64,000 nt of DNA from Aliiruegeria lutimaris. GTDB lineage: Bacteria; Pseudomonadota; Alphaproteobacteria; Rhodobacterales; Rhodobacteraceae. The translations under genes and the position numbers were made by a program. The notes under the pieces are model-generated. The model did not search any database, was not told the DNA's origin, and saw nothing but the letters and a program-made list of their open reading frames with translations. Shown here in pieces: positions 1 to 64,000 of this stretch. Within the stretch, counting starts at the first letter, position 1. Each line of letters starts with the position of its first letter. The stretch lies in the NCBI RefSeq assembly GCF_900099935.1, contig NZ_FNEK01000022.1:1-64000 (forward strand), read 5' to 3'.

Positions 1-366
1 ATCGGGCGCACCAAAGGCGGCATGAACACGAAGCTGCATGCCGTCACCGACGCTTCGGGACGCCCGATCCGGTTCTTCATCACCGCTGGTCAAGTCAGCG
101 ATTACACAGGCGCCAGGGCGCTGGTGAGTAGCCTGCCATCGGCGGACTGGCTACTGGGAGACCGAGGATATGATGCGGATTGGTTCCGCGAAGCCTTGGT
201 AGAAAAGGGGATCAAGCCTTGCATCCCCGGACGAAAGTCACGGGACAAACCTGTCAAATACGACAAGCGGCGATACAAGCGACGGAACCGGATCGAGATC
301 ATGTTCGGGCGACTGAAGGACTGGCGTCGCGTTGCCACCCGCTACGACAGATCGGTATCCGGGTGA
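1..366 (+). pseudogene. IS5-family transposase remnant, both ends missing
   Basis: The frame is open from the first base (reading IGRTKGGMNTKLHAV), so the N-terminal part lies outside the window. The remainder is a recognisable DDE transposase of the IS5 superfamily. The GDRGYDAD block carries the second catalytic Asp, and RNRIEIMFGRLKDWRRVATR carries the catalytic Glu. Family members normally run some 20 residues past the RYDR block; here the match stops there and the frame closes after four unrelated residues (SVSG). The 3' end of the element and its inverted repeat therefore appear to be lost, and the copy is unlikely to be active. The family call is firm; the exact IS group is not determined. 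Confidence 0.85.
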
Positions 367-640
367 AGAGCGGATCGGGCCCGAGCTGAATCACCTTTGC
401 TCCAGCATCGGAACCTCCCCTTCCGGCAAACCGACCCACGGTCGGGAACGGGGGCGGCCTATGTCGGCAAAGACCCGTTACCAAGATCGGCTTCCGATAT
501 TTTCCGGCCATGACGGGGTGATTTCATTCCAGTACGCGGACCTGTCGGGACAGCGAAGAGCGACCGCCGAAGAAGCGTTCCGTGGGTCGTTTTACGATAT
601 CGCGGCGTCGCCGCCGTGACTGCCGTGCGGTCAGGTCAAT
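367..640. other. Intergenic stretch without a supported gene
   Basis: This stretch lies between the broken transposase and the convergent TetR gene. A short frame starting at ATG 461 (MSAKTRYQDRLP, 52 codons) resembles nothing I recognise and its upstream region is not a convincing ribosome site. I see no terminal inverted repeat of the IS here. The sequence is probably insertion scar or decayed coding sequence. Confidence 0.5.
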
Positions 641-1294
641 TCACATGACGATGGCGAGGATGGACTTCACAACTTGCTCTCGCAATTCCGCTTGGGCTTG
701 TTCCGAAAACAGGCCGTCGCCGAAATTCATCGAGAAGGTCGACCGGTTCGCGACATTGAAGAAACTCAGCGCGGATATCTGCCAGTGCAGCGCCAGTGGC
801 GAGATATCGTCGCGAAACAAGCCGGCGGCCTTGCCGGCTTCGCAAATCTCTCTCAGCTGGTCGATCGCGGCATTGCTTGTGCCGCTCAGTGACTCGATCT
901 TGCGCATATGCCGGGCGTCGTGAATGTTCTCGATCATGACTAGGCGGATAAAATCGGCATGGTCGCGGTGATGATCGAAGGTGAATTCGACAAGGCGCCG
1001 GAGAGCGTCCACGGGGGACAGGCCCTTCAGGTCCAATTCGGCTTCGCGCTGCCGGACGCTCCGGTAGGCCTGTTCGAGCACTGCCCGGTAAAGCCCATCC
1101 TTGTCGCCGAAATAGTAGAAGATCATGCGTTTGGAGGTCTGGATCCGGTCAGCGATGTCCTGAACCCGCGCGCCATCGAGCCCGTTCTGGGCAAATTCGG
1201 CCGTGGCTGCGTTCAGAATATCGGCGCGGACGGCTTCCGGATCCTGTTTCCAGGTCCTCACACGTCTGACCGCTTCTTTTTTTCCTCCAGCCAT
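641..1294 (-). CDS. TetR/AcrR-family transcriptional regulator
   Basis: A 217-residue TetR-type repressor. The N-terminal helix-turn-helix is at about residues 25-70, with the block VQDIADRIQTSKRMIFYYF typical of the DNA-recognition helix. The rest is an all-helical ligand-binding and dimerisation domain of normal length. The gene is divergent from the shikimate-dehydrogenase/quiC cluster across a 158-bp region holding two matching AACC-N4-GGTW palindromes. By location and family it is the likely local repressor of that cluster and of itself; the inducer is unknown, perhaps shikimate, a dehydroshikimate or an acyl-CoA. There is no good ribosome site before ATG 1294. That start is kept because the family's N-terminal basic arm fits. 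Confidence 0.9.
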   Translation of the reverse strand: MAGGKKEAVRRVRTWKQDPEAVRADILNAATAEFAQNGLDGARVQDIADRIQTSKRMIFYYFGDKDGLYRAVLEQAYRSVRQREAELDLKGLSPVDALRRLVEFTFDHHRDHADFIRLVMIENIHDARHMRKIESLSGTSNAAIDQLREICEAGKAAGLFRDDISPLALHWQISALSFFNVANRSTFSMNFGDGLFSEQAQAELREQVVKSILAIVM

Positions 1295-1313
1295 GACAGA
1301 CTTTTATTCGTCT

Positions 1314-1409
1314 CAGCCGATCAATGTCCAGCACTCAAGCTATCGGCTGGCAATATATTTAACCGACTGGTACATTTGGCTTGACCAAATTAACCCATCG
1401 GTTCAATAT
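1314..1409 (+). promoter_or_regulatory. Promoter of the catabolic cluster with paired TetR-type operator candidates
   Basis: Two 12-bp sites share the form AACC-N4-GGTW: AACCGACTGGTA at 1361-1372 and AACCCATCGGTT at 1392-1403. Their flanks also match (TTAACC..., ...CA), and they start 31 bp apart. A sigma70-like promoter, TTGACC at 1381-1386 and CAATAT at 1404-1409 with a 17-bp spacer, has the second site filling most of its spacer. An 8-bp inverted repeat, CAGCCGAT (1314-1321) and ATCGGCTG (1342-1349), lies nearer the regulator gene. The placement suits repression by the divergent TetR protein. The repeats are seen directly; the binding is inference. Confidence 0.55.
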
Positions 1410-1452
1410 CAGGGATAACGAATCGTGTTCTCGGCTTTGGGAGGGGCATCGG

Positions 1453-2334
1453 ATGAACGAAGGAGAGCCTGAGAAGGTCGTTGATTTCGACGTGATTGTT
1501 GGCCTGATCGGGCGTGGGATCAAGCTGTCCCGTACGCCCTCAATGCACATAGCCGAGGCCCGCGCACAGGGTGGGCGCTGCGATTATCGCATTCTGGATA
1601 TGGATGATCCCGAGCGGAGCGGCGTTTCCCTCGAAGCGATGCTGCACGAGGTGGAAGCGGCCGGTTATGCTGGCGTCAACGTCACCTATCCCTACAAGAT
1701 CGAAGTCATGCCGTTTCTCGACGAGTTGTCGGCCAATGCCACGGCTGTGGGCGCGGTCAACACTGTCATCTTTCGAGATGGCCGCCGCACGGGCCACAAC
1801 ACTGACCTTTGGGGCTTTGCCGAAAGCTTTCGGCGCGGGTTGAGCGATGTGAATCGGGACCACGCGCTGCTGATTGGCGCTGGCGGGGCCGGCGTGGCGG
1901 TGGCGCATGGGCTGGCGGATTGCTGCAAGGTGGGGCGGCTGTCGATTCACGACATGGACCCCGCTCGTGCAAGAGCCCTGGCGGAACATGTGTCGGAACG
2001 CTGGGGCACCGAAGTGAACGCCGTGTCCGACCTGGCTGCGCTGGTGGCGACGGACCGGCCCGACGGCGTCGTCAACGCCACACCGATGGGCATGGAAAAA
2101 CTGCCCGGCTCCGCTTTCCCGACGAACCTGCTCCATCCGGAAATGTGGATCGCCGATGTTGTCTATTTTCCGTTGGAAACCGAGCTTCTAAAGGCGGCGC
2201 GTGCCGTCGGTTGCCGAACCCTGTCAGGCGCCGGAATGGCCGTTTTCCAGGCTGTGCGCGCCTTCGAGCTGTTTGCGGGTCGGCCCGCAGACTCGGACCG
2301 GATGAGGGCGACTTTCGACGCCTTCGACCAGTAA
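1453..2334 (+). CDS. Shikimate/quinate dehydrogenase family protein
   Basis: A 293-residue AroE-like protein. The N-terminal substrate domain has LIGRGIKLSRTPSMH, corresponding to the shikimate-binding Ser-x-Ser/Thr region, and GVNVTYPYKIEVMPF with the catalytic Lys. The Rossmann part has the GAGGAGVAVAHGL dinucleotide loop, and the conserved VNATPMGM block follows. It should oxidise shikimate (or quinate) to the 3-dehydro compound. ATG 1453 is chosen because GGAGGGG lies just upstream; an earlier in-frame start at 1381 would overlap the promoter. Linkage to a quiC gene and a TetR regulator, not to aro genes, argues for a catabolic NAD-linked role over biosynthesis. It opens the cluster; 175 bp separate it from the next gene. 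Confidence 0.85.
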   Translation: MNEGEPEKVVDFDVIVGLIGRGIKLSRTPSMHIAEARAQGGRCDYRILDMDDPERSGVSLEAMLHEVEAAGYAGVNVTYPYKIEVMPFLDELSANATAVGAVNTVIFRDGRRTGHNTDLWGFAESFRRGLSDVNRDHALLIGAGGAGVAVAHGLADCCKVGRLSIHDMDPARARALAEHVSERWGTEVNAVSDLAALVATDRPDGVVNATPMGMEKLPGSAFPTNLLHPEMWIADVVYFPLETELLKAARAVGCRTLSGAGMAVFQAVRAFELFAGRPADSDRMRATFDAFDQ

Positions 2335-2509
2335 CAAAACAAATTTGCGGGCCTTGGTTCAAGATTGGTAGGAAAGATCGTGACGTTTGAAGATACCAAG
2401 CTGATCATCCCCTCCTTCGTGCCCCAGACCGTCATCTGGCTGCCGCGAGCGATGAGGTTCTGATGGTTTCCGTGTCGTTGCCTTGTCCGCTTTTCCCTTG
2501 GAGAAACCC

Positions 2510-3442
2510 ATGTACGACATGACCGGAGATGTCCTGATCGAAGACGAGTTTCTTCGTGACGGACTTCAGAACGAGAAACGGCTGTTCTCCATCGAGGAGA
2601 AACTGGGCTTTCTCGCCACTTTGGAGGCCGCCGGTGTCCGGCGTATCCAGGTTGGCTCCTTCGTACATCCGAAATGGGTGCCGCAAATGGCCGATACCGA
2701 TGCGCTATTCGAGCGGATCGCGCCGAAACCCGGCGTGACCTACACCGCGCTTGTTCTCAACAAAGCCGGGCTGGAGCGAGCGCTGGCAGTAGGGGTGAAG
2801 CACCTCTCGATCTCTGTCTCCGCCTCCGAGACCCATTCGAAGAAGAACACCAATCGCTCCGTCGACGAGGCCCGCGCCGCCATCGTGCCCACCATCGAGA
2901 AGGCGCTCGGTGAAGGGGTCGCGGTGCGTGCGGGAATCCAGTCTGCGCTTGGCTGCGGCTTCGAAGGGCGGATCGACCCCGATCGCGTGGTCGAGATCGC
3001 GCGCGAGTTCTCTGCCCTTGGTGTCGGTGAGATCAATATCGCGGATACCGCCGGCCTCTCGAACCCGCGCGATGTCTACGCGCTCTGCACCCGCCTGCGG
3101 GACGAGATCGCGCCGGACGTCCGCTTGTCGCTGCATCTGCACGACACGCGCGGCCTCGGCCTGGCCAACATGGTGGCGGGGCTGCAGGCAGGGGTTCGGA
3201 TCTTCGACGCCGCGCTTGGCGGTTTGGGCGGATGCCCCTTCGTGCCGAAGGCCACCGGAAATATCGCGACGGAAGATGCCGCCTTTGCCTGCGAGCAAAT
3301 GGGGTTGAATACTGGGGTTGACTGGCGGGCGCTCACAGCCCCCGTGGCAACGGCCGAGGCGCTCCTGGAACGTCAACTTCCGGCGCGCGTCAGCCATGTG
3401 CCGGCCCCGCCCTGGGATCAACAGAAGGAGACTGCGGAATGA
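2510..3442 (+). CDS. HMG-CoA lyase-like aldolase (HMGL/DRE-TIM family)
   Basis: A 310-residue DRE-TIM metallolyase. It shows the metal-binding start of the barrel (EDEFLRDGLQNE), SVSASETHSKKN, the LHLHDTRGLGLANM block with two metal-ligand His, and GGLGGCPFVPKATGN, which holds the glycine-rich loop and Cys typical of hydroxymethylglutaryl-CoA lyases. It should cleave a 3-hydroxy-3-methylglutaryl-CoA-like substrate, but in this neighbourhood the true substrate may differ. ATG 2510 is preferred over TTG 2483 because TTGGAG lies 7 nt upstream. Its stop overlaps the next start as ATGA. A 27-codon GTG frame at 2380-2463 in the gap before it has no recognisable product. Confidence 0.8.
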   Translation: MYDMTGDVLIEDEFLRDGLQNEKRLFSIEEKLGFLATLEAAGVRRIQVGSFVHPKWVPQMADTDALFERIAPKPGVTYTALVLNKAGLERALAVGVKHLSISVSASETHSKKNTNRSVDEARAAIVPTIEKALGEGVAVRAGIQSALGCGFEGRIDPDRVVEIAREFSALGVGEINIADTAGLSNPRDVYALCTRLRDEIAPDVRLSLHLHDTRGLGLANMVAGLQAGVRIFDAALGGLGGCPFVPKATGNIATEDAAFACEQMGLNTGVDWRALTAPVATAEALLERQLPARVSHVPAPPWDQQKETAE

Positions 3443-4272
3443 GTCACAAATATTCGCTGTCCTACCTGACCGTGCCCGGCGTCACACCGCCGGAACAGAC
3501 TTATATCGCCGCCCGGACAGGCTATGAGTGTGTCAGTTATAGGCTTTACCATCTGGGCGTGGCGGGTGAACCGGACATCGATCCGACCTCGCCGCAGGTC
3601 ATCCGGGAGACGAAACAGGCGCTGGCCGAGACCGGGTTGGAATGTTTCGACATCGAGCTGATGCGGATCGTCCGCGGGCTCGACCCGAAACAGTTCCTGC
3701 CGGCCTTTGAGGCCGGGGGCGAGCTCGGGGCCAAGCACGTCATCTGCTCGGCCTGGACCGATGTGCGCAACGACCGGAAATTCATCGTCGAGACCTTCGC
3801 CGAGATCTGCGACCTTGCCGCGCCCTTCGGCCTGACGGTCAATCTCGAATTCCCCGCCTTTTCGCGGCTGACGACGCTGGAAGAGGTGATCGACATTCTC
3901 GACCGCACCGGCCGGCGCAACCAGGGCGTGCTGGTCGATACGCTCTACATGCACTTCAACAAGGAACCGCTGCTGACGCTGGAACGCGTGCCGGCGGAAT
4001 GGATCAACTTCCTGCATATCTGCGATTGCGAGAACCTCGCCTTCACCAAGGAAGACATGATCCACATTGCCCGCGATGCCCGCCTCTACCCGGGCGAAGG
4101 CGCGATCGACTTCTGGTCGGTCAACTACCTCTTTCCCGATCTTCCGCTCTCCATCGAACTGCCGCACGCAGCCCGGATGGCGGAATTCGGAGCCGAACAA
4201 CACGCGAAAAACTGCATCGACGCCGCCCGTTCCGTCTTTGACGACCAAGGGTCGGACACGAAACCGGCCTGA
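3439..4272 (+). CDS. Sugar phosphate isomerase/epimerase-type TIM-barrel protein
   Basis: A 277-residue AP-endonuclease-2-superfamily barrel (xylose-isomerase-like). Candidate metal ligands are the acidic and His residues in VNLEFPAF (residue ~140), VLVDTLYMHFN, INFLHICDCEN and LSIELPH near the C-terminus. Relatives include hydroxypyruvate isomerases, inosose dehydratases and dehydroshikimate dehydratases, so the fold does not fix the reaction. The start overlaps the lyase stop by 4 bp, implying translational coupling. It may isomerise or dehydrate an intermediate handled by the lyase or the ThDP enzyme, or be a second dehydroshikimate-dehydratase-like activity beside quiC. The family is firm, the function open. 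Confidence 0.75.
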   Translation: MSHKYSLSYLTVPGVTPPEQTYIAARTGYECVSYRLYHLGVAGEPDIDPTSPQVIRETKQALAETGLECFDIELMRIVRGLDPKQFLPAFEAGGELGAKHVICSAWTDVRNDRKFIVETFAEICDLAAPFGLTVNLEFPAFSRLTTLEEVIDILDRTGRRNQGVLVDTLYMHFNKEPLLTLERVPAEWINFLHICDCENLAFTKEDMIHIARDARLYPGEGAIDFWSVNYLFPDLPLSIELPHAARMAEFGAEQHAKNCIDAARSVFDDQGSDTKPA

Positions 4273-4301
4273 GGCCGCGTACAACATCCCGGAGGACGCT
4301 T

Positions 4302-5708
4302 ATGGCTAGAGATATTACCCCCGAAGAAATCGCTGTCATCGACGAGATGATTGCCCGCGCCCGCAAGGCGATGGACGAAGTCGCCGATTACGACCAGAAG
4401 CAGGTCGACCGTCTTGCCCGTGCGCTCGGATGGCACTGCGGCAACGAGACGACCTTCCTGCGCATCGCGCAGATGGGCGTGGATGAAAGCGGCATTGGCG
4501 ACCGCGCCGGCCGTGCCGGTAAGCGCTTCAAGGTGCAGGGTGTGCTGCGCGACGCGCTGCGGCAGAAATCCGTCGGCGTGATCGAGGAGGATCCGGAAAA
4601 GGGCCTGACCAAGATCGGCAAGCCCGCCGGCGTGATCGCCTCTCTGATCCCGACCACCAACCCGGAGCTGACCCCGCCGGTGACCGGCATTTACGCGGCC
4701 AAGTGCCGGGACGCGGTGATCTTCTCGCCGCATCCGCGCGCCAAGGAGACCACCAACGAGATGGTCGAGGTGATGCGCTATGCCTGCCGCCTCGTCGGCG
4801 CGCCGGAGGACCTGTTCCAATGCGTCCGCAAGCCGTCGATCCCGGGCACCAATTACCTGATGTCGCAATGCGACCTGACGATGGCCACTGGCGGCAAGCC
4901 GATGGTGCAGGCCGCCTACAGCTCCGGCAAGCCGGCCTATGGCGTTGGCGCCGGCAACTCGACGATGGTGATCGACGAGACAGCGGACATCAAGGAAGCG
5001 GCGATGAACTCGCGCATCTCCAAGATGTCCGATTTCGGCTCGGGCTGCTCGGCGGATGGCAACCTGATCATCGTCGATGCGGTCTATGAGCAGATGAAGG
5101 AAGCTCTGATCGCGGAGGGCGGCTACCTCTGCTCGCCGGAAGAAAAGGAGCTTCTGGCAAAGGCGCTCTGGAAGGAGGACGGCAGCCGCCGGATCGAAAC
5201 CGTCGCGGTTTCTGCGAAGACCATCGCCGATTTCGCCGGATTCGAACTGCCGGAAGGCGCGAAATTCCTGATGGTCGAACAAGGCGAAATCGGCAAGGAG
5301 CACCCCTTCAGCCGCGAAAAGCTGTCGGTCACGATGGCGCTCTATCGGGCAAGGGATTTCGACGACACGCTGCGCTTGGTGCGCGAGATCTACGAGGTGG
5401 GCGGCAAGGGCCATTCCTGCGGCATCTACTCCTTCGACGAAGCGCATATCCTGGCCCACGCAGCCAATGCGCCGGTCTCCCGCGTTATGGTGCGCCAACC
5501 GCAATCCAAGGCGAATGCGGGCAGCTTCGAGAACGGCATGCCGATGACGTCGAGCCTCGGCTGCGGCATCTGGGGCGGCAACATCACCAACGAGAACGTC
5601 TCGCTGAAGCACTACATGAATATCACCTGGGTGGCCCGTCCGATCCCGATCGACCGCCCCTCCGAAGAGGAACTCTTCGGTGAATTCTTCAACACGGAGG
5701 TGCTGTGA
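4302..5708 (+). CDS. CoA-acylating aldehyde dehydrogenase (SauS/AdhE-N-like)
   Basis: A 468-residue aldehyde dehydrogenase of the acylating type, like the N-terminal half of AdhE and acylating sulfoacetaldehyde dehydrogenase. Seen are PTTNPELTPP near residue 125, the SPHPRAKET segment, GVGAGNS, and the catalytic Cys in DFGSGCSADGN near residue 245. It would convert an aldehyde, CoA and NAD(P)+ to acyl-CoA. The next gene encodes a ThDP enzyme that could supply the aldehyde from a 2-oxoacid. Automated annotation would probably say sulfoacetaldehyde dehydrogenase, but no sulfonate transporter, Xsc or CoA-ligase gene supports that here. A 29-bp gap precedes it, with GGAGG before the start. Confidence 0.8.
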   Translation: MARDITPEEIAVIDEMIARARKAMDEVADYDQKQVDRLARALGWHCGNETTFLRIAQMGVDESGIGDRAGRAGKRFKVQGVLRDALRQKSVGVIEEDPEKGLTKIGKPAGVIASLIPTTNPELTPPVTGIYAAKCRDAVIFSPHPRAKETTNEMVEVMRYACRLVGAPEDLFQCVRKPSIPGTNYLMSQCDLTMATGGKPMVQAAYSSGKPAYGVGAGNSTMVIDETADIKEAAMNSRISKMSDFGSGCSADGNLIIVDAVYEQMKEALIAEGGYLCSPEEKELLAKALWKEDGSRRIETVAVSAKTIADFAGFELPEGAKFLMVEQGEIGKEHPFSREKLSVTMALYRARDFDDTLRLVREIYEVGGKGHSCGIYSFDEAHILAHAANAPVSRVMVRQPQSKANAGSFENGMPMTSSLGCGIWGGNITNENVSLKHYMNITWVARPIPIDRPSEEELFGEFFNTEVL

Positions 5709-7504
5709 TGCCCCGCGACCATATCGAGCCTGGCAAGGACCTGATTGCCAACCAGCTCGTCCGCTACCTCGAAGGGCGCGGCATCGAGCATATCTTCGGG
5801 CTGTGCGGCCACACCAATATCGCCGTTCTCTCGGCGCTGGCCAATTCCAAGATCCGCTTCGTGAATGTCCGGCACGAGCAGATCTCGGCCCATGCTGCCG
5901 ATGGCTACGCCCGGGTGACGGGCAAGGCCTCGGTGCTCCTGTCGCACCTGTCGCCGGGTCTGACCAACGCTGCGACCGGCGTGGCCAATGCCGCGCTGGA
6001 CTGTATCCCGATGGTGGTGATCGCGGGTGACATTCCCTCCTACTATTACGGCAAGCACCCGCATCAGGAGGTGAACCTGCATGCCGATGGCAGCCAGTAC
6101 GAGATCTACCGTCCTTTCGTGAAGCGCGCCTGGCGGGTGGATACCCCGGAGCTGCTGCCGGAGATCCTGGAGAAGGCCTTCCAGCTGGCCGAGAGCGGCC
6201 AGCCCGGCCCGGTGCTGGTCAATGTCCCGATGGATATCTTCTCCGCGCCGATTGATCTGGCGCTCTGGGACAGGCTGCGCGCCAATACCAAGACGCTGGC
6301 GAAGCCGTCCATGGACGAGGATACCGCGCGCGAGATTGTCTCGAACCTGGCGGGGGCGGAACGACCCGTGCTGTATGTCGGTGGCGGTGTCGCGCTGGCG
6401 CGCGCCTATGACGAACTGCGCGATTTCGTCGACCACATGCAAATCCCTGTCTCGCATTCGCTGATGGGCAAGGGCGTGTTGCCGGATGACCACCCGTTGG
6501 TGCTCGGCATGACCGGTTTCTGGGGGATGAAATTCACCAATGAGCAGACGCTGGCCGCCGACTGGATCCTCGGCCTCGGCACCCGCTTCAAGGAGGCGGA
6601 TTGCTCGTCTTGGTATACCGAATACACCTTCAATATCGGTGCAAACGGGTCGAAACTGATCCATATCGATATCGAGCCGCAGGAGATCGGGCGCAATTAC
6701 CCGACCGAGATCGGCGTGGTGGCCGACCTCAAGGCAGCGCTGAAGGTGCTCAACAAGGTTGCCCGCGAGATGCTTCCCAAGGGCCGCAAGGTGCCCGGCC
6801 TCGCCGAGAAGATCGCCGAGGAACGCCGCGCCTTCGCGGCGCAAAACACCGAGATGCAGCAATCCGATGCCTTCCCGATGATGCCCGAACGGATCCTCGC
6901 GGATCTGCGCGCAGCAATGCCGAGGAACGCGATCCTGACCTCCGATGTCGGCTGGAACAAGAACGGGGTTGCCCAGCAGTTCGACATCTACGAGCCCGGT
7001 TCGATCCTGATCCCGGGCGGCTTTGCCACCATGGGCTTCGGCCCGCCGGCGGCCATAGGCGCCAAGATCGCCGCGCCCGAACGGGTGGTGATCAGCCTCG
7101 TTGGCGATGGTGGTTTCGGGCAGAACCCCGCCATGCTGGCCACAGCTGCCGCCGAGAACGCGCCTGTCATTTGGATCATCATGAACAACAATGCCTATGG
7201 CACGATCGCCGGGCTGCAAAAGGCCAATTACGGACTCACCCACGGCACGACCTTCCCCAAGGCGGCGAGTCCCGTGGAGCAGATGCCCGATTACGCCGTC
7301 ATTGCCCGTGCATATGGCTGCGACGGGGTGCGCATCACTTCGGCGGACGGCTTCAAGCCCGCGCTCGAAGCGGCCATTGCCAGCGGGCGGCCGACGGTGA
7401 TCGACGTTGCCATGATCAACAACCCGACGCCCACCTCCGGGCATTGGAACATCCTCGACATCTATTCCCCCGACGGTAACGTCGGGCACGTGTCGACGGA
7501 TTGA
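5708..7504 (+). CDS. Thiamine-diphosphate-dependent enzyme (acetolactate synthase/decarboxylase-like)
   Basis: A 598-residue ThDP enzyme with the usual three domains. The N-terminal pyrimidine-binding domain has the catalytic Glu in NVRHEQISAHAADGYAR (residue ~58). A central transhydrogenase-like domain has LYVGGGVALARAYDEL. The C-terminal cofactor domain has the GDGGFGQNP to MNNNAYGTI metal/diphosphate motif. ATG 5708 is chosen over GTG 5705 because GGAGG at about 5696-5700 then sits 7 nt away. Start and upstream stop overlap as TGATG. Family members decarboxylate 2-oxoacids or ligate aldehydes. Coupling to the acylating aldehyde dehydrogenase suggests a decarboxylase feeding it. The substrate cannot be read from sequence. 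Confidence 0.8.
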   Translation: MPRDHIEPGKDLIANQLVRYLEGRGIEHIFGLCGHTNIAVLSALANSKIRFVNVRHEQISAHAADGYARVTGKASVLLSHLSPGLTNAATGVANAALDCIPMVVIAGDIPSYYYGKHPHQEVNLHADGSQYEIYRPFVKRAWRVDTPELLPEILEKAFQLAESGQPGPVLVNVPMDIFSAPIDLALWDRLRANTKTLAKPSMDEDTAREIVSNLAGAERPVLYVGGGVALARAYDELRDFVDHMQIPVSHSLMGKGVLPDDHPLVLGMTGFWGMKFTNEQTLAADWILGLGTRFKEADCSSWYTEYTFNIGANGSKLIHIDIEPQEIGRNYPTEIGVVADLKAALKVLNKVAREMLPKGRKVPGLAEKIAEERRAFAAQNTEMQQSDAFPMMPERILADLRAAMPRNAILTSDVGWNKNGVAQQFDIYEPGSILIPGGFATMGFGPPAAIGAKIAAPERVVISLVGDGGFGQNPAMLATAAAENAPVIWIIMNNNAYGTIAGLQKANYGLTHGTTFPKAASPVEQMPDYAVIARAYGCDGVRITSADGFKPALEAAIASGRPTVIDVAMINNPTPTSGHWNILDIYSPDGNVGHVSTD

Positions 7505-7511
7505 CCGCAAC

Positions 7512-7536
7512 GGGCGGCGCCCCAGGGGCGCCGTCC
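7512..7536 (+). terminator. Intercistronic GC hairpin
   Basis: An 11-bp stem with one G-U pair (GGGCGGCGCCC side against GGGCGCCGTCC) closes a 3-nt loop between the ThDP gene and quiC. No T-run follows. It is better read as an mRNA processing or stability hairpin, or a partial attenuator, than as a full terminator. Confidence 0.4.
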
Positions 7537-7561
7537 AATTCCACTTGGAAAGGACGAAACG

Positions 7562-9457
7562 ATGCGGACCTCCATTGCCACCGTGTCCATCGCCGGAGAA
7601 TTGCGGGACAAGCTGGCGGCCATTGCCGGCGCCGGGTTCGATGGGATCGAGATCTTCGAGCAGGACTTCATCGCCCATAGCGGCACGCCGGCGGAGATCG
7701 GCGAGATGGTGCGGGACCACGGATTGCGGATCGACCTGATGCAACCGGTGCGGGATGTCGAAGGCCTGCCGGAGCCCCTGCGCCGCAAGGCTTTCGACCG
7801 GGTGGAGCGGCGCTTCGACCTGATGGAGCAACTGGGAACCGACCTGTTGCTGGTCAGTTCCGGCACACATCCCGCAAGCCTTGGCGGTATCGACCGCATG
7901 GCTGCGGATTTCGCCGAACTGGGCGCCCGTGCGGCCGCGCGGGGTTTGCGCATCGGCTACGAGGCTCGCGCCTGGGGCCGGCATGTCTCCGATTATCGCG
8001 ACGCTTGGGAGGTCGTGCGCCGCGCGAACCACCCGAATGTCGGCCTGATCCTCGACAGTTTCCACACCCTGGCCAAGAAGGTCAGCCCGGAAGCCATCCG
8101 ATCCATTCCCGGCGACCGCATCTTCCATGTTCAGCTCGCCGATGCGCCACTCATCGAAATGGATCTCGAATACATGTCGCGCCATTTCCGGCGGATGCCG
8201 GGCGAAGGCGACCTGCCGCTGCTGGATTTCATGCGTTCCGTTGCCGCCACCGGCTATGATGACGCCTTCAGCCTTGAGATCCTCAACGATCAGTTGCGTG
8301 GCGGGGCCGCGCGGATCGCCGCGCTGGACGGACGTCGCTCGCTGATTTACCTCGCCGACCAGTTGCGTCGGGCCGAACCGGACCTGTCGCTGGATCTGCC
8401 GGAGATGCCGGAGAGAGGCCGGATGGAAGGCATCGAGTTCGTCGAATTCACCGCCAACGAATCCGAGGCGAAGATACTGGGCGGTATGCTGTCCGCGCTC
8501 GGTTTCTCGCGGGTTGCTCGGCACATTTCCAAGGCGGTGACTCTTTGGCGGCAGGGCGATATCAACATCGTCGTGAATACCGAACAGGAGGGCTTCGCCC
8601 ATTCGGCCTATGTGATGCACGGAACCTCGGTCTGCGACATCGGCCTGCTGGTCGAAGATGCCAGCGCCACGGTCGAGCGTGCGCGTGTTCTGGGCGCGAA
8701 CCTGTTCTCGCAGAAGATTGGCGCGGGTGAGTTGAAGATCCCCGCCGTTCGCGGCGTCGGCGGCACCGTTCTCCATTTCCTCGACCGCCATTCCGAGCTT
8801 GGCGAGGTTTGGGAGCGCGAGTTCCAGCCGTTGGAGGGCGAGACCGGTGTCGCTTCGGCGGGCCTGAGCCGTATCGACCATATCGCGCAGGTCATGAAGC
8901 ACGACGAAATGCTGACCTGGACGCTGTTCTACACCTCTGTGTTCGACATCGCGGCGCAACCGGAAGTGGACGTGGCCGATCCCAGTGGCATCGTGCATTC
9001 CCGTGCATTGCAGAGCAGCGACGGCGCTGTTCGCCTGACGCTCAACGGGGTGGATACGCACCACACTTTTGCCGGGCGCTTTGTCTCCGACAGTTACGGC
9101 TCCTCGGTCCAGCACCTCGCCTTTGCGACCGACGACATCTTCGCGACAGCCGAAAGCCTCGCTGCCAACGGCTTTGACAGCCTGCCCATCCCCGAGGATT
9201 ATTTCTTTGAGATCCGCTCCCGCTTCAGCCTGCCCGAGGAGATGATCGCCGCGCTGAAGCGCGCGAACATCTTCTATGACGAAGACGGGGCCGGTGGGAG
9301 CTACTTCCAGTTCTACTCGCAGCCCTATGGCGACGGGATGTTCTTCGAGATCGTGGAACGGCGCGGCGGGTACGATGGCTACGGTGCCCGGAACGCACCC
9401 TATCGCACAGCGGCCCTGAAACGCGTCCGTCGGAAGGCGAGCATCCAGCCGCGGTAG
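7562..9457 (+). CDS. quiC: 3-Dehydroshikimate dehydratase, QuiC type (AP-endonuclease-2 barrel plus HPPD-like domain)
   Basis: A 631-residue fusion that makes protocatechuate from 3-dehydroshikimate. Residues 1-270 form a TIM barrel with the metal ligands expected for the family: Glu134, Asp165, Gln191 and Glu239, in YEARAWG, LDSFH, FHVQLAD and SLEI. These are, from memory, the positions reported for Pseudomonas putida QuiC1. Residues ~288-610 are two vicinal-oxygen-chelate modules resembling 4-hydroxyphenylpyruvate dioxygenase, with His440, His518 and Glu596 as the facial triad. The dioxygenase half is not known to be needed for dehydratase activity. AAAGGACG precedes the ATG. It closes the cluster and is followed by a strong hairpin. 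Confidence 0.88.
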   Translation: MRTSIATVSIAGELRDKLAAIAGAGFDGIEIFEQDFIAHSGTPAEIGEMVRDHGLRIDLMQPVRDVEGLPEPLRRKAFDRVERRFDLMEQLGTDLLLVSSGTHPASLGGIDRMAADFAELGARAAARGLRIGYEARAWGRHVSDYRDAWEVVRRANHPNVGLILDSFHTLAKKVSPEAIRSIPGDRIFHVQLADAPLIEMDLEYMSRHFRRMPGEGDLPLLDFMRSVAATGYDDAFSLEILNDQLRGGAARIAALDGRRSLIYLADQLRRAEPDLSLDLPEMPERGRMEGIEFVEFTANESEAKILGGMLSALGFSRVARHISKAVTLWRQGDINIVVNTEQEGFAHSAYVMHGTSVCDIGLLVEDASATVERARVLGANLFSQKIGAGELKIPAVRGVGGTVLHFLDRHSELGEVWEREFQPLEGETGVASAGLSRIDHIAQVMKHDEMLTWTLFYTSVFDIAAQPEVDVADPSGIVHSRALQSSDGAVRLTLNGVDTHHTFAGRFVSDSYGSSVQHLAFATDDIFATAESLAANGFDSLPIPEDYFFEIRSRFSLPEEMIAALKRANIFYDEDGAGGSYFQFYSQPYGDGMFFEIVERRGGYDGYGARNAPYRTAALKRVRRKASIQPR

Positions 9458-9504
9458 AATCGTTCGTTTTTCTATCTAAAAACAGTACCGGTTTCGAAAC
9501 GCGG

Positions 9505-9532
9505 GCTGGCCGGCCTTGAATGGCCGGCCAGC
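9505..9532. terminator. Bidirectional terminator hairpin
   Basis: A perfect 11-bp inverted repeat (GCTGGCCGGCC and GGCCGGCCAGC) flanks a 6-nt loop in the 83-bp gap between quiC and the convergent small gene. There is no long T-tract, so the terminator call rests on its convergent location and stem strength. Confidence 0.6.
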
Positions 9533-9540
9533 CGACCGGG

Positions 9541-9738
9541 TCAGCTTTCGCTGGGTTTGGGGGTGGCCTTCAGCAGAGTCTTCCCCGCGGAGGTCAACGC
9601 GTTCGCCGCCAGCGCAATTCCATCCATGATGGAGAGGATCGCGTTGGCTGTTCGCTCGGCCTGAATAATTTCCGCTTTCATGCTCGGCGAAAGCACGACG
9701 TTGCGCTCTTGCAGGTCCTTGATCAGATCGAGAGACAT
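9541..9738 (-). CDS. Small helical hypothetical protein (65 aa)
   Basis: I do not recognise this protein. From ATG 9738 it reads MSLDLIKDLQERNVVLSPS and continues as an amphipathic helix with an Ala/Leu-rich middle (IALAANALTSAG) and a Lys/Pro-rich tail. An upstream in-frame start at 9774 would run deep into the neighbouring gene, so 9738 is preferred. It starts 1 nt after the stop of the 51-aa gene upstream on the same strand, so the two are almost certainly co-translated. Soluble, no signal peptide and no Cys. It could be a small structural or regulatory partner of the 51-aa protein. Confidence 0.55.
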   Translation of the reverse strand: MSLDLIKDLQERNVVLSPSMKAEIIQAERTANAILSIMDGIALAANALTSAGKTLLKATPKPSES

Positions 9739-9739
9739 A

Positions 9740-9895
9740 TCACTTGGCCTGCGCGGCGGACGGGCTGGCGCCAAGGGATACGAGAGTCCCGATCTTGCGC
9801 TTCAGATAGCTAGAGAAATCCCGCGCGGTTTCGCGGATCAATTCGTTCCGCAGCCGATAGGCTTCGTGTTCAATCTCGGTGAGTGTTTTTTCCAT
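9740..9895 (-). CDS. Small charged hypothetical protein (51 aa)
   Basis: I do not recognise this protein. From ATG 9895 it begins MEKTLTEIEHEAYRLRNELI, a strongly charged helix that could form a coiled coil, then a basic stretch (YLKRKIGTLV) and a short Ala-rich end. AGGAG sits 8 nt before this ATG, which decides the start against the longer frame from 9946. It is the first gene of a two-gene minus-strand unit with the 65-aa protein. The unit sits isolated between the quinate-type cluster and the guanidine operon. There is no signal peptide or membrane segment. Confidence 0.55.
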   Translation of the reverse strand: MEKTLTEIEHEAYRLRNELIRETARDFSSYLKRKIGTLVSLGASPSAAQAK

Positions 9896-10220
9896 GACAA
9901 TATCTCCTGCGACAAGAAGTAACATGCAAAAGATGGCTGATATCAAATGTGACCGATAGCGTTAACGCCGCAGAGCAGCAACTCGTTGGCTGCGATACAC
10001 GTCCGGGTGAGCCGGGCCTTCGGCTTGCTCCAGGAGACGCGAAGCGTGCCCGTCGGTGGCCAGAATTCGACCGGTCGGATCAGCCATCGGTGAATTCGAA
10101 GCTCAACCATGCAGCAGATGGCGCCGAATGCCGACCAATTCGTCGGCATCCCCGTATTCGTCGGCTCAAAAAGGCTCGGGACGCTTGTTTCGAATCCGTC
10201 TCAGAGTGTGACCTTGAGGG
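9896..10220. other. Intergenic stretch, no supported gene
   Basis: About 325 bp lie between the small-protein pair and the riboswitch leader. It should hold divergent promoters for both units. A minus-strand frame at 9943-10149 (68 codons, Trp/Cys-rich) resembles no protein I know and is not supported by a ribosome site. No tRNA or clear repeat was seen. Confidence 0.5.
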
Positions 10221-10334
10221 GCAGGGTACTTAGGGTTCCGTTCGGTTTTCACCGAGGCCTGGTCCGAGAAGTGCCGCCGCGGGGGCAAATTTTCCCGTGG
10301 TACACGGCGGGCCAAAATCCCGGGAGAGTACTGC
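10221..10334 (+). ncRNA. Guanidine-I riboswitch (ykkC RNA)
   Basis: The leader contains the conserved ykkC blocks in order: TAGGGTTCCG (10231-10240), GGTCCGAGA (10261-10269), ACACGGCGGGCC (10302-10313), AAAATCCCGGGAGA (10314-10327). A closing P1 stem forms between GTACT (10226-10230) and AGTAC (10327-10331), extended by GCA and TGC. The class binds free guanidinium and turns on guanidine transport and degradation genes. The ppGpp/PRPP variants of the same scaffold are less likely, since the genes below encode a transporter and a guanidine-hydrolase-like enzyme. The leader ends 84 nt before the first start codon. Confidence 0.92.
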
Positions 10335-10355
10335 GTCGGTTCGCCCGCGCCTCAC

Positions 10356-10410
10356 CTCCTTGTTCCGCCAGCGCACCGGCAAACCTTAACATCGGCGGAA
10401 CGACAGGGAG
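10356..10410 (+). promoter_or_regulatory. Shine-Dalgarno-sequestering hairpin (riboswitch expression platform)
   Basis: GTTCCGCC (10362-10369) is perfectly complementary to GGCGGAAC (10394-10401). CTCC (10356-10359) can extend this by pairing with GGAG (10407-10410), which is the ribosome site of the gene starting at ATG 10418. No T-run is present. This suggests translational control by the riboswitch; the switching partner strand in the aptamer was not resolved. Confidence 0.5.
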
Positions 10411-10417
10411 CTGAAAC

Positions 10418-11473
10418 ATGCTGAAGTCGACGATTCTGTCTGCAACGATACTTGCCGCCGCGCTTGGTGCGCCCGCCGCGATGGCCGAGGAAAAAACCGA
10501 GTTCAAGGTCGCCTGGTCGATCTATGTGGGCTGGATGCCCTGGGGGTATCTGGAGACCTCCGGCATCATGGACAAATGGGCCGAGAAATACGGCATCGAT
10601 GTCGAGATCGTGCAGATCAACGACTACATCGAGTCGATCAACCAATACACTGCCGGTGCCTTCGATGGCGTTTCGGCGACCAATATGGACACGCTTTCCA
10701 TCCCCGCCGGTGGTGGCGTGGACACTACGGCGCTGATCGTGGGCGACTATTCCAACGGCAATGATGCGGTGATCTTGAAGGGCGAAGGTGACCTGATGAG
10801 CCTAAAGGGCAAGCCGGTGAACCTCGTCGAACTCTCGGTCTCGCACTACCTTCTGGCGCGCGGGCTCGACAGCGTGGGACTGTCCGAGGCCGATCTCGGC
10901 GGGGTGATCAACACCTCCGATGCCGACATGATCGCCGCTTTCGCCACCGATGACGTGGAAGCGGTCGTCACCTGGAACCCGCTGGTCTCGACCATCATGG
11001 AAGAGCCCGGCGCCAACAAGCTCTTCGACAGCTCGGACATTCCCGGCGAGATCATCGACATAATGTTCGTGAACACCGAGACGCTGGCCGACAACCCGGC
11101 CTTCGGCAAGGCGCTTACGGGGGCGTGGTACGAGCTGATGGCGCTGATGGCGGCGGGCGACGAAGAGGCGCTGACCGCGATGGCCGAGGAGTCCGGCACC
11201 GACCTGGCGGGCTACAAGTCGCAGTTGGCCTCCACCGAGATGTTCTATGACCCGGCTGACGCGGTCGCCTTTACCGAGAGCGCCGAGCTGCCCAAGACCA
11301 TGGTGAACGTGGCCGAATTCCTGTTCGACAAGGGCATCCTCGGTGAAGGCGCGCCCTCGGCGGATTTCGTCGGTGTCGCCTATCCCGACGGATCGACCAC
11401 GGGCGACGCGAACAACGCCACCTTCCGCTACGACACGACCTACATGAAAATGGCGGCCGACGGCAGCCTGTGA
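10418..11473 (+). CDS. ABC transporter substrate-binding protein (NrtA/SsuA/TauA-like), probable guanidine binder
   Basis: A 351-residue periplasmic binding protein with a classic signal peptide ending AAMA-EE (cleavage near residue 22). The mature part, starting FKVAWSIYVGWMPWGYL, is like nitrate/sulfonate/taurine and thiamine-precursor binding proteins: an aromatic pocket lip, then GVSATNMDTLSIP and VVTWNPLVS. Because it is the first gene under a guanidine-I riboswitch and precedes a guanidine-hydrolase-like gene, guanidinium is the inferred ligand, although its nearest annotated relatives would probably be called taurine or nitrate binders. The start has GGGAG 7 nt upstream. The permease follows after 49 bp. 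Confidence 0.88.
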   Translation: MLKSTILSATILAAALGAPAAMAEEKTEFKVAWSIYVGWMPWGYLETSGIMDKWAEKYGIDVEIVQINDYIESINQYTAGAFDGVSATNMDTLSIPAGGGVDTTALIVGDYSNGNDAVILKGEGDLMSLKGKPVNLVELSVSHYLLARGLDSVGLSEADLGGVINTSDADMIAAFATDDVEAVVTWNPLVSTIMEEPGANKLFDSSDIPGEIIDIMFVNTETLADNPAFGKALTGAWYELMALMAAGDEEALTAMAEESGTDLAGYKSQLASTEMFYDPADAVAFTESAELPKTMVNVAEFLFDKGILGEGAPSADFVGVAYPDGSTTGDANNATFRYDTTYMKMAADGSL

Positions 11474-11522
11474 CCTCCATCAGGCTCCGCGTTTCCCGCG
11501 CGGGGCCAATCCGGGATCTCCC

Positions 11523-12335
11523 ATGCGCTTGATAAACCGAACGCCCGGCCCCGTGCTGGCCACCTTCCTCGCGCTCCTGCCTTTCGTGCTGGTGCTTGTG
11601 GCCTATGTGATCGGCTCCGAGATCCGGCTGGCCGAGAACCCGGCCGACAAGCTCCTGCCCGCGCTCTCGAGTATCGCCGATACCGCCGAGCGACTTTTCA
11701 CCCAGCCGGACAAGCGCACGGGCCGGATCCTGCTCTGGCATGACACCGCGATCAGCCTTCAGCGGTTGGGCATCGGCGTGGCCATCTCGGCCTCCATCGG
11801 CCTCGGCGCTGGGCTGCTGATCGGGCTGTTCCCGCATGTGCGCGCGGGGCTGGCGGGCTTCATCGCTGTTGTCTCCATGGTGCCGCCACTGGCGCTGCTG
11901 CCGATCCTCTTCATCACCTTCGGGCTCGGAGAATTGTCCAAGGTCGTGTTGATAATCATCGGAATCACGCCCTTCCTGATCCGCGACCTGTCGCAGCGTG
12001 TCATCGAGATCCCGCGCGAGCAGATTGTGAAAGCCGAGACGCTGGGTGCTGGCTCCGGCGTGATCGCGTTACGCGTGGCACTTCCTCAGGTCTTGCCACG
12101 GTTGATCCAGGCGGTCCGCCTCTCCCTCGGACCGGCCTGGCTCTTCCTGATCGCGGCCGAGGCCATCGCCTCCGATCTCGGCCTCGGCTACCGCATCTTC
12201 CTCGTGCGCCGCTACCTGGCGATGGACGTGATCCTGACCTACGTGATCTGGATCACCTTCCTCGCCTTCGTGATCGATTTCCTGCTGAAGAAGCTGTCGA
12301 AGCGCGCCTTTCCATGGATGGAGGAAGGGCTGTGA
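11523..12335 (+). CDS. ABC transporter permease (NrtB/SsuC-like)
   Basis: A 270-residue inner-membrane subunit with about six hydrophobic segments: near residues 10-28, 75-100, 105-130, 135-155, 190-215 and 230-255. The EAA-type cytoplasmic loop that contacts the ATPase reads VKAETLGAGSGVIALRVALP. It forms the pore of the uptake system with the binding protein and the ATPase encoded on either side. A 94-bp gap follows before the ATPase gene, with no evident gene or terminator in it. Family assignment is secure. The guanidinium substrate is inferred from the riboswitch and the downstream hydrolase. Confidence 0.88.
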   Translation: MRLINRTPGPVLATFLALLPFVLVLVAYVIGSEIRLAENPADKLLPALSSIADTAERLFTQPDKRTGRILLWHDTAISLQRLGIGVAISASIGLGAGLLIGLFPHVRAGLAGFIAVVSMVPPLALLPILFITFGLGELSKVVLIIIGITPFLIRDLSQRVIEIPREQIVKAETLGAGSGVIALRVALPQVLPRLIQAVRLSLGPAWLFLIAAEAIASDLGLGYRIFLVRRYLAMDVILTYVIWITFLAFVIDFLLKKLSKRAFPWMEEGL

Positions 12336-12429
12336 AGATGGAAAACGGAAACATCCGAGCCGTGCATGTAAGACAACGCCGGGCCGGGCTCTGCTTCGAA
12401 GCGCCGTTCTCCAATCGGGGGGATACGGA

Positions 12430-13197
12430 ATGAGTTTCGTCTCCGTTCGCGATGTCTTCCAATCCTACGGGCGTCGCCCGATCCTCGAACGTGTCAATGT
12501 CGACGTGGAGCAGGGAGAGTTCATCTCCATTGTCGGCGCTTCCGGCTGTGGCAAATCCACCTTCCTGCGCCTGCTGCTTGCGCAGGAGACCCCGACCCGT
12601 GGCACGATCTCCATCGACGGCAACCCGCCCGCCGTGGAGCCCAACCCCGAGCGCGGTGTGGTCTTCCAGCGCTACTCGGTCTTCCCGCATATGACGATCC
12701 GGCAGAACATCATCGCCGGCGAGAGCCTCGCCCAGCCATTTGGCCGCTTCTTCGGCAAGGCGCAGCGCGCGGCCCGGGAACGCGCCGACACTGTGCTGGA
12801 ACGCATCGGCCTTGCCCATGTCGCCGACCAATACCCGGCGACCCTTTCGGGCGGCATGCAGCAACGCCTCGCCATCGGACAGGCGCTCACCGCCAAGCCG
12901 CGCATCCTGCTGCTCGACGAGCCCTTCGGCGCCCTCGACCCGGGCACGCGTTTGCAGATGCACGACTTCCTGATGGAGCTGCGCGCGGAGACCAATATGA
13001 CCGTCTTCATGGTCACCCATGACCTGACCGAGGGCTTCAAGCTCGGCGACCGGGTGCTCGTCTTTGACAAGCCACGCTGGGATCCGACCGACCCAGAGGC
13101 CTTCGGCGCCACCATCACCTACGATTTCGATGCCCGCGATGGCGGCATCCCCTACCAGAGATTGACGGAGGAAACCCATGTTCCCATCACCGCGTGA
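12430..13197 (+). CDS. ABC transporter ATP-binding protein (NrtD/SsuB-like)
   Basis: A 255-residue ATPase with all motifs: Walker A GASGCGKST at residues 36-44, signature LSGGMQQR at 139-146, Walker B ILLLDEP at 159-165, the D-loop GALD and the switch His in MVTHD. Length is normal for nitrate/sulfonate/taurine-type importers. The last 20 bp overlap the start of the hydrolase gene, which ties transporter and enzyme into one translational unit. It energises uptake of the substrate, inferred to be guanidinium. Confidence 0.9.
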   Translation: MSFVSVRDVFQSYGRRPILERVNVDVEQGEFISIVGASGCGKSTFLRLLLAQETPTRGTISIDGNPPAVEPNPERGVVFQRYSVFPHMTIRQNIIAGESLAQPFGRFFGKAQRAARERADTVLERIGLAHVADQYPATLSGGMQQRLAIGQALTAKPRILLLDEPFGALDPGTRLQMHDFLMELRAETNMTVFMVTHDLTEGFKLGDRVLVFDKPRWDPTDPEAFGATITYDFDARDGGIPYQRLTEETHVPITA

Positions 13198-14422
13198 CCG
13201 TTCGCGCCCGCACAACCCGCGGCACATGCGCCGCGAGGAGAAGCGCTTCCACCACCCGGACCTGACCAAGCTCCTCGGCTGGAAGGCGATGCAGAAGGAG
13301 GGCGAGCTGCCCGAAGGCCGCTGGGACGAGGAGCGCCGTTGGGCGCTGCGCATGGGCCTGACCGGAGCCGACAGCATCGAGGACAAGTCCATCCCCACCT
13401 TTGCCCGTGGAGAGCTGCCGCATTACGCCGGCATCAACACCTTTCTAAAGGCGCCCTATGCCGAAGACGTGCTGGAAGTGGCCAACTACGATGCCACCGT
13501 GCTCGGCATCCCATTCGATGGCGGCACCACTTACCGCCCGGGAACCCGTTTCGGCCCGCAGGGCGTGCGCAAGATCTCGGCGCTCTACACGCCCTACAAT
13601 TACGAGATCGGGGTGGACCTGCGCGAGCAGATGACACTCTGCGACGCGGGCGATGTCTTCACCATCCCGGCCAATATCGAAAAGAGCTTCGACCAGATCA
13701 GCCGCGCTGTCTCCCACGTCTTCTCCTCCGGTTCGCTCCCGATCATGATCGGCGGCGACCATTCCATCGGCTTCCCCTGCGTGCGCGGCATCGCCGAATG
13801 CACCTCCAAGAAGATCGGCATCGTGCATTTCGACCGCCATGCCGACATCCAGGAAAAGGATCTCGACGAGCGGATGCACACAACGCCGTGGTTCCACTCC
13901 ACCAACCTTCCCAATGTACCGGCCAAGAACCTCGTGCAGGTCGGCATCGGCGGCTGGCAGGTCCCGCGCGAGGCGGTGAAGGTCGCCCGCGAGCGGCAGA
14001 CCAACATCATCACCATGTCCGACATGGAGCGCATGGGCGTCGACAAGACCGCCGAGATGGCGCTGGAGATGGCCTGGGAAGGGGTGGACATGGTCTACAT
14101 GTCCTTCGACATCGACAGCATCGATTGCGGCTTCGTCCCTGGCACCGGCTGGCCGGAACCGGGCGGTTTCCTGCCGCGTGAGGCGCTGGCGCTGGCCTCG
14201 AAGGTCGCCGCGCAAGGGATCTGTGGCATGGAGTTGGTCGAGGTCTCTCCGCCTTATGACACCTCGGACATCACCGCCCTCATGGGAACCCGCGTGATTG
14301 TGGACGTGTTCGGCGCGATGGTCTCCAACGGCACGCTGGGCAAGCACAAGCGCCATATCGACAGGCCGGTCGCAATCCCGCATGGCGAGTTCGTAGGCAA
14401 GAGGTGGTCCAATGCCACATGA
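13178..14422 (+). CDS. gdmH: Guanidine hydrolase (nickel-dependent ureohydrolase, agmatinase superfamily)
   Basis: A 414-residue ureohydrolase predicted to split guanidine into urea and ammonia. Metal ligands are His195 (IGGDHSIG), Asp219/His221/Asp223 (HFDRHADIQ) and Asp311/Asp313 (SFDIDSID). It differs from agmatinase by an N-terminal extension of about 90 residues and by blocks I recall from the cyanobacterial GdmH (Sll1077) group: DERMHTTPWFH, NLVQVGIGGWQVPR and FVPGTGWPEPGGFLPREA. GGAGG precedes ATG 13178, which lies inside the end of the ATPase gene. The stop overlaps the next start. The guanidine-I riboswitch upstream independently supports the substrate. An agmatinase label would be the likely automated misannotation. 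Confidence 0.88.
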   Translation: MFPSPRDRSRPHNPRHMRREEKRFHHPDLTKLLGWKAMQKEGELPEGRWDEERRWALRMGLTGADSIEDKSIPTFARGELPHYAGINTFLKAPYAEDVLEVANYDATVLGIPFDGGTTYRPGTRFGPQGVRKISALYTPYNYEIGVDLREQMTLCDAGDVFTIPANIEKSFDQISRAVSHVFSSGSLPIMIGGDHSIGFPCVRGIAECTSKKIGIVHFDRHADIQEKDLDERMHTTPWFHSTNLPNVPAKNLVQVGIGGWQVPREAVKVARERQTNIITMSDMERMGVDKTAEMALEMAWEGVDMVYMSFDIDSIDCGFVPGTGWPEPGGFLPREALALASKVAAQGICGMELVEVSPPYDTSDITALMGTRVIVDVFGAMVSNGTLGKHKRHIDRPVAIPHGEFVGKRWSNAT

Positions 14423-14864
14423 TCACCCGCACCATCACCACCACCATGACCACACCCCCCACGGGGCGGGGCACAACCACGCCCAGGCCGACCACCTGCA
14501 TTCGCACATGCATGACGAGGATGCGGCGGCGGATCTTCAGGTGCTTACCACCCAGTTCATCGACGGTTTCGTGAAGGCGGCGGACAAATCCGCCTATCTC
14601 CGGCTCGCCGGTGTTCCGTTCGAAAAAACCGGGGTGGGGGGCGCGACCGCACTGAAGCTGGTCGATGTGGAGCTGAAGACCGAATGGCAGGTTGGCACCG
14701 CCTCGCCCTCTTTCGGCTCGCGCGAGTTGAGCTATCTGCCCTATCCGGGCAGTATGGTCAGCGAACGGACCAATATGGCGTTGATTTACGTGTCGATAGA
14801 CGAGAAAACCTCCACCGACATCAAGGATTTCCTCGCAGACAAAAGACAGGAGCTTTCCAAATGA
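14412..14864 (+). CDS. Histidine-rich accessory protein, possible nickel chaperone
   Basis: A 150-residue cytosolic protein. Sixteen of the first 34 residues are His (MPHDHP, a run of six His, then HTPHGAGHNH and HLHSHMH). The remaining ~110 residues form a compact domain (LQVLTTQFIDGFVKAADKSA; LKLVDVELKTEWQVGT; LIYVSIDEKTSTDIKDFL) that I do not recognise. It starts within the end of the hydrolase gene and its stop overlaps the next start as ATGA. Known guanidine hydrolases need HypA/HypB-like helpers GhaA/GhaB for nickel; none is present here. A metal store or delivery role is inferred from composition and coupling only. Confidence 0.7.
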   Translation: MPHDHPHHHHHHDHTPHGAGHNHAQADHLHSHMHDEDAAADLQVLTTQFIDGFVKAADKSAYLRLAGVPFEKTGVGGATALKLVDVELKTEWQVGTASPSFGSRELSYLPYPGSMVSERTNMALIYVSIDEKTSTDIKDFLADKRQELSK

Positions 14865-15031
14865 AAAAACTCACCGCACTGCTGCCCTTCATGGCGGCGC
14901 TTCCGGCGCATGCGCATGAGACCGGGCCGATTGCGCATCTGCACCCGCATGGTCCCGATATCGCGGCCCTCACAGCTATCGGTGTAGTGGCGCTCGCCTA
15001 CGTGGTCTGGAAAGTTCGGCAACGCCGCTAA
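14861..15031 (+). CDS. Small His-motif membrane peptide (56 aa)
   Basis: A 56-residue protein. It has a signal-like or membrane N-terminus (MKKLTALLPFMAALPAHA), a short exported segment HETGPIAHLHPHG with several His, and a C-terminal membrane helix (IAALTAIGVVALAYVVW) ended by a basic tail KVRQRR. The layout would place five His (17, 19, 26, 28, 30) on the periplasmic face of the inner membrane. Its ATG overlaps the stop of the His-rich gene, so it belongs to the guanidine operon. The motif recalls the His-rich N-termini of nickel/cobalt permeases such as HupE/UreJ. A role in metal capture is inference; I know no named family. Confidence 0.65.
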   Translation: MKKLTALLPFMAALPAHAHETGPIAHLHPHGPDIAALTAIGVVALAYVVWKVRQRR

Positions 15032-15064
15032 CGCGCCTTTTCCCTGCGCGCGCGAGGCTCGGGC

Positions 15065-15829
15065 CTATTGCGTGCGCAGGAAAACCGGCCGTTCCTCGGT
15101 GGATGCGGCGGCGTCGAACATGTAGCCGCCGGTGCGGAACTCCGTGAGGTCCTCGGGCTGTGAAGCGCCGGTCTCCAGCACCCAGCGGGCCATGGCGCCC
15201 CGCGCCCGCTTGGCGGCCACCGCGATCACCCGGCGCAAACCGCCGCGTTCTTCCTCGAAGCGCGGGCTGACGAGACGCAAGCTCATCAGCGCGGCACGGT
15301 CGACAGCCTTGCCATATTCCTCGGAGGCGAGGTTCAGAACGGTATCGGTGCCGAGCGCCGCAGCGTCCTCCGTGACGGCTTCCGCGATCCGGCTACCCCA
15401 GAAGCGATAGAGATTTCCAGCGGAATGGCCGGGAATCCGGCGGCCCATTTCGAGCCGGTAGGGACGAATGGCATCTGTGGGCCGCAGCAGCCCGTAGAGT
15501 CCCGAAAGGATGCGTAGCCGACGCGCCGCCTCGGTCCGTGCAGCCTCGTCCAGCGTCGCGAATTCCAGCTCCCGGTAGACATCGCCGTCGAAAAGCTCGC
15601 CCGCCGCGAAAGCCGGCCCGGCCTCTCGCGTCCAATCCGCGAAGCGCCCGCCATTCAGCTTTGCAATCGCGGCGGAGACTTTCATGATCTCGGCAATCTC
15701 CGCGTCCGACCAGCCGCGCGCGACGGAAACGAGCTGTTCGGCCTCGTCGAGAAAGCGCGGCGTCGTGCTGGCATGGCCGCGTGCCCTGTCTTCGTTCAGG
15801 CTCTTGGCGGGCGACAGCAAGATCAGCAT
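15065..15829 (-). CDS. yaaA: Peroxide stress protein YaaA (DUF328/UPF0246)
   Basis: A 254-residue YaaA-family protein. It begins with the diagnostic MLILLSPAKSLNE. Other conserved blocks are LSGLYGLLRPTDAIRPYRLEMG, LYRFWGSRI and NLASEEYGKAV. In E. coli the protein binds DNA and lowers damage under hydrogen peroxide by limiting free iron. Length and all core blocks are normal. The gene is convergent with the guanidine operon (33-bp gap, no convincing terminator) and is followed on the same strand, further on, by nothing related. It is probably monocistronic. Confidence 0.93.
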   Translation of the reverse strand: MLILLSPAKSLNEDRARGHASTTPRFLDEAEQLVSVARGWSDAEIAEIMKVSAAIAKLNGGRFADWTREAGPAFAAGELFDGDVYRELEFATLDEAARTEAARRLRILSGLYGLLRPTDAIRPYRLEMGRRIPGHSAGNLYRFWGSRIAEAVTEDAAALGTDTVLNLASEEYGKAVDRAALMSLRLVSPRFEEERGGLRRVIAVAAKRARGAMARWVLETGASQPEDLTEFRTGGYMFDAAASTEERPVFLRTQ

Positions 15830-15937
15830 ACGTTCTTCTCCCGGTGGACTGGTGTGGTTTGGAGCGCGTTCCGCGCGAAACGGTTGGATACACTACGAGA
15901 GCTATCTATGCCACCGCCGCCGGCAGGCAAGGGGCAG

Positions 15938-17989
15938 TCAGGAGGCCTCGCCCAGAACCTTGAGGAAGGCATGGCCGAAACGCTCCACCTTCTGCGCGCC
16001 CATGCCGGGAACGCGGGCCATGTCGTCGAGCGAGTCCGGCCGCCGTTCCGCGATTTTCTTCAGCGTCGAATGGGGGCAGGAGAGGTACTTGCCGGAGCCA
16101 TCCTCGCCGCGAGCCAAGTCGATCTGGATCTCCTGCAACCGGTCGAACACATCGCCGCTTTCGCGCCCGGCGAGTTGCCGTCGGGCGGGGTGCATCTGCT
16201 CGACAGCGCCGGTTATCACCGCAAGGAAGCCCGCCCCGTAGCGCTCCAGCTTGATCGCGCCGACGCCGCCGACCCGGGCCATTTCATCCAGCGTCAGGGG
16301 CCGGGTCTCGGCCATCTCGATCAGCGTCCGGTCGGTGAAGACGATATAGGGCGGCACGCCCGCCGCCTCCGCCAGCGCGCGCCGCTTCGCCTTGAGTGCC
16401 GAGAGCAGCGGTGCGTCTTCCTCGCTCACCAGCTCGCGGACCTTTGGCCGGTCCTTGGCCTTGACGATGGTGTCCTTGCGCAGCGTGATCTCCTGCTCGC
16501 CACGCAGGATTGGCCGCGCCGGGTCTGTCATGCGCAGCGCGCCGTGGCGTTCCGGGTCCGGACGGACGAGGTCGTGGCCCATCATCTGGCGAAAGATCGC
16601 CTGCCATTCCTTGCGCCCGTATTCGATACCCACACCGAAGGTCGGCAGGCTTTCATGCCCGCGCTGGCGTATCTTGTCCGTCTCTTCGCCGCGCAGGATG
16701 TCGATCAGGTGTCCGCTGCCGAAGCTCTCGCCGGTGCGCAGGATTGCCGAGAGCGCCTTGCGCACTGCAGTCGTGCCGTCGAAGGTTTCCGGCGGGCGTT
16801 CGCAGAGGTCGCAATGCCCGCAAGGTTCCGCCGTTTCACCGAAGTAGCCCAGCAGGAGCTGCCGCCGGCAGCCAAGGGATTCCGCAAGTCCCAGCAGCGC
16901 GTTGAGCCGCGCGTGATCCGCCGATTTGCGTTCGGGCGGCGCCAGCCCCTCGTCGATCTGTGACCGGCGCAGGCGAATGTCTTCCGGGCCATAGAGCGTC
17001 AGCGTTTCCGCCGGCGCCCCGTCGCGGCCCGCCCGCCCGATCTCCTGGTAATAGGCCTCGATGGATTTCGGCAAATCTGCATGGGCCACCCAGCGGATAT
17101 CGGGTTTGTCCACGCCCATGCCGAAGGCGACCGTCGCAACGACGATCAGGCCGTCCTCCGTCTGGAAGCGGTGTTCCACGTCGCGGCGCGCCTCCGCGTC
17201 CATGCCGCCGTGGTAATGGCAGGCCGCGTGACGCGCCTCTCGCAGAGCGTGGGACAGGCTCTCGGTCTTGGCCCGGGTGCCGCAATAGACGATGCCGGAG
17301 CGGCCCTTGCGCGCGGCGGCGAAGTTCAGGATCTGGCTGCGCGGGGAATTCTTTGCCTCGAAGGCAAGGTGCAGGTTGGGCCGGTCGAACCCGTGCAGGA
17401 AGCTGCGCGGCGGCACCCCGTCGAAGAGCCGGGTGACGATTTCTTCGCGGGTTTCCTCGTCCGCCGTTGCGGTGAAGGCGGCCAGCGGCACCTGCAACGC
17501 CCGGCGCAATTCGCCTATGCGCAGGTAGTCGGGCCGGAAATCATGCCCCCATTGGCTCACGCAATGGGCTTCGTCCACGGCGATGAGCGACACGCCGGCT
17601 TGCCGCAACATGTTCGCCGCCGCTCCCGAGGCCAGCCTCTCGGGGGCCATGTAGAGCAGCTTCAATTCGCCGCGATGGAGCGCGTCGAAGACGGCATCGT
17701 TTTCCTCAAGCGTGTTGCCCGAAGTGAGCGCCCCGGCGGCAACGCCGGCCTCGCGCAGCGCCCGCACCTGGTCACGCATCAGCGCTATGAGCGGCGAGAT
17801 GACCACCGTCACCCCCTCGCGGCAGAGTGCTGGAAGCTGGAAGCAAAGCGACTTGCCCCCGCCCGTCGGCATGATCGCCAGCGTGTTTTCGCCTGCCGTC
17901 ACGGCTTCCACGATTTCGGCCTGTCCGGGCCGAAAGGCATCGAATCCGAAAACGGAGGACAGAAGGTCTGTCGGGGAGGGCGCGGCCAT
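15938..17989 (-). CDS. recQ: ATP-dependent DNA helicase RecQ with two HRDC-like modules
   Basis: A 683-residue 3'-5' DNA helicase. Walker A PTGGGKS is at 41-47 and the DEAH box at 139-142 (VDEAHCVSQWGHDFRPDY). The helicase C domain has GMGVDKPDIRWVAHADLPKS, and the RQC zinc site has Cys in GCRRQ, EPCGHCDLC. An HRDC domain lies near 530-600 (YIVFTDRTLIEMAE), with a second, shorter HRDC-like module at the C-terminus (PHSTLKKIAERRPDSL). ATG 17989 is preferred over in-frame 18043 because AGGA lies just before it and the protein then begins at the usual position. It acts in recombination and fork repair. Confidence 0.93.
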   Translation of the reverse strand: MAAPSPTDLLSSVFGFDAFRPGQAEIVEAVTAGENTLAIMPTGGGKSLCFQLPALCREGVTVVISPLIALMRDQVRALREAGVAAGALTSGNTLEENDAVFDALHRGELKLLYMAPERLASGAAANMLRQAGVSLIAVDEAHCVSQWGHDFRPDYLRIGELRRALQVPLAAFTATADEETREEIVTRLFDGVPPRSFLHGFDRPNLHLAFEAKNSPRSQILNFAAARKGRSGIVYCGTRAKTESLSHALREARHAACHYHGGMDAEARRDVEHRFQTEDGLIVVATVAFGMGVDKPDIRWVAHADLPKSIEAYYQEIGRAGRDGAPAETLTLYGPEDIRLRRSQIDEGLAPPERKSADHARLNALLGLAESLGCRRQLLLGYFGETAEPCGHCDLCERPPETFDGTTAVRKALSAILRTGESFGSGHLIDILRGEETDKIRQRGHESLPTFGVGIEYGRKEWQAIFRQMMGHDLVRPDPERHGALRMTDPARPILRGEQEITLRKDTIVKAKDRPKVRELVSEEDAPLLSALKAKRRALAEAAGVPPYIVFTDRTLIEMAETRPLTLDEMARVGGVGAIKLERYGAGFLAVITGAVEQMHPARRQLAGRESGDVFDRLQEIQIDLARGEDGSGKYLSCPHSTLKKIAERRPDSLDDMARVPGMGAQKVERFGHAFLKVLGEAS

Positions 17990-18078
17990 CGCCGATCCTG
18001 CCTGTGTTTGGTTAGCTGCTCTTTGTTGGATGCAGCATCCCACACCAAGAATCGGTTAACAAGGCCGCGAGGCCCGGC

Positions 18079-18369
18079 TTACCGGAAACCGAACAGCGTC
18101 GGCAGCAGGATGTCGCGCAGGATGATGATGCAGATGAAGACAGCCAGCGGCGCAAGGTCGAGCGGCCGTGTGTCCGGCAGGATCCGCCGCACCGGGGTGT
18201 AAACCGGCTCCAGCAAGCGGTTCAGCCCGTCCCAGATACCGCGAACCGTCGGTTGGCCGTAATTTAGCACGCCAAAATTTAGCAGCCAGCTCATGATGAT
18301 ATGCACTATCATGATGAAAAAGGCGACGTCGAGGAGCAGTTGCAGAATTTGATAGATCGCCATCATCAT
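18079..18369 (-). CDS. YggT family membrane protein
   Basis: A 96-residue protein with two hydrophobic segments. They are the N-terminal helix (ILQLLLDVAFFIMIVHIIMSWLL, written here as two parts of one span) and a C-terminal helix around LAVFICIIILRDILL. Between them is the family block LNRLLEPVYTPVRRILP. YggT proteins are inner-membrane proteins of unclear function, linked in various bacteria to cell division or osmotic tolerance. Three in-frame ATGs at the start (18369, 18366, 18363) are all near a GGAGA site; the first is given. The gene is divergent from the thioesterase gene. Confidence 0.9.
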   Translation of the reverse strand: MMMAIYQILQLLLDVAFFIMIVHIIMSWLLNFGVLNYGQPTVRGIWDGLNRLLEPVYTPVRRILPDTRPLDLAPLAVFICIIILRDILLPTLFGFR

Positions 18370-18500
18370 CGGTCTCCGTCATAGGCAATTCGGCACAGGA
18401 TGTAAGCTGCGCGGGGGGCGCGTGCAACCGTTCGTGCCGTGAGGTTGATATTGATGCAAAGGTAAAGATTAGATTGAGGGGAGTTTGAAAGGACCCGCCT

Positions 18501-19061
18501 ATGTACCCATTCTTTCGCCTGATCCGGGAGGTTGCCCGAAACCGCAAGACCGCGCCGCTGCCGCTTCTGGGCATGCATGTCGCGAGCCATATCTGCTGGC
18601 CCTGGGATATCGACCCCTGGATGGAGCTGAACAACGGCCGCACGCTGACGCTTTACGATATGGGCCGGGTCGGGCTGTTTCTGCGCGCCGGGATCGTGTC
18701 GGTGATGAAGGCGAACCGCTGGGCGGGCACCATCGCCGGGTCCTCCTTCCGTTATCGGAAGCGGGTTCGGGCATTCGATCGCTACGAGTTGCGCACGCGT
18801 ATGCTCGGATGGGACGAACGTTTTTTCTATGCGGAACAGTCGATGTGGCGAAAGGGCGAGTGCACCTCACACGGGCTTCTTCGCATGGCGATCACCGATG
18901 CGAAGGGGCTGGTCGAGACAGCGCGGGTGGCCGAAGCCTTCGGACATGACGGAAAGAGTCCGGAGTTGCCCGACTGGGTTCGCGCCTGGATCGACGCAGA
19001 AGCCGCGCGTCCCTGGCCGCCGATGCAGGACGACGCCCCTGACACCAGGATTGCGGCCTGA
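18501..19061 (+). CDS. Thioesterase-like (hotdog) family protein
   Basis: A 186-residue protein of the acyl-CoA thioesterase/THEM6-like hotdog group. [19 protein letters not shown] corresponds to the active-site region and first long helix, and [27 protein letters not shown] to the central strands. Substrate unknown; an acyl-CoA or aromatic acyl-CoA is likely. AAAGGACC lies 7 nt before ATG 18501. It precedes dapE on the same strand by 44 bp, but no functional link to lysine synthesis is evident. Confidence 0.8.
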
Positions 19062-19105
19062 GGACAAAGCGGCTAGGCCATCGGGGCCTTTCGCCAGGAG
19101 TTCAC

Positions 19106-20245
19106 ATGACCGATCCCGTCGCGCTCACCGCCGATCTTGTCCGCTGCCCCTCCGTGACGCCCGCGGAGGGCGGTGCCCTCGCGCTGCTGGAGCAGATTTT
19201 GTCCGAGGCCGGGTTCGACTGCGCGCGCGTCGATCGCAACGGTACGCCGAACCTTTTTGCCCGCTGGGGCGCGAAGGGGCACGCGAAGAGCTTCGGTTTC
19301 AATGGCCATACGGACGTGGTGCCGGTGGGTGATCCGGCAGATTGGAGCGTCGACCCCTTCGGCGCCGAGCAGAAGGACGGCTTTCTCTGGGGCCGCGGCG
19401 CGACCGACATGAAATCCGGGGTGGCGGCCTTCGTGGCAGCGGCGGTGGATCTCGTCCGGGACACGCCGCCCGATGGCGCGATCCTCATCACCGTGACCGG
19501 CGACGAGGAAGGCCCGGCGACAGATGGAACCACGGCTTTGCTGGATTGGATGGCTGAGAAGGGCGAGGCGATGTCGGTCTGTCTCGTGGGCGAGCCGACC
19601 TGCCCGGAGCAGATGGGCGACATGATCAAGATCGGACGCCGTGGCTCGGTATCGGCCTTCTTCACCGCGACGGGGGTGCAAGGCCATGTCGCCTATCCGC
19701 ATCGCGCGAAGAACCCGGTTGCAGCTATCGCCACTCTTATCGCCCGGCTCTCGGCCAGTCCGCTGGACGAAGGTACGTCGCATTTCGACCCCTCGACGCT
19801 GGCGGTGACGACGATCGACACCGGGAACCCCGCGACCAATGTCATCCCGACGACGTGTCGCGCCACGGTCAATATCCGCTTCAACGATTTGCATACAGGT
19901 GCAAGCCTGTCAGACTGGATGCGGGGCGAGGCGGCGGCGATTGCGGCACAGACCGGGGTCACCATCTCCACCGAGACGCGCAGCTCGGGAGAGGCGTTCC
20001 TGACCCCGCCGGGGGCATTTTCCGAAAGTATCGCGACGGCGGTCGAGGCCGAAACCGGGTTGAAGCCGGCGCTATCGACCTCGGGTGGAACCTCGGACGC
20101 CCGTTTCATCCGCGAACATTGCCCGGTCGTGGAGTTCGGCCTTGTCGGCAAGAGCATGCACCAGGTCGACGAGCATGTTTCCGTCGAGCAGATCCATCTG
20201 CTCAAGGCGATATATTCGCGGATCCTGAAGAATTACTTCGCCTGA
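19106..20245 (+). CDS. dapE: Succinyl-diaminopimelate desuccinylase
   Basis: A 379-residue M20-family zinc hydrolase that releases succinate from N-succinyl-LL-diaminopimelate in lysine and peptidoglycan precursor synthesis. Metal and catalytic blocks are [13 protein letters not shown] (His ligand and Asp), [10 protein letters not shown] (bridging Asp), [12 protein letters not shown] (catalytic Glu pair), GEPT, and [15 protein letters not shown] near the C-terminus (His ligand). [20 protein letters not shown] is typical of DapE rather than ArgE. AGGAG precedes ATG 19106. The glycosyltransferase-like gene follows after 3 bp. Confidence 0.95.
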
Positions 20246-20248
20246 GAC

Positions 20249-20836
20249 ATGCACCGGCAACTCTTCATCATGCTCAAGGAGCCGCGCCCGGGCCGGGTCA
20301 AGACCCGCCTTGGCCGTGACATCGGCATGGTTCCGGCCGCCTGGTGGTTTCGTCATCAAAGCGCTCGCCTGATCCGGCGACTCGAAGACCCGCGTTGGCA
20401 ACTGACACTCGCGGTTTCCCCGGATACCGAAGGTTTGTCGTCGCGCGTCTGGCCAGAGCATCTGCATCGTGTTCCACAGGGCGCTGGCGATCTCGGCGAC
20501 AGAATGGCACGGATCTTCCGCAGCGCGCTGCCCGGGCCGGTCCTGATCATCGGCGCCGATATTCCTGGGATCGGGAAAACTCATATTGCCCGCGGTTTTC
20601 GTGCTTTGGGGGCGCATGACGCCGTGTTTGGACCGGCGCCGGATGGCGGCTACTGGGCGGTCGGTCTGAAACGGTCCTCGGCACAGCCGCCCGGATTATT
20701 CAAGCAAGTGCGCTGGTCGAGCGAATATGCGCTCGCCGATACCATGTCTGCATTCGGTTCTGCGCGCTTGGCCCGCGTAGATACGCTCGCGGATATCGAT
20801 ACAGAAGCTGATCTGAAGTCGGAAAAGCACGGCTAA
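20249..20836 (+). CDS. TIGR04282/DUF2064 family glycosyltransferase-like protein
   Basis: A 195-residue GT-A-fold nucleotidyl/glycosyl-transferase-like protein. The N-terminal MLKEPRPGRVKTRLGRDIG is the nucleotide-binding loop with basic residues. GAGDLGDRM, IIGADIPGI (the family's SDxPxL-type metal site) and GPAPDGGYWAVGL are the other conserved blocks. The family is named from arsenosugar-synthesis clusters, but no arsM or radical-SAM partner is nearby, so that role is not supported here. It lies 3 bp after dapE and is probably co-transcribed. A repeat element follows it. Confidence 0.8.
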   Translation: MHRQLFIMLKEPRPGRVKTRLGRDIGMVPAAWWFRHQSARLIRRLEDPRWQLTLAVSPDTEGLSSRVWPEHLHRVPQGAGDLGDRMARIFRSALPGPVLIIGADIPGIGKTHIARGFRALGAHDAVFGPAPDGGYWAVGLKRSSAQPPGLFKQVRWSSEYALADTMSAFGSARLARVDTLADIDTEADLKSEKHG

Positions 20837-20905
20837 GGAAATACGCCGCTTGCGGAAGAGTGTGTCGCCGCACCCTGCCGGTTCATTGGGAGCTTGATGC
20901 GGAGA

Positions 20906-21020
20906 TTGGGGGCGCTGCCCCCAAGCCCCCGGGATATTTCCAGTCAGAAGAAGACAGAGCGACCCTGACATTTTCTTCTGACTGAAAATATCCCCGCCGG
21001 AGGCACGATCCGTAGGATCG
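20906..21020. repeat. Palindromic intergenic repeat, copy 1
   Basis: A 115-nt element with three parts. First is a short hairpin (TTGGGGGCGCTGCCCCCAA at 20906-20924). Second is a large imperfect inverted repeat with arms GGATATTTC-CAGTCAGAAGAAG and TTCTTCTGACTG-AAAATATCCC. Third is a closing hairpin CGATC-CGTAG-GATCG at 21006-21020. Copies 2 and 3 in this window share all three parts. The only gene-free space between the DUF2064 gene and RNase R (20837-21175) is otherwise empty. The promoter for rnr probably lies at 21021-21175. Confidence 0.9.
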
Positions 21021-21175
21021 TACATGCGCGGAGGCGAATGACAGCCTCGTCCGCTTCTCGAACCAGAGGGGTTTCGAGCCATGAAGGGCCGTGCAGCGCC
21101 ACCGCCGCCACTCGGCCACCGGCAGCCCCTCTTTCCACAGGTGACAGCCCACGGCCCCCATGCTACGCCGCGCTT

Positions 21176-23461
21176 ATGGCAGAGCTTCCCACCAAGGCCC
21201 AGCTTCTCGACTGGATCGCCGACAACCCGACGCAGAACTCCAAGCGTGACATCGCCAAGGCCTTCGGGGTCAAGGGCGCCGCGCGGATAGATCTCAAGCG
21301 TGTGCTCAAGGAACTTGAAGCCGAAGGTCACTTGCAGAAAGCCCGGCGGCATTACCGCGACCCCGACAAGCTGCCACCGGTGAGCGTGCTCAACATCCTT
21401 GCGCCCGATGCCAACGGGGACCTCTACGCCAAGCCTCTGGAATGGCATGGCGAGGGCCCCGAACCGCGGGTGCTCTACATTCCGCGCGAGAGCGACCCGG
21501 CGCTGGGCGAGGGCGACCGCATTCTCGGACGGCTGACCGAGATCCGCACCGACGATTACCAGTACGAGGCCCGGCTTATCCGCCGGATTGGGCACAACCC
21601 GATAAAGATCCTCGGCGTCTATCGCAAACGCACGGAGGGCGGCCGCATCACGCCCATCGACAAGGGCGCTGACCGCGAATGGCAGGTGCCTGCCGGCGCC
21701 ACACATGGCGCCAAGGATGGCGAACTGGTCGAAGCGGAACAGTCCAGCCCGCGCGGCAAGCTCGGCTTGCCGACAGCACGGATCATCGAGCGGCTGGGAG
21801 ACCCGTCCGCGCCCAAGGCGGTCTCATTGATTGCCATTCACCAGCATGGTATTCCCGACGATTTCCCGGACAAGGTGATCGAGGAAGCGGACCACATGAA
21901 ACCCTCTGGCCTTTCGGGCCGCGAGGATCTCCGTGACCTGCCGCTCATCACCATCGACCCGTCGGACGCGCGTGATCACGACGACGCGGTTTATGCACAC
22001 GCCGATGATGACCCGAAGAACGAGGGCGGTCATGTCGTCTGGGTCGCCATTGCCGACGTGGCCCATTACGTCACCCCCGGCTCCGCGCTCGACGCCGAGG
22101 CGCGTACGCGCGGCAATTCCACCTATTTCCCGGACCGTGTCGTGCCGATGCTGCCGGACCGCCTGTCGGGCGATCTGTGCTCGCTGCACGAGGGCGTCCC
22201 GCGCGCCTGTATCGCCGTGCGCATGCGGCTCAACGCCAGCGGCCAGAAGATCGACCATTCCTTCCACCGGGGCCTGATGCGCTCGGAAGCCTCGCTGAAT
22301 TACGAGGAAGTTCAGCAGGCGCTCGACGGCGCGCCGAATGACAAATGCGGCCCGCTGCTGGAGGAGGTTCTCAAGCCGCTCCAGGCCGCCTATCTCGCCG
22401 CCGCTCATGCGCGCGACATCCGCCAGCCGCTGGATCTCGATATTCCCGAGCGCCGGATCATGCTCTCCGACAAGGGCGAGGTGAAATCGGTGAATTTCAA
22501 GGAGCGGCTGGAGGCGCACCGGCTGATCGAGGAATTCATGGTGCTTGCTAATGTCTGTGCCGGTGAGACGCTGACAGTGAAGCGGACCCCGCTGCTCTTC
22601 CGCGTGCACGAGGAACCGACGCCGGAAAAGATGGAGGCGCTGCGCGAGACGGCGCAGGCGAGCGGCTTCACGCTGGCCAAGGGGCAAGTGCTGCATACGA
22701 GCCATCTCAACAAGCTCCTGCATGACAGCGCCGGCAGCGAGCTCTCTGAGCTGATCAACATGGCCACGCTGCGTTCGATGACGCAGGCCTATTACTCGCC
22801 CGAGAATTTCGGCCATTTCGGTCTGGCGTTGAAAACCTACGCCCATTTCACATCGCCGATCCGCCGCTATTCCGACCTGGTCGTGCATCGCGGCCTCATC
22901 TCGGCGCATAAATGGGGCAAGGACGGGCTGTCGCCCGACGATATCGATCGGCTTGCACCCACGGCGGAGCATATCTCGGAGACCGAGCGGCGCTCCATGG
23001 CGGCCGAGCGGGACACCACCGATCGCTACCTCGCGGCGTATCTGTCGGAGCGGGTGGGCAACGAGTTCACGGGTCGGATCGCCGGGATCGCGCGGTTCGG
23101 GTTGTTCGTGAAGCTGGACGAAACCGGTGCCGACGGGCTGGTGCCGATCCGCTCGCTCGGCAACGAGTTCTTTCATTACGACAAGGACGCGCAGACGCTG
23201 ATGGGCGCGGATTCGGGCCGTGTGATCGGGCTCGGCCAACGCGTTGTCGCGCGGTTGACGGAGGCGGTTCCGGTCACAGGCGGCTTGATGCTCGAGCTGC
23301 TTGAAATCGAGGGCGAAAAGGCGGGCGGCGGTTCTGGCCGTGGCGCTGGCGGCGGACGCGGGGGGAGTAAGCCCGTGCGCCGCAAGCAGGGCAAGGCGCG
23401 GGCGAGCGCGGCGGCGAAGTCCAAGTCCGATCGCCGTAAGGTGACCCGCAAGCGGCGTTGA
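21176..23461 (+). CDS. rnr: Ribonuclease R
   Basis: A 761-residue processive 3'-5' exoribonuclease of the RNB family that degrades structured RNA. An N-terminal winged-helix region (KRDIAKAFGVKGAARIDLKR) and cold-shock domains lead to the RNB catalytic core with metal-binding Asp residues in ITIDPSDARDHDDAVYAHAD (near residue 265). A C-terminal S1 domain (EFTGRIAGIARFGLFVKLDE) and a Gly/Lys/Arg-rich basic tail (GGGSGRGAGGGRGG...) follow. ATG 21176 is the start where homology begins; in-frame codons upstream run into the repeat element. No clear ribosome site is seen. Confidence 0.94.
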   Translation: MAELPTKAQLLDWIADNPTQNSKRDIAKAFGVKGAARIDLKRVLKELEAEGHLQKARRHYRDPDKLPPVSVLNILAPDANGDLYAKPLEWHGEGPEPRVLYIPRESDPALGEGDRILGRLTEIRTDDYQYEARLIRRIGHNPIKILGVYRKRTEGGRITPIDKGADREWQVPAGATHGAKDGELVEAEQSSPRGKLGLPTARIIERLGDPSAPKAVSLIAIHQHGIPDDFPDKVIEEADHMKPSGLSGREDLRDLPLITIDPSDARDHDDAVYAHADDDPKNEGGHVVWVAIADVAHYVTPGSALDAEARTRGNSTYFPDRVVPMLPDRLSGDLCSLHEGVPRACIAVRMRLNASGQKIDHSFHRGLMRSEASLNYEEVQQALDGAPNDKCGPLLEEVLKPLQAAYLAAAHARDIRQPLDLDIPERRIMLSDKGEVKSVNFKERLEAHRLIEEFMVLANVCAGETLTVKRTPLLFRVHEEPTPEKMEALRETAQASGFTLAKGQVLHTSHLNKLLHDSAGSELSELINMATLRSMTQAYYSPENFGHFGLALKTYAHFTSPIRRYSDLVVHRGLISAHKWGKDGLSPDDIDRLAPTAEHISETERRSMAAERDTTDRYLAAYLSERVGNEFTGRIAGIARFGLFVKLDETGADGLVPIRSLGNEFFHYDKDAQTLMGADSGRVIGLGQRVVARLTEAVPVTGGLMLELLEIEGEKAGGGSGRGAGGGRGGSKPVRRKQGKARASAAAKSKSDRRKVTRKRR

Positions 23462-23480
23462 GCGAAGGCAGGGCAACTCC

Positions 23481-24611
23481 ATGACCCGTCCTGCATTCGA
23501 TGCCTGGATCGCCGAGTTTCGACAGCGGGCTCTTCGGGCCGGGCTCTTGGAAGACGTGCTCGACAGCGCCTTGGCCGGACTGGAACCGAACGCTTCGGCA
23601 ATCGAGAAGGACAGCAACCAGGCCGAATTCACGCGCCCGGTTTGGGATTATCTCGACATGGCCGTTTCGGCGGATCGGGTTTGTACCGGTCGGGTGGCGA
23701 TGACAGCTAATGCCGCGCTGTTCGCCGGAATCAAGGCGCGTTTTGCCGTCCCTTCGGAGATCGTCGCCGCGATATGGGGTGTCGAGACGCGTTTCGGAGC
23801 GATACGGGGGGCGGAACCGGTCCTTCCGGCGCTGGCGACATTGGCTTGGGAAGGGCGTCGGGCGGCGTTTTTCGAAAGTGAATTGCTGGCTGCGCTGGAG
23901 ATCCTTCAGGCCGGAGATGTCGGCTCTGAAAGGATGCTGGGAAGCTGGGCCGGGGCCATGGGCCACACGCAATTCATGCCCTCGACCTATCTGCAACATG
24001 CCGTGGATTTTGACGAGGACGGGCGCCGGGACATCTGGGGAGACGACCCGAGCGACGCGCTTGCCTCCGCGGCGTCCTACCTGTCGAAATCGGGTTGGGC
24101 CGATAGTCTGCGTTGGGGCGCGGAGGTTCGATTGCCGGATGGGTTCGACCTGTCCCTGACCGGCCGGCAGACATGGAAGCCCGTGCGGGAATGGCAGGCA
24201 CTTGGCGTGGCGATATTCGAAACCGGCGCGCTGGCACAAACCGAACCGGCGGCGCTCTTGCTGCCTGCCGGCCATGCCGGCCCGGCCTTCTGCCTGTCCC
24301 GGAATTTCGAGGTTCTGCGCCGTTACAATGCATCGGATGCCTATGCGCTGGCCGTTTCCTTGCTGGCGGACCGTCTTGCGGGCCGTGGCGCCTTGCATCG
24401 GGAATGGCCGCGCGGGCTGCGCTTGCCCGACCGGGCGCAGCTTGCCGAGCTGCAGCGCCTTCTGACCGGGATGGGGTTCGATACGCAGGGTGCCGATGGT
24501 CTGGCCGGCCCCAATACGGCGGCGGCGATCCGCGCCTATCAGCGTGTCCATGCGCTGCCCGCCGACGGGTTCGCCACGCTGGACCTGCTGGACAGGATGC
24601 GAAGGAGCTAA
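23481..24611 (+). CDS. Lytic murein transglycosylase (MltB/SLT_2 type) with peptidoglycan-binding domain
   Basis: A 376-residue muramidase-like enzyme. The SLT_2 catalytic domain has IWGVETRFGAIRG with the catalytic Glu near residue 101, and the WAGAMGHTQFMPSTYL block. The C-terminal ~60 residues are a PG_binding_1 domain (LAELQRLLTGMGFDTQGADG; GPNTAAAIRAYQ). No signal peptide or lipobox is visible from ATG 23481, odd for a periplasmic enzyme. The true start could lie elsewhere, or export may be non-classical. The stop codon overlaps the end of the convergent amphi-Trp gene by 4 bp. Confidence 0.88.
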   Translation: MTRPAFDAWIAEFRQRALRAGLLEDVLDSALAGLEPNASAIEKDSNQAEFTRPVWDYLDMAVSADRVCTGRVAMTANAALFAGIKARFAVPSEIVAAIWGVETRFGAIRGAEPVLPALATLAWEGRRAAFFESELLAALEILQAGDVGSERMLGSWAGAMGHTQFMPSTYLQHAVDFDEDGRRDIWGDDPSDALASAASYLSKSGWADSLRWGAEVRLPDGFDLSLTGRQTWKPVREWQALGVAIFETGALAQTEPAALLLPAGHAGPAFCLSRNFEVLRRYNASDAYALAVSLLADRLAGRGALHREWPRGLRLPDRAQLAELQRLLTGMGFDTQGADGLAGPNTAAAIRAYQRVHALPADGFATLDLLDRMRRS

Positions 24612-24874
24612 CCTATCTTCGGGGCGTTCTTGCTCTCCACGGGCCTCGACTCGTCGTTCCAGGTGATGCGCAGGTCCACACGGTTGGAGCCATCGGCCCG
24701 TTCGGCTCGAATGCGCAGGTTCAACAGCCCGTCCGGCTCCAGGGCAATCTCGCCATCCTCGTCGCTCAGAACCAGCTCGCCCTTGCCGATCCCCTTGGTC
24801 AGCGCTTCGAGCAGGGCCTTCACGGTCTTGCGTGTCTGCAAGGAGTCGTGGCGAAACTTGCCATCTGTCTTCAT
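24608..24874 (-). CDS. Amphi-Trp domain protein of the GAK system
   Basis: An 88-residue small protein made almost only of an amphi-Trp domain: FRHDSLQTRKTVKALLEAL helix, GELVLSDEDGEIALEP, then LRIRAERADGSNRVDLRITW, the amphipathic strand ending in the conserved Trp. The family is one of the defining members of the GAK set (ATP-grasp, amphi-Trp, kinase); its function is unknown. ATG 24874 overlaps the stop of the 63-aa gene upstream as ATGA. It is the last gene of a chain of overlapping genes starting at 29094. Confidence 0.88.
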   Translation of the reverse strand: MKTDGKFRHDSLQTRKTVKALLEALTKGIGKGELVLSDEDGEIALEPDGLLNLRIRAERADGSNRVDLRITWNDESRPVESKNAPKIG

Positions 24875-25062
24875 GCGATCTCCGCCTCCCAGTCGTGGCG
24901 CTCGGGATAGAAGTGCCTGGCCTTCGCATCGTCCGAACGCAGCCCGACCACATCCCCGCCCGGAAAGACAAGCGTCGCGCCACATCCCACCACCGTCAAC
25001 CCCGCGCGCCGTCGCGAGACGCGGTCGGGCGTCGCATCGGCCTCGATCTGCGTCACCGTCAT
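24871..25062 (-). CDS. Unrecognised 63-aa protein inside the GAK operon
   Basis: A small gene with 4-bp ATGA overlaps at both ends, with the HprK-like kinase stop upstream and the amphi-Trp start downstream. That makes it very likely translated. It begins MTVTQIEADATPDRVSRRRA, has a hydrophobic, Gly-rich core with one Cys (VVGCGATLVFPGGDVVGL) and ends acidic with aromatic and His residues (HFYPERHDWEAEIA). No signal peptide. I know no family for it. Its place suggests a small partner, or a substrate or carrier protein, for the ATP-grasp and kinase enzymes; that is inference. Confidence 0.75.
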   Translation of the reverse strand: MTVTQIEADATPDRVSRRRAGLTVVGCGATLVFPGGDVVGLRSDDAKARHFYPERHDWEAEIA

Positions 25063-26138
25063 GTCTCGGCGAAAAGGGCCTGTCCGGCGTCGAAGAGCGC
25101 GTCGAAATCGAGCTTGCCCCGGATCTCGAAGATGTCCACGCCTTCCAGCGCATCGAGATAGCCCTGCGGGTCGGGCCGCTCGCCATCGGTCAGAAAGGCG
25201 CCCGTTGGTTTCTGATAGAACGGGCCGGGGCTTTTCATGATCGCGGCGAGCAGGTCCGGCCGGTCGGCAAGCATGACCGGTTCGACCGCCATCGGCGTAT
25301 CGGAGTCGCGATGCCAGTTGAGCACCCAGAAATGGGTGAGAGGCCCTTCGAAACACACCCGTCCGGTGCCGTAGACCTGCCCGACATGCAGGTCGTGCTT
25401 CTCTTCCAGTTTCCACAATGCTTCCCCCGGCATGGCCGCCAGTTCGGCCCGCCGGACATTGTCCAGCATGCCGTGCAGTCGTGGATTGCCGTGGATCGTG
25501 CCGGGGTTGATCCTCGGCAGCTTGGGAATGCCGAGCGCATCGGGCGGGGTGCCCTTGCGCACCAGCAGCCTGTCGCCGGTGATATAGGCAAGCCCGTCTA
25601 TATCCATCAGCCGCAGCACCGAGGTCGATTTTCCGCCGCCCGACAGCCCGGCAATGCCCAGCGAGCGGCGGCCATTGCCGAGGGCTGCGGCATGGCAGAT
25701 CTGCCAGCCCTGCCGCTGGCAAATATTGAGAAACTGCGTGTTGACGAAGTTGATCACCTGGTTGGGGTGCTCGGCGGCCGGGCCGAAGGCGACCAGCCGC
25801 TCCGGGGATTGCACGAAGCTCACCCCGGTGCGGACCTTGTGGACCAACCGCCCGTCTTCAAGATCGAAGATCGCGTCCTTGCGCCCGGTCTTGCCCGGTT
25901 CGCGCGCCCAGTCGACCCAATCGGGCGCCGGGGTGAGGGTCTGGCCGTCAAGCACCTCGACAGTGGCATCCGGATTCCCCGGCGCGTCGAGTGCGTCGGA
26001 GAAATAATCCGCCAGTATACTGCGCAGCGGTTCGGCGCAGATGAGCGCCAGCCGCAGATGTCCCACCGCGAGGTGGATCGGCTCGGAACCGTCCAGCGCG
26101 GAAAAGTCCAGCCGGTCCAGAACCTCGTCCGTCCTCAT
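25059..26138 (-). CDS. HprK-related kinase B (GAK system)
   Basis: A 359-residue kinase related to HPr kinase/phosphorylase. The P-loop is GLSGGGKST at 164-172, preceded by CHAAALG (residue ~149) and followed by ITGDRLLVRKG (187-196), matching the P-loop, Walker-B region and base of HprK-like enzymes. The N-terminal ~140 residues are a family-specific domain. By family it should be a protein or small-molecule kinase; no HPr or PTS gene is nearby. Start and stop overlap the ATP-grasp and 63-aa genes by 4 bp each. The family name comes from the GAK gene set as I recall it. Confidence 0.88.
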   Translation of the reverse strand: MRTDEVLDRLDFSALDGSEPIHLAVGHLRLALICAEPLRSILADYFSDALDAPGNPDATVEVLDGQTLTPAPDWVDWAREPGKTGRKDAIFDLEDGRLVHKVRTGVSFVQSPERLVAFGPAAEHPNQVINFVNTQFLNICQRQGWQICHAAALGNGRRSLGIAGLSGGGKSTSVLRLMDIDGLAYITGDRLLVRKGTPPDALGIPKLPRINPGTIHGNPRLHGMLDNVRRAELAAMPGEALWKLEEKHDLHVGQVYGTGRVCFEGPLTHFWVLNWHRDSDTPMAVEPVMLADRPDLLAAIMKSPGPFYQKPTGAFLTDGERPDPQGYLDALEGVDIFEIRGKLDFDALFDAGQALFAET

Positions 26139-27019
26139 CCGCGGATCTTTCCGATCACGTGATCGGCCACCAGTCCGGGCGCGTCGATGCCGCAGGCATA
26201 TTTCGCGCCGCCATAGCCTCCGAAGGCGGAGACCTCGAAGACGATTGGCCCCTGCGGGGTAAGGGCGATATCCACCGTGGTAAAGGTTAGGCCAAACGGC
26301 TCTTGTGCCTTGCGGGCCATCTCGATCAGCTCCGCATCCGGCTCGAAGGGCTCGTATTTGCCGCCCGAGTCGATGGTCGTGTTCCAGGTGTTGCCCTGAG
26401 AAGCCCGCGCATAGGTGCCCAGGTACTCCCCGTCCAGGAAGATCAGGCCCAGATCCTTGCCCGACAAGTCCAGCTTCTTCTGGATATACATCACCGGGTT
26501 GTTCGAGGCGAAAGAGGCGATCTGGTTGATGGCGCGGAAGGAGTCTCCCTCGATCAGCGCCATTCCGCGCGCTTTGGTCGAGAAGAGCGGCTTGAACACG
26601 GCGGTGCCGAATTCGGCCGCTGTTTCAAGGGCGACCTCCGGGTCCTCGGTGATCACCGTCGGCGGGATCGGCACGCCGGTCGCGGCGAGCGTGACGGTGC
26701 AGGCCAACCGGTCGATCAGGCGGATGATGGCCTCCGGATCGCTGAAGACCTGCACGCCCCGGGCCTGCGCGTATCGCAGGATCTCCATCCGGTCGAGCAC
26801 GTCCGGTTTGTAGATCTCGGAAATCTTCTTGATGATCAGCCCGTCGAGCTTGCACAGGTCGATATTGTCGTAGAGCATCGTGCCCCGCTCGAGGTCCAGC
26901 GTGACATGGCCCATGTCGATCACCAGCCGGAAACCGGTGCGTTCCTCGACCGCGTCGGCAAGCGCCTCGGTCGACCATTTTCCGGGGATACCTACGACCC
27001 CGATTCTCAAATCAGTCAC
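26135..27019 (-). CDS. GAK system ATP-grasp enzyme
   Basis: A 294-residue RimK-like ATP-grasp ligase. The pre-grasp domain is at 1-105 (LRIGVVGIPGKWSTEALADA). ATP-binding elements include VFKPLFSTKARGM (P-loop-like, ~141-153) and YIQKKLDLSGKDLGLIFLDG. The metal-binding end is IVFEVSAFGG near residue 275. Such enzymes join a carboxylate to an amine or thiol using ATP, often on peptides. The substrate is unknown; small proteins in the same operon are candidates. It overlaps the phosphotransferase gene by 8 bp and the kinase gene by 4 bp. Confidence 0.88.
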   Translation of the reverse strand: MTDLRIGVVGIPGKWSTEALADAVEERTGFRLVIDMGHVTLDLERGTMLYDNIDLCKLDGLIIKKISEIYKPDVLDRMEILRYAQARGVQVFSDPEAIIRLIDRLACTVTLAATGVPIPPTVITEDPEVALETAAEFGTAVFKPLFSTKARGMALIEGDSFRAINQIASFASNNPVMYIQKKLDLSGKDLGLIFLDGEYLGTYARASQGNTWNTTIDSGGKYEPFEPDAELIEMARKAQEPFGLTFTTVDIALTPQGPIVFEVSAFGGYGGAKYACGIDAPGLVADHVIGKIRG

Positions 27020-28640
27020 TGAACAACTCCCTGATCGGCAATTTGAATCTGTTTTCCTTGCCTTCTGGACAGCTCAATACCCGTTCCAGAAGGAAACGCC
27101 CACGCAGGAACATCCGTCTTGCATGGGCCTTGTCGTAAATGAAGCGTGTAGAGGTCACGAAACTGCGGGCCAGCCCAAGCGCCAGGCGAAATTCGAAGCT
27201 CGTATCTTTCTGGCTGCGCGCGAATCTTGCCGCTATGGCGTGAAAATCCTCTGCCACGCGGGTGATGCGGTCGCGAACCGGCCCGTCCTGGATCTGCAGC
27301 CGGTAGTTCGAAACCATGAAGACCGACACGTCCTGAACGTAATCGGTATAGCGGGAGCGGTGCAGGTCGATGAAGCGGATTCTCTGTTCCGCGGGGTCGT
27401 AGATCACGTTGTCGATGTTGAAATCGCCATGGATATAGACCGAGAACGGCGCGGGCAGTGCCTTTTCCCGCGCGGCGGCTTGCCGCACCAACGCATCGAA
27501 GCCGGGCAGGGAGAGCCCGCCGAGCCGCACGGGGTGGGTTGCGAAATCGGGATGCACGCGGCGCACATCGTGCAAGCGGCCGGCAAGTTGGCGCATGGAG
27601 GCCATCTCGGCCGGCTCGTCCGTGCGGGTGCTCTTCCAGATATCGCGCAGGGTTTTCGCCAGCGCTTTCTGCGCCTCGGCAAGCCGCGTTTCGCTTTCGC
27701 CCAGCAGGATCTGCTCGAAGGTCTGGCCCGAGAGATGTTCGATCAGAAGCGCCGCCGACTGCCCGCGCTTCTCGTAGGACAGGATCCGCGGCGCGAGGCC
27801 AGGATAGATCGAATGCCAGGATTTCACCCCGGCGCGCTCTTCCCGGACCTTGCTCAACGCGCCATCCTTGAAAACGGCGTCGACATCGCCATCGCGCGAG
27901 CGCACCGAGGAAATGGCGCTGCCGGAGCGTGTCTCGGCCAGCGGTTCCAGCTCGACTGCTTCCTCCCGCGCATCATTGCCCGACAGGATCGAACGCAGGG
28001 TGAAATAGCGTTCGAACTGCACCGACTGTCCGATATTGACCGACAGGATCGCCTCGCTCACCGCTTGCAGCGCATCACCCATGCGGTGGATCTCGTTGGC
28101 GGCCAGCAGGCTGTTGGAGAGATCCTCGGTATGTTTGGAGCCGCGCATGTCGCGCGTATAAGTGCGGAACATCTGGTCGTAATGATCGTCCAGGCGGGTC
28201 TTGATCTGACCGATGGCGATGGCCTGCCGGCTGTCGCGCGCGTCGATCGCATCGGGTACGTCCGAGACGCCGCCACGCACCCGCTTGATCATCTTGGGAT
28301 AGGCCTCGGGGCGCAGCAGAGACTTGCGACGCACCTGCTCGGCGTGAAACAGGCTGCGCCGGGCAAGCCGGCTCAACAGCTCCAGGTTGCGCGCGACCAT
28401 GTCCATGTTCTGCAGCAGCAGCCGCTGCGACGGCCCCAGCTTGCGCGCGCCAAGCCCCTTCTGGGACGCGCTATGCACCCGGGTGCGCAGGTTGTCGGCA
28501 TAGCCCGCGCGCAGCATGACCTTCTGTGCGCTGGCCGCGTCGGGGCGTTGGAAATAGTCCTGCACCGCCGAGAGCTGCCCATTGAGCTCGGCGCACAGGA
28601 AATGCAGGTTCTCGCGGATCGCCCGCGGAAGCTCAGCCAT
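27012..28640 (-). CDS. PhoU-like helical domain fused to an APH-type phosphotransferase
   Basis: A 542-residue two-domain protein. Residues 1-230 are all-helical with repeated patterns (LLLQNMDMVARNLELLSRLA; RMGDALQAVSEAILSVN) like PhoU proteins that bind metal or phosphate-signalling partners. Residues ~240-500 are an aminoglycoside-phosphotransferase/choline-kinase fold with the catalytic loop HGDFNIDN at 404-411 and metal-binding DLHRS at 425-429. Both catalytic Asp are present, so kinase activity is plausible. Resistance is unlikely given the operon. It sits between a Nudix gene (8-bp overlap) and the ATP-grasp gene (8-bp overlap) and looks like a local GAK member. Confidence 0.8.
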   Translation of the reverse strand: MAELPRAIRENLHFLCAELNGQLSAVQDYFQRPDAASAQKVMLRAGYADNLRTRVHSASQKGLGARKLGPSQRLLLQNMDMVARNLELLSRLARRSLFHAEQVRRKSLLRPEAYPKMIKRVRGGVSDVPDAIDARDSRQAIAIGQIKTRLDDHYDQMFRTYTRDMRGSKHTEDLSNSLLAANEIHRMGDALQAVSEAILSVNIGQSVQFERYFTLRSILSGNDAREEAVELEPLAETRSGSAISSVRSRDGDVDAVFKDGALSKVREERAGVKSWHSIYPGLAPRILSYEKRGQSAALLIEHLSGQTFEQILLGESETRLAEAQKALAKTLRDIWKSTRTDEPAEMASMRQLAGRLHDVRRVHPDFATHPVRLGGLSLPGFDALVRQAAAREKALPAPFSVYIHGDFNIDNVIYDPAEQRIRFIDLHRSRYTDYVQDVSVFMVSNYRLQIQDGPVRDRITRVAEDFHAIAARFARSQKDTSFEFRLALGLARSFVTSTRFIYDKAHARRMFLRGRFLLERVLSCPEGKENRFKLPIRELFSD

Positions 28641-29094
28641 GGAAGCTCCCGAGATAGAAGGGCGCGTCCGGGTCGAGCAGGTAGGAGGCGAAACTCGGCC
28701 GGAACAGTTCCGCCTGTTCGATCGGATCGGCCCAGACCGTGTCTATCTGCGAGCGGTCCGGCTTGGGGCCGAGCCGGGGCGTGTAATCGGCCGGCAGTTC
28801 ACAGGAGAACAGCGCCTCGATCTGGTGGCGCAGCCCGCCTTGCGTGGGTTTGTAGACTTCGGCCATGTGCAGCAGCGGCCCGACAGTCACCTCGGCGCCG
28901 ATCTCCTCGAAACACTCGCGGGCAATACCCTGCGGCATCGTTTCGCCCATTTCCTGCGCACCGCCCGGCAGGGTCAGGAAATCCGGCTTGCCGGGGTGGC
29001 GTTTGACCTGCACCAGCAGTTTGCCCTGGCGGAAGATCACGGCGCGGACGGTTGCCCGGATCGGGGGAAGAAAGACGGTCGATGTCATCATCAT
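28633..29094 (-). CDS. Nudix hydrolase (GAK operon)
   Basis: A 153-residue Nudix protein and first gene of the minus-strand GAK operon. The Nudix box spans the loop starting GGAQEMGETMPQGIARECFE and ends EEIGAEV, with the catalytic Arg-Glu...Glu-Glu pattern complete. It begins RATVRAVIFRQGKLLVQVKR. It should hydrolyse a nucleoside-diphosphate-linked compound; the substrate is not evident. Three Met codons stand at the start (29094, 29091, 29088). A 62-bp divergent promoter region separates it from the CofD-like gene. Confidence 0.85.
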   Translation of the reverse strand: MMMTSTVFLPPIRATVRAVIFRQGKLLVQVKRHPGKPDFLTLPGGAQEMGETMPQGIARECFEEIGAEVTVGPLLHMAEVYKPTQGGLRHQIEALFSCELPADYTPRLGPKPDRSQIDTVWADPIEQAELFRPSFASYLLDPDAPFYLGSFHG

Positions 29095-29156
29095 TCGTCC
29101 ATATAAATGTAACCGAACAGCTTCATGACAGAGCTTAACAGCCGCGGGGACCGACA

Positions 29157-30344
29157 GTGTCAGACCTGACCATTTCTCGCAATGCCGAATTCCCGGACCC
29201 GTTGCGCATTGCCCGCGCGAAGGCCTCGCCCAATCTCGGCCCGCGGCTGCTGTTCTTTACCGGGGGCAGCGCGCTCAACGACATCTCCCGCAGCCTCAAG
29301 CGCTATACTCATAATTCGGTGCACCTGATCACACCGTTCGACTCCGGCGGTTCCTCGCGGGTTCTGCGCGACGCCTTCGACATGCCGGCGGTCGGCGATC
29401 TGCGTTCGCGCCTCATGGCGCTGGCGGATGAGACCGATCTGGGCCAGCCCGATATCTTCGCGCTCTTCTCACACCGCTTGCCGGTCGACGTGCCGCGACA
29501 ACAGGCGGCCGCAGAATTCGAGGCGATCCTGCGGGCTGAACATCCGCTCATGCAGGCGATCTCGCTGCCGATGCAGACGCTGATCCTGCAGCAGTTGGAG
29601 AGCTTCGTCGAACACGCGACCGGCGATTTCGACTTTCGCCGCGCCAGTATCGGCAACCTGATCCTGGCGGGCGGGTATTTCTCCTCCGGGCGCGAGCTGG
29701 AACCGGCGCTGTTCTTGATGTCGAAAATGGTCCACGCACTCGGAACCGTGCAGGCGGTGGCGGATGTGAACCTGCATATCGGCGCCGAGTTACAGGACGG
29801 AGGCAGGATTATCGGCCAGAAGGAACTCACCGGGAAGGAAGCCGCGCCTCTCAGCCAGCCCATCCGCCGGATGTTCCTCTCCGATGGCAGGAACGAACTT
29901 CCCGCCGAGGCCGTGCGCCTGCCCGAGCGGAACCGTCTGCTGATCGAGCGGGCAGATCTGATCTGCTATCCTCCGGGCAGTCTATATTCCAGCGTCATCG
30001 CCAACCTGCTGCCGGCCGGTGTCGGGCAGGCCGTGGCCGCGCGTGGCGTGCCCAAGATCTATGTTCCCAGCCTCGGTGTGGACCCGGAATGCAACGGCTC
30101 GGGCCTCGGCGATCAGGTGGGGGTGTTGCTGTCCGCATTGCGGGCCGATGCCGGGGCTGATTGCCCATCGGAGCGGTTGATGAGCGCGGTGATCTGCGAT
30201 CGAGGCCGGCTTGGAGCGCAGGAAGCGCAGGAGATCGAGGCCCGTCACGGGGTGCCCTGCATCGCCGCCGATCTGGCGCAGGAAGAGCGGGCCGATCGCT
30301 ACGATCCGGTCCGGCTCTGTGATGCACTGATTTCGCTGTGCTGA
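29157..30344 (+). CDS. GAK system CofD-like protein
   Basis: A 395-residue protein of the CofD/YvcK superfamily. The phosphate-binding start LLFFTGGSALNDISRSLKRY and the loop TPFDSGGSSRVLRDAF are conserved, as is the asparagine-containing GNLILAGGYFSSG. The C-terminal half has the ICYPPGSLYSSVIANLLPAG block. CofD transfers a phospholactyl or similar group to a deazaflavin; YvcK binds UDP-sugars. The GAK relatives have no assigned reaction. A GTG start at 29157 is used, with CGGGGA upstream. It is divergent from the rest of the GAK genes, and the SixA-like/Nudix gene follows after 15 bp. Confidence 0.87.
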   Translation: MSDLTISRNAEFPDPLRIARAKASPNLGPRLLFFTGGSALNDISRSLKRYTHNSVHLITPFDSGGSSRVLRDAFDMPAVGDLRSRLMALADETDLGQPDIFALFSHRLPVDVPRQQAAAEFEAILRAEHPLMQAISLPMQTLILQQLESFVEHATGDFDFRRASIGNLILAGGYFSSGRELEPALFLMSKMVHALGTVQAVADVNLHIGAELQDGGRIIGQKELTGKEAAPLSQPIRRMFLSDGRNELPAEAVRLPERNRLLIERADLICYPPGSLYSSVIANLLPAGVGQAVAARGVPKIYVPSLGVDPECNGSGLGDQVGVLLSALRADAGADCPSERLMSAVICDRGRLGAQEAQEIEARHGVPCIAADLAQEERADRYDPVRLCDALISLC

Positions 30345-30359
30345 CCCCGGGGGCTGCCG

Positions 30360-31295
30360 ATGACCCGTGAACTCCTGCTGCTGCGAAACGGAAAGGCCGA
30401 GGCCACCCCACCCCGTGAGCTAAAGGATGGCGGCAAGCGGCAGGTTCAGCGCGTGGGCGTCTGGCTGCAGTCGCAGGGGTTGTTGCCGGATCATGTCCGT
30501 GCGGCCCCGAGTGAGCGCGCGAAGGTTTCGGCACAGAAGGCTCTCAAGGCGGGTGGGGCCAGCGCGGGGATCATCGCAAAGGACGCCCGCCTGAAGAGCC
30601 GTGCGCTCACGGATGTGCTTGCCTGCCTCGCCGATATTCCGGTGGAGGCAAGGCGTCCGATGATCGTGGCGCATCGGAAGCTGCTGGAGCGGCTCGCCCG
30701 CCACCTGAGCGGCGATGCGCGCCTGTGTCTGCCAACCGGAACGCTGCTGCGGCTGGCCCTGCCCGACGACTGGACGTCGCTTCCGGCCGGATGTGCCGAG
30801 ATCCTGGAACTGCTGCACCCCGAGAGCCTGCCCGAACGGTTTCCCTTTCCCGGGCCGGGTGGTCCGGAATGGCGCGACAGGCCGGCCTATTACTATCGGC
30901 AATCGGCCGTGATCCCGTGGAGGCTGGAAGGGGACGCGCTGCGGATTCTCGTCATCACGTCGAGCAAGCGCAGTCATTGGGTCGTGCCCAAGGGTATCCA
31001 CGAGCCCGGCCTGAGCGCGCAGGCTTCCGCCGCGCATGAGGCCGAGGAAGAAGCGGGCGTTTTGGGCGAGGTCGGCGAGGCGCCGCTGGGGGAATTCACG
31101 GTGGAAAAATGGGGCGGGGTCTGCCGGGTGTCCGTCTACCCGATGCGCGTGACGGAAATATTCGATCAGGAGACGTGGGAGGAAAGCCATCGCAGCCGCC
31201 TCTGGGTCTCGCCCGAAGAAGCCTTGCAGCATCTCAAACATGATGGTCTGAAGGAGATCGTCAGGCGTTTCGCGGATGCGTTTTCCGCGCGGTGA
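30360..31295 (+). CDS. Degenerate SixA-like domain fused to a Nudix hydrolase
   Basis: A 311-residue fusion. Residues 1-160 follow a SixA-type histidine-phosphatase layout (LLLLRNGKAE, PDHVRAAPSERA, MIVAHRKLLERLARHLSG, GCAEILELLHP). The nucleophilic His of the RHG/RHA motif is replaced by Asn (residue 10) and the usual GHN motif reads AHR, so phosphatase activity is doubtful. Residues ~175-300 are a Nudix domain of the diphosphoinositol-polyphosphate type (VVPKGIHEPGLSAQASAA to EEEAGVLGE), with His in place of the box Arg but the Glu pair kept. It lies 15 bp after the CofD-like gene and probably forms a unit with it. Confidence 0.8.
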   Translation: MTRELLLLRNGKAEATPPRELKDGGKRQVQRVGVWLQSQGLLPDHVRAAPSERAKVSAQKALKAGGASAGIIAKDARLKSRALTDVLACLADIPVEARRPMIVAHRKLLERLARHLSGDARLCLPTGTLLRLALPDDWTSLPAGCAEILELLHPESLPERFPFPGPGGPEWRDRPAYYYRQSAVIPWRLEGDALRILVITSSKRSHWVVPKGIHEPGLSAQASAAHEAEEEAGVLGEVGEAPLGEFTVEKWGGVCRVSVYPMRVTEIFDQETWEESHRSRLWVSPEEALQHLKHDGLKEIVRRFADAFSAR

Positions 31296-31377
31296 CGGGC
31301 ACCCTGCGGCACGGCGGAACCTGTTGGAATCGCGCCATTGGGTCCATGTTCGGACCGGCGGCCAGAGGAGGTGGAAG

Positions 31378-33054
31378 ATGGCAACGATGCGTCATGGCGG
31401 ACAGATCCTGATCGACCAGCTCAAGCTGCGCGGTGTGCGCCGCGTGTTCTCCGTGCCGGGTGAGAGTTTTCTTGCCGCACTGGACGGGCTGCATGAGAGC
31501 GGGATCGAGAACATCGTCTGCCGGCACGAGGGCGGCGCTGCGATGATGGCCGAGGCGCATGGAAAGATGACCGGCACGCCCGGGATCCTCTTTGCGACCC
31601 GCGGCCCGGGCGCTACGAACGCCTCCGCCGGTCTGCACGTCGCGCAGCAGGACTCGACACCGATGATTGCTTTCATTGGCCAGATCGCGCGCGGACACAA
31701 GGATCGCGAAGCCTTCCAGGAAGTCGATTTCCCGGCCTTCTTCTCGCCGCTGGTCAAATGGGCGGCGGAGATCCGGGATACCGAACGCCTGCCGGAATAT
31801 ATCGCCCGCGCGTGGAACGTTGCCTGTTCGGGGCGTCCCGGCCCGGTGGTGCTGAGCCTGCCCGAGGACATGCTCTCCGCGTCTGCCGAGGTGCCGGACC
31901 TTGCGCCGCCGCAACCCGCGCCGCGCGCCGACTACACCGCGTTTGCCGAAACCGTTCTCAAGCGCCTGCGCGGGGCGCTCCGGCCGCTGGTCGTGGTGGG
32001 CGGCTCCGGCTGGTCGCGGCAGGCCGCGCAGGATCTTCTGACCTTCGCCGAGACCGCGGACCTGCCCGTCGCCGCCACCTTCCGCCGGCAGGATTACATG
32101 GACAACCGGCATGACAATTACGTGGGCGATCTCGGCGTGGGCATGAACCCGGCGCTCGGGCAGCGGTTGAAGAATGCCGATCTGGTCCTGGCCCTGGGAA
32201 CCCGCCTCAGCGAAACCGCGACGGCGGGCTATACCCTGCTCGACCCGGTATCTCCCAGCCCGCGCCAGCGCCTGATCCATGTCCACCCGGACCCCGACGA
32301 GCTAGGCCGGGTACACCGCGCCGATATGGTTCTGGCGGCGCCGGTCGCCGATGTCTTGGAACACCTGGCCGCCAATGCGGTGCCGCTTGCCAATAGCCGT
32401 ATCTGGACGTCCGAGGCTCGCGCCGACTATGAGATCTGGCAGAAGCCGCAGCCAAGCCCCGGCGCGTTGCAACAGGAACACATCGTCTCCTGGCTGTCCG
32501 CGAACCTTCCCCCGAATGCGATCCTGACCAATGGTGCCGGCAACTACGCCGCCTGGCTGCATCGCTATTTCCGCTTCAAGCGGTTCGGAACCCAACTCGC
32601 CCCCACTTCCGGTTCCATGGGCTACGGGCTGCCGGCGGCGATCTCGGCCAAGCTGGAACACCCTGACCGCACCGTCATCTGCATGGCGGGCGATGGCTGC
32701 CTGCAAATGACGGTCAATGAGCTGTCCACGGCGGCCCAATATGGCGCGGCGGTGATCGTGCTCGCGTTCAACAATGGCCGTTACGGAACGATCCGCGCCC
32801 ATCAGGAGCGCAAATATCCCGGCCGGGTCAGCGGGACGGAGTTGTTCGTGCCTGAGCTTCCGGCATTGGCGCGGGCCTATGGCGGCTGGGGCGCCACGTT
32901 GACCCGCAACGAGGAATTCCCCGAAGCCTTCGCCGAGGCGCAGGCCGCCGGCACGCTCGCCATTCTAGACCTGCGTCTCGACCCGCAGGCCCTCTCGCCC
33001 TCGATGACCCTCGACCGGGCCCGCGCACTCGGTCAGGAGCGCAATGCTGGCTGA
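31378..33054 (+). CDS. Thiamine-diphosphate-dependent enzyme (acetolactate-synthase-like large subunit)
   Basis: A 558-residue ThDP enzyme. The catalytic Glu is in IVCRHEGGAAMMAEAHGK (near residue 53). The central domain has LVVVGGSGWSRQAAQDL, and the cofactor motif runs from MAGDGCLQMTVNE to AFNNGRYGTI. ATG 31378 is preceded by GAGGAGG; the in-frame start at 31276 would overlap the SixA/Nudix gene. No ilvN-type small subunit is present, so it is not the biosynthetic acetolactate synthase. The substrate is unknown. It follows the GAK genes on the same strand after 82 bp and could be part of that transcript. Confidence 0.8.
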   Translation: MATMRHGGQILIDQLKLRGVRRVFSVPGESFLAALDGLHESGIENIVCRHEGGAAMMAEAHGKMTGTPGILFATRGPGATNASAGLHVAQQDSTPMIAFIGQIARGHKDREAFQEVDFPAFFSPLVKWAAEIRDTERLPEYIARAWNVACSGRPGPVVLSLPEDMLSASAEVPDLAPPQPAPRADYTAFAETVLKRLRGALRPLVVVGGSGWSRQAAQDLLTFAETADLPVAATFRRQDYMDNRHDNYVGDLGVGMNPALGQRLKNADLVLALGTRLSETATAGYTLLDPVSPSPRQRLIHVHPDPDELGRVHRADMVLAAPVADVLEHLAANAVPLANSRIWTSEARADYEIWQKPQPSPGALQQEHIVSWLSANLPPNAILTNGAGNYAAWLHRYFRFKRFGTQLAPTSGSMGYGLPAAISAKLEHPDRTVICMAGDGCLQMTVNELSTAAQYGAAVIVLAFNNGRYGTIRAHQERKYPGRVSGTELFVPELPALARAYGGWGATLTRNEEFPEAFAEAQAAGTLAILDLRLDPQALSPSMTLDRARALGQERNAG

Positions 33055-33060
33055 GCTGGT

Positions 33061-33483
33061 TCAGCCGCAGGAGATCTGCGTGATCCGGCCATTCCCGTCC
33101 GTGTAGAAATTCACCCGCATGGGGTTGTATTCCTGCGTAACGATATCGGTTATCGCGACGACCCGGTGGGGCACCGACAGGCCGGCCGCCGAAACATCGG
33201 TCGCGGTCAGCCCGCGATATTGCTGGTAGTTCTCCAGCTTGCAGGTATCGGGCAGCCGCTCGGTCAGCCCATCGGCGCCACCTTCGATAGTCTGATCGTA
33301 GGGATCTTCCTCGATCGCCTCGACTCCGGCACCGAAGGTCGGGCTCGTCGCGCTTTCGTTGAGCGGTGTCGCCGTCACGGGATCGGACATGAACATGTCT
33401 TCGCTGATCGGATCGTTCGTGCTGCTTTCGCAACCTGCCAGCGCCGCCAGCGAAATTGCCATGACCAGAATTCTCGTCTTCAT
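33061..33483 (-). CDS. Lipoprotein with peptidase-inhibitor I78 domain
   Basis: A 140-residue exported lipoprotein. The signal ILVMAISLAALAGC has a lipobox with Cys at residue 19, then an acidic, Ser/Thr-rich linker (~20-80). The C-terminal ~60 residues match the I78 inhibitor fold: CKLENYQQYRGL, VTQEYNPMRVNFYTD and GRITQISCG with the paired Cys. I78 proteins inhibit serine proteases; alphaproteobacterial copies are often envelope-anchored. ATG 33483 is chosen because the signal peptide begins there; the longer frame to 33678 overlaps the divergent adh gene. It is convergent with the ThDP enzyme gene (6-bp gap). Confidence 0.8.
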   Translation of the reverse strand: MKTRILVMAISLAALAGCESSTNDPISEDMFMSDPVTATPLNESATSPTFGAGVEAIEEDPYDQTIEGGADGLTERLPDTCKLENYQQYRGLTATDVSAAGLSVPHRVVAITDIVTQEYNPMRVNFYTDGNGRITQISCG

Positions 33484-33555
33484 AACTTCCTCGCAGTTGC
33501 AAATCGAAGGCGCATCGCCCACGGTTTGGTCGCAGTCTAACGAGAGGAAACGGCA

Positions 33556-34668
33556 ATGAAAACGCGCGCCGCTGTGGCAATTGAAGCGGGAAAACCCCTC
33601 GAAATCATGGAAGTCAACCTGGAAGGGCCAAAAACCGGCGAGGTTTTGGTGGAAATCAAGGCCACGGGCATTTGCCACACGGACGAATTCACCTTGTCAG
33701 GGGCCGATCCGGAAGGCCTGTTTCCGGCGATTCTCGGCCATGAAGGCGCGGGCGTGGTTCTCGAATGCGGCCCCGGGGTGACCTCGCTCAAACCCGGCGA
33801 CCACGTGATCCCGCTTTACACGCCCGAATGCCGGGAATGCGAGTACTGCCTCAACCCCAAGACCAATCTCTGCCAGTCAATCCGCGCGACCCAGGGCCAG
33901 GGACTGATGCCCGACGGCACCTCGCGTTTCTCCACCCTCGATGGCGATCCGATCCTGCATTACATGGGTTGCTCGACCTTCTCGAACCACACCGTCCTGC
34001 CGGAGATCGCGCTGGCCAAGGTCAACCCGGACGCGCCTTTCGACAAGATCTGCTATATTGGCTGCGGCGTGACCACCGGCATCGGGGCGGTAATCAACAC
34101 GGCAAAGGCCGAAATCGGTTGCCGGGCTATCGTATTCGGCTTGGGCGGCATCGGCCTGAACGTCATCCAGGGGCTTCGTCTGGCCGGGGCCGACCAGATT
34201 GTCGGCGTTGACATCAATCCTTCGAAAGTCGAGATGGCCACGCGCTTCGGCATGACCGATTTCGTCAACCCGGCCGAAGTTGAAGGCGACCTCGTCCCCT
34301 ATCTCGTCAATCTCACGGGCGGCGGTGCCGATTACACCTTCGATGCCACCGGCAACGTGAATGTCATGCGCGCCGCGCTCGAATCGGCGCATAAGGGCTG
34401 GGGCGAATCGATCATCATCGGCGTTGCTCCCGCCGGTGCCGAAATCTCCACGCGTCCCTTCCAACTCGTAACCGGCCGCGTCTGGCGCGGTACGGCCTTC
34501 GGAGGTGCGCGTGGTCGGACGGACGTGCCGAAGATCGTCGACTGGTACATGCAGGGCAAGATCGAGATCGACCCGATGATCACCCACATGCTGAGCCTTG
34601 ACGAAATCAACAAGGGGTTCGATCTGATGCATGCCGGCGAGAGCATCCGCTCCGTCGTCGTCTACTGA
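33556..34668 (+). CDS. frmA: S-(hydroxymethyl)glutathione dehydrogenase / class III alcohol dehydrogenase
   Basis: A 370-residue zinc dehydrogenase that oxidises S-hydroxymethylglutathione to S-formylglutathione, the first step of glutathione-dependent formaldehyde detoxification. Seen are the catalytic zinc ligands ([29 protein letters not shown]), structural-zinc Cys in [15 protein letters not shown], and the NAD loop [13 protein letters not shown]. Length and blocks are typical of class III enzymes. AGAGGAAA precedes the ATG. The second enzyme, S-formylglutathione hydrolase, is encoded 2.8 kb further on the same strand, with unrelated genes between. Confidence 0.95.
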
Positions 34669-34674
34669 CTAGAA

Positions 34675-34705
34675 GTATCCCGGGGGTCCGGGGGCACTCA
34701 GCCCT
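34675..34705. repeat. Decayed part of the intergenic repeat
   Basis: The text TATCCCGGGGGTCCGGGGGC in the gap after the alcohol dehydrogenase resembles the reverse complement of one half of the 115-nt element (its GCCCCC...CCCGGGATA part), but the rest of the palindrome is missing. It is probably a decayed, inverted copy. Confidence 0.45.
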
Positions 34706-34733
34706 CGGTCCTCCGCTACCAACCGGAGCCCAC

Positions 34734-35453
34734 ATGCCCGATCAACGCCCTCTCCTCGCCATCCTCATCGACGCCGACAACACCTCCCCCCAGAACGCGA
34801 AAGCAATCTTCGACGAGATCGCCGCCTATGGCGAAGCCTCCGTCCGCCGCGTCTATGGCGATTTTTCCTCGCCTCAGATGAAAGGCTGGTCCAAGGTCCA
34901 GGCGGAGTACGGCCTCGTTCCCTTCCACCAGCCTGCCAACACCGTTGGCAAGAACGCCTCCGACATCGCGCTGGTCATCGACGCGATGGACCTGCTGCAT
35001 ACGGGCCGGTTCGATGGCTTCGTCCTCGTTTCCTCCGATAGCGACTTCACCCGGCTGGCCAGCCGCATCCGCGAACAAGGGCTCGATGTCTACGGCATCG
35101 GCCGGCAAAAGACGCCACAAGCTTTCCGTCAGGCCTGCAAGCGTTTTATCTTTATCGAAAATATCTCCGGTTCCGAACCGGATACGGCCGAGAAAACGTC
35201 CCGGTCAGCGCCCGCAAAGTCGCATCCGCTCACCGAGGCACGTGATCTCATTCTCAAGGCGATGGACGGGATCGATCAGGATGACGACTGGTATACGCTT
35301 GGCCAGCTTGGCCAGTTCATGACCGCTGCCAATCCCGATTTCGACACCCGAACCTATGGCAAGAAAAAACTCTCCGAGTTGGTCCAGGCGATCAAGATAT
35401 TCGAGACCCGCCGCAGCCCCTCCAATCAGCTCCAGGTGCGCCGGCTGGACTAG
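34734..35453 (+). CDS. NYN-domain protein with C-terminal LOTUS/OST-HTH domain
   Basis: A 239-residue protein. The N-terminal NYN (LabA/PIN-like nuclease, DUF88) domain has LLAILIDADNTSP with its first Asp pair, VIDAMDLLHTGRFDGFVLVS and SSDSDFTRLASRIRE carrying further acidic residues. The C-terminal ~75 residues form an OST-HTH/LOTUS RNA-binding domain (LTEARDLILKAMDGIDQDDD; TYGKKKLSELVQ). The combination suggests an RNA-directed nuclease. It stands alone, followed by repeat copy 2. Confidence 0.88.
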   Translation: MPDQRPLLAILIDADNTSPQNAKAIFDEIAAYGEASVRRVYGDFSSPQMKGWSKVQAEYGLVPFHQPANTVGKNASDIALVIDAMDLLHTGRFDGFVLVSSDSDFTRLASRIREQGLDVYGIGRQKTPQAFRQACKRFIFIENISGSEPDTAEKTSRSAPAKSHPLTEARDLILKAMDGIDQDDDWYTLGQLGQFMTAANPDFDTRTYGKKKLSELVQAIKIFETRRSPSNQLQVRRLD

Positions 35454-35520
35454 TTGATGGGACGGGGAGCAGACGGAATTGCCGAGCCAGCGGACATCCG
35501 ATCAGTTTCTTGGGTGAAGA

Positions 35521-35634
35521 TTGGGGGCGCTGCCCCCAAAACCCCGGGATATTTCCGGTCAGAAGAAGAGAGGTAACAAGACAGACTTCTTCTGACAGAA
35601 AATATCCCCGCCGGAGGCGCGATCCATCGGATCG
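35521..35634. repeat. Palindromic intergenic repeat, copy 2
   Basis: A 114-nt copy with the same order as copy 1: TTGGGGGCGCTGCCCCCAA hairpin, long arms GGATATTTC-CGGTCAGAAGAAG and CTTCTTCTGACAG-AAAATATCCC, and the closing hairpin CGATC-CATCG-GATCG. The outer closing hairpin has covaried in its loop. It lies between the convergent NYN and TetR genes, where a bidirectional terminator would be expected. Confidence 0.9.
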
Positions 35635-35731
35635 CTTTCGCGCTCTGGGCGCGTGCCTTCGAATGTCGGTTCTTTCAGAGCCTGTCTCGGCAAGTCGCGT
35701 CTCTTTATGTATCTGCGAAAAGCGGTCAGCC

Positions 35732-36349
35732 TCACACCCCGTAGCGCGCCAGGAACATCGCCACCGCGCCATTCGCGACCCGCGCCTTCTCGGCTTCGGT
35801 GACGTCCCGGCAAAGCCCCATCAGAAGCTTGGGATGAAGGTCTACCTTGCACAGTTCGGTGAACTGGTCGGCGGCAAGCTCGGGGTCCTCGATACGCAAG
35901 GTTCCGCGGGCATTCGCCTCGCGGAAATACTCGATCAGCACCGCGCGCGACTTGGCCGGCCCGCCTTCCCAGAATTCGCGGCCCAGATCGGGAAAGCGTT
36001 CGGACTCGGCCACGACGATGCGGAAGACCGCCCGCCCGAATTCCGACAGGTAGAAGCCCATCATCCGTTTGGCCGCGCCGCGCAGGACCTCCTCTGGCGG
36101 CAAATCGGGGTTGATGCTCTGGATGCATTCCTCGGCCTGCCGCTGGCACTGGCCGGTCGCCACTTCCATGAAAAGCAGCCGTTTGTCGGAGAAATAGCTA
36201 TAGAGCGTCGCCTTGGAGACACCTGCCGCACGCGCGATATCATCGACGCTCGCGCCTTCGAACCCGTCGCGCATGAACACCTGTTGCGCCCCTTCGAGCA
36301 CTTGGTCGAATTTGCGCCCACGCTTGATCAGTCCGGGTTCGGCATTCAT
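35732..36349 (-). CDS. TetR/AcrR-family transcriptional regulator
   Basis: A 205-residue TetR repressor. The recognition region VDDIARAAGVSKATLYSYFS is at about residues 35-54, followed by DKRLLFMEV. The C-terminal domain resembles the AefR-like group (QCQRQAEECI; FPDLGREFWEGGPAKSRA). It is divergent from the AEC transporter gene, across 93 bp containing AT-rich -10-like text (TATGTAAAC). That makes the transporter a likely target. Ligand unknown. Confidence 0.9.
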   Translation of the reverse strand: MNAEPGLIKRGRKFDQVLEGAQQVFMRDGFEGASVDDIARAAGVSKATLYSYFSDKRLLFMEVATGQCQRQAEECIQSINPDLPPEEVLRGAAKRMMGFYLSEFGRAVFRIVVAESERFPDLGREFWEGGPAKSRAVLIEYFREANARGTLRIEDPELAADQFTELCKVDLHPKLLMGLCRDVTEAEKARVANGAVAMFLARYGV

Positions 36350-36442
36350 TTGGATTCCTCCTTCTGCATATGTAAACCATACAGTTCAGTTCATGCAAGT
36401 TTTCCGAATGACGCCGCCGAAAGCTCGTGCTAGGCGCGAAGA

Positions 36443-37366
36443 ATGTTGTCTGTCCTTATCAAGACCCTGCCCTTCTTCGGCCTGATCGCGACCGGTTATC
36501 TTGCCGGCCGCACGCGGTTCTTTACCGACGAGGCAACCGCATATCTGACCAAATTCGTGTTCTACTTCGCGCTCTCGGCGATGCTCTTTCGATTCTCGGC
36601 AAACCTGTCGCTGTCGGAAGTGATAAGCTGGCCCTATATCTGGGCCTATCTGAGCGGCACTTCGATGCTCTACGCATTCGCCATTCTCATTGCGCGTTTG
36701 CGCGGGCTGGCCTGGGACGAATGTGCGGTGGAGGCGCAATGCGCGGTGATCGGCAATGCGGGCTTTCTCGGCGTGCCGATGCTGACGCTGCTGCTGGGCC
36801 CGGAAGCCATCGGGCCAGTCATGATGGTGCTGGCGGTGGACCTGTTGGTTTTCAGTTCGATGATCGTCATCGTCATTACCGGATCGCGCGACGGACGGAT
36901 CGCGCCCGGAGTGCTGATCTCGGTGGGGCGCGGGCTGACGCGCAACCCGATGATCGTTTCCATCGGTGCGGGTTTTGCCTGGTCGGCGCTGCAATTGCCG
37001 ATCCCGGTGCCGATGAACGAGTTCCTCGACCTGATGGGCGCGGCGGCGACGCCCTGCGCGCTTTTTGCCATTGGCGCTTCGCTCGCATCCAAGAATGCCG
37101 AGCGGCTGTCGGTGGCTGTGTGGCTCTCCTCGGCCAAGCTTCTTCTGCACCCGGCGATGATCGCTGTCATGGCGTTGCTGGTCTTCCCGGTCGAACCTTA
37201 CGCGGCGGGTGTGATGATTGCCTGCGCGTCGCTGCCCGTCGCGGGCAATGTCTATATCCTCGCCCGCCACTATGGCGTGGCGCCTCAACGGGTCTCCACC
37301 GCGATCCTGGTCTCCACCGCCGCATCCGTGCTGACGGTTTCGACCGTGATCGCCTGGGTCGGTTGA
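36443..37366 (+). CDS. AEC-family transporter (auxin-efflux-carrier type)
   Basis: A 307-residue membrane protein with about ten hydrophobic segments in two similar halves. The half-starts are LPFFGLIATGYLAGRTRFFT and VWLSSAKLLLHPAMIAVMAL. GNAGFLGVPMLTLLLG is the conserved broken-helix block of this family. Members export or exchange small organic acids such as malate or malonate. Its regulator is probably the divergent TetR protein. It ends 59 bp before the S-formylglutathione hydrolase gene and may be co-transcribed with it, but no substrate link is apparent. Confidence 0.87.
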   Translation: MLSVLIKTLPFFGLIATGYLAGRTRFFTDEATAYLTKFVFYFALSAMLFRFSANLSLSEVISWPYIWAYLSGTSMLYAFAILIARLRGLAWDECAVEAQCAVIGNAGFLGVPMLTLLLGPEAIGPVMMVLAVDLLVFSSMIVIVITGSRDGRIAPGVLISVGRGLTRNPMIVSIGAGFAWSALQLPIPVPMNEFLDLMGAAATPCALFAIGASLASKNAERLSVAVWLSSAKLLLHPAMIAVMALLVFPVEPYAAGVMIACASLPVAGNVYILARHYGVAPQRVSTAILVSTAASVLTVSTVIAWVG

Positions 37367-37425
37367 CAGGGTTGTCCGGCGCGCCACCGCAGGCTACGCC
37401 TAGCGAAACGCAGGAGGAGCTTGCC

Positions 37426-38259
37426 ATGCAAACGTTGTCCGAGAACCGCTGCTTCGGCGGCATGCAAGGGGTCTACAAGCACGGCTCGAATGCCTGCGAG
37501 TGCGACATGACCTTCGGCCTCTATCTGCCGCCGCAAGCCGCGTTGGGTCCGGTTCCGATCCTGTGGTATCTCTCCGGGCTGACCTGCACGCATGAGAACG
37601 CCATGGTGAAGGCCGGGGTACAGGCCCATGCCGCCGCTCATGGCATGGCGGTCGTCTTTCCGGACACCTCGCCGCGCGGCGATGGCGTGACAGATGACGA
37701 GGCCTATGACCTCGGGCAGGGTGCGGGATTCTACGTGAACGCCACGCAGGAACCCTGGGCGCCGAATTTCTCGATGTGGGATTACGTGGCCAATGAGTTG
37801 CCGCTCCTGCTCGAAGCGCATTTCCCGGTCGATGCCGCGCGACAGACGATCACCGGGCATTCCATGGGCGGGCATGGCGCGTTGACACTGGCAATGGGGC
37901 TACCGGGGCGGTTCGCTTCCGCCTCTGCCTTCGCCCCCATCGCCAACCCTTCCGCCTCGGATTGGGGGCGCAAGCAATTGGCAGCCTATCTCGGACCGGA
38001 TGAGAGCGTCTGGGCGGATCACGACTCGACCATACTCATGCGGACGAAGGGCTTTGACGGCCCGGTGCTTGTGGACCAGGGCAGCGAGGACCAGTTCCTC
38101 GACCTGCTGAAGCCGCAGGTGCTGGCCGAGGCCATGGCGGCCCGTCGGCAGGAGGGCAGCTTCCGGATGCAGAAAGGGTACGACCACTCCTACTTTTTCG
38201 TCTCCTCCTTCATGGGCGATCATGTTGCCTTCCACGCAAGAGCACTGGGGCTTTCGTGA
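37426..38259 (+). CDS. fghA: S-formylglutathione hydrolase
   Basis: A 277-residue esterase-D-type alpha/beta hydrolase that releases formate from S-formylglutathione. The nucleophile is in [14 protein letters not shown] (Ser near residue 147), the acid in [10 protein letters not shown], the His in [13 protein letters not shown]. The N-terminal [19 protein letters not shown] is typical of the family. ATG 37426 has CAGGAGGAG just upstream; an in-frame extension to 36427 overlaps the AEC gene and is not real. It completes formaldehyde detoxification with the class III alcohol dehydrogenase. The stop overlaps the YaiI start by 4 bp. Confidence 0.95.
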
Positions 38260-38702
38260 CAATCTATATCGATGCCGATGCCTGCCCGGTGAAAGCCGAG
38301 GCCGAGCGGGTCGCCACACGCCACAAGGTGGAGATGGTGCTGGTCTGCAATGGCGGAATTCGTGCGCCGGACAACCCGCTGGTGCGCGTGGTCTATGTCG
38401 ATCAGGGGCTGGACGCGGCCGACCGCTGGATCGCGGAACAGGCGGGGCCAGGGGATGTTGTCGTGACCGCCGACATCCCGCTGGCAGCGGACTGCATCGA
38501 AGCGGGGGCGCTGGTGCTAAAGCATGACGGCGAGACGCTGACCCAACGCAACATCGCCAATGTGCTGGCCGCGCGGAACCTGATGACGGAGCTGCGCAGT
38601 GCCGATCCTCTGGGCGCGGGCGGCGGTGGCCGACCGTTTTCCAAGGCGGACCGGGCGCGGTTCTCGCAGGCGCTGGACCGGGTTCTGGTGCGCGGGCGTT
38701 GA
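38256..38702 (+). CDS. YaiI/YqxD family protein (DUF188, NYN-like)
   Basis: A 148-residue UPF0178 protein. The family's opening [17 protein letters not shown], central [14 protein letters not shown], and end block [15 protein letters not shown] are all present. The fold is PIN/NYN-like with conserved Asp residues, which suggests a nuclease, but no activity is established. A GTG start at 38256 overlaps the stop of fghA. A HAD hydrolase gene follows after 53 bp. Confidence 0.9.
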
Positions 38703-38755
38703 CACTGGCGGCCATTCGGCGAGGGTAGGCGCGACCTCAAACCGGAGTGCCTTTC

Positions 38756-39376
38756 ATGTCCGTGGAACTTGTTATTTTCGACATCGGCAATGTGCTGATC
38801 GAGTGGAATCCCGAACGATATTACGACGCCGCCATTGGCCGCGACCGCCGCGAGGCGATGTTCGCGGAGGTGGATCTGCATGGGATGAACGATCAGGTGG
38901 ATCGCGGCGCCGATTTCCGCGCCACGATCTATGAAACCGCCGAACGCTACCCGGAATGGCGCAACGAGATCCGGATGTGGCATGACAACTGGATCGAACT
39001 GGCGCAACCGGCCATCGATCATTCCGTCCGCCTTCTGCGGGCGCTTCGGGCAAAGGGTTTTCCGGTGCAGGCGCTGACCAATTTCGGCATCGGCAGCTTC
39101 GAGGTCGGCGAGGCGCATTACCCCTTCCTGAAGGAATTCGACAAGCGCCACATCTCCGGGCACATGCAGGTGATCAAGCCGGAACCGCGCATCTATGAAA
39201 TGGTCGAGGAAAGCTGCGGTTTCGCGCCCGAAACCATTCTTTTCGTGGATGACCGGGTCGATAATATCGCCGTGGCCGAGGCGCGCGGCTGGCAGGGCCA
39301 CCTGTTCGAGCATCCGCGGGGCTGGGCGGATCGTCTCGTGGCCGAAGGGCTGTTGTCTGTCGAGGAAGCGGAATGA
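38756..39376 (+). CDS. HAD-superfamily hydrolase (YihX-like)
   Basis: A 206-residue HAD phosphatase-like protein. Motif I is IFDIGNVLIEWNPE, with the nucleophilic Asp and Gly in place of the usual second Asp, as in YihX/epoxide-hydrolase-N relatives. Motif II is ALTNFG, motif III the Lys in MQVIKPEPRIYE, motif IV FVDDRVDNI. A small helical cap lies at 15-80. Sugar-phosphate phosphatase activity is plausible. ATG 38756 is chosen for GGAG 8 nt upstream over GTG 38747. Its stop overlaps the next start as ATGA. Confidence 0.88.
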   Translation: MSVELVIFDIGNVLIEWNPERYYDAAIGRDRREAMFAEVDLHGMNDQVDRGADFRATIYETAERYPEWRNEIRMWHDNWIELAQPAIDHSVRLLRALRAKGFPVQALTNFGIGSFEVGEAHYPFLKEFDKRHISGHMQVIKPEPRIYEMVEESCGFAPETILFVDDRVDNIAVAEARGWQGHLFEHPRGWADRLVAEGLLSVEEAE

Positions 39377-40275
39377 GCACGCCATTTGTTCCCTTCGAAG
39401 CAGAGCGCGATCTCGACTGGATCGCGCTGACCGACGCGCTGGCCCGCGCGCATGACCTGCCCAAGGCGGCGGTGACCGACAGCTTTCTCTATCGTGGGAA
39501 AGACACGCTTCTGAACCGCGCGGCCTGGATTGACGGGCTGGGCAGCCTGGTGAAAACGGCGACGATCTTTCCGGGCAATGCGGAGCATGGGTTGCCAGCG
39601 GTGAATGGCGGGGTGACGCTCTATTCGGACAAGACGGGCGTGGCCGAGGCGCTGCTGGATTTCCACCTGGTGACGAAGTGGAAGACGGCGGGCGACAGCC
39701 TGCTGGCGGCGCGACGGCTGGCGCGACCCGACAGCCGCAGGATCCTTGTGCTGGGGGCGGGAACCGTGGCGGCCTCGCTGATCGAGGCCTATGGCGCGGC
39801 ATTTCCGGCGGCGCGTTTCGAGATCTGGAACCGGACGCCGGAAAAGGCAGTCGCGCTGGCCGAGCGCTATGGGGCGTCAGTTGCGGAGGACCTGCCGGAA
39901 GCTGTCGGGCGCGCCGATATCGTAACCTCGGCCACCATGTCGACCACGCCGATCCTGCATGGCGAGTGGCTGCGGCCCGGTCAGCATGTGGACCTGATCG
40001 GCGCCTATCGGCCCGATATGCGCGAAGCCGACGATGCGGCGATGGTGCGCGCGCGGATCTTCGTGGATAGCTACGATACAACGATCGAGCATATCGGGGA
40101 GCTGATCGAACCGCTGCTGAGCGGGGCGATAGGCAAGGCCGATGTGGTGGCGGATTATTACGAGTTGGCGGCTTTCGAACGCGCGCCGGAGGACATCACG
40201 CTGTTCAAGAATGGCGGGGGCGCGCATCTGGACCTGATGACAAGCCGCTACATTCTCGAAGCATGGAAGGGCTGA
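39373..40275 (+). CDS. Ornithine cyclodeaminase/mu-crystallin family protein
   Basis: A 300-residue NAD(P)-binding protein. The N-terminal dimer/substrate domain has LGSLVKTATIFPGNA with the family's conserved Lys near residue 61. The Rossmann domain has ILVLGAGTVAASLIEA (~118-133), and the block VTSATMSTTPIL follows. The end AFERAPEDITLFKNGGGAHLD carries the conserved LFKS/N-like signature. Family members include ornithine cyclodeaminase, alanine dehydrogenase and ketimine reductases, so the reaction is not fixed. It is translationally coupled to the HAD gene. Confidence 0.85.
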   Translation: MSTPFVPFEAERDLDWIALTDALARAHDLPKAAVTDSFLYRGKDTLLNRAAWIDGLGSLVKTATIFPGNAEHGLPAVNGGVTLYSDKTGVAEALLDFHLVTKWKTAGDSLLAARRLARPDSRRILVLGAGTVAASLIEAYGAAFPAARFEIWNRTPEKAVALAERYGASVAEDLPEAVGRADIVTSATMSTTPILHGEWLRPGQHVDLIGAYRPDMREADDAAMVRARIFVDSYDTTIEHIGELIEPLLSGAIGKADVVADYYELAAFERAPEDITLFKNGGGAHLDLMTSRYILEAWKG

Positions 40276-40331
40276 CAGGGCGGCATCCCCTCCGGCTCTG
40301 GCGCTGGCGCACCGCCCGCCGATTGGGGCGG

Positions 40332-40352
40332 CGCGCGCTTCGCGCGCGTTTG
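40332..40352 (+). terminator. GC-rich hairpin terminator candidate
   Basis: CGCGCGCTTCGCGCGCG folds into a 6- to 7-bp stem on a TTC loop, followed by TTTG, in the gap between the convergent cyclodeaminase-family and MFS genes. The T-run is short, so the call rests on position and stem. Confidence 0.5.
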
Positions 40353-40363
40353 CCGCTCACAGG

Positions 40364-41602
40364 TCAGGCGAGACGGGCGCCCAGCGGCCGTTCGTTGACC
40401 GGCAGGTGAACAAGGGCCGAGAAAGCGCCGACGCCAACGCCAACCCACCAGACCATCGTGTAGTCGCCGGTGATGTCGTAGAGGCGCCCGCCGAGCCAGA
40501 CGCCGACAAACGATCCGAGTTGGTGCGAGAAGAACACGATCCCGTAGAGGGTCCCCATGTAGCGCAACCCGTAGATCTGGGCGACGAGGCCGCTGGTGAG
40601 CGGGATGGTCGCCAGCCAGAGCGACCCCATGGCCAGCGAGAACAGCACGACCGTCGCGGGCGTGATCGGGGTCATGATGAAGGCGGCGGCGACGAGTGTT
40701 CTCAGGGCATAGATCGTCGCCAGCAGGTATTTCTTGGAATAGTGCTTTCCGAGCCAGCCGGCGAGCAGGGTGCCGCCGATATTGGCAAGTCCGATCAGGC
40801 TGATCGCCACGGCGCCGAGCGCAGATGTCGTCCGGATGCCCAGCCCGTCCAGCAGCCCGCCGGTCTGGATCGGACCGCACATCTCGGTGACGAAGGCGGG
40901 AAAATGGGCGGTAACAAAGGAAAGCTGGTAGCCGCAGCTGAAAAAGCCAAGGAAGATCAGCGTGTAGGATGGATCGCGCAGCGCCGCGCGTAGGATCTCG
41001 CCCATGCTTTCATCGGTCATGGCGCTGGTGCCGTCGGTATCGCTGCGCAGGAACGGCAGGAGCACCATCACCGCCAGAATTGCTGCGGCGAAGGCCACGA
41101 AGACGGTCTGCCATGGCATGAAGCCGAGCATCCATTCGGCCAGCGGCGGCCCGAATATCTGCCCGCCCGATCCGGCGGCGGTGGCGATGGCCAGGGCCAT
41201 GGAGCGGTGCTCATCGCTGGCCGCGCGTCCGACAACGGCAATGATCAGCCCCATTCCGGTGCCGGCAATGCCGAAGCCCACGAGGATCTCAAGCCATTGG
41301 TGTTGGGCGGGCGTAACGGCGAGCGAGGACAGCAAGAGGCCGGCCGCATAGACAATGGCGCCCAGGAAGATCGCGCGCCGGTCGCCAAACCGTTCCGCAA
41401 GGGCACCGAAGATCGGCTGCCCGAACCCCCAGGCGAGGTTCTGGATGGCGATGGCGAGGGAGAAATCCGCGCGCATCCAGCCGAACTCCTCGGCAATTGG
41501 GATCTGGAAGACCCCGAAGGACGCCCGGATGGCGAAACTGATCAGAATGATGAAACAGCCAGCTACGAGGACGGGCGTTACAAGGGGCGTGTGCTTTTCC
41601 AT
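40364..41602 (-). CDS. MFS transporter
   Basis: A 412-residue major-facilitator protein with about twelve hydrophobic spans. The loop LAERFGDRRAIFLGA between helices 2 and 3 is the MFS signature; the second-half equivalent is LAGWLGKHYSKKYLLA. It resembles oxalate/formate- or monocarboxylate-type exchangers (start TPVLVAGCFIILISFAIRAS). ATG 41602 (MEKHTP...) is the most natural start; 41614 and 41638 are also in frame. The substrate is unknown. Divergent from zapE. Confidence 0.87.
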   Translation of the reverse strand: MEKHTPLVTPVLVAGCFIILISFAIRASFGVFQIPIAEEFGWMRADFSLAIAIQNLAWGFGQPIFGALAERFGDRRAIFLGAIVYAAGLLLSSLAVTPAQHQWLEILVGFGIAGTGMGLIIAVVGRAASDEHRSMALAIATAAGSGGQIFGPPLAEWMLGFMPWQTVFVAFAAAILAVMVLLPFLRSDTDGTSAMTDESMGEILRAALRDPSYTLIFLGFFSCGYQLSFVTAHFPAFVTEMCGPIQTGGLLDGLGIRTTSALGAVAISLIGLANIGGTLLAGWLGKHYSKKYLLATIYALRTLVAAAFIMTPITPATVVLFSLAMGSLWLATIPLTSGLVAQIYGLRYMGTLYGIVFFSHQLGSFVGVWLGGRLYDITGDYTMVWWVGVGVGAFSALVHLPVNERPLGARLA

Positions 41603-41702
41603 TTCGGCATCCATCCACGATCTCGAATCCATCGTCAATCATGCGTGGGATGCGACGGAAGGCGGCTTTCCAATCGGAGCCGAGCCGCCTAAACGGTCTG
41701 CG

Positions 41703-42794
41703 ATGACCGAGACATTGATCGAAATCTATAACGCCCGTGCGGCCGAGGGGCTGCTGACACCTGACGCGGCACAGGCCGCCGCCCTACCGGAGCTGGAACG
41801 GGTCCGCCATGAACTTGCCCATCGGCCCATTGCGAAGCCGAGAAGCGGGCTCCGGGGGCTGTTCTCGAAACCGGCGGAACCGGATCCGGTGCGGGGTCTG
41901 TATCTGTGGGGCGGCGTCGGGCGCGGCAAGTCCATGTTGATGGACATGTTCTTCGAGGCGGCGCGGACGGAGCGGAAGCGGAGGGTGCATTTCCATGCCT
42001 TCATGCAAGAGGTTCATGCCGGGCTGCACGAGGCGCGCAAGCGGGGCGTGGAGGACGCGATCCTGCCGGTGGCCGATGAAGTGATTACCCATGTGGACCT
42101 GCTCTGCTTCGACGAGATGCAGATCAGCGATATTACAGACGCGATGATCGTGGGACGCCTGTTCGAGCGGCTGTTTGCAGCCGGCGTGGTGGTGGTGACG
42201 ACATCGAACCGGGTTCCGGACGATCTCTACAAGGACGGGTTGAACCGGCAACTCTTCCTGCCCTTCATCGAGATGATCAAGACACGGATGGTCGTGCATG
42301 AATTGATATCGGAAAAGGACTACCGGCAGGACCGGCTGTCCGGCTCGCCGGTCTATTTCACGCCGAACGATCACGCGGCACGGAAGATGATCCAGTCGGT
42401 CTGGGACGACTTTTCGGGCGGCGACGCGCCGCCCCTCATCTTGACGGTGAAAGCGCGTCCGGTGGAGATACCGGCCTTTCGCAACGGGGTCGCGCGCGCG
42501 GGATTCTTCGATCTGTGTGGCCACCCGCTGGGTCCGGCCGACTACCTCGCGATCGCCGAGGTGGCAAAGGTGCTGGTGCTGACGGATATTCCCTGCCTCG
42601 GGCGGTCGAACTTCAACGAGGCGAAGCGGTTCGTGACGTTGATCGACGCCCTGTACGAGGCGAAGGTGAAACTGATCTGTTCAGCAGCGGCCGCACCGGA
42701 GATGCTCTATCTCGAAGGCGAGGGGACGTTCGAATTCGAACGCACGGCCAGCCGTTTGCGGGAAATGCAATCGGCGGAGTGGTTGGCGGGCTGA
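41703..42794 (+). CDS. zapE: Cell division protein ZapE (AFG1-type ATPase)
   Basis: A 363-residue P-loop ATPase. Walker A GGVGRGKSMLMDMFFE is near residues 71-86, Walker B LLCFDEMQISDI near 134-145, sensor VVVTTSNRVPDDLYKDGLNR. The family motif FRRVHFHAFM-like KRRVHFHAFM is present. ZapE joins the division ring late and can destabilise FtsZ polymers in E. coli; the eukaryotic relative Afg1 works in mitochondria. ATG 41703 starts where homology begins; the frame upstream to 41355 lies on the MFS gene. Confidence 0.92.
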   Translation: MTETLIEIYNARAAEGLLTPDAAQAAALPELERVRHELAHRPIAKPRSGLRGLFSKPAEPDPVRGLYLWGGVGRGKSMLMDMFFEAARTERKRRVHFHAFMQEVHAGLHEARKRGVEDAILPVADEVITHVDLLCFDEMQISDITDAMIVGRLFERLFAAGVVVVTTSNRVPDDLYKDGLNRQLFLPFIEMIKTRMVVHELISEKDYRQDRLSGSPVYFTPNDHAARKMIQSVWDDFSGGDAPPLILTVKARPVEIPAFRNGVARAGFFDLCGHPLGPADYLAIAEVAKVLVLTDIPCLGRSNFNEAKRFVTLIDALYEAKVKLICSAAAAPEMLYLEGEGTFEFERTASRLREMQSAEWLAG

Positions 42795-42897
42795 CGGTTC
42801 GGCAGAGCGATGCATCCGGAATTCCTGCAAATGACAGAAGAAATTGATTGGCGCGAACCGCCCTGTTCGCTGGTCCGGGGTGAGCCGTTGGCGGATC

Positions 42898-43012
42898 TTG
42901 GGGGCGCTGCCCCCAAACCCCCGGGATATTTCTGGTCAGAAGAAGTTCATGCCTCTGCATCGTCTTCTTCTGACCAGAAATATCCCCGCCGGAGGCACGA
43001 TCCGAAGGATCG
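42898..43012. repeat. Palindromic intergenic repeat, copy 3
   Basis: A 115-nt copy: TTGGGGGCGCTGCCCCCAA hairpin, arms GGATATTTC-TGGTCAGAAGAAG and CTTCTTCTGACCA-GAAATATCCC, closing hairpin CGATC-CGAAG-GATCG. This copy is the most symmetrical. Its arm substitution (C-TGGTCAG with CTGACCA-G) preserves pairing relative to copies 1 and 2. It fills the gap between convergent zapE and folC. Confidence 0.9.
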
Positions 43013-43060
43013 TTCGCGCAGTCCAGGGGCGCGCCGACAAACGGTCTTGGTCACCGTCCT

Positions 43061-44335
43061 TCACTTGTTGTCGCGCAGGATGACACCGGCCTGGTAGAGC
43101 GAGCCGCAGATCAGGATGCGGGCATGTGGATCTTCTGCGACGATAGCGGAAATGGCGCTTTGAGCGTTGTCGGCAGTTCGTGCTTCAATGCCAAGAGATC
43201 TGGCGGCATCGGCAAGCGTCTCTGGGTCGGATGAATTGGGTTCGTCCGGGATCGGGATTGCGGTGAGGCTCTTTGTATGTCCTGCAATCGGTTTGAGCAC
43301 GTCGCCCGGGGCGCGGCTGTTCAGAAGCGCGAAGACGATATGGGTCGGGCGTGGCGGAAGCTGGTCGAGTGTGGCGGCGATGGCGCGGGCGGCGTGGGCG
43401 TTGTGTCCGCCATCGAGCCAGAGCTCGGCCTCCGGAGCGGTCTGCTTCAATGGCCCCATTGTGAGGCGCTGCATGCGTGCAGGCCAGCGCGCGTTGGTCA
43501 TGGCAGCTTCACAGACGTCTTCGCCGGAGCCGAGCTGGCGAAGTACGGCCAGTGCGGTGCCGGCATTGTCGATCTGGTGTGGGCCGGCCAGTGCCGGAAG
43601 GGGCAGGTCCAGCAAGCCGATCTCGTCCTGGAAGACGAGGCGGCTGCGTTCTTCCCAGCTGTGCCAGTGCTGGCCCTGGGCGATCACGGGAGCGCCGAGG
43701 CGCGCGGCGCGGGATTCGATCACCTCCAGCGCGTCGTCCTCCTGGCGGCCGACAATGCAGGGGACGTGGCGTTTCAGGATGCCGGCCTTTTCGCCGGCGA
43801 TCACGGCGAGCGTGTTGCCGAGAAAGGCCTGGTGGTCCAGCGCGATCGGAGTGATGACAGTCAGCAGCGGATCGTCGATCACGTTGGTCGTGTCCATCCT
43901 GCCGCCCATTCCGACTTCCAGCAGGAGGTAGTCGGCGGGCACATCCGCGAAGGCCGCAAACGCGGCGCAGGTCGTGGCTTCGAAGAAGGTGATAGGAGCG
44001 CCGTCATTGGCGGCGAGAGTGCGGGCAAGCAGGTCGCTCAGAGCCTGTTCCCTGATCTCGGCGCCAGCCAGAACGATACGTTCGTGAAAATGGACGAGAT
44101 GCGGGGAGGTGTAGCAGTGCACGCGCTTTCCCGCGGCCTCCAGACCGGCGCGGATCATGGCCAGCGTCGAGCCCTTGCCATTGGTTCCGGCGATGTGAAT
44201 GACGGGAGGTAGCCTGTGCTGCGGACGTCCGAGCGCGTCGAGAAGACGATATGTGCGGTCGAGCGAGAGGTCGATCTCGCTCGGATGCAGCGCCATCATT
44301 TGCGCCAGAAGATCGGCGCTCGGGCGCTGGCTCAC
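43061..44335 (-). CDS. folC: Dihydrofolate synthase / folylpolyglutamate synthase
   Basis: A 424-residue Mur-ligase-fold enzyme that adds glutamate to dihydropteroate and folates. The P-loop HIAGTNGKGSTLAMIRAGLE is near residues 46-66. Other blocks are YTSPHLVHFHERI, LLEVGMGGRMDTTNV with the metal-binding Glu, ALDHQAFLG, and in the C-terminal domain WLDGGHNAHAARA. Its start overlaps accD's stop by 4 bp, the common accD-folC arrangement. Confidence 0.95.
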   Translation of the reverse strand: MSQRPSADLLAQMMALHPSEIDLSLDRTYRLLDALGRPQHRLPPVIHIAGTNGKGSTLAMIRAGLEAAGKRVHCYTSPHLVHFHERIVLAGAEIREQALSDLLARTLAANDGAPITFFEATTCAAFAAFADVPADYLLLEVGMGGRMDTTNVIDDPLLTVITPIALDHQAFLGNTLAVIAGEKAGILKRHVPCIVGRQEDDALEVIESRAARLGAPVIAQGQHWHSWEERSRLVFQDEIGLLDLPLPALAGPHQIDNAGTALAVLRQLGSGEDVCEAAMTNARWPARMQRLTMGPLKQTAPEAELWLDGGHNAHAARAIAATLDQLPPRPTHIVFALLNSRAPGDVLKPIAGHTKSLTAIPIPDEPNSSDPETLADAARSLGIEARTADNAQSAISAIVAEDPHARILICGSLYQAGVILRDNK

Positions 44336-45282
44336 GCAGTCTTTTCCGGCTTTTTGGGGGCTTCGGGCGCGGGGGCTTCGAGGGCAGGGGCGGTTGCCTC
44401 GTCGGGCGCCGGAAGCTCGCCTTTCACCGCGGGCGGCAGGCTCAGCATCAGCCGGGTGATCGTGATCAGTTCCTCGCGCAGTTCCTTGCGATGGGTCACG
44501 CGGTCCAGCATGCCATGATCGAGCAGGTACTCGGCCCGCTGGAAGCCCTCGGGGAGTTTCTCGCGGATCGTCTGTTCGATGACGCGCGGGCCGGCGAAGC
44601 AGATCAGAGCGTTCGGCTCGGCGATCTGGATGTCCCCGAGCATGGCGTAGGAGGCCGTCACTCCGCCCGTTGTCGGATGGGTGAGAACGACGATGTATGG
44701 CAGGCCCGCCTCGCGCAGCATCTCGACGGCGACGGTCGTGCGCGGCATCTGCATGAGCGAGAGAATGCCCTCCTGCATGCGCGCGCCACCGGCGGCGGAA
44801 AACAGGATCAGCGGGCGGCGAAGCTCAACGGCACGCTCGGCGGCGGCGATGATCGCGTTACCGACATACATACCCATGGAGCCGCCCATGAACGTGAAAT
44901 CCTGGCAGGCGGCGACGATCGGCGTACGGCCCATCTCGCCTTCGGCCACCAGCATGGCCTCTGCCTCGCCGGTCTTCTTCTGGGCCGATTTCATCCGTTC
45001 GGGATATTTCTTCTGGTCGCGGAAATGCAGCGGGTCGGCCAGCGGCTCGGGCACCTTGACTTCGGCGAAGATGCCACCGTCAAAGAGGTCCGCAAAACGC
45101 TCCCGCGGGGTGATCGCCATGTGGTGATCGCAAGTGGTGCAGACGTTGAGATTGTCCTTCAACTCGCGGTGGAACAGCATGGTGCCGCATTCGGGACACT
45201 TGGTCCAAAGGTTCTCGGGAACCTCGCGGCGCGAAAACAGCGAGTTGATCTTCGGGCGAACGTAGTTGGATATCCAGTTCAT
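44332..45282 (-). CDS. accD: Acetyl-CoA carboxylase carboxyltransferase subunit beta
   Basis: A 316-residue beta subunit of the carboxyltransferase that makes malonyl-CoA. The N-terminal zinc ribbon has Cys29, Cys32, Cys48 and Cys51 (CPECG and CTTCD). The crotonase-like core includes FMGGSMGMYVGNAIIAAAE, SAAGGARMQEGILSLMQM and THPTTGGVTASYAMLGD, forming the biotin/acyl-CoA site. The last ~30 residues are a low-complexity Ala/Pro/Glu tail. The partner accA is not in the window. Confidence 0.96.
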   Translation of the reverse strand: MNWISNYVRPKINSLFSRREVPENLWTKCPECGTMLFHRELKDNLNVCTTCDHHMAITPRERFADLFDGGIFAEVKVPEPLADPLHFRDQKKYPERMKSAQKKTGEAEAMLVAEGEMGRTPIVAACQDFTFMGGSMGMYVGNAIIAAAERAVELRRPLILFSAAGGARMQEGILSLMQMPRTTVAVEMLREAGLPYIVVLTHPTTGGVTASYAMLGDIQIAEPNALICFAGPRVIEQTIREKLPEGFQRAEYLLDHGMLDRVTHRKELREELITITRLMLSLPPAVKGELPAPDEATAPALEAPAPEAPKKPEKTA

Positions 45283-45357
45283 CGGGGTCCTTCAGCGCCA
45301 GTTGCGCCCCTCAGATAGGCCCGTATCGCGTCAAATGCAAACGCTCTGATGCCCCGA

Positions 45358-46278
45358 TCACCGGGTCAGCAGGCGCCGCGTTATCCACCAGACCACGACC
45401 AGCATTGCGAGCGAGAAGAGCAACCCCGCGACCAGGGAGGTGGAGACGCCTTCCGGCGTGATCGAAACAAAAAGGGCGAGGCCAGATACGCTTTCGCCGA
45501 GGGCGACGCCGAGCATCCCGAAGAGGTTGTTGCCGAAATGGATACCCATGGTGGCGCCGAGATTGCCGGTCTGCTCCGTGATGTCGGCGGCTATCAGGCC
45601 GAAAACAAATGCCGAGAGCAGCACGAAAGGCAGCGTATCCCCCGACGCCTGTGACCAGTGAAGCCCGGCAAAGACCAGCGATGGAAGGACCATCCAGATC
45701 CAGCGGGAGGAGAAACGGGCGGCGAGTTGCTGTTGCAGGTAGCCGCGGAACACGAGTTCTTCGGCGGCGGTCTGAATGAAGATGAGCGGGATGGCGAAGG
45801 GCAGGTAGCCTAGCCATTGTCCGAAGGGCAGGTTCGGCACCGGCGACTCCAGCACGAAACTCAACCCGACCAGGGCGAGATAGATCGGAACGAGCACGGC
45901 CAGCGCGGTTCCGAAACCGCGAAACCAGTCCGCCGGCGGGCCGAAAAGCGAGCCGGGGCCGCGGAAATGGAATGCCGCGGCCGAAAGCATCGGGCCGATG
46001 AAGAGCGCAATGAAGGTGATCAGCAGCAGGAACACCGCCAGCGGCGTGTCGATCCCGCCATAGCCCTGTGCCGCCGCGCGCAACCGGTTGAGCGCTGCCC
46101 CCGTGTGAACAGCGTTCATCGAGTCGATCTGGTTGACGACGGCGACGAAGGCGCCCATCAGCATCGCCGCGCCGGTGGCGAAGATGAAGGTGATCAACAA
46201 CAGGCCAAGCAGGAGCCGCCAGAGTTGCGGGTAGAGCCGGGCTTCTTCCAGGGAGGCTTCGAATTCTCCGGTGCGCAT
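45358..46278 (-). CDS. CPBP-family intramembrane metalloprotease (copy 1)
   Basis: A 306-residue polytopic protein of the CPBP/Abi (Rce1-like) family with about eight hydrophobic spans. Catalytic motifs are EELVFRGYLQQQLAARF (paired Glu and Arg), FAGLHWSQ (His) and GIHFGNNLFG (His/Asn). ATG 46278 has GAGGATTTC just upstream; a start at 46323 lacks this. Bacterial members cleave in the membrane or act in immunity and regulation. The second, related gene lies 62 bp upstream on the same strand. Confidence 0.85.
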   Translation of the reverse strand: MRTGEFEASLEEARLYPQLWRLLLGLLLITFIFATGAAMLMGAFVAVVNQIDSMNAVHTGAALNRLRAAAQGYGGIDTPLAVFLLLITFIALFIGPMLSAAAFHFRGPGSLFGPPADWFRGFGTALAVLVPIYLALVGLSFVLESPVPNLPFGQWLGYLPFAIPLIFIQTAAEELVFRGYLQQQLAARFSSRWIWMVLPSLVFAGLHWSQASGDTLPFVLLSAFVFGLIAADITEQTGNLGATMGIHFGNNLFGMLGVALGESVSGLALFVSITPEGVSTSLVAGLLFSLAMLVVVWWITRRLLTR

Positions 46279-46340
46279 GAAATCCTCGGTTGGTTCGGGA
46301 AATTGGTAGACTGCGCGCCGCATCGGCGCAATCGCGGGTT

Positions 46341-47231
46341 TCAGACCTTGAGTGCCACCCTGGCAGCAAGCCAGCCGCAGAAGAGCATCACGAACTCGGG
46401 CAGCATCTGTGCCGCGAGCCTTGGGTCGTTGGCCTCCATGGGAATGTGGAAAAGCGCCAGCCCGGAACCGGGGCCGAGCAGGGACGTGAAAAGGATAGCA
46501 GCGATGTTATTCGCCACGTGAAATCCGAGAGCCGCCCCGATGGAGCCTGTTCGCGCTGTCAGGTCGGCCGCGGCAATCGCAAAGAACGTGGCCCAGAGGG
46601 CGTAGTAGGGGGCGTTTGCGCCGGCCGTTTCCGGCGAGAGATGGGCGAGGCCGAAAACCGCCGAAGGCACGATGATCCAAAGCGGCATTTTCGGAAAGCG
46701 GGCGGCAAGTTGCTGTTGCAGGTAGCCGCGAAAGATAAGTTCTTCGGTTCCAGCCTGTATCAGGATCGCGGCCAACGAGATGGGAAGAAGCGCGATCCAG
46801 TTCCGTGTCGTCAATGCGGTGTTCCGGACCAGTTCGATATCCTTGGGCAGGATGACGGAGAGCACGATAAAGAGCGCTCCGACACTCAGCGTCACCCGGA
46901 TCGCATCCGAGACCACCGCCGCGGCGGGGCCGAAGAGCGTTGCCGGGCTGCGGCGGTGAATCGAGCTTGTGACCATGGCCAGGCCAATGCCGAAAAAGCC
47001 GAAAGTGGTCAGGATATAGAGCGTGGCGAAGGCGCTGTCCTTGTCGAAGGTCGTGTTGTCGACCAGAAGCTGCGTCGTTTCCGGGCCGATCAGGTTCGAG
47101 GTCAGCGCGAAGACCAGTTGGTAGAGCGCCAGGCCGGCGAGGAAAGTCAGAAAGGTTCCCACGCCGGTGCGCCAAAGCTCCGCCGTCCCCTTGGCCGGGG
47201 CTACGAAATACCGGTGTTGTTCGTAGCGCAT
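46341..47231 (-). CDS. CPBP-family intramembrane metalloprotease (copy 2)
   Basis: A 296-residue protein with the same architecture as its neighbour. The motif GTEELIFRGYLQQQLAARFP is nearly identical, followed by GLAHLSPE (His) and LGFHVANNIAA. It is likely a tandem duplicate. ATG 47231 begins MRYEQHRYFVAPA; the longer in-frame start at 47504 would cross the divergent gene. Substrate unknown. The two genes are 62 bp apart and probably one transcript. Confidence 0.85.
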   Translation of the reverse strand: MRYEQHRYFVAPAKGTAELWRTGVGTFLTFLAGLALYQLVFALTSNLIGPETTQLLVDNTTFDKDSAFATLYILTTFGFFGIGLAMVTSSIHRRSPATLFGPAAAVVSDAIRVTLSVGALFIVLSVILPKDIELVRNTALTTRNWIALLPISLAAILIQAGTEELIFRGYLQQQLAARFPKMPLWIIVPSAVFGLAHLSPETAGANAPYYALWATFFAIAAADLTARTGSIGAALGFHVANNIAAILFTSLLGPGSGLALFHIPMEANDPRLAAQMLPEFVMLFCGWLAARVALKV

Positions 47232-47445
47232 TGCGTTCCCTCTCGACCAAATGCCTAGGCTGAAGCGGGCCAGCTTGCAACGCCGGGAGCGACTTTGGCC
47301 CGGTCCGCGCGCGATTGGCCGGAAGTCGCTCATTGGCGCGCGATTGGATTGCTCCCGGTCCCAATGGAGATTAGGGTCTGCGCGATTTTGGCGCGGCATA
47401 TGCACAGGCAGCATGACAACTTGGATTTCCAGTCCGGAGCTTTGG

Positions 47446-48090
47446 ATGGCGACCCTTTTCGGGGCGGCGCTGCTGCTGTCCGTGTCCCTTGCCCAAGCGG
47501 CCACGTTCGGGCGTGAAGATAGCCCGTTGACCGGCTGGACGCACCTGCCGGTGCTGGACGAGTCGCTCGTGATCTCGGCGCCGCGCGGCTATTGCATCGA
47601 TCCGCTCGCATCGCTGAGCGGGCATCGGGCCGCGTTCGTTCTGATGGCGTCCTGCCGTTCCGTGACCGGCGACCTGCGCGCCGCGCGCCCGGAAATCCAG
47701 GGCCTGCTGACGACCAGCGTCGACGGGCATGTCGGGCCGTTTCCCTCGCAAGGTGACCTGAGCCGCTTTTTTGGATCGGCCACGGGACGCGCCGCCTTGT
47801 CGCGCTCGGGCAACGCGGAGGCGATGGAGCTTGGCGCTATGTTCAGTCGCAGCGGCGTGCTCTTCCTTCGGGCCGATGAACGTGGTGAAGACCCCGCCTT
47901 GGGCGGTGCAAGCTGGCGCGCGGTTTTCGAACTCAAGGGCCACATGGTGACGGCCACCTTGCGTGACCTCGTCGGGCAACCGATCAAGGACTCCGAAGGG
48001 TTCCGGATCGTCGAAGAGCTTGTCGATGCCATCCTCTCGGCCAACCCGAACTCCACGGAATCCGAACCGGGCGCATTTTCTCGCCACTGA
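47446..48090 (+). CDS. Exported hypothetical protein (214 aa)
   Basis: I do not recognise this family. The N-terminal MATLFGAALLLSVSLAQAA is a clean signal peptide with cleavage near residue 19, so the product is periplasmic. The mature part has two Cys (YCIDP, ASCRS) that could form a disulfide, and a predicted mix of strands and helices. ATG 47446 is favoured by CCGGAG 8 nt upstream over 47413 or the longer frame. It precedes two other unknown genes on the same strand. Confidence 0.65.
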   Translation: MATLFGAALLLSVSLAQAATFGREDSPLTGWTHLPVLDESLVISAPRGYCIDPLASLSGHRAAFVLMASCRSVTGDLRAARPEIQGLLTTSVDGHVGPFPSQGDLSRFFGSATGRAALSRSGNAEAMELGAMFSRSGVLFLRADERGEDPALGGASWRAVFELKGHMVTATLRDLVGQPIKDSEGFRIVEELVDAILSANPNSTESEPGAFSRH

Positions 48091-48151
48091 TATTTGCAGC
48101 TCCGAAAGGTTTTGCCGTAAGGATGTTCCGTGGGTTACACGGGATCTTGCA

Positions 48152-48925
48152 ATGTCTATGGGTGTCTCAAATCTGATTGGACGCGTTGCGGATCGCAGGG
48201 TCCTTCAACGCTGGACCCGGCTTGCGGATATTGCCGGCAATCTGGACTTCTCCGAGTTGAAATCCGCACGCGCCCGGGCAAACGACCTGCGCCGGGAAAT
48301 CGACCGCCTGTGCCGGGCCGCCGATGGCAGGATGGCGGAGGTCGGGCCGGCCGGTTCCGTGGTGGAAGCGCCCGCCAATGCGGACTGGTCCTGGAGGCCG
48401 GACTTCTGGCGGATCGCCGCGGACCCGCCGGGCGTGGCCGGCGTTGCATCCGGAACGGTCGTCGGGCCGGGCGTGGCGATGTTCCACGATTGCCCGTTAC
48501 AGGAAATCACCTTTCGCCAGTTGCGCAATCGTGGCGCGACGGATCTTGCCCCCTTCGGGTTGAACATGGATGTCTTCCGCTTCGAGGGCTCTTTCCTGTC
48601 GCTGGCGGTGGATCTGCCCCGGGAAGCGGTGGCCGGCCTGACGCGCCGCCACCTGATCGGGCTGCACGCGGCATTCCGTTTCGAGCGGCCGTTGGAGATA
48701 TTCGCCCGGCTGAACATCCGCAACGGCCCGAATACCGATCAGCTCGTGCTGGAAATCGCCAAGGGGTCTAAGGAACGGAACGTGGAATTCGACCTGGCCT
48801 ATTCGGAACTGAACGAGAAACGGATCGAAAGCGCCTGGCTCGATCTCATCTTCGAGGCGCCGCAGATGAGCCAGATCGAGATTCGGGACCTGACGATGTA
48901 TCGTCGCCACCGCACGGAAATCTAG
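48152..48925 (+). CDS. Conserved hypothetical protein (257 aa)
   Basis: I do not recognise a function; similar proteins occur, I believe, across Rhodobacterales under a DUF name. The N-terminal ~55 residues are basic and helical (RRVLQRWTRLADIAGNLDFS), followed by a Trp-rich segment (NADWSWRPDFWRI). The rest is likely a beta-sandwich (LQEITFRQLRNRGATDLAPF; LEIFARLNIRNGPNTDQL; EIRDLTMYRRHR) like a lectin or carbohydrate-binding fold. No signal peptide. ATG 48152 is used since homology-like content begins there. The 128-aa gene follows after 9 bp. Confidence 0.65.
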   Translation: MSMGVSNLIGRVADRRVLQRWTRLADIAGNLDFSELKSARARANDLRREIDRLCRAADGRMAEVGPAGSVVEAPANADWSWRPDFWRIAADPPGVAGVASGTVVGPGVAMFHDCPLQEITFRQLRNRGATDLAPFGLNMDVFRFEGSFLSLAVDLPREAVAGLTRRHLIGLHAAFRFERPLEIFARLNIRNGPNTDQLVLEIAKGSKERNVEFDLAYSELNEKRIESAWLDLIFEAPQMSQIEIRDLTMYRRHRTEI

Positions 48926-48934
48926 GAGCCGGGA

Positions 48935-49321
48935 ATGCCGAAGCTGAGCGTGAGCAACGCGCGTTTGCGCGAAGGTGTTTGGAAGGGGCTTCTCGTCGCC
49001 TCGCAGGAGCGCACCGCGCCGCCGCAGATCGAGGTCATTCATCTGGCGACACCGCTGGATGGTGTCGAGCTGGAGGCGGACCGGGAAATGGCGAATGTCT
49101 GGACCCTGTCTGTCCCCATCCCGTCGAGGCTGATTTCGGATGGCGTGCAAACATTCCTGGTTCGCGAGGCCTCGCAGGGCGAGACGCTTGCGCGCTTCTC
49201 CATCGCGGCGGGCGAGCCGCTTCGGGAGGATGTGCTTGCAGAGCTGGACCTGTTGCGGGCCGAACTGGACCTGTTGAAACGGGCCTTTCGCCGTCATTGC
49301 GTCGAAGTGGCCGAGGGCTGA
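48935..49321 (+). CDS. Hypothetical protein (128 aa)
   Basis: I do not recognise this family. It starts MPKLSVSNARLREGVWKGLL and has a predicted strand-rich body (IEVIHLATPLDGVELEAD; WTLSVPIPSRLISDGVQTFL). A C-terminal helix has heptad Leu (LAELDLLRAELDLLKRAF) that may form a coiled coil. Soluble, with a single Cys near the end. GGAGC lies 5-9 nt before ATG 48935. It follows the 257-aa gene by 9 bp, so the two probably work together. Confidence 0.65.
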   Translation: MPKLSVSNARLREGVWKGLLVASQERTAPPQIEVIHLATPLDGVELEADREMANVWTLSVPIPSRLISDGVQTFLVREASQGETLARFSIAAGEPLREDVLAELDLLRAELDLLKRAFRRHCVEVAEG

Positions 49322-49343
49322 TGCACGCTTGACGTGAACGTAA

Positions 49344-51443
<2,100 letters not shown>

Positions 51444-51691
51444 CCTTCGGTCCCTTCCTACGCTCCGGGGCTTTTCCGGCGCTCGGGAGGTTGCTCGTTC
51501 CCGCGGGTGCGTCCCGTAAACACGCGACTCCCATTCACAGAGGTGAATGGTCAAATGTTTCCTCAGACACGACGATGCCCGATCAAATCGCGACATTGTC
51601 TGTAGTTTGCCCCAATCCCGCCGGATTTCGGGGAGATAAACGCTGGTAATGCAGAGAATGTGCACAGCACTGAGTTCATGAGGACCGCCCT

Positions 51692-52597
51692 ATGGATCGC
51701 CTGACCGAAATGGAAGCCTTTGCCACCGTGGTGGATCAGGGTGGTTTTACGGACGCCGCAAAGAAGATGGGTATCTCCAAGTCGGCCGTATCGAAACACG
51801 TCTCCTCGCTGGAGGCTCGGCTCGGGGCACGGTTGCTCAACCGCACGACACGCCGCGTTTCGCCCACCGAGATTGGCCTTGCCTATTACGACCGCGCCCG
51901 ACGGGTACTCAACGATGCCGGGGAAGCCGATGCGCTGGTGACCTCCATGCAATCGGCACCGTCCGGTCTCTTGCGGATTTCGGTCGCGACCGATTTCGGT
52001 GTGAATCATCTTTCGCCGATTCTCGGGGATTTCCTGTCGGAGTTTCCCGACATCACCGTGAACATGATCCTCAACAATCGCTATGTAGAATTGATCAGCG
52101 AAGGCTTCGACATGGCTATCCGGATCGGCGAGTTGGAAGACTCGACGCTGCGCGCCCGCAAGCTGACCGAAACCAGCAAGCGGATGATCGCCAGCCCGGC
52201 CTATTTCGCCCAGTACGGCCGCCCGGAGAAGATCGATGATCTTAACGAACACAAACTGTTGCACTATTCAAACCAGTCCTCGGGCAATGTCTGGAAGCTG
52301 ACCGCGCCTTCGGGCGAAAAGCGTCAGGTTCGCACCGCAGGCTGGTTAACCGTCAATGACGGGCAATCGCTGCTCAACGCCGCCGTGTCCGGGCTCGGCA
52401 TCGCCTATCTCCCGAGCTTCCTTTATGCCGATGCAATGAAGGACGGGTTGGTGGAGGAAGCGATCCCGGACCTCCCGCATGAATCGCTTGGGATCTATGC
52501 CGTCTATCCGCCGGGGCGCTTCACGCAGCCGAAGGTACGGGCATTTATCGATTTCCTGGTGCGCAGCTTTTCGGAGAAAGGTCCGAAGATCTGGTAA
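51692..52597 (+). CDS. LysR-family transcriptional regulator
   Basis: A 301-residue LysR protein. The N-terminal winged HTH has GGFTDAAKKMGISKSAVSKH (residues ~18-37). The effector domain begins GLLRISVATDFGVNHLSPIL. It belongs to the large DsdC/AaeR-like group with no fixed target. AGGA precedes the ATG. It lies 248 bp after fadH in the same direction; the gap holds its promoter and no other gene. A link to fadH is possible but unsupported. Confidence 0.92.
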   Translation: MDRLTEMEAFATVVDQGGFTDAAKKMGISKSAVSKHVSSLEARLGARLLNRTTRRVSPTEIGLAYYDRARRVLNDAGEADALVTSMQSAPSGLLRISVATDFGVNHLSPILGDFLSEFPDITVNMILNNRYVELISEGFDMAIRIGELEDSTLRARKLTETSKRMIASPAYFAQYGRPEKIDDLNEHKLLHYSNQSSGNVWKLTAPSGEKRQVRTAGWLTVNDGQSLLNAAVSGLGIAYLPSFLYADAMKDGLVEEAIPDLPHESLGIYAVYPPGRFTQPKVRAFIDFLVRSFSEKGPKIW

Positions 52598-52702
52598 TCG
52601 AACGACCCTCGATGTGAGAAACCTGGCCGGGGCAATGCTCCGGTCGTTTTTTGTCTGTCGTCCCGACACCCCGCAGATCCGGCCTGTGCTCCTGAGAATG
52701 GC

Positions 52703-53701
52703 CTATTGCGGACCCGACAGGACAACTTCGACCCGGCGATTCTGGGTCCGGCCACTTTCGCCGGCATTCGAGGAAATTGGCGACAGATACCCCACCCCTT
52801 CCGCAACCATCCGGGTGCCGGAAATCCCGTATTGCTGTGCGAGGCGATCCCGAACGGCCTTGGCGCGGGCACGGGACAGCTCGATATTGCTCGCCAGCGC
52901 GCCCTCGGTGTCCGTGTGGCCCACAAGAACGATCCGTATTTCAGGGTTTTGGTTCATCCAGTCCGCAAGCTGTTGCAGGGATTCGAAGTCATCTTCGGTC
53001 AACCGGGAGGAGCCGGTTTCGAAATTCAACCCTTCGAGCACGGCCCGGCCCGTTTGCACGAGTGTTCCGACCAGCGTGGAGCCATTCCCGGACGGAAGCG
53101 GGAGAGCGGGGGTGTCGGAATATGTGTCAGCGCGTGGCATGGGGCGAAGGGAATCCTCGGACGATCCGTCAATGTCGCGAGACCGTGTCGCCAGGCGGGG
53201 CTCGGCTTGCCCGACGCCCGTGAAATGTATGAAGCCACGATCGGAGGACCGGCTGACGACAAGGGCCACATATTCAAGGCCCTGCTCCGTTTCCCGCTTT
53301 GCGAGGAAGTAGCGGAAGTCGCCCAGATCCACATGCATCGCGGGTTCCGGAAGCAGGTCCATCGCGTAACGGAAACCGAAACCGCCGCAGTCGCGATCCT
53401 TGCATTCAAGCAGAGGCTCGAATCCGCCTTCAGCCAGACCTTCCTTCAGAGGGGACAGGATCTGGAACGTCGACAGGTCCGTGCCAGGAACTTGCCAGGC
53501 CTGGCGGGTCACCGCACCTTGCACGGATTTGGTTTCCAGCGCATTTCCCGCCAGTGGCGCGACCGGCAGGCGCAGGTCTTCCAGCGCTGCGCTCTGCTCC
53601 TCTTCCAGTCTTGCCCCCGCCGGGAGACCGGACAGCTGGGCGCTGGCTGCGGAGCAGGCGAGGCAAAGCAGAAGGCAAGGGGCGAGGGCGCGAGGTTTCA
53701 T
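52703..53701 (-). CDS. OmpA-family outer-membrane/periplasmic protein
   Basis: A 332-residue exported protein with signal peptide MKPRALAPCLLLCLACSAASA. A central region of unknown type has a Cys pair (LECKDRDCGGFGFRYAMDLL). The C-terminal OmpA domain binds peptidoglycan: LNFETGSSRLTEDDFESLQQ, IVLVGHTDTEGALASNIELS and RTQNRRVEV with the conserved Arg. No beta-barrel is apparent. Its start overlaps the stop of the AhpD-like gene by 4 bp, placing it last in a four-gene unit. Confidence 0.88.
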   Translation of the reverse strand: MKPRALAPCLLLCLACSAASAQLSGLPAGARLEEEQSAALEDLRLPVAPLAGNALETKSVQGAVTRQAWQVPGTDLSTFQILSPLKEGLAEGGFEPLLECKDRDCGGFGFRYAMDLLPEPAMHVDLGDFRYFLAKRETEQGLEYVALVVSRSSDRGFIHFTGVGQAEPRLATRSRDIDGSSEDSLRPMPRADTYSDTPALPLPSGNGSTLVGTLVQTGRAVLEGLNFETGSSRLTEDDFESLQQLADWMNQNPEIRIVLVGHTDTEGALASNIELSRARAKAVRDRLAQQYGISGTRMVAEGVGYLSPISSNAGESGRTQNRRVEVVLSGPQ

Positions 53702-54267
53702 CGGTTCCGGCTGTGATATTCCCTGTTGGGGCGCATATCCGTCGCAGAGGCCAATCGATTGGTCATGTTGAAAAATCCAGCGACGGAGGCGATGTCCCAG
53801 ATGTCCCGATCGGAAAACCCGACCGCCCGCAGCGCTTCCCGGTGGCTTTCGGACACGCTTGCGCTTTCGCGGGTCAGCAGCACGGAGAAATCGAGCATCC
53901 TCCGCTGCCGGTCCGACAGATCGGCAGCGCGGTAATTCATGACCATCTGTTCGCCAAGCTCCGGATCGCCCGACAATTCCCGAACCGCCTGGCCATGTGC
54001 GGCCTGGCAGTAATAGCAGCGGTTCTCGGAGGAGACGACAACGGCGATCATCTCGCGCTCCAGCTTGCTCAGGCCGCTGTCGGCAAGCATCAACTCGTTG
54101 TACATCGCCGAGAACGCATCGAGTTTCGAGATATCGAAGGTGTAGGCGCGCAGAACATTGGGCACCATCCCGATCTTTTCGGCGCAGAGGTCGAAATAGG
54201 CCTGCGTGTGCTCCGGCAGCCGATCCACCGGAGGCAGGTCGAGGGCCGTTGGCGCGTCGTCACCCAT
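53698..54267 (-). CDS. Peroxidase-related enzyme (AhpD/carboxymuconolactone decarboxylase fold)
   Basis: A 189-residue protein of the uncharacterised peroxidase-related AhpD-like group. The redox motif is SSENRCYYCQAAHGQAVREL with the CxxC pair and downstream His. The helical frame continues with YRAADLSDRQRRMLDFSVLL and SDRDIWDIASVAGFFNMTNR. It should use its Cys pair to reduce peroxides with a partner thiol system. ATG 54267 has GGAAGG about 9 nt upstream; an in-frame extension to 54576 overlaps the GNAT gene. Confidence 0.88.
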   Translation of the reverse strand: MGDDAPTALDLPPVDRLPEHTQAYFDLCAEKIGMVPNVLRAYTFDISKLDAFSAMYNELMLADSGLSKLEREMIAVVVSSENRCYYCQAAHGQAVRELSGDPELGEQMVMNYRAADLSDRQRRMLDFSVLLTRESASVSESHREALRAVGFSDRDIWDIASVAGFFNMTNRLASATDMRPNREYHSRNR

Positions 54268-54284
54268 GCTTTTACCTTCCTTGA

Positions 54285-55013
54285 TCAGCCTCTGTCGGGC
54301 GTTTTGATCCTGTAGTGATAGCCGCCCGTTGGGCGCATTCCCAGAGAAGAGTAGAGCGCATTGGCTGGTGTGTTGGCCTTCGTGACCAGAACGCAGAACC
54401 ATTTCGCACCGAAATCGCGTGCCCAGATGGCGGCGCCCCGCATCATGTGGACGGCTGCGCCTTTCCGGCGAAGCCCCGGCGAGACCTCCAATGCGTGCAG
54501 CACGGCGATCTGCCCGTCCAGCGCCACGAAGGCAGTGCCAGCGGGCCTGTCGCTGTTGCGGCCGAGTATGGCGCATTTCTGTGTCTCAACTCTGTCCATC
54601 ACGGCAAGGCGGTCCGGGCCGATGCCAGCTTCGCGCCAGATCTCCTCCTGAACGCGCATTGGCGGCCAGGAAACGTGGAAGGCCGCGACCGGCGGTGGCT
54701 GCACGGCAAGCGTCCCGATCTCCGACAGGTAGAGTGTCACTGGGTCCTTGATCCAATAACCCGCCGCTTCGAGGGCCGCATCCAGCGCCTCCTCTCCGGG
54801 GCGGATCATGGCGAGTGGAACTTGATGCAATGCGGCTTGTGCGCCCTCCATCGCCGGGATGGAAGGGGAGCGCGTTGTGGCAGAGGCGCTGGACACGCGC
54901 TGGCCGCCCCCGGCCCCTTCGCGTACATGCCAACCGGGAAGCTCGATGACCCGGCGTGCCGGCCATGTCGTCTCAGTCGCAGCGAAGAGCGCCGCCAGAT
55001 CCGGCGTTGTCAC
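54285..55013 (-). CDS. GNAT-family N-acetyltransferase
   Basis: A 242-residue protein with a C-terminal GNAT domain. The acetyl-CoA loop is EVSPGLRRKGAAVHMMRGAA and the following strand and helix are FCVLVTKANTPANALYSSLG. The N-terminal ~110 residues are a divergent second lobe. The substrate is unknown. Its start overlaps the stop of the CinA-like gene by 4 bp and the AhpD-like gene follows after 17 bp, so the three plus the OmpA gene form one operon. Confidence 0.85.
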   Translation of the reverse strand: MTTPDLAALFAATETTWPARRVIELPGWHVREGAGGGQRVSSASATTRSPSIPAMEGAQAALHQVPLAMIRPGEEALDAALEAAGYWIKDPVTLYLSEIGTLAVQPPPVAAFHVSWPPMRVQEEIWREAGIGPDRLAVMDRVETQKCAILGRNSDRPAGTAFVALDGQIAVLHALEVSPGLRRKGAAVHMMRGAAIWARDFGAKWFCVLVTKANTPANALYSSLGMRPTGGYHYRIKTPDRG

Positions 55014-55741
55014 ATGTCGTCCTCCGGTAAGGAGCGGGCCAGGCGTGTCATCGCTGCGTCGATCCTTGCCGCATCGGTTCCGCGGATGACGACATGGGTG
55101 CCGTAGATCCCGTCTTTCATGAAGGGATAGGAGCCGATGGAAAGATCCTGAAAGTCTTCCGCCAAGATGGTGAGCGAGCCAGCGATCTCGCCCTCGCCAT
55201 GGTTGATCCGGAGCGATTGCGACAGGATCGGGTCGCCACCCGTGAGCTTCGACAGGACCGAGGCGACCATGGATTCAAAGATGACGGGAACGCCCGCCAT
55301 GACGTGCACATTTCCCAGAATGAAGCCGGGCGCGGCCGAGATCGGGTTGTCGATCAGCGTCGCGCCGTCGGGGATGCGCGCCATGCGCAGGCGGGCCTCG
55401 TTCAATTCCTGATCTGTCGCGTCGTAATGGGCCTGAAGCAGCGCGCGCGCATCGTTACGGATTCCGATCGGCGTGTCGAAGGCGGCGGCGATGCATTCGG
55501 CCGTGATATCGTCATGTGTCGGCCCGATGCCGCCGGAGGTGAAGACATGGTCATAGGCCTCTGAGAGCGCCCGCACCGCGGTGATGATCGCCTCGGGTTT
55601 GTCGGCCACCATGCGCACCTCGGTGAGGCGGATACCTTGATTGGTAAGCGCGCCCGCAAGGTGATGCATGTTGGAATCGCGGGTCCGGCCCGAAAGGATC
55701 TCGTCTCCGATCACCAGCATTGCGGCTGTCGGGTTGGCCAT
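55010..55741 (-). CDS. Molybdopterin-binding / CinA-N-like protein
   Basis: A 243-residue MoaB/Mog-fold protein of the competence/damage-inducible CinA N-terminal type without the C-terminal amidase. Family blocks are AMLVIGDEILSGRTRDSN and TSGGIGPTHDDITAECIAAA, then MPDGATLIDNP-like IPDGATLIDNPISAAPGF. Standalone copies may hydrolyse ADP-ribose or FAD/CoA-type pyrophosphates or bind molybdopterin; the reaction here is open. It heads the four-gene unit. phaB is upstream on the same strand beyond a terminator. Confidence 0.87.
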   Translation of the reverse strand: MANPTAAMLVIGDEILSGRTRDSNMHHLAGALTNQGIRLTEVRMVADKPEAIITAVRALSEAYDHVFTSGGIGPTHDDITAECIAAAFDTPIGIRNDARALLQAHYDATDQELNEARLRMARIPDGATLIDNPISAAPGFILGNVHVMAGVPVIFESMVASVLSKLTGGDPILSQSLRINHGEGEIAGSLTILAEDFQDLSIGSYPFMKDGIYGTHVVIRGTDAARIDAAMTRLARSLPEDDM

Positions 55742-55843
55742 GGCGCCCTCCTGTTTTCTGGTCCTTGGAAAACGGTATAGGCCCGCGCGCAGATGTTTTC
55801 CAACCCCGTATGGCTGGCTCGTGACATTGTCTGTCCAGACATG

Positions 55844-55876
55844 AAAAAGCCCCCGCGGATTGTCTCCGCGGAGGCC
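55844..55876 (-). terminator. Intrinsic terminator of phaB
   Basis: On the minus strand, GCCTCCGCGG pairs with CCGCGGGGGC around a 7-nt loop and runs into TTTTT. This is a classic Rho-independent terminator 22 nt after the phaB stop. Confidence 0.85.
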
Positions 55877-55897
55877 GAATTTTCCATGCGATCGCGA

Positions 55898-56623
55898 TCA
55901 GACGAAGAACTGACCGCCATTGGCCGAAAGCGTGGAACCGGTGATGAAGCCGGCATCCTCGGAGGCGAGGAAGACCACGCAGCGCGCGATTTCTTCCGGC
56001 TCGCCAAGGCGGCCGGCGGGAATCTGCGGGATGATCTTGGTGTTCAGGACCTGCTCGTCGATCGCCTTGACCATCTCGGTGGCGATATAGCCCGGGCAGA
56101 TGGCGTTGACGGTGACGCCGAAACGCGCGCCTTCCTGCGCCAGAGCCTTGGTGAAGCCCAGGTCGCCGGCCTTGGAGGCCGAGTAGTTGGTCTGGCCGGC
56201 CTGGCCCTTCTGGCCGTTGATCGACGAGATGTTGATGATGCGGCCCCATTTGCGCTCGCGCATGCCCGGATAGACCGGATGGGTCATGTTGAACACGCCG
56301 TGCAGGTTGGTGTCGATAACGTCATTCCACTGCTGGACGGTCATGCGGTGGAACATGGCATCGCGGGTGATGCCGGCGTTGTTGACGAGGATGTCGACCG
56401 GGCCGAGATCGGCCTCGACCTGCTTGATGCCTGCCTCACAGCCTTCGTAATCGGCGACAGACCATTTGTACGTCTTGATCCCGGTGGCCTCGGAGAACTT
56501 GGCGGCAGCCTCCTCGTTTCCACCGAAGTTCGCGGCGACCTCGTAACCAGCTTCCTTGAGACCGACCGAAATGGCGGCCCCGATGCCGCGGGTACCTCCG
56601 GTGACGACTGCAACTCTTGCCAT
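55898..56623 (-). CDS. phaB: Acetoacetyl-CoA reductase
   Basis: A 241-residue short-chain dehydrogenase that makes (R)-3-hydroxybutyryl-CoA for polyhydroxybutyrate. The cofactor loop is VVTGGTRGIGAAISVGLKEA. The active site is Ser in INISSINGQKGQAGQTNYSA with Tyr and Lys four residues apart (YSASK). The end IPAGRLGEPEEIARCVVFLA is typical for PhaB. GGAGGGAAACC lies just before the ATG. phaA is upstream on the same strand, each gene with its own terminator. Confidence 0.95.
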   Translation of the reverse strand: MARVAVVTGGTRGIGAAISVGLKEAGYEVAANFGGNEEAAAKFSEATGIKTYKWSVADYEGCEAGIKQVEADLGPVDILVNNAGITRDAMFHRMTVQQWNDVIDTNLHGVFNMTHPVYPGMRERKWGRIINISSINGQKGQAGQTNYSASKAGDLGFTKALAQEGARFGVTVNAICPGYIATEMVKAIDEQVLNTKIIPQIPAGRLGEPEEIARCVVFLASEDAGFITGSTLSANGGQFFV

Positions 56624-56737
56624 GGTTTCCCTCCACTGTGGCGTAATTCTTTGGTAACACTGTTAAAACACTTGGGGTATCTTTCGCAACAATATTGCTT
56701 CGGCAGGATGACGCAGCAAGTAACAGTGTCGTTTCGT

Positions 56738-56767
56738 AAAAAAAGAGGCGCCTTGTCCGGCGCCCCT
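56738..56767 (-). terminator. Intrinsic terminator of phaA
   Basis: On the minus strand, GGGGCGCC and GGCGCCTC form an 8-bp stem on a 6-nt loop (GGACAA), followed by seven T. It lies 27 nt after the phaA stop, so phaB must also have its own promoter at about 56640-56730. Confidence 0.88.
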
Positions 56768-56794
56768 TGGTGATTATTCCGCAGGGCGCGAGCG

Positions 56795-57970
56795 TCAGGG
56801 ACGTTCGACGCAGAGTGCAACACCCATGCCGCCACCGATGCAGAGCGTAGCGAGACCTTTCTTGGCGTCGCGGCGCTTCATCTCGAACAGCAGCGTGTTG
56901 AGAACGCGGCAGCCCGAGGCGCCGATCGGGTGGCCGATGGCGATGGCGCCGCCGTTCACGTTCACGATCGACGGATCCCAGCCCATGTCCTTGTTCACGG
57001 CGCAGGCCTGCGCGGCGAAGGCTTCGTTGGCTTCGACCAGGTCGAGATCGGAAACCGACCAGCCGGCTTTTTCCAACGCTTTGCGCGAGGCGTAGATCGG
57101 GCCGACACCCATGATCGACGGGTCGAGGCCGGCCGTGGCGTAGGAGGCGATGCGGGCGAGCGGCTCGATACCACGCTTCTCGGCTTCCTCGGCGGACATG
57201 CACAGCACGGCGGCGGCGCCGTCATTGATGCCCGAGGCGTTGGCCGCGGTCACGGTGCCGTCCTTGATGAAGGCCGGGCGCAGCTTCTGCATATTCTCGA
57301 TCGTGGCGCCGTGACGGATGTATTCGTCCGCGTCCATTACCGTCTCGCCCTTGCGGGTCTTGATTGTGAACGGAACGATCTCGTCAACGAACTTACCGGC
57401 CTTCTGTGCCGCTTCGGCCTTGTTCTGCGAGGCCAGCGCGAACTCGTCCTGTTGCTCGCGGGAGATTTGCCACTTGGCGGCCACGTTCTCGGCGGTCTGA
57501 CCCATGTGGTAGCCGTTGAAGGCATCCCAGAGGCCATCCTTGATCATCGTGTCGATGTATTTCATATCGCCCATCTTCTGACCGGCACGCAGCGCGGCGG
57601 CATGGGGGCTGAGCGACATGCTCTCCTGGCCGCCAGCGGCGACAATGGACGCATCGCCGAGTTGGATGTGCTGGGCGGCGAGCGCGACGGTGCGCAAGCC
57701 GGATCCACAGACTTGATTTATGCTCCAGGCGGCGGATTCCTGCGGGAAGCCGGCATTGATATGGGCCTGACGCGCGGGGTTCTGGCCCTGGGCGGCGGTC
57801 AGCACCTGCCCGAGAATGGTTTCCGAAACTTCCGACGGGTCGATTCCGGCGCGTTCGACAACCGCCTTGAGAACGGCGGCGCCGAGATCATGAGCCGGAG
57901 TATTGGCAAATGATCCCAGGAAAGATCCTACGGCGGTCCGGCCGGCCGACGCGATAACGACGTTGGTCAT
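56795..57970 (-). CDS. phaA: Acetyl-CoA C-acetyltransferase (beta-ketothiolase)
   Basis: A 391-residue thiolase that condenses two acetyl-CoA to acetoacetyl-CoA. The acylation Cys is in [20 protein letters not shown] (near residue 89), the catalytic His in [18 protein letters not shown], and the second Cys in [17 protein letters not shown]. The start is [18 protein letters not shown]. It supplies PhaB. No phaC, phaZ or phaR is in the window. Confidence 0.95.
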
Positions 57971-58317
57971 GATGGCTCCTCATCAAATCTCGCAGGAGGG
58001 GTTTGCCGCCGTCATGGCGACCACCCTCATTTCCCCCTCCAGTCCGTATCTTGGTTAGGGGGCGGGGGGGACTCTGGCAACGGACAGGGTGTCCCACCCC
58101 CGTTAGAGCATGAAATTTTAGCTCAGCCTTCGCAAATTGGCGAAAAACAGCGCTTTTGCAAGCGGTTTGGACGTGGTGACGCAAATCGTTTTTGCAATCG
58201 TTTGAATTGCCGTGACGCCCGGATACTGGGATATCGAAAGGAGATTCGGGAGGGTTGGGGTCGTGTTCGAAACAGTGTCCGGCACCGGCTTTTGCAAAGG
58301 ACGGCTCCGACTGTTAC
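57971..58317. other. phaA upstream region
   Basis: About 350 bp separate phaA from the EAL gene, with no supported gene. It contains the phaA promoter and several GCAA/TTGC pairs, including GCAAA-N5-TTTGC at 58181-58195 and a wider pair (58132 to 58159). A related GCAA-N5-TTGC is at 56686-56698 before phaB. They may be operator sites of a pha regulator. Confidence 0.4.
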
Positions 58318-59163
58318 CTATCCGGCCCGCAAAATCTCCCGCGGGAAATCGGGCCAGGAGGGGCGCGTCGTCGGAACGCCGAAATAGTAGCCTTGCATGC
58401 AATCGGCGCCCATTTCGATCAGGAGTTTCGCGTCCTCCTCGCATTCGACGGCTTCGGCGACCGTGAACATGTCGAACTGCTTGGAGATGGAAACGAGCGC
58501 CTGGGTCAGAACCCGGTTGTCGGGATCGGAATGAATGCCCCGGATGAACTCTCCGGCGATCTTTATGATGTCGAAATCGAAGTCGCGCAGATGGCGGAAA
58601 GCGGTGTAGCCGGCTCCGAAATCATCCAGTGCAAAGCTCACGCCGATCAGCTGCATTTCCTCCATGAAGGCCTTGGTGATGTCCGGCATGGCGATGGTCG
58701 AGGATTCCGTGATCTCGATAATGAGGCGCTCCGCGACCGTCGGTCGGCCATCCAGCCCGGCGTGCAATGTCTTCGTCCACCGAGAGTAGCCGATCGAGCG
58801 CGCGGACATGTTGATTGCAAGCCGTAGCTCCGGCGCCCGGGCAAGCGTCTCCAGCCCAAGCTCCAAAGCCAGGCAGTCGATGATGCGGCCGGTCTCGGTA
58901 TTCTCGCAAGCATTGATGAACTCGGCAGCGGGAATGATCCTGCCGGTATCGTCGAGTACGCGAATCAACCCCTCGAAAAAGGCAATGTGCTCCGGATTCC
59001 TGCAGGCAACGACGGGCTGAAAGGCCAGCAACACATCTTTTCGGTCTAGCGAGCGGCGAACCATCGAAAGGATGTCAGCGTCTCGTTCTGCGATGGCTGC
59101 ATCCAGTGGGTTTGCTGCGCGTTCGACATTCATCGAAGCATACTCGTCGAATCCGGATTGCAT
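58318..59163 (-). CDS. EAL-domain cyclic-di-GMP phosphodiesterase, standalone
   Basis: A 281-residue protein that is nearly all EAL domain. Catalytic positions look complete: EGL in place of EAL (FFEGLIRV), Asn in LAINMSARSI, Glu in IIEITESS, the Asp pair in ALDDFGAG, Lys in FDIIKIAGEF, Glu in VAEAVECEED and Gln in MQGYYFG. It should hydrolyse c-di-GMP to pGpG. No GGDEF, PAS or membrane part is present; the N-terminal ~40 residues are short and charged. Divergent from tag. Confidence 0.9.
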   Translation of the reverse strand: MQSGFDEYASMNVERAANPLDAAIAERDADILSMVRRSLDRKDVLLAFQPVVACRNPEHIAFFEGLIRVLDDTGRIIPAAEFINACENTETGRIIDCLALELGLETLARAPELRLAINMSARSIGYSRWTKTLHAGLDGRPTVAERLIIEITESSTIAMPDITKAFMEEMQLIGVSFALDDFGAGYTAFRHLRDFDFDIIKIAGEFIRGIHSDPDNRVLTQALVSISKQFDMFTVAEAVECEEDAKLLIEMGADCMQGYYFGVPTTRPSWPDFPREILRAG

Positions 59164-59263
59164 TGCCTTCTCCGCAACTGGCTTGCCTTAGTTGCGCACC
59201 AAGGGTTGAAGGAACGGTAAACAGCGGCATTCTCCGAAAGTCGAAACGGATCAGGGGAAAACA

Positions 59264-59836
59264 ATGAGCGACAGATGTGGTTGGGTCGGGCAGGAAGACA
59301 TTTATGTCGCTTATCATGACGAAGAATGGGGCGTGCCGGAATTCGATGGCCGCACGCTATGGGAAAAGCTCGTGCTTGATGGTTTCCAGGCGGGGCTGTC
59401 CTGGATCACGATATTGAAAAAACGGGAAAATTTCCGCTCGGCCTTTCATGGTTTCGACCCCGAATTGATCGCGACATGGGGCGAAGCAGAGGTTGCTCGG
59501 CTGTTGCAGGACAGCGGAATAGTGCGCCACCGCGGCAAGATCGAGGCGACCATCGGGAACGCGAAGGCCTGGCTTGAAATCGAGCAACGGGAAGGCTTCT
59601 CGGCCTTTCTGTGGGACCGGATTCATGGACAGCCGATACAGAATCACTGGCAGACTCTTGCCGAGGTTCCGGCGCAAACTCCGCTATCCGTCGAGATCTC
59701 CCGCGATCTGAAAGCCGAAGGATTTCGTTTTTGTGGACCAACGATCGTCTATGCCTTCATGCAGGCCACCGGCATGGTGAATGACCATCTCGTGACATGT
59801 CCTCGCCATGATGAATGTACAAAAATGTCTTTATAA
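59264..59836 (+). CDS. tag: DNA-3-methyladenine glycosylase I
   Basis: A 190-residue Tag glycosylase that excises 3-methyladenine. It starts with the zinc-ligand Cys in MSDRCGWVGQ and His in VAYHDEEWGVPEFDGRTLWE. The substrate pocket FQAGLSWITILKKRENFR, the zinc-ligand pair HLVTCPRHDEC at the end, and CGPTIVYAFMQATGMVNDH are typical. The ATG has GGGGAAAAC upstream. Monocistronic. Confidence 0.95.
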   Translation: MSDRCGWVGQEDIYVAYHDEEWGVPEFDGRTLWEKLVLDGFQAGLSWITILKKRENFRSAFHGFDPELIATWGEAEVARLLQDSGIVRHRGKIEATIGNAKAWLEIEQREGFSAFLWDRIHGQPIQNHWQTLAEVPAQTPLSVEISRDLKAEGFRFCGPTIVYAFMQATGMVNDHLVTCPRHDECTKMSL

Positions 59837-60028
59837 TTCCCTAGCGTCATTTACTTAGTGGGAAGACGAGTTTGTCAGGCTGCTTGCCGGTAGGTGGAAA
59901 AAGTTGCCGGGGATTCTCGCCGATGTTGCGCAAATGGTTGATTTGCGAACGTTGCTACGACGTTGGGTTAACCATTTGTTAGGAGTATCCGGGCCAGTAG
60001 CGTAAACTGGGGCGAAAGGGGACTGGTA

Positions 60029-60211
60029 ATGGCTAGGTCGATTTCTGACATCTTGCGGAACTCGAACCTTATGGGTGCTCTTCTCATCAAGGGTGATGAC
60101 TGCTGGGCTGGAATGTGGCTGCCACTTTCCGGAAAACAGGAATCAATCCGTGCCCAAAGAGAATCCAACAGCGCGGATGCGCTGGCGAAGGCAGCGGTTG
60201 CGAACAGGTAA
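60029..60211 (+). CDS. Possible small protein (60 aa)
   Basis: A short frame with AAGGGGAC 6 nt before its ATG. It begins MARSISDILRNSNLMGALLI and continues with a Trp-containing stretch (DDCWAGMWLPLSGKQ) and an Ala-rich charged tail. No family recognised. It is the only candidate in the 666-bp stretch 59837-60502. That stretch otherwise holds a 9-bp inverted repeat (CAAATGGTT at 59931-59939, AACCATTTG at 59970-59978) and the region upstream of the esterase gene. Support is weak. Confidence 0.35.
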   Translation: MARSISDILRNSNLMGALLIKGDDCWAGMWLPLSGKQESIRAQRESNSADALAKAAVANR

Positions 60212-60502
60212 CAACGTGAAGCCTTTTCGGCCTTTTGATCGCTGACGATCAAGATTTTCCACGGCGTTGAGGTCGGGAAGAACCATCACCGCTATGACTT
60301 GGCCTCCCGGAGCGAGGGAGTGCCATGCCCGCGGCGCAACAGCCCGTCGCGGGCGAATGTAATTTCATTTCCGCCTTGATCCTTCCTTTCCGCATGTAGT
60401 TCCGGACCCTTCAGGGGGGCCTCTGCCGTGGTTGTAGCGCGCGGCCCGTTTCTGCTTCGTTAATCCTTTTCGCGAAAATCGCCTTGAAAAGGAGACCTTC
60501 CC

Positions 60503-62170
60503 ATGACCAACGCGATTTCCATTGTTCGGCCGCTTGTCAGCGGAATTGCTCGCCCGATGGCAGGGTTCGAAACGGTAACCCGGGTGTTCATCCTGGCAGG
60601 ACAAAGCAACATGATCGGGCGCGCGGATTTCGATTGCGGTCAGGGCCTTCCCGATGGCGTGATGCAGTTCGGAATGGATGGTACGCTGACCGCGGCCACC
60701 ATTCCGCTAGACCACCACGACGCCATTACCGGCGACATGGGCCTGGATGTTCAGTTCGCGATCGACTTCAAGGCGGCGTTCCCCAACGAACAGCTTGTGT
60801 TCCTTCCGGCCGCCAAGGGAGCCACCGGGTTCTCGAGCGGAGATTGGATCGTCGGGGGAACGCTTTATGCCGACCTCGTGTCCCGGGCGAATGCCCTGTT
60901 CATCGCCAACCCTTCCTTCCGCCTGGGCGGGATCCTCTGGCACCAGGGGGAGGCCGATACCGGTTATGCTGCCTTCAAGGACGATCTCGACGCGATCATC
61001 GACGGGTTGCGCGGTGATATTTCGGCCGCAAATGACACGACGCCCTTTGTCCTGGGCGAGTTGGTTCCGGATTTCATCAATGCCAGCACGGGCAACGGCG
61101 CGTTGAACGATGCGATTGCCGATACGCCGAACCGGCATTTCCATACCGCCGTGGCGAGTTCGCAAGTGCCGAGCCCGCTGGACGATCTTGGCGATGATCT
61201 GCATTTCGATGCAGCTTCGCTGCGGGTGCTTGGCAGCCGGTATTTTGAAGCCCTGTCGGTGGCGGCGGCGCACAAGCCGACGGTTCCGGAGGCCGTCTCT
61301 GACCTCGCGGCGCTGGCTGGCAACGAACAGATCGGCCTGAGCTGGACCGCGCCGGCCAATGGGGGGCTGGCCGTCACCGACTATGTCATCGAACGATCGC
61401 TGGACTGGGCGGACTGGACCGAGATCGCAGATGGGGTCTCTGCCTCGACCGGTTTCACCGATACCGGGTTGGTCAATGGGACGACCTATTTCTACCGACT
61501 GGCCGCCGTGAACGAGGTCGGAGCGAGCCCGTATTCTGATGCTGTGAGCGCGGTGCCGGAGGCAGGCGCAGCCAGCGTGCTGACGACCGCCTTTGCGGCG
61601 ACCACGGATGACGGGGTGTCGCATCTGTTCGAGGATGTCGACGTCGGTGTGGGCGGTACGGTGATCGTTGCCGGCGCCTCGCGCAACAGCACAACCGATA
61701 AGGGCCTGTCCGGGATCATGATCGGTGGACAGGCGGCGACTTTGTTCGAGCGGGGGGAATACCTGGGGAACTATCTGCGCTTCGGCTATGTGACGGGTGT
61801 GCCGGCGGGGCTTGTGGATATTGAGCTGCAGCACGAGAGCTGGCAGATGCGGGCAGGCGTGCATGTCTGGGTGCTCAAGAATGCGGATCCCGCAGCGGCG
61901 CTCGCGGCTCTGGCCTCCTCCGCCACGGCGAGCGTCGATGCCACGGCCGAGGGCGTTGTGCTCGGGGCCGGGATCTCGATCAACCCGGCCAGCCAGAGCA
62001 TGGAGTGGAGCGGGATCGACACGCGGCTTGGCTGGACGAATTATGGTGACAATTTCGGCTCCGGCGCGGGGGATCGGGCTTTTGCGGCGGACTCGTCCGG
62101 GCATTCGGTGTCGTTCACCTCGGACGGCAATTTCATGCAGATCGCCCTGCTGTCGGTCCCGAAAGCCTAG
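60503..62170 (+). CDS. SASA-type carbohydrate esterase with fibronectin type III domain
   Basis: A 555-residue protein in three parts. Residues 25-260 are a sialate-O-acetylesterase-like SGNH hydrolase: FILAGQSNMIGR (nucleophile Ser35), LWHQGEADTGYAAF and GDDLHFDAAS (Asp-x-x-His pair). Residues ~268-352 are a fibronectin type III module (AVSDLAALAGNEQIGLSW). The last ~200 residues are strand-rich and unrecognised. It should remove acetyl groups from polysaccharide. No signal peptide is seen, so export would need another route, for example a C-terminal secretion signal. AAGGAGA precedes ATG 60503. The end overlaps the convergent dnaE2 frame. Confidence 0.82.
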   Translation: MTNAISIVRPLVSGIARPMAGFETVTRVFILAGQSNMIGRADFDCGQGLPDGVMQFGMDGTLTAATIPLDHHDAITGDMGLDVQFAIDFKAAFPNEQLVFLPAAKGATGFSSGDWIVGGTLYADLVSRANALFIANPSFRLGGILWHQGEADTGYAAFKDDLDAIIDGLRGDISAANDTTPFVLGELVPDFINASTGNGALNDAIADTPNRHFHTAVASSQVPSPLDDLGDDLHFDAASLRVLGSRYFEALSVAAAHKPTVPEAVSDLAALAGNEQIGLSWTAPANGGLAVTDYVIERSLDWADWTEIADGVSASTGFTDTGLVNGTTYFYRLAAVNEVGASPYSDAVSAVPEAGAASVLTTAFAATTDDGVSHLFEDVDVGVGGTVIVAGASRNSTTDKGLSGIMIGGQAATLFERGEYLGNYLRFGYVTGVPAGLVDIELQHESWQMRAGVHVWVLKNADPAAALAALASSATASVDATAEGVVLGAGISINPASQSMEWSGIDTRLGWTNYGDNFGSGAGDRAFAADSSGHSVSFTSDGNFMQIALLSVPKA

Positions 62171-64000
62171 GTCCTTCAGGACCGGATGCTGATCTTGCCG
62201 CTGCCAGCCTCGTGCTGGCGGCGGTTCTGTTTTGCGGCGATGCCTCCGGCGTGAGCTTTCGGCGCAGCAGGGCCAGCGGGTGGGCGCGCAGGGTCAGTCG
62301 CAGCGAGACATAATCCTCCACGACTTCCTCCGAGGGCGTCATGGCGGGAAGATTGGCGGCGGGCTCCTCGATGCCCTCGCCTTCCATGTCGCGCGCAAAG
62401 AGCGGCAGCGGGCGGGTGGCGCGCAGCGCGCGGGCGTCCCAGAGCGCCTGCCGACGCGAGAGCGACAGCGAGGCGAAGGCATCCGCCTCGGCCAGCGATT
62501 CCAGCATGGCCGGGGAGATGCCTGCCCGCCGCCAGACATCCTCGACGCCCGGATAGCCGTTGCCGCGCGCCGCGACGAGCCAATGCGCCTCCTCCTCGCG
62601 CATGGAGCGGATCTGCCGGAAGCCGAGCCGCAGGGCCAGCCCGCCCTTCTGGTTCGGCTCCATCACGTTGTCCCAATAGGAGAGGTTGATGTCCACCGGG
62701 CGCACTTCCACCCCGTGCTCGCGGGCGTCGCGCACGATCTGTGCGGGGGCGTAGAAGCCCATCGGCTGGGAGTTCAGCAGCGCGCAGGCGAAGATGCCGG
62801 GGTGGTGGCGCTTGAGCCAGGCGGAGGCATAGACCAGCAGCGCAAAGCTCGCGGCGTGGCTCTCGGGGAAGCCATAGGAGCCGAAGCCCTCGATCTGGCT
62901 GAAGCAGCGGGCGGAAAATTCCTCGTCATAGCCGTTGCGGCGCATCCCGGACATGAAACGGTCGTGGAACTCGCTGACATTGCCGTGTTTCTTGAAGGTC
63001 GCTAGCGACCGCCGCAGGCGGTCCGCCTCCTCGGGCGTGAAGCCGGCCCCGACGATGGCGATCTGCATCGCCTGTTCCTGGAAGAGTGGGACGCCGAGAG
63101 TTTTCGCCAGCACCGCGCCAAGTTCGTCGGAGGGGAAAACCACCTCCTCCTCGCCATTGCGGCGGCGCAGATAGGGGTGGACCATGTCGCCCTGGATCGG
63201 GCCGGGGCGGATGATCGCGACCTCGATGACGAGGTCATAGAAGCTGCGTGGCCGCATCCGGGGCAGGAAGTTCATCTGTGCCCGGCTCTCGACCTGGAAG
63301 ACGCCGAGGGAATCCGCCTTGCAGAGCATATCATAGACGGCCGGGTCCTCGGGCGGGAGCGTGGCCAGCGTGTAACCGGTGCCATGGTGGCGCGAGATCA
63401 TCTCGAAGGCCTTGCGGATGACGGTGAGCATGCCGAGGGCGAGGATATCGATCTTGAGGATGCCGAGCGCGTCGATATCGTCCTTGTCCCAGGGGATGAC
63501 GGTGCGGTCCTCCATGGTGGCGTTTTCGACTGGGCAAAGCTCGTCCAGCCGGCCCTCGGTGACGATGAAGCCGCCGACATGCTGGGAGAGGTGGCGCGGG
63601 AAGCCCTGGATCTCCTGGATTAGCTCCATGGTCTGCTTCAGGCGGCGGTCTGTCGGGTCCAGCCCGATCTCGCGCATCCGCTGCGCTTCCGTGCCCTTGA
63701 GCGAGCCCCAGCCCCAGATCTGGCTGGACAGCGCGGCGACGGTATCCTCGCTCAACCCCATCGCGCGGCCGACCTCGCGCACGGCGCGCTTGCCGCGATA
63801 GTGGATCACGGTGGCGCAGAGCCCGGCGCGGTGGCGTCCGTAGCGCTCGTAGATATGCTGGATCACTTCCTCGCGGCGCTCATGCTCGAAATCGACGTCG
63901 ATATCGGGCGGCTCGCCGCGGGCCTCGGAGACGAAACGCTCGAAGACCATGGTGCCGATCTCGGGCGAGACGGAGGTGACACCCAAGGCATAGCAGACCA
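62133..64000 (-). CDS. dnaE2: Error-prone DNA polymerase DnaE2, partial, with an apparently truncated C-terminus
   Basis: The reading frame runs off the right edge (reading VCYALGVTSVSPEIG there); 622 residues are in the window. The palm block GEPPDIDVDFEHERREEV holds catalytic Asp. Finger blocks include GLCATVIHYRGKRAVREVGR, and FGSYGFPESHAASFALLVYA is typical of DnaE2 (ImuC). The recognisable sequence ends at about HPLALLRRKLTP (62245-62280). The OB-fold region that normally follows (~100 residues) is missing, replaced by ~36 low-similarity residues ending at 62133 inside the esterase gene. This may be a pseudogene or a shortened functional form. The polymerase part itself has no frameshift. 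imuA and imuB would lie beyond the edge. Confidence 0.85.
   Translation of the reverse strand, partial: VCYALGVTSVSPEIGTMVFERFVSEARGEPPDIDVDFEHERREEVIQHIYERYGRHRAGLCATVIHYRGKRAVREVGRAMGLSEDTVAALSSQIWGWGSLKGTEAQRMREIGLDPTDRRLKQTMELIQEIQGFPRHLSQHVGGFIVTEGRLDELCPVENATMEDRTVIPWDKDDIDALGILKIDILALGMLTVIRKAFEMISRHHGTGYTLATLPPEDPAVYDMLCKADSLGVFQVESRAQMNFLPRMRPRSFYDLVIEVAIIRPGPIQGDMVHPYLRRRNGEEEVVFPSDELGAVLAKTLGVPLFQEQAMQIAIVGAGFTPEEADRLRRSLATFKKHGNVSEFHDRFMSGMRRNGYDEEFSARCFSQIEGFGSYGFPESHAASFALLVYASAWLKRHHPGIFACALLNSQPMGFYAPAQIVRDAREHGVEVRPVDINLSYWDNVMEPNQKGGLALRLGFRQIRSMREEEAHWLVAARGNGYPGVEDVWRRAGISPAMLESLAEADAFASLSLSRRQALWDARALRATRPLPLFARDMEGEGIEEPAANLPAMTPSEEVVEDYVSLRLTLRAHPLALLRRKLTPEASPQNRTAASTRLAAARSASGPEGPRLSGPTAGRSA

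Follow-up and report, generated by a model that had tools for sequence, protein, structure and literature searches.

A GAK locus of Aliiruegeria lutimaris with predicted loss of its phosphatases, and a tentative tie to phosphate storage

The locus of Aliiruegeria lutimaris described here is virtually certain to be a genuine copy of the GAK system. Judged from comparison with its relatives, it is best read as a derived form, in which the genes for a histidine phosphatase (HP) and a metallophosphatase (MPP) would have been deleted and the SixA histidine lost, with the synthetic half kept under purifying selection. GAK in general is probably a two-way phosphorylation module. The fuller statement, that phosphorylation by this module is reversible and linked to the storage of phosphate, with the phosphatases depleted in A. 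lutimaris, is tentative and falls a little short of an even bet.

Identity and layout of the locus

The features of the locus are collected in Table 1, numbered within the window, i.e. the whole stretch of 64,000 nucleotides that was analysed.

Table 1. Genes and intergenic region of the A. lutimaris GAK locus
Feature	Position (nt)	Strand	Basis
Amphi-Trp protein, 88 aa	24608..24874	-	TIGR04354, 67.4 bits
63-aa ORF, MPP remnant (very probable)	24871..25062	-	nt 24889-25053 align with residues 395-449 of the L044 homologue
HprK-related kinase B, 359 aa	25059..26138	-	TIGR04355, 269 bits
GAK ATP-grasp enzyme, 294 aa, GTG start	26135..27019	-	TIGR04356, 427.9 bits
PhoU-APH kinase fusion, 542 aa	27012..28640	-	Pfam PhoU and APH
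Nudix hydrolase, 153 aa	28633..29094	-	PF00293, 43.1 bits
Divergent intergenic region, 62 nt	29095..29156	.	between Nudix and CofD-like genes
GAK CofD-like protein, 395 aa, GTG start	29157..30344	+	TIGR04357, 466.5 bits
SixA + Nudix protein, 311 aa	30360..31295	+	SixA domain joined to Nudix

An earlier note on this DNA had recognized the four hallmark GAK families, and all four NCBIfam models are indeed matched above their curated cut-offs (31, 200, 300, and 340 bits for TIGR04354, TIGR04355, TIGR04356, and TIGR04357, respectively); the amphi-Trp protein scores 23.6 against the Pfam Amphi-Trp model, under the cut-off of 27. Failure of profile searches to place the kinase, ATP-grasp, and CofD-like proteins in GAK-specific families had been named as what would refute the assignment, and those searches placed all three there. 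The genes and coordinates were likewise borne out: a chain of five minus-strand overlaps (4, 4, 4, 8, and 8 nt) and a divergent plus-strand pair, CofD-like and SixA-Nudix, that starts 62 nt away from the Nudix gene. A simple scan of this 62-nt region found no sigma-70-like site.

The comparative neighborhood analysis that the note had proposed revealed a broadly similar gene order again in the best 80 of 493 relatives, a set that is biased to close ones and in which the ATP-grasp gene is present by construction. Since this order recurs although just 12 of the 299 Pseudomonadota genomes sampled score over the TIGR04356 cut-off, chance does not account for the arrangement. Eleven further loci bring the set to 91; two members, titled halobacterial (L103) and Enemella (L070), the latter an actinobacterial name, are probably mislabelled. 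GAK genes are already named in the public annotation of marine Pseudomonadota, and annotated copies exist on Rhodobacterales plasmids; a tblastn search of plasmids returned five amphi-Trp genes, all in the five records bearing a GAK ATP-grasp gene. The statement that no product or phenotype is known stands as far as the open PMC literature searched is concerned, in which no function for GAK turned up.

A. lutimaris thus has all four families of the GAK system (NCBIfam TIGR04354-TIGR04357) in the same operon but differs from it in the absence of HP and MPP. The original reading of the gene set was right as to the GAK families; what it did not contain, and what needs relatives to be seen, are HP, MPP, the PhoU domain, and the link to CHAD-ParA genes. 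Also beyond its reach were the SixA half of the gene at 30360-31295 and the origin of the 63-aa ORF from a larger gene.

The usual core and the loss of the phosphatases

In relatives, the usual core consists of six genes, encoding the PhoU-APH kinase, the ATP-grasp enzyme, the HprK-like kinase, HP, MPP, and amphi-Trp, with HP and MPP, neither of them an NCBIfam criterion, lying between the HprK-like kinase and amphi-Trp. This core, with PhoU-APH as a marker and an MPP family that NCBIfam leaves uncovered (no model matched at E up to 0.01), is now defined. PhoU-APH, ATP-grasp, and HprK-like kinase form a near-strict unit, to which Nudix, SixA-Nudix, and CofD-like genes are added in many loci. 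PhoU-APH, which is not an NCBIfam criterion, directly precedes the ATP-grasp gene in A. lutimaris, as is usual in relatives, although it is split into two ORFs at one locus (L109) and gene order differs at another (L117).

Within the 299-genome sample, PhoU-APH is present in exactly the 12 genomes with an over-cut-off GAK ATP-grasp enzyme. HprK_rel_B exceeds its cut-off in 13, the same 12 and G140, where the match begins at base 214 of a contig. MPP is confined, in this sample, to GAK genomes and occurs in 14, namely the 12 (in A. lutimaris as a tail only), G140, and G184; the last two each have MPP on one contig with a kinase match close to that contig's end. One further genome, G033, carries truncated genes for the ATP-grasp enzyme (273.7 bits) and the kinase (198.9 bits) at a contig start but yielded no match to PhoU-APH or MPP when these were sought, so the triad has an exception.

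HP and MPP are both near full length, by profile-coverage thresholds that we set ourselves, in 77 of the 85 loci in which both the HprK-like kinase and amphi-Trp are visible. Both are lost together in seven of these 85 judgeable loci, HP alone in one, and MPP alone in none. The A. lutimaris genome gave no match to HP, in a search run without a positive control, and MPP is seen there only as a tail. That tail is the 63-aa ORF, which we are highly confident is the C-terminal end of a lost metallophosphatase of ~450 residues; alignment A7 holds 18 sequences, of which 15 are near full length (of 78) and three are remnants. Alignment A6 likewise took a subset, 18 sequences of 46. The ORF matches no NCBIfam or Pfam family at E up to 0.1. 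Its dN/dS of 0.60 (against L040) is not distinguishable from neutral (p = 0.23), values for the seven neighbor genes are 0.08-0.24, and its changes compared with those of the kinase alone give a Fisher p of 0.027. As the tail of a deleted metallophosphatase, with an evolution that cannot be told from neutral, it is no protein partner or substrate of GAK, and the earlier suggestion that it might be one has to be given up. With this false "small protein" removed and a polyphosphate-directed hypothesis in hand, what was a list of enzymes becomes testable, and the phosphatase-less natural variant is a ready comparison for the role of the erasing half.

The kinases and the amphi-Trp protein

The P-loop SGGGKST and residues His-149, Asp-189, and Arg-190 of the HprK-related kinase are invariant in alignment A4 (24 sequences of 91). 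Its structural model (pLDDT 93.7) resembles PEPCK (Foldseek E 8.5e-6) and HPr kinase/phosphorylase (HPrK/P; E 3.5e-5), with modest TM-scores, so that the P-loop goes together with a predicted HPrK/P-like fold; HPrK is absent from the 36 sequence-profile matches to the PDB at E up to 1. In the second kinase, a PhoU domain (aa 116-197, nt 28050-28295; PDB match to PhoU, E 1.4e-8) precedes an APH-type kinase domain (aa 283-460, nt 27261-27794; AphA1, E 0.0015); HGDFNxDN and FIDLHRSR are invariant in this protein (alignment A5, 16 sequences of 89). The invariance of catalytic motifs in both kinases counts in favor of a phosphorylation module.

The substrate of HPrK/P is a small protein, phosphorylated on serine, and in peptide tailoring clusters HprK-like kinases and ATP-grasp enzymes modify peptides. 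GAK might by analogy be a system of small-protein modification, in which the ATP-grasp enzyme ligates and the kinases in turn phosphorylate amphi-Trp, with no link to polyphosphate. In favor of this reading, the amphi-Trp protein is encoded in 75 of the best 80 of 493 relatives, with a median gap to MPP of -4 nt, and Phe-7, His-9, Ser-11, Gly-28, Gly-32, and Trp-72 are invariant in the 40 sequences of alignment A3 (85 members listed), the conserved Phe, His, Ser, and Trp and the predicted HPrK/P-like fold of the kinase likewise speaking for it. However, its AlphaFold model, a helix and four strands (pLDDT 86.6), matches no PDB fold, HPr included (best E 1.2), and no dedicated protease or exporter is present among the recurring neighbor families examined. 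Transporter genes near GAK, as named by eye, are of generic ABC type in 19 loci and TRAP type in 14. Overall, we consider this explanation unlikely. We retain amphi-Trp as a candidate acceptor or adaptor; that it is specifically a phospho-acceptor is doubtful.

The ATP-grasp enzyme and the hydrolases

The ATP-grasp enzyme shares a fold family with the RimK, LysX, and MptN ligases (148 bits to MptN; PDB E 4e-19), yet falls under the RimK cut-off (TIGR00768, 98.6 versus 143.4). Three residues that 10 of 10 RimK-like comparators keep, namely Arg in DxR and Asn in both [WF]xxN and EVN, are replaced by Gly, Thr, and Ser, respectively, in 12 of 12 GAK sequences (alignment A1). This changed active site weakens the ligase reading. 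From the enzyme types, the earlier note had proposed synthesis, phosphorylation, and turnover of a phosphorylated conjugate or of a modification on small proteins; the scheme is still plausible.

Loss of the residues common to RimK-type relatives fits the notion that the enzyme is a kinase that makes a soluble pyrophosphorylated metabolite, comparable with inositol pyrophosphates or ApnN, which Nudix, HP, and an ApaH-like phosphatase would break down. Eukaryotic PPIP5K is an ATP-grasp kinase joined to a histidine phosphatase, and a histidine phosphatase belongs to the GAK core. The Nudix half of the SixA-Nudix protein (alignment A8, 17 sequences of 36) has DIPP1-3 and DDP1 as its nearest solved relatives (best E 4e-14), and MPP is weakly ApaH-like (PDB E 0.004 over about 50 residues). 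By sequence, though, the ATP-grasp enzyme is RimK/LysX/MptN-like, and the 11 PDB entries that it matches at E ≤ 0.001 do not include PPIP5K, leaving such a metabolite decidedly unlikely as the product. A Pfam tally of neighboring genes took in 98 analyst-chosen ORFs of 202 and lists the 25 commonest of 159 families. The SixA motif RHG reads RNG in A. lutimaris (nt 30384-30392).

The accessory Nudix and CofD-like proteins

Homologues of the Nudix hydrolase and the CofD-like protein are found in 56 and 43, respectively, of the best 80 of 493 relatives. The solved relatives of the CofD-like protein are of UPF0052 type (PDB 2ppv, 2o2z, and 2hzb), which places it near YvcK/GlmR in the CofD superfamily, although it scores under the CofD_related cut-off (100.9 versus 196). 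The genes yvcI (Nudix), yvcK, and crh lie side by side in Bacillus, and the CofD-like and Nudix proteins together with the HprK-like fold could be taken for a regulatory module of YvcK/HprK type, in which an HprK-like switch senses carbon or phosphate state. We regard this as very unlikely, given that none of the eight locus proteins matches any HPr or Crh family in NCBIfam or Pfam, that the CofD-like gene is optional, and that the ATP-grasp and PhoU-APH proteins would go unexplained. Assembly of an F420-like cofactor by a CofD-like transferase and a CofF/MptN-like ligase, suggested by the similarities to CofD and MptN/CofF, is extremely improbable in view of the UPF0052-type relatives, the presence of CofD-like in only 43 of those 80 loci, an ATP-grasp score of 31.5 against the CofF cut-off of 300, and the replaced RimK-type residues.

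A reading as anti-phage defense was set low: among the nine proteins searched with PADLOC models, Nudix alone matched, to one candidate model at 34 bits. The CofD-like protein had no relative in the viral contigs searched.

A possible link to polyphosphate

In the two-way phosphorylation module that we favor, the two kinases and the ATP-grasp enzyme would build a phosphorylated product, located either at the F-x-H-x-S motif, invariant in amphi-Trp, or in a phosphate-rich small molecule, and the phosphatases and DIPP-like Nudix would dismantle it. The system may serve phosphate or polyphosphate storage, a proposal that derives from the CHAD genes flanking GAK in several lineages and from two hydrolase types with polyphosphatase relatives. 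A polyphosphate link is possible, but we would not put it at even chances.

CHAD is a polyphosphate-binding domain. In 10 of 91 loci, against none of 60 controls, GAK is flanked by CHAD, for the most part accompanied by ParA (Fisher p 0.006, an optimistic value, the loci being related); the distance from CHAD to a GAK gene is 61-1815 nt. CYTH adjoins the CHAD-ParA pair in two loci and in none of the 60 controls. The covered stretch of the remaining 81 loci, that of A. lutimaris among them, contains no CHAD gene.

DIPP-type Nudix and ApaH-type enzymes cleave dinucleotides too, which tells against the polyphosphate reading. The functions of the ATP-grasp and CofD-like proteins are left unexplained by polyphosphate. 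The most specific version casts GAK as a control of polyphosphate granules: the PhoU-APH and HprK-like kinases and a repurposed ATP-grasp enzyme would phosphorylate amphi-Trp at Ser-11, or build a phosphate-rich conjugate, at granules positioned by CHAD-ParA; the phosphatase pair would erase the mark; and some marine Rhodobacterales, including A. lutimaris, would have discarded that pair, leaving the system to work in a single direction. We lend this version little credence.

Yeast DDP1, a Nudix protein, acts on polyphosphate (PMC8064635), and yeast also has an ApaH-like endopolyphosphatase, Ppn2 (PMC8220851). The pair belong to the superfamilies of the Nudix half of SixA-Nudix and, weakly, of MPP; GAK differs in its SixA fusion and bacterial operon. 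A folD-ppk-parA-CHAD cluster is conserved in Acidithiobacillus according to the accessible part of the report (PMC10892726), which mentions no GAK genes; its CHAD-ParA pair is also found beside GAK in some relatives but not at the A. lutimaris locus.

Two other lines of association were discarded. Genome-wide co-occurrence with CHAD exhibits no enrichment (6 of 12 GAK genomes versus 153 of 299 overall). Adjacency of PPK1, PPX, or a Na/Pi transporter occurs at similar frequencies near GAK (2, 1, and 2 of 91 loci) and in controls (1, 2, and 1 of 60); the instances near GAK are PPK1 with PPX in L108, PPK1 in L106, and Na/Pi transporters in L106 and L124. Elsewhere in its genome, A. lutimaris encodes one PPK1, two PPK2, and a single CHAD protein, the last on another contig, and so possesses genes for polyphosphate synthesis.

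Identity and Layout of the Locus

The GAK identity claimed in the earlier note was borne out by a profile search, in which four of the proteins exceeded the curated cut-offs of the NCBIfam GAK families, and on this basis the name can hardly be doubted. The system is already recognized by NCBIfam, and, as the note had held, no description of a product or phenotype was found in the open PMC literature searched. What is added here is a six-gene core, the PhoU-APH and metallophosphatase (MPP) markers, a reinterpretation of the 63-aa ORF, a phosphatase-less variant, an altered ATP-grasp site and a modest link to CHAD and ParA.

Genes of the GAK locus and their family assignments
Gene	Position	Strand	Assignment
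amphi-Trp	24608-24874	minus	ORF, NCBIfam GAK family
63-aa ORF	24871-25062	minus	
HprK-related kinase B	25059-26138	minus	NCBIfam GAK family
GAK ATP-grasp	26135-27019	minus	NCBIfam GAK family
PhoU-APH fusion, 542 aa	27012-28640	minus	Pfam PhoU and APH domains
Nudix	28633-29094	minus	Pfam Nudix
CofD-like	29157-30344	divergent to the minus-strand six	NCBIfam GAK family
SixA-Nudix	30360-31295	divergent to the minus-strand six	Pfam Nudix

The ORF coordinates likewise confirm a chain of five overlapping minus-strand junctions plus a divergent unit: successive overlaps are 4, 4, 4, 8 and 8 nt, and 62 nt separate the Nudix gene from the divergent pair. The host genome is 5.8 Mb in size, and its ATP-grasp protein is 96% identical to that of Aliiruegeria sabulilitoris (locus L040). 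A plus-strand ORF at 23481-24611, transglycosylase-like by eye, ends 4 nt within the amphi-Trp gene in a convergent overlap. Outside GAK, a repeat of ~118 nt occurs in two copies (20903-21020 and 35518-35634); its two reported parts are 93% and 92% identical, and its halves seem partly complementary to one another.

The Usual Operon and the Loss of Phosphatases

Comparative neighborhood analysis, which the earlier note had proposed, revealed a usual core of six genes that includes a histidine phosphatase (PF00300) and a calcineurin-like MPP (PF00149), both assigned from the copies in one relative (L044). Of 80 named loci (the best 80 of 493 relatives), all have the kinase, 79 have PhoU-APH, 75 amphi-Trp, 56 Nudix, 43 the CofD-like gene and 32 SixA-Nudix. 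In these relatives, mostly some 470-870 nt lie between the kinase and the homologue of the 63-aa ORF, and more where SixA-Nudix is placed there. This homologue is mostly 430-530 aa long, and its C terminus alone matches the ORF.

The suggestion that the 63-aa ORF encodes a protein partner therefore did not hold. In alignment, the ORF shares 53% identity with residues 395-449 of the MPP from Tropicimonas sediminicola, and its dN/dS against L040 is 0.60 (21 non-synonymous and 11 synonymous changes, a rough figure from only 63 codons), compared with 0.08 to 0.24 for the other seven genes. The split of changes differs from that of the pooled neighbors (Fisher p = 0.0004) and of the kinase alone (p = 0.027), and is indistinguishable from neutrality (binomial p = 0.23); the kinase (p = 2e-12), ATP-grasp (p = 2e-15) and amphi-Trp (p = 0.002) all depart from it. 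No sign of function was seen. The ORF may still be translated, because its start codon (ATG) overlaps the stop of the kinase gene, and the reading frame is open in both genomes. It is very probably a scar, the remnant of an MPP.

Presence of the two phosphatases was judged on 92 loci (the best 80 of 493, 11 further relatives and the window), 7 of which were not judgeable because the kinase or amphi-Trp was not seen. Both are near full length in 77 of the remaining 85, and seven (the window, L040, L041, L042, L058, L063 and L067) have neither; the histidine phosphatase alone is missing from one (L122) and the MPP alone from none. Among 14 genomes matching the MPP profile, that of the window alone has a tail-only match (positions 378-429 of 429). 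Searches of this genome returned no other MPP match and, in a search without a positive control, no histidine phosphatase.

In the SixA half of SixA-Nudix, RNG stands in place of RHG (30384-30392), the histidine of which is catalytic. This residue is also missing from L040, L041, L044, L045, L048, L049, L058, L063 and L071, mostly Rhodobacterales loci, with the Nudix half kept; it is retained in L042 and in most of the listed loci titled gammaproteobacterial. Because both phosphatases are missing and RHG has become RNG, this lineage has lost two phosphatase genes, with kinases and ATP-grasp conserved, and probably a third phosphatase activity too. Decay has gone further in L058 (11964-12608), where three short pieces of the histidine phosphatase and the tail of an MPP lie between kinase and amphi-Trp.

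Enzymes of the System

Of the enzyme types named in the earlier note, the two kinases have invariant catalytic-type motifs, and the ligase reading is weakened. In HprK-related kinase B, SGGGKST, H149, D189 and R190 are invariant (24 sequences), a His and an Asp of this kind being catalytic in HPrK/P. Its AlphaFold model (pLDDT 93.7) resembles PEPCK (E = 8.5e-6) and HPrK/P (E = 3.5e-5), though the TM-scores are modest, and a sequence profile recovered no HPrK from the PDB. The PhoU-APH motifs HGDFNxDN and FIDLHRSR, invariant in 16 sequences, are as in active APH kinases; the PDB relatives are PhoU for the first half (E = 1.4e-8) and AphA1 for the second (E = 0.0015).

The ATP-grasp protein has RimK and LysX as PDB relatives. 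However, three residues that all 10 RimK-like comparators share, at positions that serve catalysis in RimK, differ in all 12 GAK sequences compared: Gly replaces the Arg of DxR, Thr the Asn of [WF]xxN and Ser the Asn of EVN. Because these three residues are replaced, ligase chemistry is not to be assumed.

The nearest solved proteins to the CofD-like protein are UPF0052 proteins. SixA-Nudix is related to SixA in its first half and to DIPP1/2/3 and DDP1 in its second (best E = 4e-14), and the MPP has a weak match to ApaH (E = 0.004 over about 50 residues). The amphi-Trp model (AlphaFold) comprises one helix and four strands, for which a fold search of the PDB gave no match; F7, H9, S11, G28, G32 and W72 are invariant (40 sequences).

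Distribution and Marker Genes

Of 299 sampled Pseudomonadota genomes, 12 have a match above the cut-off of TIGR04356, the ATP-grasp family, and a profile from 16 PhoU-APH sequences (alignment A5, E <=1e-20) finds precisely the same 12. HprK_rel_B passes its own cut-off in 13, the additional genome being G140, where the match begins at base 214 of its contig. The exception is G033 (L132, C41:1-1668), in which ATP-grasp and kinase are both truncated at a contig start, the former scoring 273.7 bits against a cut-off of 300 and the latter 198.9 against 200; PhoU-APH and MPP profile searches gave no match there, and decay and an assembly break are both possible. Because the three share the same 12 genomes, G033 excepted, they form a near-strict triad within this sample. 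No NCBIfam model covers the PhoU-APH family, the best matches being APH and PhoU models far under cut-off. The MPP profile matches 14 of the 299, namely the 12 GAK genomes, G140 and G184; in the latter two, the contig with the MPP match also has a kinase match, close to one of its ends.

Five records of large plasmids typed non-mobilizable also carry GAK (NZ_CP042262.1, NZ_CP060438.1 and three Tritonibacter plasmids). The order in two annotated regions is CofD-like, Nudix (annotated in one of the two), phosphotransferase, ATP-grasp, HprK-related kinase B, histidine phosphatase, metallophosphoesterase and amphi-Trp.

A Possible Link to Polyphosphate

The reading we favor, at somewhat less than even probability, is that GAK is a module whose enzymes would phosphorylate reversibly in service of phosphate or polyphosphate storage. 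Ten of 91 loci (the best 80 of 493 and 11 more), in records titled alpha- and gammaproteobacteria among others, have a CHAD-domain gene at a distance of 61 to 1815 nt from the closest GAK gene, and ParA adjoins CHAD in nine of the ten (L057 has no ParA in the stretch compared). The arrangement varies, with at least four forms. CHAD sits on the CofD-like side in L054, L057, L070, L103, L106 and L107 (the last three with intervening genes), upstream of PhoU-APH and on its strand in L082 and L125, after amphi-Trp in L108, and between MPP and amphi-Trp in L127. A CYTH gene is also present in two of the CHAD-bearing loci.

For control loci, five GAK genomes supplied 20 arbitrary stretches, and genomes without an over-cut-off GAK ATP-grasp supplied 40 loci around RimK-like genes; in the same scan these 60 gave no CHAD, no CYTH and one ParA (Fisher p = 0.006 for CHAD, counting related loci as independent). 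The link is controlled, yet modest. PPK1 (2/91 versus 1/60), PPX (1/91 versus 2/60) and Na/Pi transporter genes (2/91 versus 1/60) are not enriched near GAK, nor is CHAD genome-wide (6/12 GAK genomes versus 153/299 overall). CHAD is absent from the stretch compared in 81 of the 91 loci and from the window's locus. Elsewhere, the window's genome does encode PPK1, two PPK2 and a single CHAD gene.

CHAD is a polyphosphate-binding module (PMC6537752). Polyphosphate is cleaved by DDP1 (PMC8064635), and Ppn2, which is ApaH-like, acts as an endopolyphosphatase (PMC8220851). Acidithiobacillus has a conserved folD-ppk-parA-CHAD cluster (PMC10892726), a CHAD-ParA pairing like that near some GAK loci; granule spacing is regulated in Pseudomonas, in an extract that does not name ParA (PMC9239181).

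L103 (JABDRC010000298.1, titled Halobacteria archaeon) and L070 (JAFKDC010000001.1, titled Enemella evansiae) carry GAK-CHAD-ParA in a proteobacterial-like arrangement, and these records are probably mis-binned or mislabelled. Pfam identifies a CNNM/CorC-type gene on the CofD-like side in L103, and homologous ORFs lie beside GAK in L106 and L109.
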